This document shows positions 1-10,228 of a DNA stretch of 10,228 nt, in pieces. The stretch is from an uncultured bacterium. Its GTDB lineage: Bacteria > Bacillota_A > Clostridia > Oscillospirales > Oscillospiraceae. The stretch's first letter is position 1. Every line of letters begins with the position of its first letter. The notes beneath the pieces were generated by a model. It was not told the DNA's origin and searched no databases. It worked only from the letters and a program-made list of their open reading frames with translations. The DNA lies in NCBI GenBank assembly GCA_905214605.1, contig CAJMMY010000024.1:1-10228 (forward strand). The letters run 5' to 3'. The position numbers and the translations under genes are program-made.

Positions 1-68
1 TCTCTCAGGAGGAATATGACGAGGTCGTGGCCATCAAGCCCATGTTCCTGGTCAGTGATTACGAGTGA
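1..68 (+). CDS. C-terminal end of an unidentified protein (5' partial)
   Basis: The reading frame that starts at base 3 is open from the window edge to a TGA at 66-68. It encodes about 21 residues ending in ...VAIKPMFLVSDYE. A strong intrinsic terminator begins 26 bases later, which supports this being the true 3' end of a plus-strand gene. The tail is acidic with a short hydrophobic patch (MFLV) and carries no motif I recognise, so no function can be given. The bulk of the gene lies outside the window. Confidence 0.5.
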   Translation, partial: SQEEYDEVVAIKPMFLVSDYE

Positions 69-94
69 TCGTATTATAAGGTATACAGGTATGC

Positions 95-126
95 AAAAAG
101 CGGAGGCCGTCGGCCTCCGCTTTTTT
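95..126. terminator. Bidirectional intrinsic terminator between convergent genes
   Basis: A perfect 9-bp GC-rich stem, GCGGAGGCC (100-108) and GGCCTCCGC (112-120), closes a 3-nt GTC loop. AAAAA (95-99) lies on the left and TTTTTT (121-126) on the right, so each strand has a U-tract after the hairpin. It sits between the end of the plus-strand partial gene and the end of the minus-strand YgjP-like gene and can serve both. Confidence 0.9.
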
Positions 127-158
127 GCTGCGCATTGGATGGCATTTTCCGCGCTTTT

Positions 159-668
159 CTAATTCAGCAGCTTTTTCCGCTCCTTCCAGTCCGGCAGGTA
201 TCGCTCCAGCAGCGCGTAAAAGCCGGGGCCGTGGTTCATCTCCCGGAGATGGCACAGTTCATGGACCACCACCAACTCCACTGCTTCCTCTGGACAGCAC
301 ATCAGGTAGCAGGAAAAGCACAGACTGCCCTTGCTGGAGCAGCTCCCGTAGCGTTTTCTGGCCGTGGTGATCCGAAGACCGGTGGGGTGGACCCCCATGA
401 TGGCGCTCCAATGGGCCACCCTCTCCGGTAGAACGGCCTGTGCCTGTGTTTTCAGTGCCTGAGTTTCCGGAGCATCCGGCGGCGGCAGAGTGGGGCGGGC
501 GGCCTGCTTTGCCAGATGGCGGACGATCCAGTCCTTATGTTTTTCTACAAATGCGTCGATCTCCCGCCGGGAGATCCGCAGAGGGGCTCGGACGATCAGC
601 CGTCCCTCCCGCGTCAGCTCCAGTGCCAGGGTTTTCCGGCGGGAGCGGATCAATTCATACGTGTTCAT
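159..668 (-). CDS. YgjP-type zinc metallopeptidase (M48-like, DUF45)
   Basis: This predicted cytoplasmic protein of 169 residues matches the YgjP/DUF45 family layout. An N-terminal beta-rich region (ELIRSRRKTLALELTREGRLIVRAP) leads to the family block RYGSCSSKG at about 107-114. The zinc site follows: HELCH at 136-140, with H146 in NHGPGF as the likely third ligand and E137 as the catalytic base. The length is close to E. coli YgjP, so it appears complete. Substrates of this family are poorly known, so only a general protease role is inferred. The stretch after the SCSSKG block is unusually rich in cysteine (CFSCYLMCC, 117-125), where relatives usually have LNFNWRL-like residues. The start ATG at 666-668 has only a weak, distant Shine-Dalgarno-like AAGGTG. 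The gene is transcribed alone and ends at the shared terminator at 95-126. Confidence 0.88.
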   Translation of the reverse strand: MNTYELIRSRRKTLALELTREGRLIVRAPLRISRREIDAFVEKHKDWIVRHLAKQAARPTLPPPDAPETQALKTQAQAVLPERVAHWSAIMGVHPTGLRITTARKRYGSCSSKGSLCFSCYLMCCPEEAVELVVVHELCHLREMNHGPGFYALLERYLPDWKERKKLLN

Positions 669-770
669 AAGAGCAGTATAGCACCTTCGTCAAGTCCTTG
701 AGAAAAATGAATAATTTTTGTACTAATTGTAAATTTTGCTGGATGCGTAATCGTTTTTATGATATTAGCG

Positions 771-798
771 TTGACATGTATCGAATAAAGGGTATACT
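771..798 (+). promoter_or_regulatory. Sigma-A-type promoter of the phosphoketolase gene
   Basis: A perfect -35 hexamer TTGACA (771-776) and a near-consensus -10 TATACT (793-798) are separated by 16 bases in an AT-rich stretch. Transcription would start near 805, giving a leader of about 25 bases that holds the AAAGGAGG ribosome binding site (816-823). The match suggests strong, housekeeping-type expression. I saw no clear operator overlapping it. Confidence 0.8.
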
Positions 799-830
799 AA
801 AATCAGAATATAATTAAAGGAGGTTCTTCT

Positions 831-3257
831 ATGCCTGCAAAAAAGAAAACAGCGCCTGTTAAGCTCACCGCAAATCCGCGCGGCAGCGCCCGTGTTTCTA
901 AAAAACCGCCTCTGACGCCTGCACAGCTGAAGCAGATCGACGCGTATTGGCGCGCATCCAATTACCTCACTGCCTGCCAGCTCTATTTGCTGGATAACCC
1001 CCTGCTGGAGCGGCCTTTGACCGCTGCGGATCTGAAGCAGACCATCGTGGGCCACTGGGGTACCTGCCCGGGCCAGAACTTCATCTATACGCATTTGGAC
1101 CGGGTCATCAAGCGGGATGATCTGGATATGATCTACCTTTCCGGCCCCGGTCACGGCGGCAACGCCATGGTGGCGCAGGATTGGCTGGACGGCTCCTATA
1201 CCGAGGTGTATCCCAACATCACCCGAGACGAAGAGGGTATGCAGAAACTGTTTAAGCAGTTCTCTTTCCCCGGCGGCATCGCCAGCCATGTGGCGCCGGA
1301 AACGCCGGGTTCCATCAACGAGGGCGGTGAGCTGGGCTACAGCTTGTCCCACGCATTCGGCGCCGTGGCGGATAACCCCGGTCTGATTGCCGCCTGCGTG
1401 GTGGGCGACGGCGAGGCGGAAACCGGACCGTTGGCCACTTCCTGGCAGCTGAATAAGTTTCTGGACCCGAAAACCGACGGCGCCGTGCTGCCCATTCTCC
1501 ATTTGAACGGATTTAAAATCGCAAACCCCACGGTTTTGGCCCGCATTACCCACGAAGAGTTGGAGCAGTTCCTCCGGGGCTGCGGCTGGACCCCCTATTT
1601 TGTAGAGGGCAGCGACCCGGCAGAAATGCACCCGAAAATGGCCGAAGCATTGGACACCTGCATCACGGAAATTCTGGAGTATCAGCGCCGCGCCCGGGAA
1701 GAGGGCGTGGACCAACGCCCCCGTTGGCCCATGATTGTGCTGCGCACTCCCAAGGGCTGGACCGGTCCAAAGGTGGTAGACGGCAAGAAAATCGAGGGTT
1801 CCTTCCGGGCGCATCAGGTGCCCATTCAAATTACCGATGAGGAACATCTGCATCTGTTGGAAGACTGGCTGAAAAGCTACCGTCCCGAGGAGCTGTTTGA
1901 CGAAAACGGCACCCCGAAAGACTACATGATGGACTTTGTTCCCGAGGGCACCCGGCGCATGGGTCTGAACCCCCACGCCAACGGCGGTCTGCTCCTCCGG
2001 GACCTGCGGATGCCCGATTTCCGGGACTACGCATTGAACGTACCCTACCCCGGCGCCGTAGACGCGCAGGATATGATTGAACTGGGCGCATTCGTCCGGG
2101 ATATTCTGAAACTGAATAGCGAGCGCCGGAATTTCCGGGTATTCGGCCCCGATGAAACCCAATCCAACCGTCTGGGCAAGGTCTTTGAGGTCACCGGTCG
2201 GGATTGGAATGCCGATGTTGACGAGGACGATGAATTCCTCTCCCGGGACGGCCGGGTCATGGACTCCATGCTCTCCGAGCACGTGTGCGAGGGTATGCTG
2301 GAGGGTTATCTGCTCACCGGACGGCACGGATTTTTCAACTCCTATGAGGCCTTTATCCGCGTGGTGGACTCCATGTTCTCTCAGCACGCAAAATGGCTGA
2401 AAGTGTGCAGTCAGCTGCCTTGGCGGCAGGATATTGCCTCTTTGAACTATGTGCTGTCCAGTAACGTCTGGCAGCAGGACCACAACGGTTTTACCCATCA
2501 GGACCCGGGTTTCCTGGACCACGTGAGCAACAAAAAGGCAGACGTGGTGCGGATGTACCTGCCCCCCGATACCAACACCCTGCTGTGCTGCTTTGACCAC
2601 TGCATCCGTTCCCGGAACTACGTGAATGTGATGGTCACCAGTAAGCACCCCCGCCCCCAGTGGCTGACCATGGACCAAGCCGTGAAACACTGCACGGAAG
2701 GTCTGGGCATCTGGCAGTGGGCCTCCAATGACCAAGGCGCCGAGCCGGATTTGGTCATGGCTTGCGCCGGGGAAACCCCCACGTTGGAGGCATTGGCCGC
2801 CGTGATGATTCTCCGGGAGCATTTCCCCGAGCTGAAAATCCGGTTCGTAAACGTGGTGGACCTGTTCCGTCTGCAATCCAACGAGCAGCACCCCCACGGT
2901 CTGACCGACGCGGACTTCGATGCCATTTTCACCACCAACGTACCCATCGTGTTCGCATTCCACGGCTATCCCTCCCTCATTCACAAGCTGACCTACAAGC
3001 GGCATAACAAGAATCTTCACGTCCGGGGCTACGTGGAAGAGGGCACCATTACCACGCCCTTTGATATGCGGGTGCAGAACTATCTGGACCGGTATCATCT
3101 GGTGATGCTGGCTTTGCAGCAGCTGCCTTGTCTGGGCAACCGGGGCGCGGCGCTGAATCAGGAAATGAAAGACAAACTGGTGGAACACGCCCAGTATATC
3201 GCAGAGTACGGCATTGATATGCCGGAAATTGCCGATTGGCGCTGGAAAGCAATTTAA
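831..3257 (+). CDS. xfp: Xylulose-5-phosphate/fructose-6-phosphate phosphoketolase
   Basis: Thiamine diphosphate enzyme that cleaves xylulose 5-phosphate (and in many members fructose 6-phosphate) with phosphate to acetyl phosphate plus glyceraldehyde 3-phosphate or erythrose 4-phosphate. Acetyl phosphate can then yield ATP through acetate kinase. The 808-residue length fits the family. Visible family blocks are AYWRASNYL (38-46), GHWGTCPG (74-81), GPGHGG (105-110), [20 protein letters not shown] (146-165), the cofactor/Mg site GDGEAETGP (192-200) and [10 protein letters not shown] (224-233). The start is set by AAAGGAGG seven bases upstream. The first 26 or so residues, rich in Lys, Arg and Pro, precede the usual start of the fold and look like a basic extension. 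The gene is monocistronic, with its own promoter and a strong terminator. Fructose 6-phosphate use cannot be decided from sequence. Confidence 0.96.
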
Positions 3258-3286
3258 GTTTCCGGTTTTCCACCGAATATGCACAA

Positions 3287-3323
3287 ATGCGGGAAGTCAC
3301 AGCGACTTCCCGCATGATTTTTT
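3287..3323 (+). terminator. Intrinsic terminator after xfp
   Basis: A perfect 12-bp stem, ATGCGGGAAGTC (3287-3298) and GACTTCCCGCAT (3304-3315), has a 5-nt ACAGC loop. A run of six T (3318-3323) follows two bases later. It lies 30 bases after the xfp stop and just before the end of the convergent nfo gene. On the minus strand the downstream tract is only mildly T-rich, so it may terminate nfo less efficiently. Confidence 0.9.
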
Positions 3324-3329
3324 CGCAGA

Positions 3330-4163
3330 TTATCCATGGAGTTTCCGCAGCAGCGCAATTTCTTCCCCATAGCCGGAATCCGCCGTCTGGGGTGTTTCCA
3401 AAATAAACGGAATTCCCTGCAAAGCCGGGTGGCAGATGATGCGCCGAATGGCATCGATGGACAGCTTTCCCTCGGTGATGCGGGCATGGCGGTCTTTATG
3501 GCTGCCCCGGTCATTCAAGCTGTTGTTCAAATGCACCGCCTTCAGGCGCTTGAGCCCCACAACCTTGTCGAATTCCGTCAGCACACCGTCCAAATCGTTT
3601 TCCACATCGTAGCCTGCGTCCCACACATGGCAGGTATCCAGACAGACGCCCATCTGTGCCTGATGCTCCGTTCCGTCCAAAATGGCTCGGAGTTCTTCAA
3701 AGCGGCTGCCCACTTCGCTGCCTTTTCCCGCCATGGTTTCCAGCAGCACGGTGGTATGCATTTCCGGCCAAAGCACTTGATTCAGCAGGGCCGTTATCTC
3801 CCGGATTCCCGTTTCCACCCCTTGCCCCACATGGCTGCCCGGGTGGAAATTATAAAACTGTCCCGGCATTGCCTCCAGCTTTTCCAAATCCTCCGAAAAG
3901 GCCCGGTGGGCAAACTCCCGCACGGTTTCCTTGGCGCCGCAGGGGTTCAGGGTATAGGGCGCGTGAGCCACCATCGGCGCCATGGCATGTGCTTGACAAA
4001 AGGCCATAAATTCCGCTGCGTCCGCCGGGTCCAGGGGCTTTGCGCTGCCGCCCCGGGGATTCCGGGTAAACAGTGCCAAGGCATTGCCGCCCAATTCTGC
4101 GGCATGGCGCGCTGCCGGGGCATAACCGCCGGCAGAAGAAACGTGACATCCGATATAAAACAT
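3330..4163 (-). CDS. nfo: Endonuclease IV (deoxyribonuclease IV, AP endonuclease)
   Basis: Zinc-dependent TIM-barrel enzyme of base excision repair that cuts the DNA backbone 5' of abasic sites. From the ATG at 4163 the protein has 277 residues, close to the family length, and begins MFYIGCHVSSAGGY like E. coli Nfo. Residues matching the three-zinc site are H67 (VAHAPY), H107 (NFHPGS), E142 (LLETMAG), D176 and H179 (LDTCH), H211 (VHLNNS), D224 and H226 (KDRH) and E256 (LETP), so the enzyme should be active. The frame stays open upstream to 4238, but those extra 25 codons read through Illumina adapter sequence (4176-4191) and are not real coding sequence. No proper Shine-Dalgarno is visible. 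An AGG at the insert/adapter boundary may be the remnant of one. The 5' flank is therefore unreliable. Confidence 0.94.
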   Translation of the reverse strand: MFYIGCHVSSAGGYAPAARHAAELGGNALALFTRNPRGGSAKPLDPADAAEFMAFCQAHAMAPMVAHAPYTLNPCGAKETVREFAHRAFSEDLEKLEAMPGQFYNFHPGSHVGQGVETGIREITALLNQVLWPEMHTTVLLETMAGKGSEVGSRFEELRAILDGTEHQAQMGVCLDTCHVWDAGYDVENDLDGVLTEFDKVVGLKRLKAVHLNNSLNDRGSHKDRHARITEGKLSIDAIRRIICHPALQGIPFILETPQTADSGYGEEIALLRKLHG

Positions 4164-4175
4164 AACTGCAAACCT

Positions 4176-4191
4176 AGATCGGAAGAGCGTC
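4176..4191. other. Illumina TruSeq adapter remnant (probable assembly artefact)
   Basis: The 16 bases AGATCGGAAGAGCGTC are identical to the start of the Illumina universal adapter read-through sequence. Read on the minus strand they are GACGCTCTTCCGATCT, the 3' end of the adapter, after which a library insert begins. Here the insert would begin AGGTTTGCAGTT followed by the nfo ATG. The match stops at 4191, since the adapter would continue GTG and the window has CAA. A chance 16-mer match in a window this size is very unlikely. Confidence 0.9.
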
Positions 4192-4227
4192 CAAACAAAG
4201 CAATATCCCCCCGGAAAACCGAGGGGA
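4192..4227 (-). terminator. Probable terminator of the nfnAB operon
   Basis: Minus-strand RNA would form CCCCUCGG (4226-4219), a UUUU loop (4218-4215) and CCGGGGGG (4214-4207). This is an 8-bp stem with one G-U pair, extendable by a U-A pair at 4206/4227. The pair is an A-C mismatch on the plus strand, so the structure fits minus-strand RNA. The tail (TATTGCTTTGTTT) is U-rich but interrupted. It runs straight into the adapter remnant, so the native tail may be truncated. It lies about 125 bases after the nfnB stop, in a stretch where I see no gene. Confidence 0.45.
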
Positions 4228-4351
4228 CACCGCTGCAATGGAATAAGAAATATGAAAGAAGGGGAAGAAAAACAGCAAATATGCGTTACCGTGACTTCCC
4301 TATGTATCCCTTCGACAAGGGCAGGGTATCACGTTTTCCCGGCGGGGTCAA

Positions 4352-5746
4352 TCACTTTCCCTTGGACCCCCGGAGATATTCGTCAATGGCCGCTGCGGAC
4401 TTCTTGCCTGCGCCCATTGCCAGAATCACCGTTGCCGCGCCGGTAACCGCGTCGCCGCCGGAGAACACATTCTCCAGAGAGGTCTGACCGGTTGCCTCGT
4501 CCGCCTGAATACCGCCCTTGGGCGTAAATTCCAGACCTTCCGTGGTCTTGCGAATCAAGGGGTTGGGGTTGGTGCCCAGCGCCATGATGACCACATCCAC
4601 GTCTAGCTCTTCAAACTGGCCTTCCACAGGAACGGGCTTGCGGCGGCCGCGCTCGTCCGGCTCGCCCAGCTCCATGACCTGACACTTGATTTTAGAAACG
4701 CCCACCTTCGGGTCGCCTTCGATTTCCACAGGGTTGCGCAGGGTGCGGAACACAATGCCCTCTTCCTGTGCATGCTCCACTTCCTCTTTCCGGGCGGGCA
4801 GCTCTTCCATACCTCTGCGGTAAACGATGCTCACCTCTTCGGCGCCCAGACGGAGCGCGCAGCGCGCTGCGTCCATTGCCACGTTGCCGCCGCCTACAAC
4901 GGCTGCCCGTTTCGGACGCTTAATGGGGGTGTGGCTGCCTTCCTGATAGGCTTTCATCAGATTGATGCGGGTCAAAAATTCGTTTGCGGAGTAAACGCCT
5001 TTCAGGTTTTCTCCGGGAATATGCATGAACATGGGCAAACCGGCGCCGGAGCCGATGAACACGGCATCGTACTCTTCCCGCAGCTCATTGACGTCAATGA
5101 CCTTGCCCACCACCATATCGGTGAGAATTTCCACGCCCAGAGCCTTCAGACCCTCGATTTCCCGGGCCACAATGGCTTTAGGCAGACGGAACTCGGGAAT
5201 ACCGTAGCTCATCACGCCGCCGGGCAGATGCAATGCCTCGTACACAGTCACGGCATAGCCCCGCTTTGCCAAATCACCGGCGCAGGTCAAGCCTGCGGGA
5301 CCGGAGCCGACCACAGCTACCTTGTAGCCGTTGGGTTCGGGTTTCTGAACATTTTCCAGAGGTTTCTCATTGTGACGGTCCGCCACGAAACGCTCAATCC
5401 GGCCGATGGCCACGCTTTCGCCCTTAATGCCCCGGGCGCAGTACTTCTCACACTGATTTTCCTGGGGGCAAACACGGCCGCACACGGCGGGCAGGCTGGA
5501 ATCAATGGAAATGATGCGGTAAGCCTCGTCAAAATCACCCTCGCCGGCGGCGCGGATAAATGCCGGAATGTTCAAAGACACCGGGCAGCCTTCCCGGCAG
5601 CGGGGATATCTGCATTGCAGGCAGCGGGCTGCCTCGTCCTTCACCTGTTCTTCGGTGTAGCCGGTGGCCACTTCGTCAAAGTTTCTGGCCCGCACCAGAG
5701 GTTCCTGGGTGGGCATGGGATTTTTCGTCATAGACATATTGGCCAT
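4352..5746 (-). CDS. nfnB: NfnB, large subunit of electron-bifurcating ferredoxin:NADP+ oxidoreductase
   Basis: Flavoprotein of the glutamate-synthase small-subunit-like family, 464 residues, cytoplasmic. With NfnA it couples NADH and reduced ferredoxin oxidation to reduction of two NADP+, or the reverse. The N-terminal domain carries two cysteine groups for [4Fe-4S] clusters: C42, C45, C50 and C54, then C89, C93, C99 and C103. FAD binding is shown by VVGSGPAGL (145-153) and the C-terminal FSGGDAVTGAATVILAMGAGK block. A second nucleotide site, VVGGGNVAMDAAR (283-295), fits NADP(H). The length agrees with NfnB (about 465 residues). The start ATG is one base after the nfnA stop, and GGAGGTGG inside the nfnA end is its ribosome binding site, so the two are translationally coupled. 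M4 or M6 are possible alternative starts. By sequence alone it resembles GltD, but the adjacent NfnA and absence of a GltB gene favour NfnB. Confidence 0.92.
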   Translation of the reverse strand: MANMSMTKNPMPTQEPLVRARNFDEVATGYTEEQVKDEAARCLQCRYPRCREGCPVSLNIPAFIRAAGEGDFDEAYRIISIDSSLPAVCGRVCPQENQCEKYCARGIKGESVAIGRIERFVADRHNEKPLENVQKPEPNGYKVAVVGSGPAGLTCAGDLAKRGYAVTVYEALHLPGGVMSYGIPEFRLPKAIVAREIEGLKALGVEILTDMVVGKVIDVNELREEYDAVFIGSGAGLPMFMHIPGENLKGVYSANEFLTRINLMKAYQEGSHTPIKRPKRAAVVGGGNVAMDAARCALRLGAEEVSIVYRRGMEELPARKEEVEHAQEEGIVFRTLRNPVEIEGDPKVGVSKIKCQVMELGEPDERGRRKPVPVEGQFEELDVDVVIMALGTNPNPLIRKTTEGLEFTPKGGIQADEATGQTSLENVFSGGDAVTGAATVILAMGAGKKSAAAIDEYLRGSKGK

Positions 5747-5747
5747 C

Positions 5748-6590
5748 TTACTCCACCTCCATTTTGAACAGATTGCAGGCTACGTCCCGTTCTTTCTTCT
5801 CGAAATCCTGATACATGGTGCTGCGGCAGATTGCCTCGTCGAAGTCAATCAAGTGACCGTCGAATTCCGGACCGTCCACGCAGGCGAATTTGATTTCGCC
5901 GCCTACGGTCAGTCGGCAGCCGCCGCACATTCCGGTGCCGTCCACCATGATGGGGTTCATAGAGGCCAAGGTTTTAATGCCGTACTTTTTCGTCAGCAGG
6001 CAAACAAATTTCATCATCGGCAGGGGTCCCAGCGTAATGACCTTGTCGTACTTCCGGCCGCTGTCAATCAGACTCTGCAGACCCTCGGTCACCAGACCCT
6101 TGGTTGCGTAGCTGCCGTCGTCGGTCATCACAACGCAGTGGTTGGTCATTGCGGTGATTTCCTTTTCCAGAATCACCAGATCCTTGTTCCGGAAACCGAT
6201 GACCGCGTCCACATCTACGCCCCGGTTATGCAGCTCCCGAATGACCGGGAAACCGATGGCGCAGCCGGAGCCGCCGGCTACCACGCAAACGGTTTTCGCA
6301 TCGTCCAGATCCGTGGGGTTGCCCAGAGGACCCACCACGTCTGCCAGATACTCGCCGGGCTTTTTATGATTCATCGTCTCCGTGGTTGCGCCGGCAACCT
6401 GGAAAATGAAACTAATCGTTCCCCGTTCAATATCCCAATCCTCAATGGTCAGGGGAATTCGCTCGCCGTCATCGGTGACGCGGAGAATACCGAACTGGCC
6501 GGTTTTTACTTTTTTTGCAATATGAGGCGCCTCCAACGTGATTTTTGTCAGAGTCGGGTTCAGCGGTTCCATATCTACGATTTTTACCAT
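5748..6590 (-). CDS. nfnA: NfnA, small subunit of electron-bifurcating ferredoxin:NADP+ oxidoreductase
   Basis: NAD(H)-binding flavoprotein of the ferredoxin-NADP reductase-like superfamily (sulfide dehydrogenase/dihydroorotate dehydrogenase electron-transfer subunit type), 280 residues. In the Nfn complex this subunit carries FAD and a [2Fe-2S] cluster. FAD contact: ERIPLTIEDWD (43-53). Nucleotide-binding glycine loop: VVAGGSGCAIGFP (103-115). The cluster motif is MVDGTGMCGGC...FACVDG, with C222, C225 and C237 and D217 as the probable unusual fourth ligand reported for NfnA. I chose the ATG at 6590 because GGAGGT lies nine bases upstream and the protein then begins MVKIVDMEPLNPTLTKITLEAP, as relatives do. 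The same frame is open to 6653, but that earlier start lacks a ribosome binding site and overlaps the leader. Transcribed with nfnB. Confidence 0.93.
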   Translation of the reverse strand: MVKIVDMEPLNPTLTKITLEAPHIAKKVKTGQFGILRVTDDGERIPLTIEDWDIERGTISFIFQVAGATTETMNHKKPGEYLADVVGPLGNPTDLDDAKTVCVVAGGSGCAIGFPVIRELHNRGVDVDAVIGFRNKDLVILEKEITAMTNHCVVMTDDGSYATKGLVTEGLQSLIDSGRKYDKVITLGPLPMMKFVCLLTKKYGIKTLASMNPIMVDGTGMCGGCRLTVGGEIKFACVDGPEFDGHLIDFDEAICRSTMYQDFEKKERDVACNLFKMEVE

Positions 6591-6599
6591 TTTTTGACT

Positions 6600-6605
6600 A
6601 CCTCC
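6600..6605 (-). promoter_or_regulatory. Ribosome binding site that sets the nfnA start
   Basis: On the minus strand GGAGGT lies nine bases before the ATG at 6590. It sits inside the upstream extension of the frame (start 6653), which argues against that longer form. Confidence 0.8.
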
Positions 6606-6636
6606 ATACCGAAAATAATTTGTTTTTCCCCTTCTG

Positions 6637-6674
6637 TGTGAAAAAATTTTCAATTACGTCAAACTTTTTTCACA
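6637..6674. promoter_or_regulatory. Inverted repeat upstream of nfnA, possible operator
   Basis: TGTGAAAAAA (6637-6646) and its exact reverse complement TTTTTTCACA (6665-6674) form 10-base arms 18 bases apart. They lie 47-84 bases upstream of the nfnA start. The left arm also belongs to a tighter palindrome, TGAAAA-AA-TTTTCA (6639-6652). A minus-strand TTGACG (6662-6657) lies between the arms and could be a -35, but I find no good -10 at the right distance. The TGTGA half-site recalls the redox regulator Rex (TTGTGA...TCACAA), but the spacing is much larger than in a Rex site, so the regulator is unknown. Confidence 0.35.
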
Positions 6675-6822
6675 TCATGCACAAATACACTTTTGTCTTC
6701 CCATGAATTCGTTATAACAATTGCCAATGCCTTTTACCCGTCATTTTCAAACTTTTTATTAAACGGAATTATTTTTTTGATATAAATTTTTCATTTTTTG
6801 TCTTAATTTATTGTTAAAAATT

Positions 6823-6831
6823 TGATATAAC
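6823..6831 (+). promoter_or_regulatory. Putative extended -10 promoter of the MATE-yfbR cluster
   Basis: TGATATAAC is a TGn extended -10 (TATAAC, 6826-6831) and has only a weak -35 (TTAATT) 17 bases upstream. An extended -10 can function without a good -35. A near-copy, TGATATAAA (6778-6786), lies 45 bases upstream and could be a second start site. The predicted leader is about 80 bases. Confidence 0.45.
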
Positions 6832-6903
6832 TGAAGGAAAATGGGGGAGATAGCAAGTTTTGCCATCAGAAATTGCATTTTCGCTCCAAATCCGGTTTCT
6901 GAC

Positions 6904-6909
6904 AGGAGG
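6904..6909 (+). promoter_or_regulatory. Ribosome binding site that sets the MATE start
   Basis: AGGAGG lies seven bases before the ATG at 6917. The frame is open further upstream to a TTG at 6860, but that start has no suitable ribosome binding site. Confidence 0.85.
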
Positions 6910-6916
6910 CGATTCC

Positions 6917-8296
6917 ATGTCCAGTACGGCTTTACCGGAGAAAAATAACATGACCACCGGGCCGGAATGGCGCCGTCTGCTGCTGTTTGCCCTGCCGATT
7001 ATGGCCGGGCAATTTTTGCAGCAATTATACAACACCGTGGACGGCATTGTGGTAGGGCGATACGTCAGCGCGGCCGCTTTGGGCGCCGTGGGCTCCTGCA
7101 CCACCCTCGCCTTTCTGTTTCTTGCCGTGGCATTGGGTCTGGGCAACGGCTGCGGCATTTTCATCGCGCAGCTGTTCGGTGCTCAAAAAACGGAAACGCT
7201 GAAACGCGCCGTTGCCACCGCCTTGATTCTGTTCACCGGTCTGGGCATTGCCTTCAGCGCATTGGGCTTTTTTGCCGTGCGCTGGTTTGTGGTGACCCTG
7301 CTGCGGATTCGGGAGGCGCATTTGATTGCCCTGTCCGTGGGGTACTTCAGGATCTATGCATTGGGGTTGCTGTTCCAGTTTTTGTACAACTGCATCGCCT
7401 CCATGCTCCGCGCCGTGGGCGACTCCAAAGCCACCTTGTATTTCCTGCTGGTGTCCGCCGTGGGCAACCTGATTCTGGACCTGCTGTTCGTGGCAAAATT
7501 CCGGTGGGGCATCGTGGGCGCAGCGGCTGCAACCGTGATTTCCCAGTTCGTTTGTGTGATTTTCTGTTTCGGTTACTTTTTCGGGAAATACCCGATCTTT
7601 CGTTTTCAATCAAATGAATTTTCTTTTTCTACGGAAGATTGTGTATACATATTAAAATTAGGCATTCCCATGACTTTGCAGCAATGCATCGTCTCTTTCG
7701 GTAATGTTTTCATGCAGCGATTGGTCAATTATTTCGGTGAAGTGACCATGGCTGCGTTCACCTGTGGACTACGCATTGAGAACTATTGTATGATTCCCGC
7801 GCTGTCTCTGAACAGCGCTATGGCCATGTTCACCGGGCAGAATATCGGTGCCGGAAAAGTGGACCGGGTGGAGCGTGGATGGCGCAGCGCCGTTGCCATG
7901 GCGGTGGGCATTACCTTCGTCATTGCAACCGTTCTGTTTCTGGGCGCGTACCCCTTGGCGGGGCTGTTCGGCGTCACCGGCGAGGCGTTGGCGCAGTCCG
8001 TGGATTACATTCGTTTTATCAGTTATATGATGATACTTTTTTCCGTATACCTGACCACAAACGGCGTCATTCAAGGCAGCGGCGATGTCCTTTATGCCAG
8101 TTTGTGTTCTCTGTCCACGTTGGGCGTCCGTGTTTTGATATCGTATATTCTTGTATTTTGCTTTGATTTCGGGTATCATGTGATTTGGCGGTGTATTCCC
8201 ATCGGTTGGGTGTTTGCGCTGCTGCTTTCCTTTGTCCGATTCCGTACCGGCAAGTGGAAAGAAAAAGCCGTGGTAGGAGGAGAAATGCATGACTGA
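6917..8296 (+). CDS. MATE family multidrug/toxin exporter
   Basis: Integral membrane protein of 459 residues, the usual length for the 12-helix MATE family, which exports cationic or toxic compounds in exchange for Na+ or H+. The first helix block has the typical form WRRLLLFALPIMAGQFLQQLYNTVDGIVVGRY, with residues VDGIVVGRYV matching the MATE helix 1-2 signature. The second half repeats it: ILKLGIPMTLQQCIVSFGNVFMQRLVNYFG, followed by NIGAGKVDRVERGWR, the family's conserved G-Q-N-x-G-A-G loop. Hydrophobic segments alternate with short loops throughout and there is no cleavable signal peptide. The substrate and coupling ion cannot be read from sequence. The part around 7600-7760, at the junction of the two halves, is visibly more AT-rich than the rest but stays in frame. 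It is the first gene of a cluster with yfbR and the DUF896 gene, and its last 8 bases overlap yfbR. Confidence 0.93.
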   Translation: MSSTALPEKNNMTTGPEWRRLLLFALPIMAGQFLQQLYNTVDGIVVGRYVSAAALGAVGSCTTLAFLFLAVALGLGNGCGIFIAQLFGAQKTETLKRAVATALILFTGLGIAFSALGFFAVRWFVVTLLRIREAHLIALSVGYFRIYALGLLFQFLYNCIASMLRAVGDSKATLYFLLVSAVGNLILDLLFVAKFRWGIVGAAAATVISQFVCVIFCFGYFFGKYPIFRFQSNEFSFSTEDCVYILKLGIPMTLQQCIVSFGNVFMQRLVNYFGEVTMAAFTCGLRIENYCMIPALSLNSAMAMFTGQNIGAGKVDRVERGWRSAVAMAVGITFVIATVLFLGAYPLAGLFGVTGEALAQSVDYIRFISYMMILFSVYLTTNGVIQGSGDVLYASLCSLSTLGVRVLISYILVFCFDFGYHVIWRCIPIGWVFALLLSFVRFRTGKWKEKAVVGGEMHD

Positions 8297-8879
8297 CAGC
8301 CCTTTTTTCGCGCTGATTTCCCGCATGAAATACATCGAGCGGTGGAGTCTGATGCGGAATTCCGTTCCGGAAAACATTCAGGAGCACAGCCATATGGTGG
8401 CGGTGCTGGCCCATGCTTTGGGTATGATTCGCCGGGAGATTTTCCATCAGCCCTGCAATCCGGAGCATTTGGCTGCTATTGCGCTGTATCATGACGCCAC
8501 AGAAATTCTCACCGGGGATATGCCCACCCCCATCAAATATCAAAATCCGGAAATCCGTCAGGCTTACAAGCAGGTGGAATCTCTGGCAGCCCGGCGGCTG
8601 TTGGAATTTCTGCCCCCCGCTCTGCGCCCCGCCTATGCCGAGCTGTTGGACGAATCCGCCGCAGGGGAAGACTACCGGCTGGTGAAGGCTGCCGACAAGC
8701 TTTCCGCACTGGTGAAATGCATGGAAGAGCGCAAAGCCGGCAATACGGAGTTTCTCTCCGCGGAGCAATCCACCTTGGCCGCCATTCGGGCCATGGAGCT
8801 GCCGGAGGCGGACTATTTTCTGGAACATTTCCTGCCCGCATTCGGGCGGGATTTAGACAATCTCGGCAAAGGAGTATAA
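8289..8879 (+). CDS. yfbR: 5'-deoxynucleotidase YfbR (HD-domain)
   Basis: Cytoplasmic metal-dependent phosphohydrolase that converts deoxyribonucleoside 5'-monophosphates to deoxynucleosides, acting in dNTP pool balance and thymidylate supply. The 196 residues align closely with E. coli YfbR (199 residues), with R18 and W19 (ERWSLMRN) at the same positions. The HD-domain metal ligands are H33 (ENIQEHSHM), H68 and D69 (ALYHDATEILTGDMPTPIKY), and D136 (VKAADKLSA). D77 is also conserved. The start ATG is eight bases after AGGAGG (8275-8280) and lies inside the last codons of the MATE gene, so the two genes overlap by 8 bases in different frames and are probably translationally coupled. The link to a MATE exporter is positional only. 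Confidence 0.95.
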   Translation: MTDSPFFALISRMKYIERWSLMRNSVPENIQEHSHMVAVLAHALGMIRREIFHQPCNPEHLAAIALYHDATEILTGDMPTPIKYQNPEIRQAYKQVESLAARRLLEFLPPALRPAYAELLDESAAGEDYRLVKAADKLSALVKCMEERKAGNTEFLSAEQSTLAAIRAMELPEADYFLEHFLPAFGRDLDNLGKGV

Positions 8880-8883
8880 CATC

Positions 8884-9093
8884 ATGGAACAGTGGAAAAA
8901 AGACCGGATCAGCGAGCTGACCCGTATCTCCCGGGAACGGGAATTGACCGAGGCAGAGCAGGAGGAGCGAAAGCTGCTCCGGGCGGAATATCTGCAATCT
9001 TGGAAAGAGAGCGTCATCGGCACCTTGGATAACACCTATCTGGTGGATGATGACGGCAACAAGCGGAAACTGGAGCGGAAAGAACGCACCTGA
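8884..9093 (+). CDS. DUF896 (YnzC/UPF0291) family small protein
   Basis: A 69-residue, highly charged, mostly helical protein: a helical hairpin from ISELTRISRERELTEAEQEERKLLRAEYLQSWKESVIGTL, then a short polar tail (DNTYLVDDDGNKRKLERKERT). The pattern (I)xELxxxx(K/R)xxxLTxxExxExxxLRxxYLxxxxxxxxxxL is that of the YnzC family. Members include B. subtilis YnzC, whose gene is linked to the SOS response. The molecular role is not established. The start is set by AAAGGAG (8868-8874) at the end of yfbR, nine bases before the ATG, and only four bases separate it from the yfbR stop. It is the last gene of the MATE-yfbR cluster and ends 20 bases before a strong terminator. The C-terminal tail is slightly shorter than in typical relatives. 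Confidence 0.87.
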   Translation: MEQWKKDRISELTRISRERELTEAEQEERKLLRAEYLQSWKESVIGTLDNTYLVDDDGNKRKLERKERT

Positions 9094-9113
9094 GTTTTCC
9101 ACAAAAGGCAAAC

Positions 9114-9152
9114 AAAAGACGGAAGATTCCCGAAGAATCTTCCGTCTTTTTT
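9114..9152. terminator. Bidirectional intrinsic terminator between convergent genes
   Basis: A perfect 12-bp stem, GACGGAAGATTC (9118-9129) and GAATCTTCCGTC (9135-9146), has a 5-nt CCGAA loop. It is flanked by AAAA on the left and six T (9147-9152) on the right. It ends the MATE-yfbR-DUF896 cluster and, on the other strand, the thioredoxin-like gene, whose stop is at 9178. Confidence 0.92.
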
Positions 9153-9177
9153 GTTATTTGATTTCCGCAACTTTCGG

Positions 9178-9492
9178 TTACCCCGGCAAATATTCCCGCA
9201 GGCAGGCGGTCAACTCCTCGTCTGTGGCGGGCACACTCCAGAATTTCAGTTCCCCGTTCACTTCCACGGCGGGCAGATTCCGCACGTTGGGGTCATCGTG
9301 CATCGCCTTGCAGCCGGGGCAATAAGCAAACAGACAGCCCTCTTCCAAGCCCAGCTTTTTCCACAAAGTTTCATCTGTCACCATTTCCACAGTGCAATCC
9401 AGCCCCAAATCCTTGGCCGCATCTTCAATGCGTTCCTGATAATAGGTGTTCCGCCCGCAAATGGAGCAGTACAATTTAATTTCCACAGCCAT
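9178..9492 (-). CDS. Small thioredoxin/glutaredoxin-fold-like protein
   Basis: A 104-residue soluble protein, MAVEIKLYCSICGRNTYYQERIEDAAKDLG... The pattern fits a small thioredoxin-like fold: beta strand EIKLYC, a CxxC (C9 and C12, CSIC) where the redox motif would sit, a helix (IEDAAKDLGL), a strand (CTVEMV), then LPAVEVNGELKFWSVPATDEELTACLREYL. The last part resembles the cis-Pro, 'NGE' hairpin and final helix of Thioredoxin_3-type proteins. A second pair, CPGC, lies in the middle (FAYCPGCKAMHDD), so structural zinc binding is an alternative to a redox role. The start is the ATG at 9492, with GGGAGG (9506-9501) eight bases upstream. The frame extends to 9549, but that part runs through the pnp terminator hairpin. 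Exact function is not known. Confidence 0.72.
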   Translation of the reverse strand: MAVEIKLYCSICGRNTYYQERIEDAAKDLGLDCTVEMVTDETLWKKLGLEEGCLFAYCPGCKAMHDDPNVRNLPAVEVNGELKFWSVPATDEELTACLREYLPG

Positions 9493-9500
9493 ACCGTTTT

Positions 9501-9506
9501 CCTCCC
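9501..9506 (-). promoter_or_regulatory. Ribosome binding site that sets the thioredoxin-like start
   Basis: GGGAGG on the minus strand lies eight bases before the ATG at 9492. It begins only six bases after the U-tract of the pnp terminator. Confidence 0.8.
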
Positions 9507-9512
9507 GCAAGT

Positions 9513-9546
9513 AAAAAAGAATGACTCCCGATGCCGGGAGCCATTC
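9513..9546 (-). terminator. Intrinsic terminator of pnp
   Basis: In minus-strand RNA, GAAUGGCUCCCG (9546-9535), the loop GCAU (9534-9531) and CGGGAGUCAUUC (9530-9519) form a 12-bp stem with one G-U pair, followed by six U (9518-9513). The one plus-strand mismatch (A9524/C9541) becomes the G-U wobble, which shows the structure is selected on minus-strand RNA. It lies 18 bases after the pnp stop and directly before the thioredoxin-like gene. Confidence 0.9.
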
Positions 9547-9563
9547 CATGGAATATTCAGAAA

Positions 9564-10228
9564 TTATGCGCGGTCAATGGGCAGACCGGCAGCCTCCCGC
9601 TCCTTGATTGCGTCCTTGCGGCTCAGGTTTACGCGGCCGCGGTCGTCAATCTCGGTGACCTTTACCCAAGTCCAGTCGCCGATGTTCAGAACATCTTCCA
9701 CCTTCTCGGTGCGCTTGAACTCCAGGTCCTTAATGTGGCACATGCCGTCCTTACCGGGCACCAGCTCAATGAATGCGCCGATGGGGATAATGCGGACCAC
9801 CTGACCATAGTACATCTGGCCCACTTCCGGCTCAAACACGATGTTCTCAATGGTCTTGCGGGCAGCGCGGCAAGCCTCGATATCCTCGGAGGCAATGAAG
9901 ATCATGCCCTCGTCGGTGATGTCGATTTTGCAGCCGGTGTCGGCGGTGATTTTCTGAATCACTTTGCCGCCGGAGCCAATGACTTCGCGAATCTTCTCGG
10001 GCTTAATCTGCATCTGAATCATCTTGGGAGCGCTCTTAGCCAGTTCCTTGCGGGGTTCGGGCAGAGCCTTCAGCATAACCTCGTCCAGAATCTGCAGACG
10101 TGCCTCCCGGGTGATTTTGAAGGCCTCTTTCACGATTTCATGTTTCAGACCGTCGTTCTTCAGGTCCATCTGAATGGCGGTGATGCCCTTCTTGGTGCCG
10201 GCCACCTTGAAGTCCATCTCGCCGTGGA
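9564..10228 (-). CDS. pnp: Polyribonucleotide nucleotidyltransferase (PNPase), C-terminal part
   Basis: Phosphorolytic 3'-5' exoribonuclease of RNA decay. About 220 codons are in the window and the N-terminal two thirds lie beyond the right edge (whole PNPase is about 700 residues). The visible part opens with ...HGEMDFKVAGTKKGITAIQMDLK, the end of the second RNase PH core. The Asp of MDFK corresponds to the catalytic D492 of E. coli, and the partner D486 is just outside. Counting from that Met, the KH domain spans about 65-127 (IGSGGK loop at 80-85) and the S1 RNA-binding domain about 132-203 (GQVVRIIPIGAFIELVPGKDGMCHI...GRVNLSRKD). The protein ends 14 residues after the S1 domain without the long tail some species have. 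Its stop is followed 18 bases later by a terminator. Confidence 0.97.
   Translation of the reverse strand, partial: HGEMDFKVAGTKKGITAIQMDLKNDGLKHEIVKEAFKITREARLQILDEVMLKALPEPRKELAKSAPKMIQMQIKPEKIREVIGSGGKVIQKITADTGCKIDITDEGMIFIASEDIEACRAARKTIENIVFEPEVGQMYYGQVVRIIPIGAFIELVPGKDGMCHIKDLEFKRTEKVEDVLNIGDWTWVKVTEIDDRGRVNLSRKDAIKEREAAGLPIDRA

Follow-up and report, generated by a model that had tools for sequence, protein, structure and literature searches.

A 15-base Illumina adapter scrap in an nfo ribosome-binding site: a documented type of assembly artefact at a somewhat unusual position

Introduction

Does a scrap of sequencing adapter inside a contig mean that the DNA on its two sides was wrongly joined? 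The window analysed here, a stretch of 10,228 bases, raises this question between nfo and nfnB. The initial annotation recognised 16 bases of Illumina TruSeq adapter there and inferred a probable chimeric junction, across which nfo, along with all the DNA on its left, might not adjoin nfnB. Contamination of microbial assemblies by residual TruSeq adapter is documented. In the portions of Moeller et al. (2024, PMC11536531) on which we draw, the adapter is reported to be enriched in genomes from MGnify (at p < 0.01 in 1110 of 15,657 assemblies, with ~157 expected), and its remnants concentrate at contig ends, the authors suggesting that contigs are broken by them.

Results

To the left of the site, the phosphoketolase gene xfp (831..3257, plus strand; NCBIfam NF003619, 1351.7 bits, cutoff 962) is convergent with nfo (3330..4163, minus strand), which encodes a 277-residue deoxyribonuclease IV (NCBIfam TIGR00587, 275.5 bits, cutoff 129.65). 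To the right, a gene for a gltA-type NADPH-dependent glutamate synthase or NfnB-type subunit (4352..5746, minus strand; NCBIfam TIGR01316, 557 bits, cutoff 471.75) lies beside one for an NfnA-type FAD/NAD-binding subunit (5748..6593, minus strand; NCBIfam NF004862, 372.7 bits, cutoff 220). The gltA-type gene and its FAD/NAD-binding partner are what the initial annotation calls the Nfn pair (NfnB and NfnA). Protein cluster P0002 (source ENA, 86 member sequences), which is 99% identical to the window nfo product, suggests that the species is present in ENA data.

The adapter match is real and exact. Positions 4176-4191 of the plus strand read AGATCGGAAGAGCGTC, with which the TruSeq adapter opens, so that the match begins at the adapter's first base. 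The nfo start codon (4163-4161, minus strand) sits 12 bases further left, as annotated. Screening of both strands for 11- and 12-mers of four adapter types, at all places of each word, found no other such word in the window; a 10-mer of the index adapter occurs at 9716. Over the two strands of 10,228 bases, the chance expectation for an exact 16-mer match is 4.8e-6, rising to 5.5e-6 when the base composition of the window is used, in line with the earlier estimate of about 5 in a million.

Public contigs carry this 16-mer in excess. It was found in at least 120 stretches of IMG/VR viral contigs, against 1 for the reversed 16-mer and 5 for a one-base variant, and it is present at 25 sites in 16 of 300 genomes sampled from the family of G001 (the metagenome-assembled genome SUG991), the reversed control in 0. 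The annotated reading of the match as residual Illumina adapter is thus supported; its orientation is that of read-through where an insert terminates at 4175.

Most of these matches lie at contig ends. Among the 126 viral sites in the 120 stretches listed, 95 directly abut the end of the contig, and in all 124 are no more than 150 bases away from it; of the remaining two, one is 153 bases from the end and one is interior (L129), where an N comes next and 12 single Ns are scattered over the stretch. Of the 25 family sites, 11 (10 loci) were inspected; ten lie within 13 bases of a contig end and the other at 226 bases, and the contig of L212 terminates exactly after the 16 adapter bases. These end-of-contig positions agree with the portions of Moeller et al. 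(2024, PMC11536531) cited above. The scrap in the window is not at a contig end (4176 of 10,228), an unusual interior position matched, among the matches listed, by one of the 126 viral sites (L129). An outward-pointing position at the end is typical of residual adapter, not obligatory.

Comparison with relatives establishes the gene order around the site. A scan of genome contigs with the nfo protein gave two loci, L001 in MAG SUG991 (77% identity) and L002 (52%), the second too distant to be informative. The SUG991 genus set comprises four genomes (G001, G003, G004 and G005). Present in two of the four genomes (G001, at 77% to the window protein, and G003, at 71%), nfo directly follows nfnB (gltA) in the same orientation in both. 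The G001 contig runs pnp, 5'-deoxynucleotidase, MATE, nfnA, gltA, nfo, ~3 kb of other genes and xfp, and the relative orientations agree with those in the window, so that its xfp is convergent beyond nfo, ~3 kb further off. The order of nfnA, MATE, 5'-deoxynucleotidase and pnp beyond nfnB is the same in G001 and G003; xfp was not found in the ~9 kb beyond nfo of G003. Neither G004 nor G005, whose completeness is not stated, gave a match to the window nfo at E <= 0.001, and in both, genes other than nfo follow a gltA at 87-88%. The nfnB-nfo adjacency is therefore genuine in this lineage, though not universal. The adapter is absent from the nfo leaders of G001 and G003 and from both genomes.

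How the flanks meet was examined by an excision scan blind to the adapter, in which every 8-24-base stretch within the 120 bases upstream of nfo was omitted in turn (1785 excisions). The G001 leader before the nfo ATG reads GTTTGGAGGTTTTTTTC, and the minus strand of the window reads GTTTGG, the adapter, AGGTTTGCAGTT and the nfo ATG. Against G001, the best match crossed the cut in 71 of the 1785 excisions. The top two were 4176-4190 and the equivalent one-base shift, each with 15 identical bases, followed by a next best of 12. Three of the 15 matching bases lie in the end of a dispersed repeat of G001 and 12 outside it; with the reference cut to the 17 leader bases outside the repeat, the same two excisions lead, with 12 bases against 9. 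The same scan against G003 gave a best match of 8 bases with many ties and no preference for the adapter. On this comparison with one relative, G001, the foreign part is 4176..4190 (plus strand), the first 15 bases of the TruSeq adapter, and C4191 is native.

The cut falls inside the nfo Shine-Dalgarno sequence GGAGG. On the nfnB side, the native flank GTTTGG (4191..4196, minus strand) has its match in the G001 nfo leader at GTTTGGAGG, which lies outside the repeat, and the last two bases of GTTTGG form the distal half of the Shine-Dalgarno sequence. On the nfo side, the native leader as defined by the G001 comparison (4164..4175, minus strand) supplies the proximal half, AGG at 4175-4173. As the scrap splits GGAGG, the nfo ribosome-binding site is probably damaged on paper only.

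The dispersed repeat measures ~134 bases (L001:9850-9983), just upstream of the leader bases compared, and has a fold energy of -51.6 kcal/mol, calculated without a shuffle control. At least 41 matches occur in G001 (40 of 90 candidates scored), with weaker ones in G003 (8), G004 (15) and G005 (at least 25). All matches end at query positions 161-170 save two, the element itself and a fragment of 23 bases, and the bases that follow differ in the two other copies inspected (L218 and L222). The repeat was not found in the window, and three of its loci, in G001 and G005, had no Rfam match at E <= 0.5.

The scan bears directly on whether the 15 bases are genuinely genomic and resemble the adapter by chance. 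Such an event, at 5e-6, is not impossible over very many windows, and control 16-mers do turn up in viral contigs (1 and 5 times). The match, however, starts exactly at the adapter's first base, at the point where colinearity with G001 is lost, and colinearity returns at the 15th base of the match, leaving a chance likeness scarcely credible.

A junction with an unrelated piece, in which an adapter-tailed end was joined to DNA from elsewhere so that nfo and nfnB are not neighbours, would fit the tendency of adapter scraps to mark fragment ends and the presence in G004 and G005 of nfnB without an adjoining nfo. Against it stand the adjacency and orientation of the two genes in G001 and G003, flanks that are base-for-base colinear with G001, and, as weak or low-power tests, a composition without a step at the site: GC3 is 0.66 in nfo and 0.70 in gltA, and splitting at the site gives a tetranucleotide distance of 0.227, within the 0.195-0.267 of other splits. 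We consider this origin very unlikely.

Equally improbable is a join at the adapter between two closely related strains that share gene order. Synteny alone would give the same picture for such a join as for one within a strain, and a public nfo protein, P0003, equals the window nfo to residue 168 but departs from it thereafter, the pattern that a chimera or recombinant within the gene would produce. Identity to G001, by contrast, is in the same range on both sides (nfo 77% and xfp 85% on the left, 74-92% on the right), and GC3 shows no step, both weak tests. P0003 is 85% identical to the window nfo overall, and by eye P0005 resembles its pattern; both are possibly chimeric assemblies or recombinants.

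With gene order kept in G001 and G003, and flanks that meet without loss relative to G001, ~15 bases are foreign and synteny across the site stands. The scrap is very probably a trimmed-adapter artefact between true neighbours that became interior when its piece was joined to the adjoining genomic piece, and nfnB and nfo are most likely true neighbours across it. Of the annotated chimeric junction, the assembly of adapter into the contig holds, and the separation of nfo and the DNA to its left from nfnB does not.

The native stretch between nfnB and nfo contains elements of its own. A promoter-like TTGACC-17-TACCCT (4323..4351, minus strand) directly follows the nfnB (gltA) stop and reads TTGACA-17-TACACT in G001, G004 and G005. 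Between nfnB and the adapter, comparison of four sequences reveals a terminator-like hairpin with covarying arms (4199..4234, minus strand), in which 6 of 14 predicted pairs have both members altered in one or more of the four. A pyrimidine-rich core between the two, TTCCATTCCCTTCTTTCATA...TATCCCTCTTGCAGC, is conserved in G001, G004 and G005 and looser in the window. The promoter-core-hairpin unit (homologues L003, L167 and L168) is kept in G004 and G005 though the downstream gene differs, and was not found in G003 by the searches made. With a promoter-like site and a terminator-like hairpin between the genes, an nfnB-nfo operon is doubtful. The earlier advice to discount operon and synteny statements across the site thus survives for the operon, owing to these native elements, and not for synteny.

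Judged from the four sequences, 4195-4351 (minus strand) might be an undescribed small RNA gene, a candidate that we put forward tentatively. Rfam returned no match in this region at E <= 1, and two sub-threshold matches elsewhere. An RNA model of the unit (R1) matched 23 of 149 genomes at E <= 0.1, strongly only in G001, G004 and G005, all of them training sequences; the next best genome was G088 at 3.3e-5. About half of 10 weaker loci inspected by eye show a pyrimidine tract before a hairpin, which marks the model as unspecific. A stricter pattern matched 4 of 300 genomes, its control none; in the fourth, G027, it lies beside a different gene. At this locus (L194), a near-identical pyrimidine core, CCATTCCCTT...TATCCCTC, and a hairpin are seen by eye behind an MFS-type transporter.

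Interior scraps were also sought in viral contigs, with a pattern requiring further downstream sequence ending in a non-G base, so the 14 loci obtained are a lower bound. These at least 14 loci hold 16 sites, of which four lie less than 120 bases from the contig start (L170, L171, L175 and L183) and 12 are interior. At five of the 12 (L172, two in L176, L181 and L182), the last 6-20 bases before the adapter are repeated right after it. Duplication of the flank on both sides indicates a join, via the scrap, between two pieces of one region that overlap and are hence colinear. One further interior site (L180) bears an N at the junction. The interior sites are not independent, since five of the 12 (L173, three in L176, and L182) belong to one contig and a sixth (L181) to the same assembly. 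That IMG/VR contig, 2602041661_000004 (35.6 kb), with five interior scraps, three of them with duplicated flanks, belongs to a poorly cleaned assembly. At two loci (L174 and L178) the match is exactly 16 bases long, lacks both a duplicated flank and an N, and could have arisen by chance, so 16 matching bases do not by themselves prove adapter. The window site likewise has neither feature, unlike 6 of the 12 interior precedents. A phage search using L192 gave no match.

Discussion

The 15-base scrap of Illumina adapter in the nfo ribosome-binding site is an assembly artefact of a type already documented, and its position is slightly unusual. Its origin would be ordinary: a library insert would have ended at 4175, its reads would have run on into the TruSeq adapter, and trimming presumably left 15 adapter bases. 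The piece ending in the scrap was then probably joined to its true neighbour, by an overlap join or gap closing, and the scrap thereby became interior. In the cell, nfo would have an ordinary ribosome-binding site.

The consequences concern quality control only. The 15 bases are to be masked and synteny across the site is usable, while base-level claims on the nfo ribosome-binding site should not be drawn from this contig. More generally, finding an adapter scrap within a contig does not in itself prove a chimera; what decides is the comparison with a relative.

The window shares with the contamination described in the cited portions of Moeller et al. (2024, PMC11536531) the same adapter, an exact match and the read-through orientation. 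It differs in that the adapter sites there lie mostly at contig ends, whereas the scrap in the window is interior, between native neighbours and without a duplicated flank. Among viral interior scraps (L172, L176, L180, L181 and L182), five sites have 6-20 bases of duplicated flank and L180 has an N, neither of which the window has. They resemble the window in carrying the adapter mid-contig, and at five sites there the flanks overlap and are colinear.
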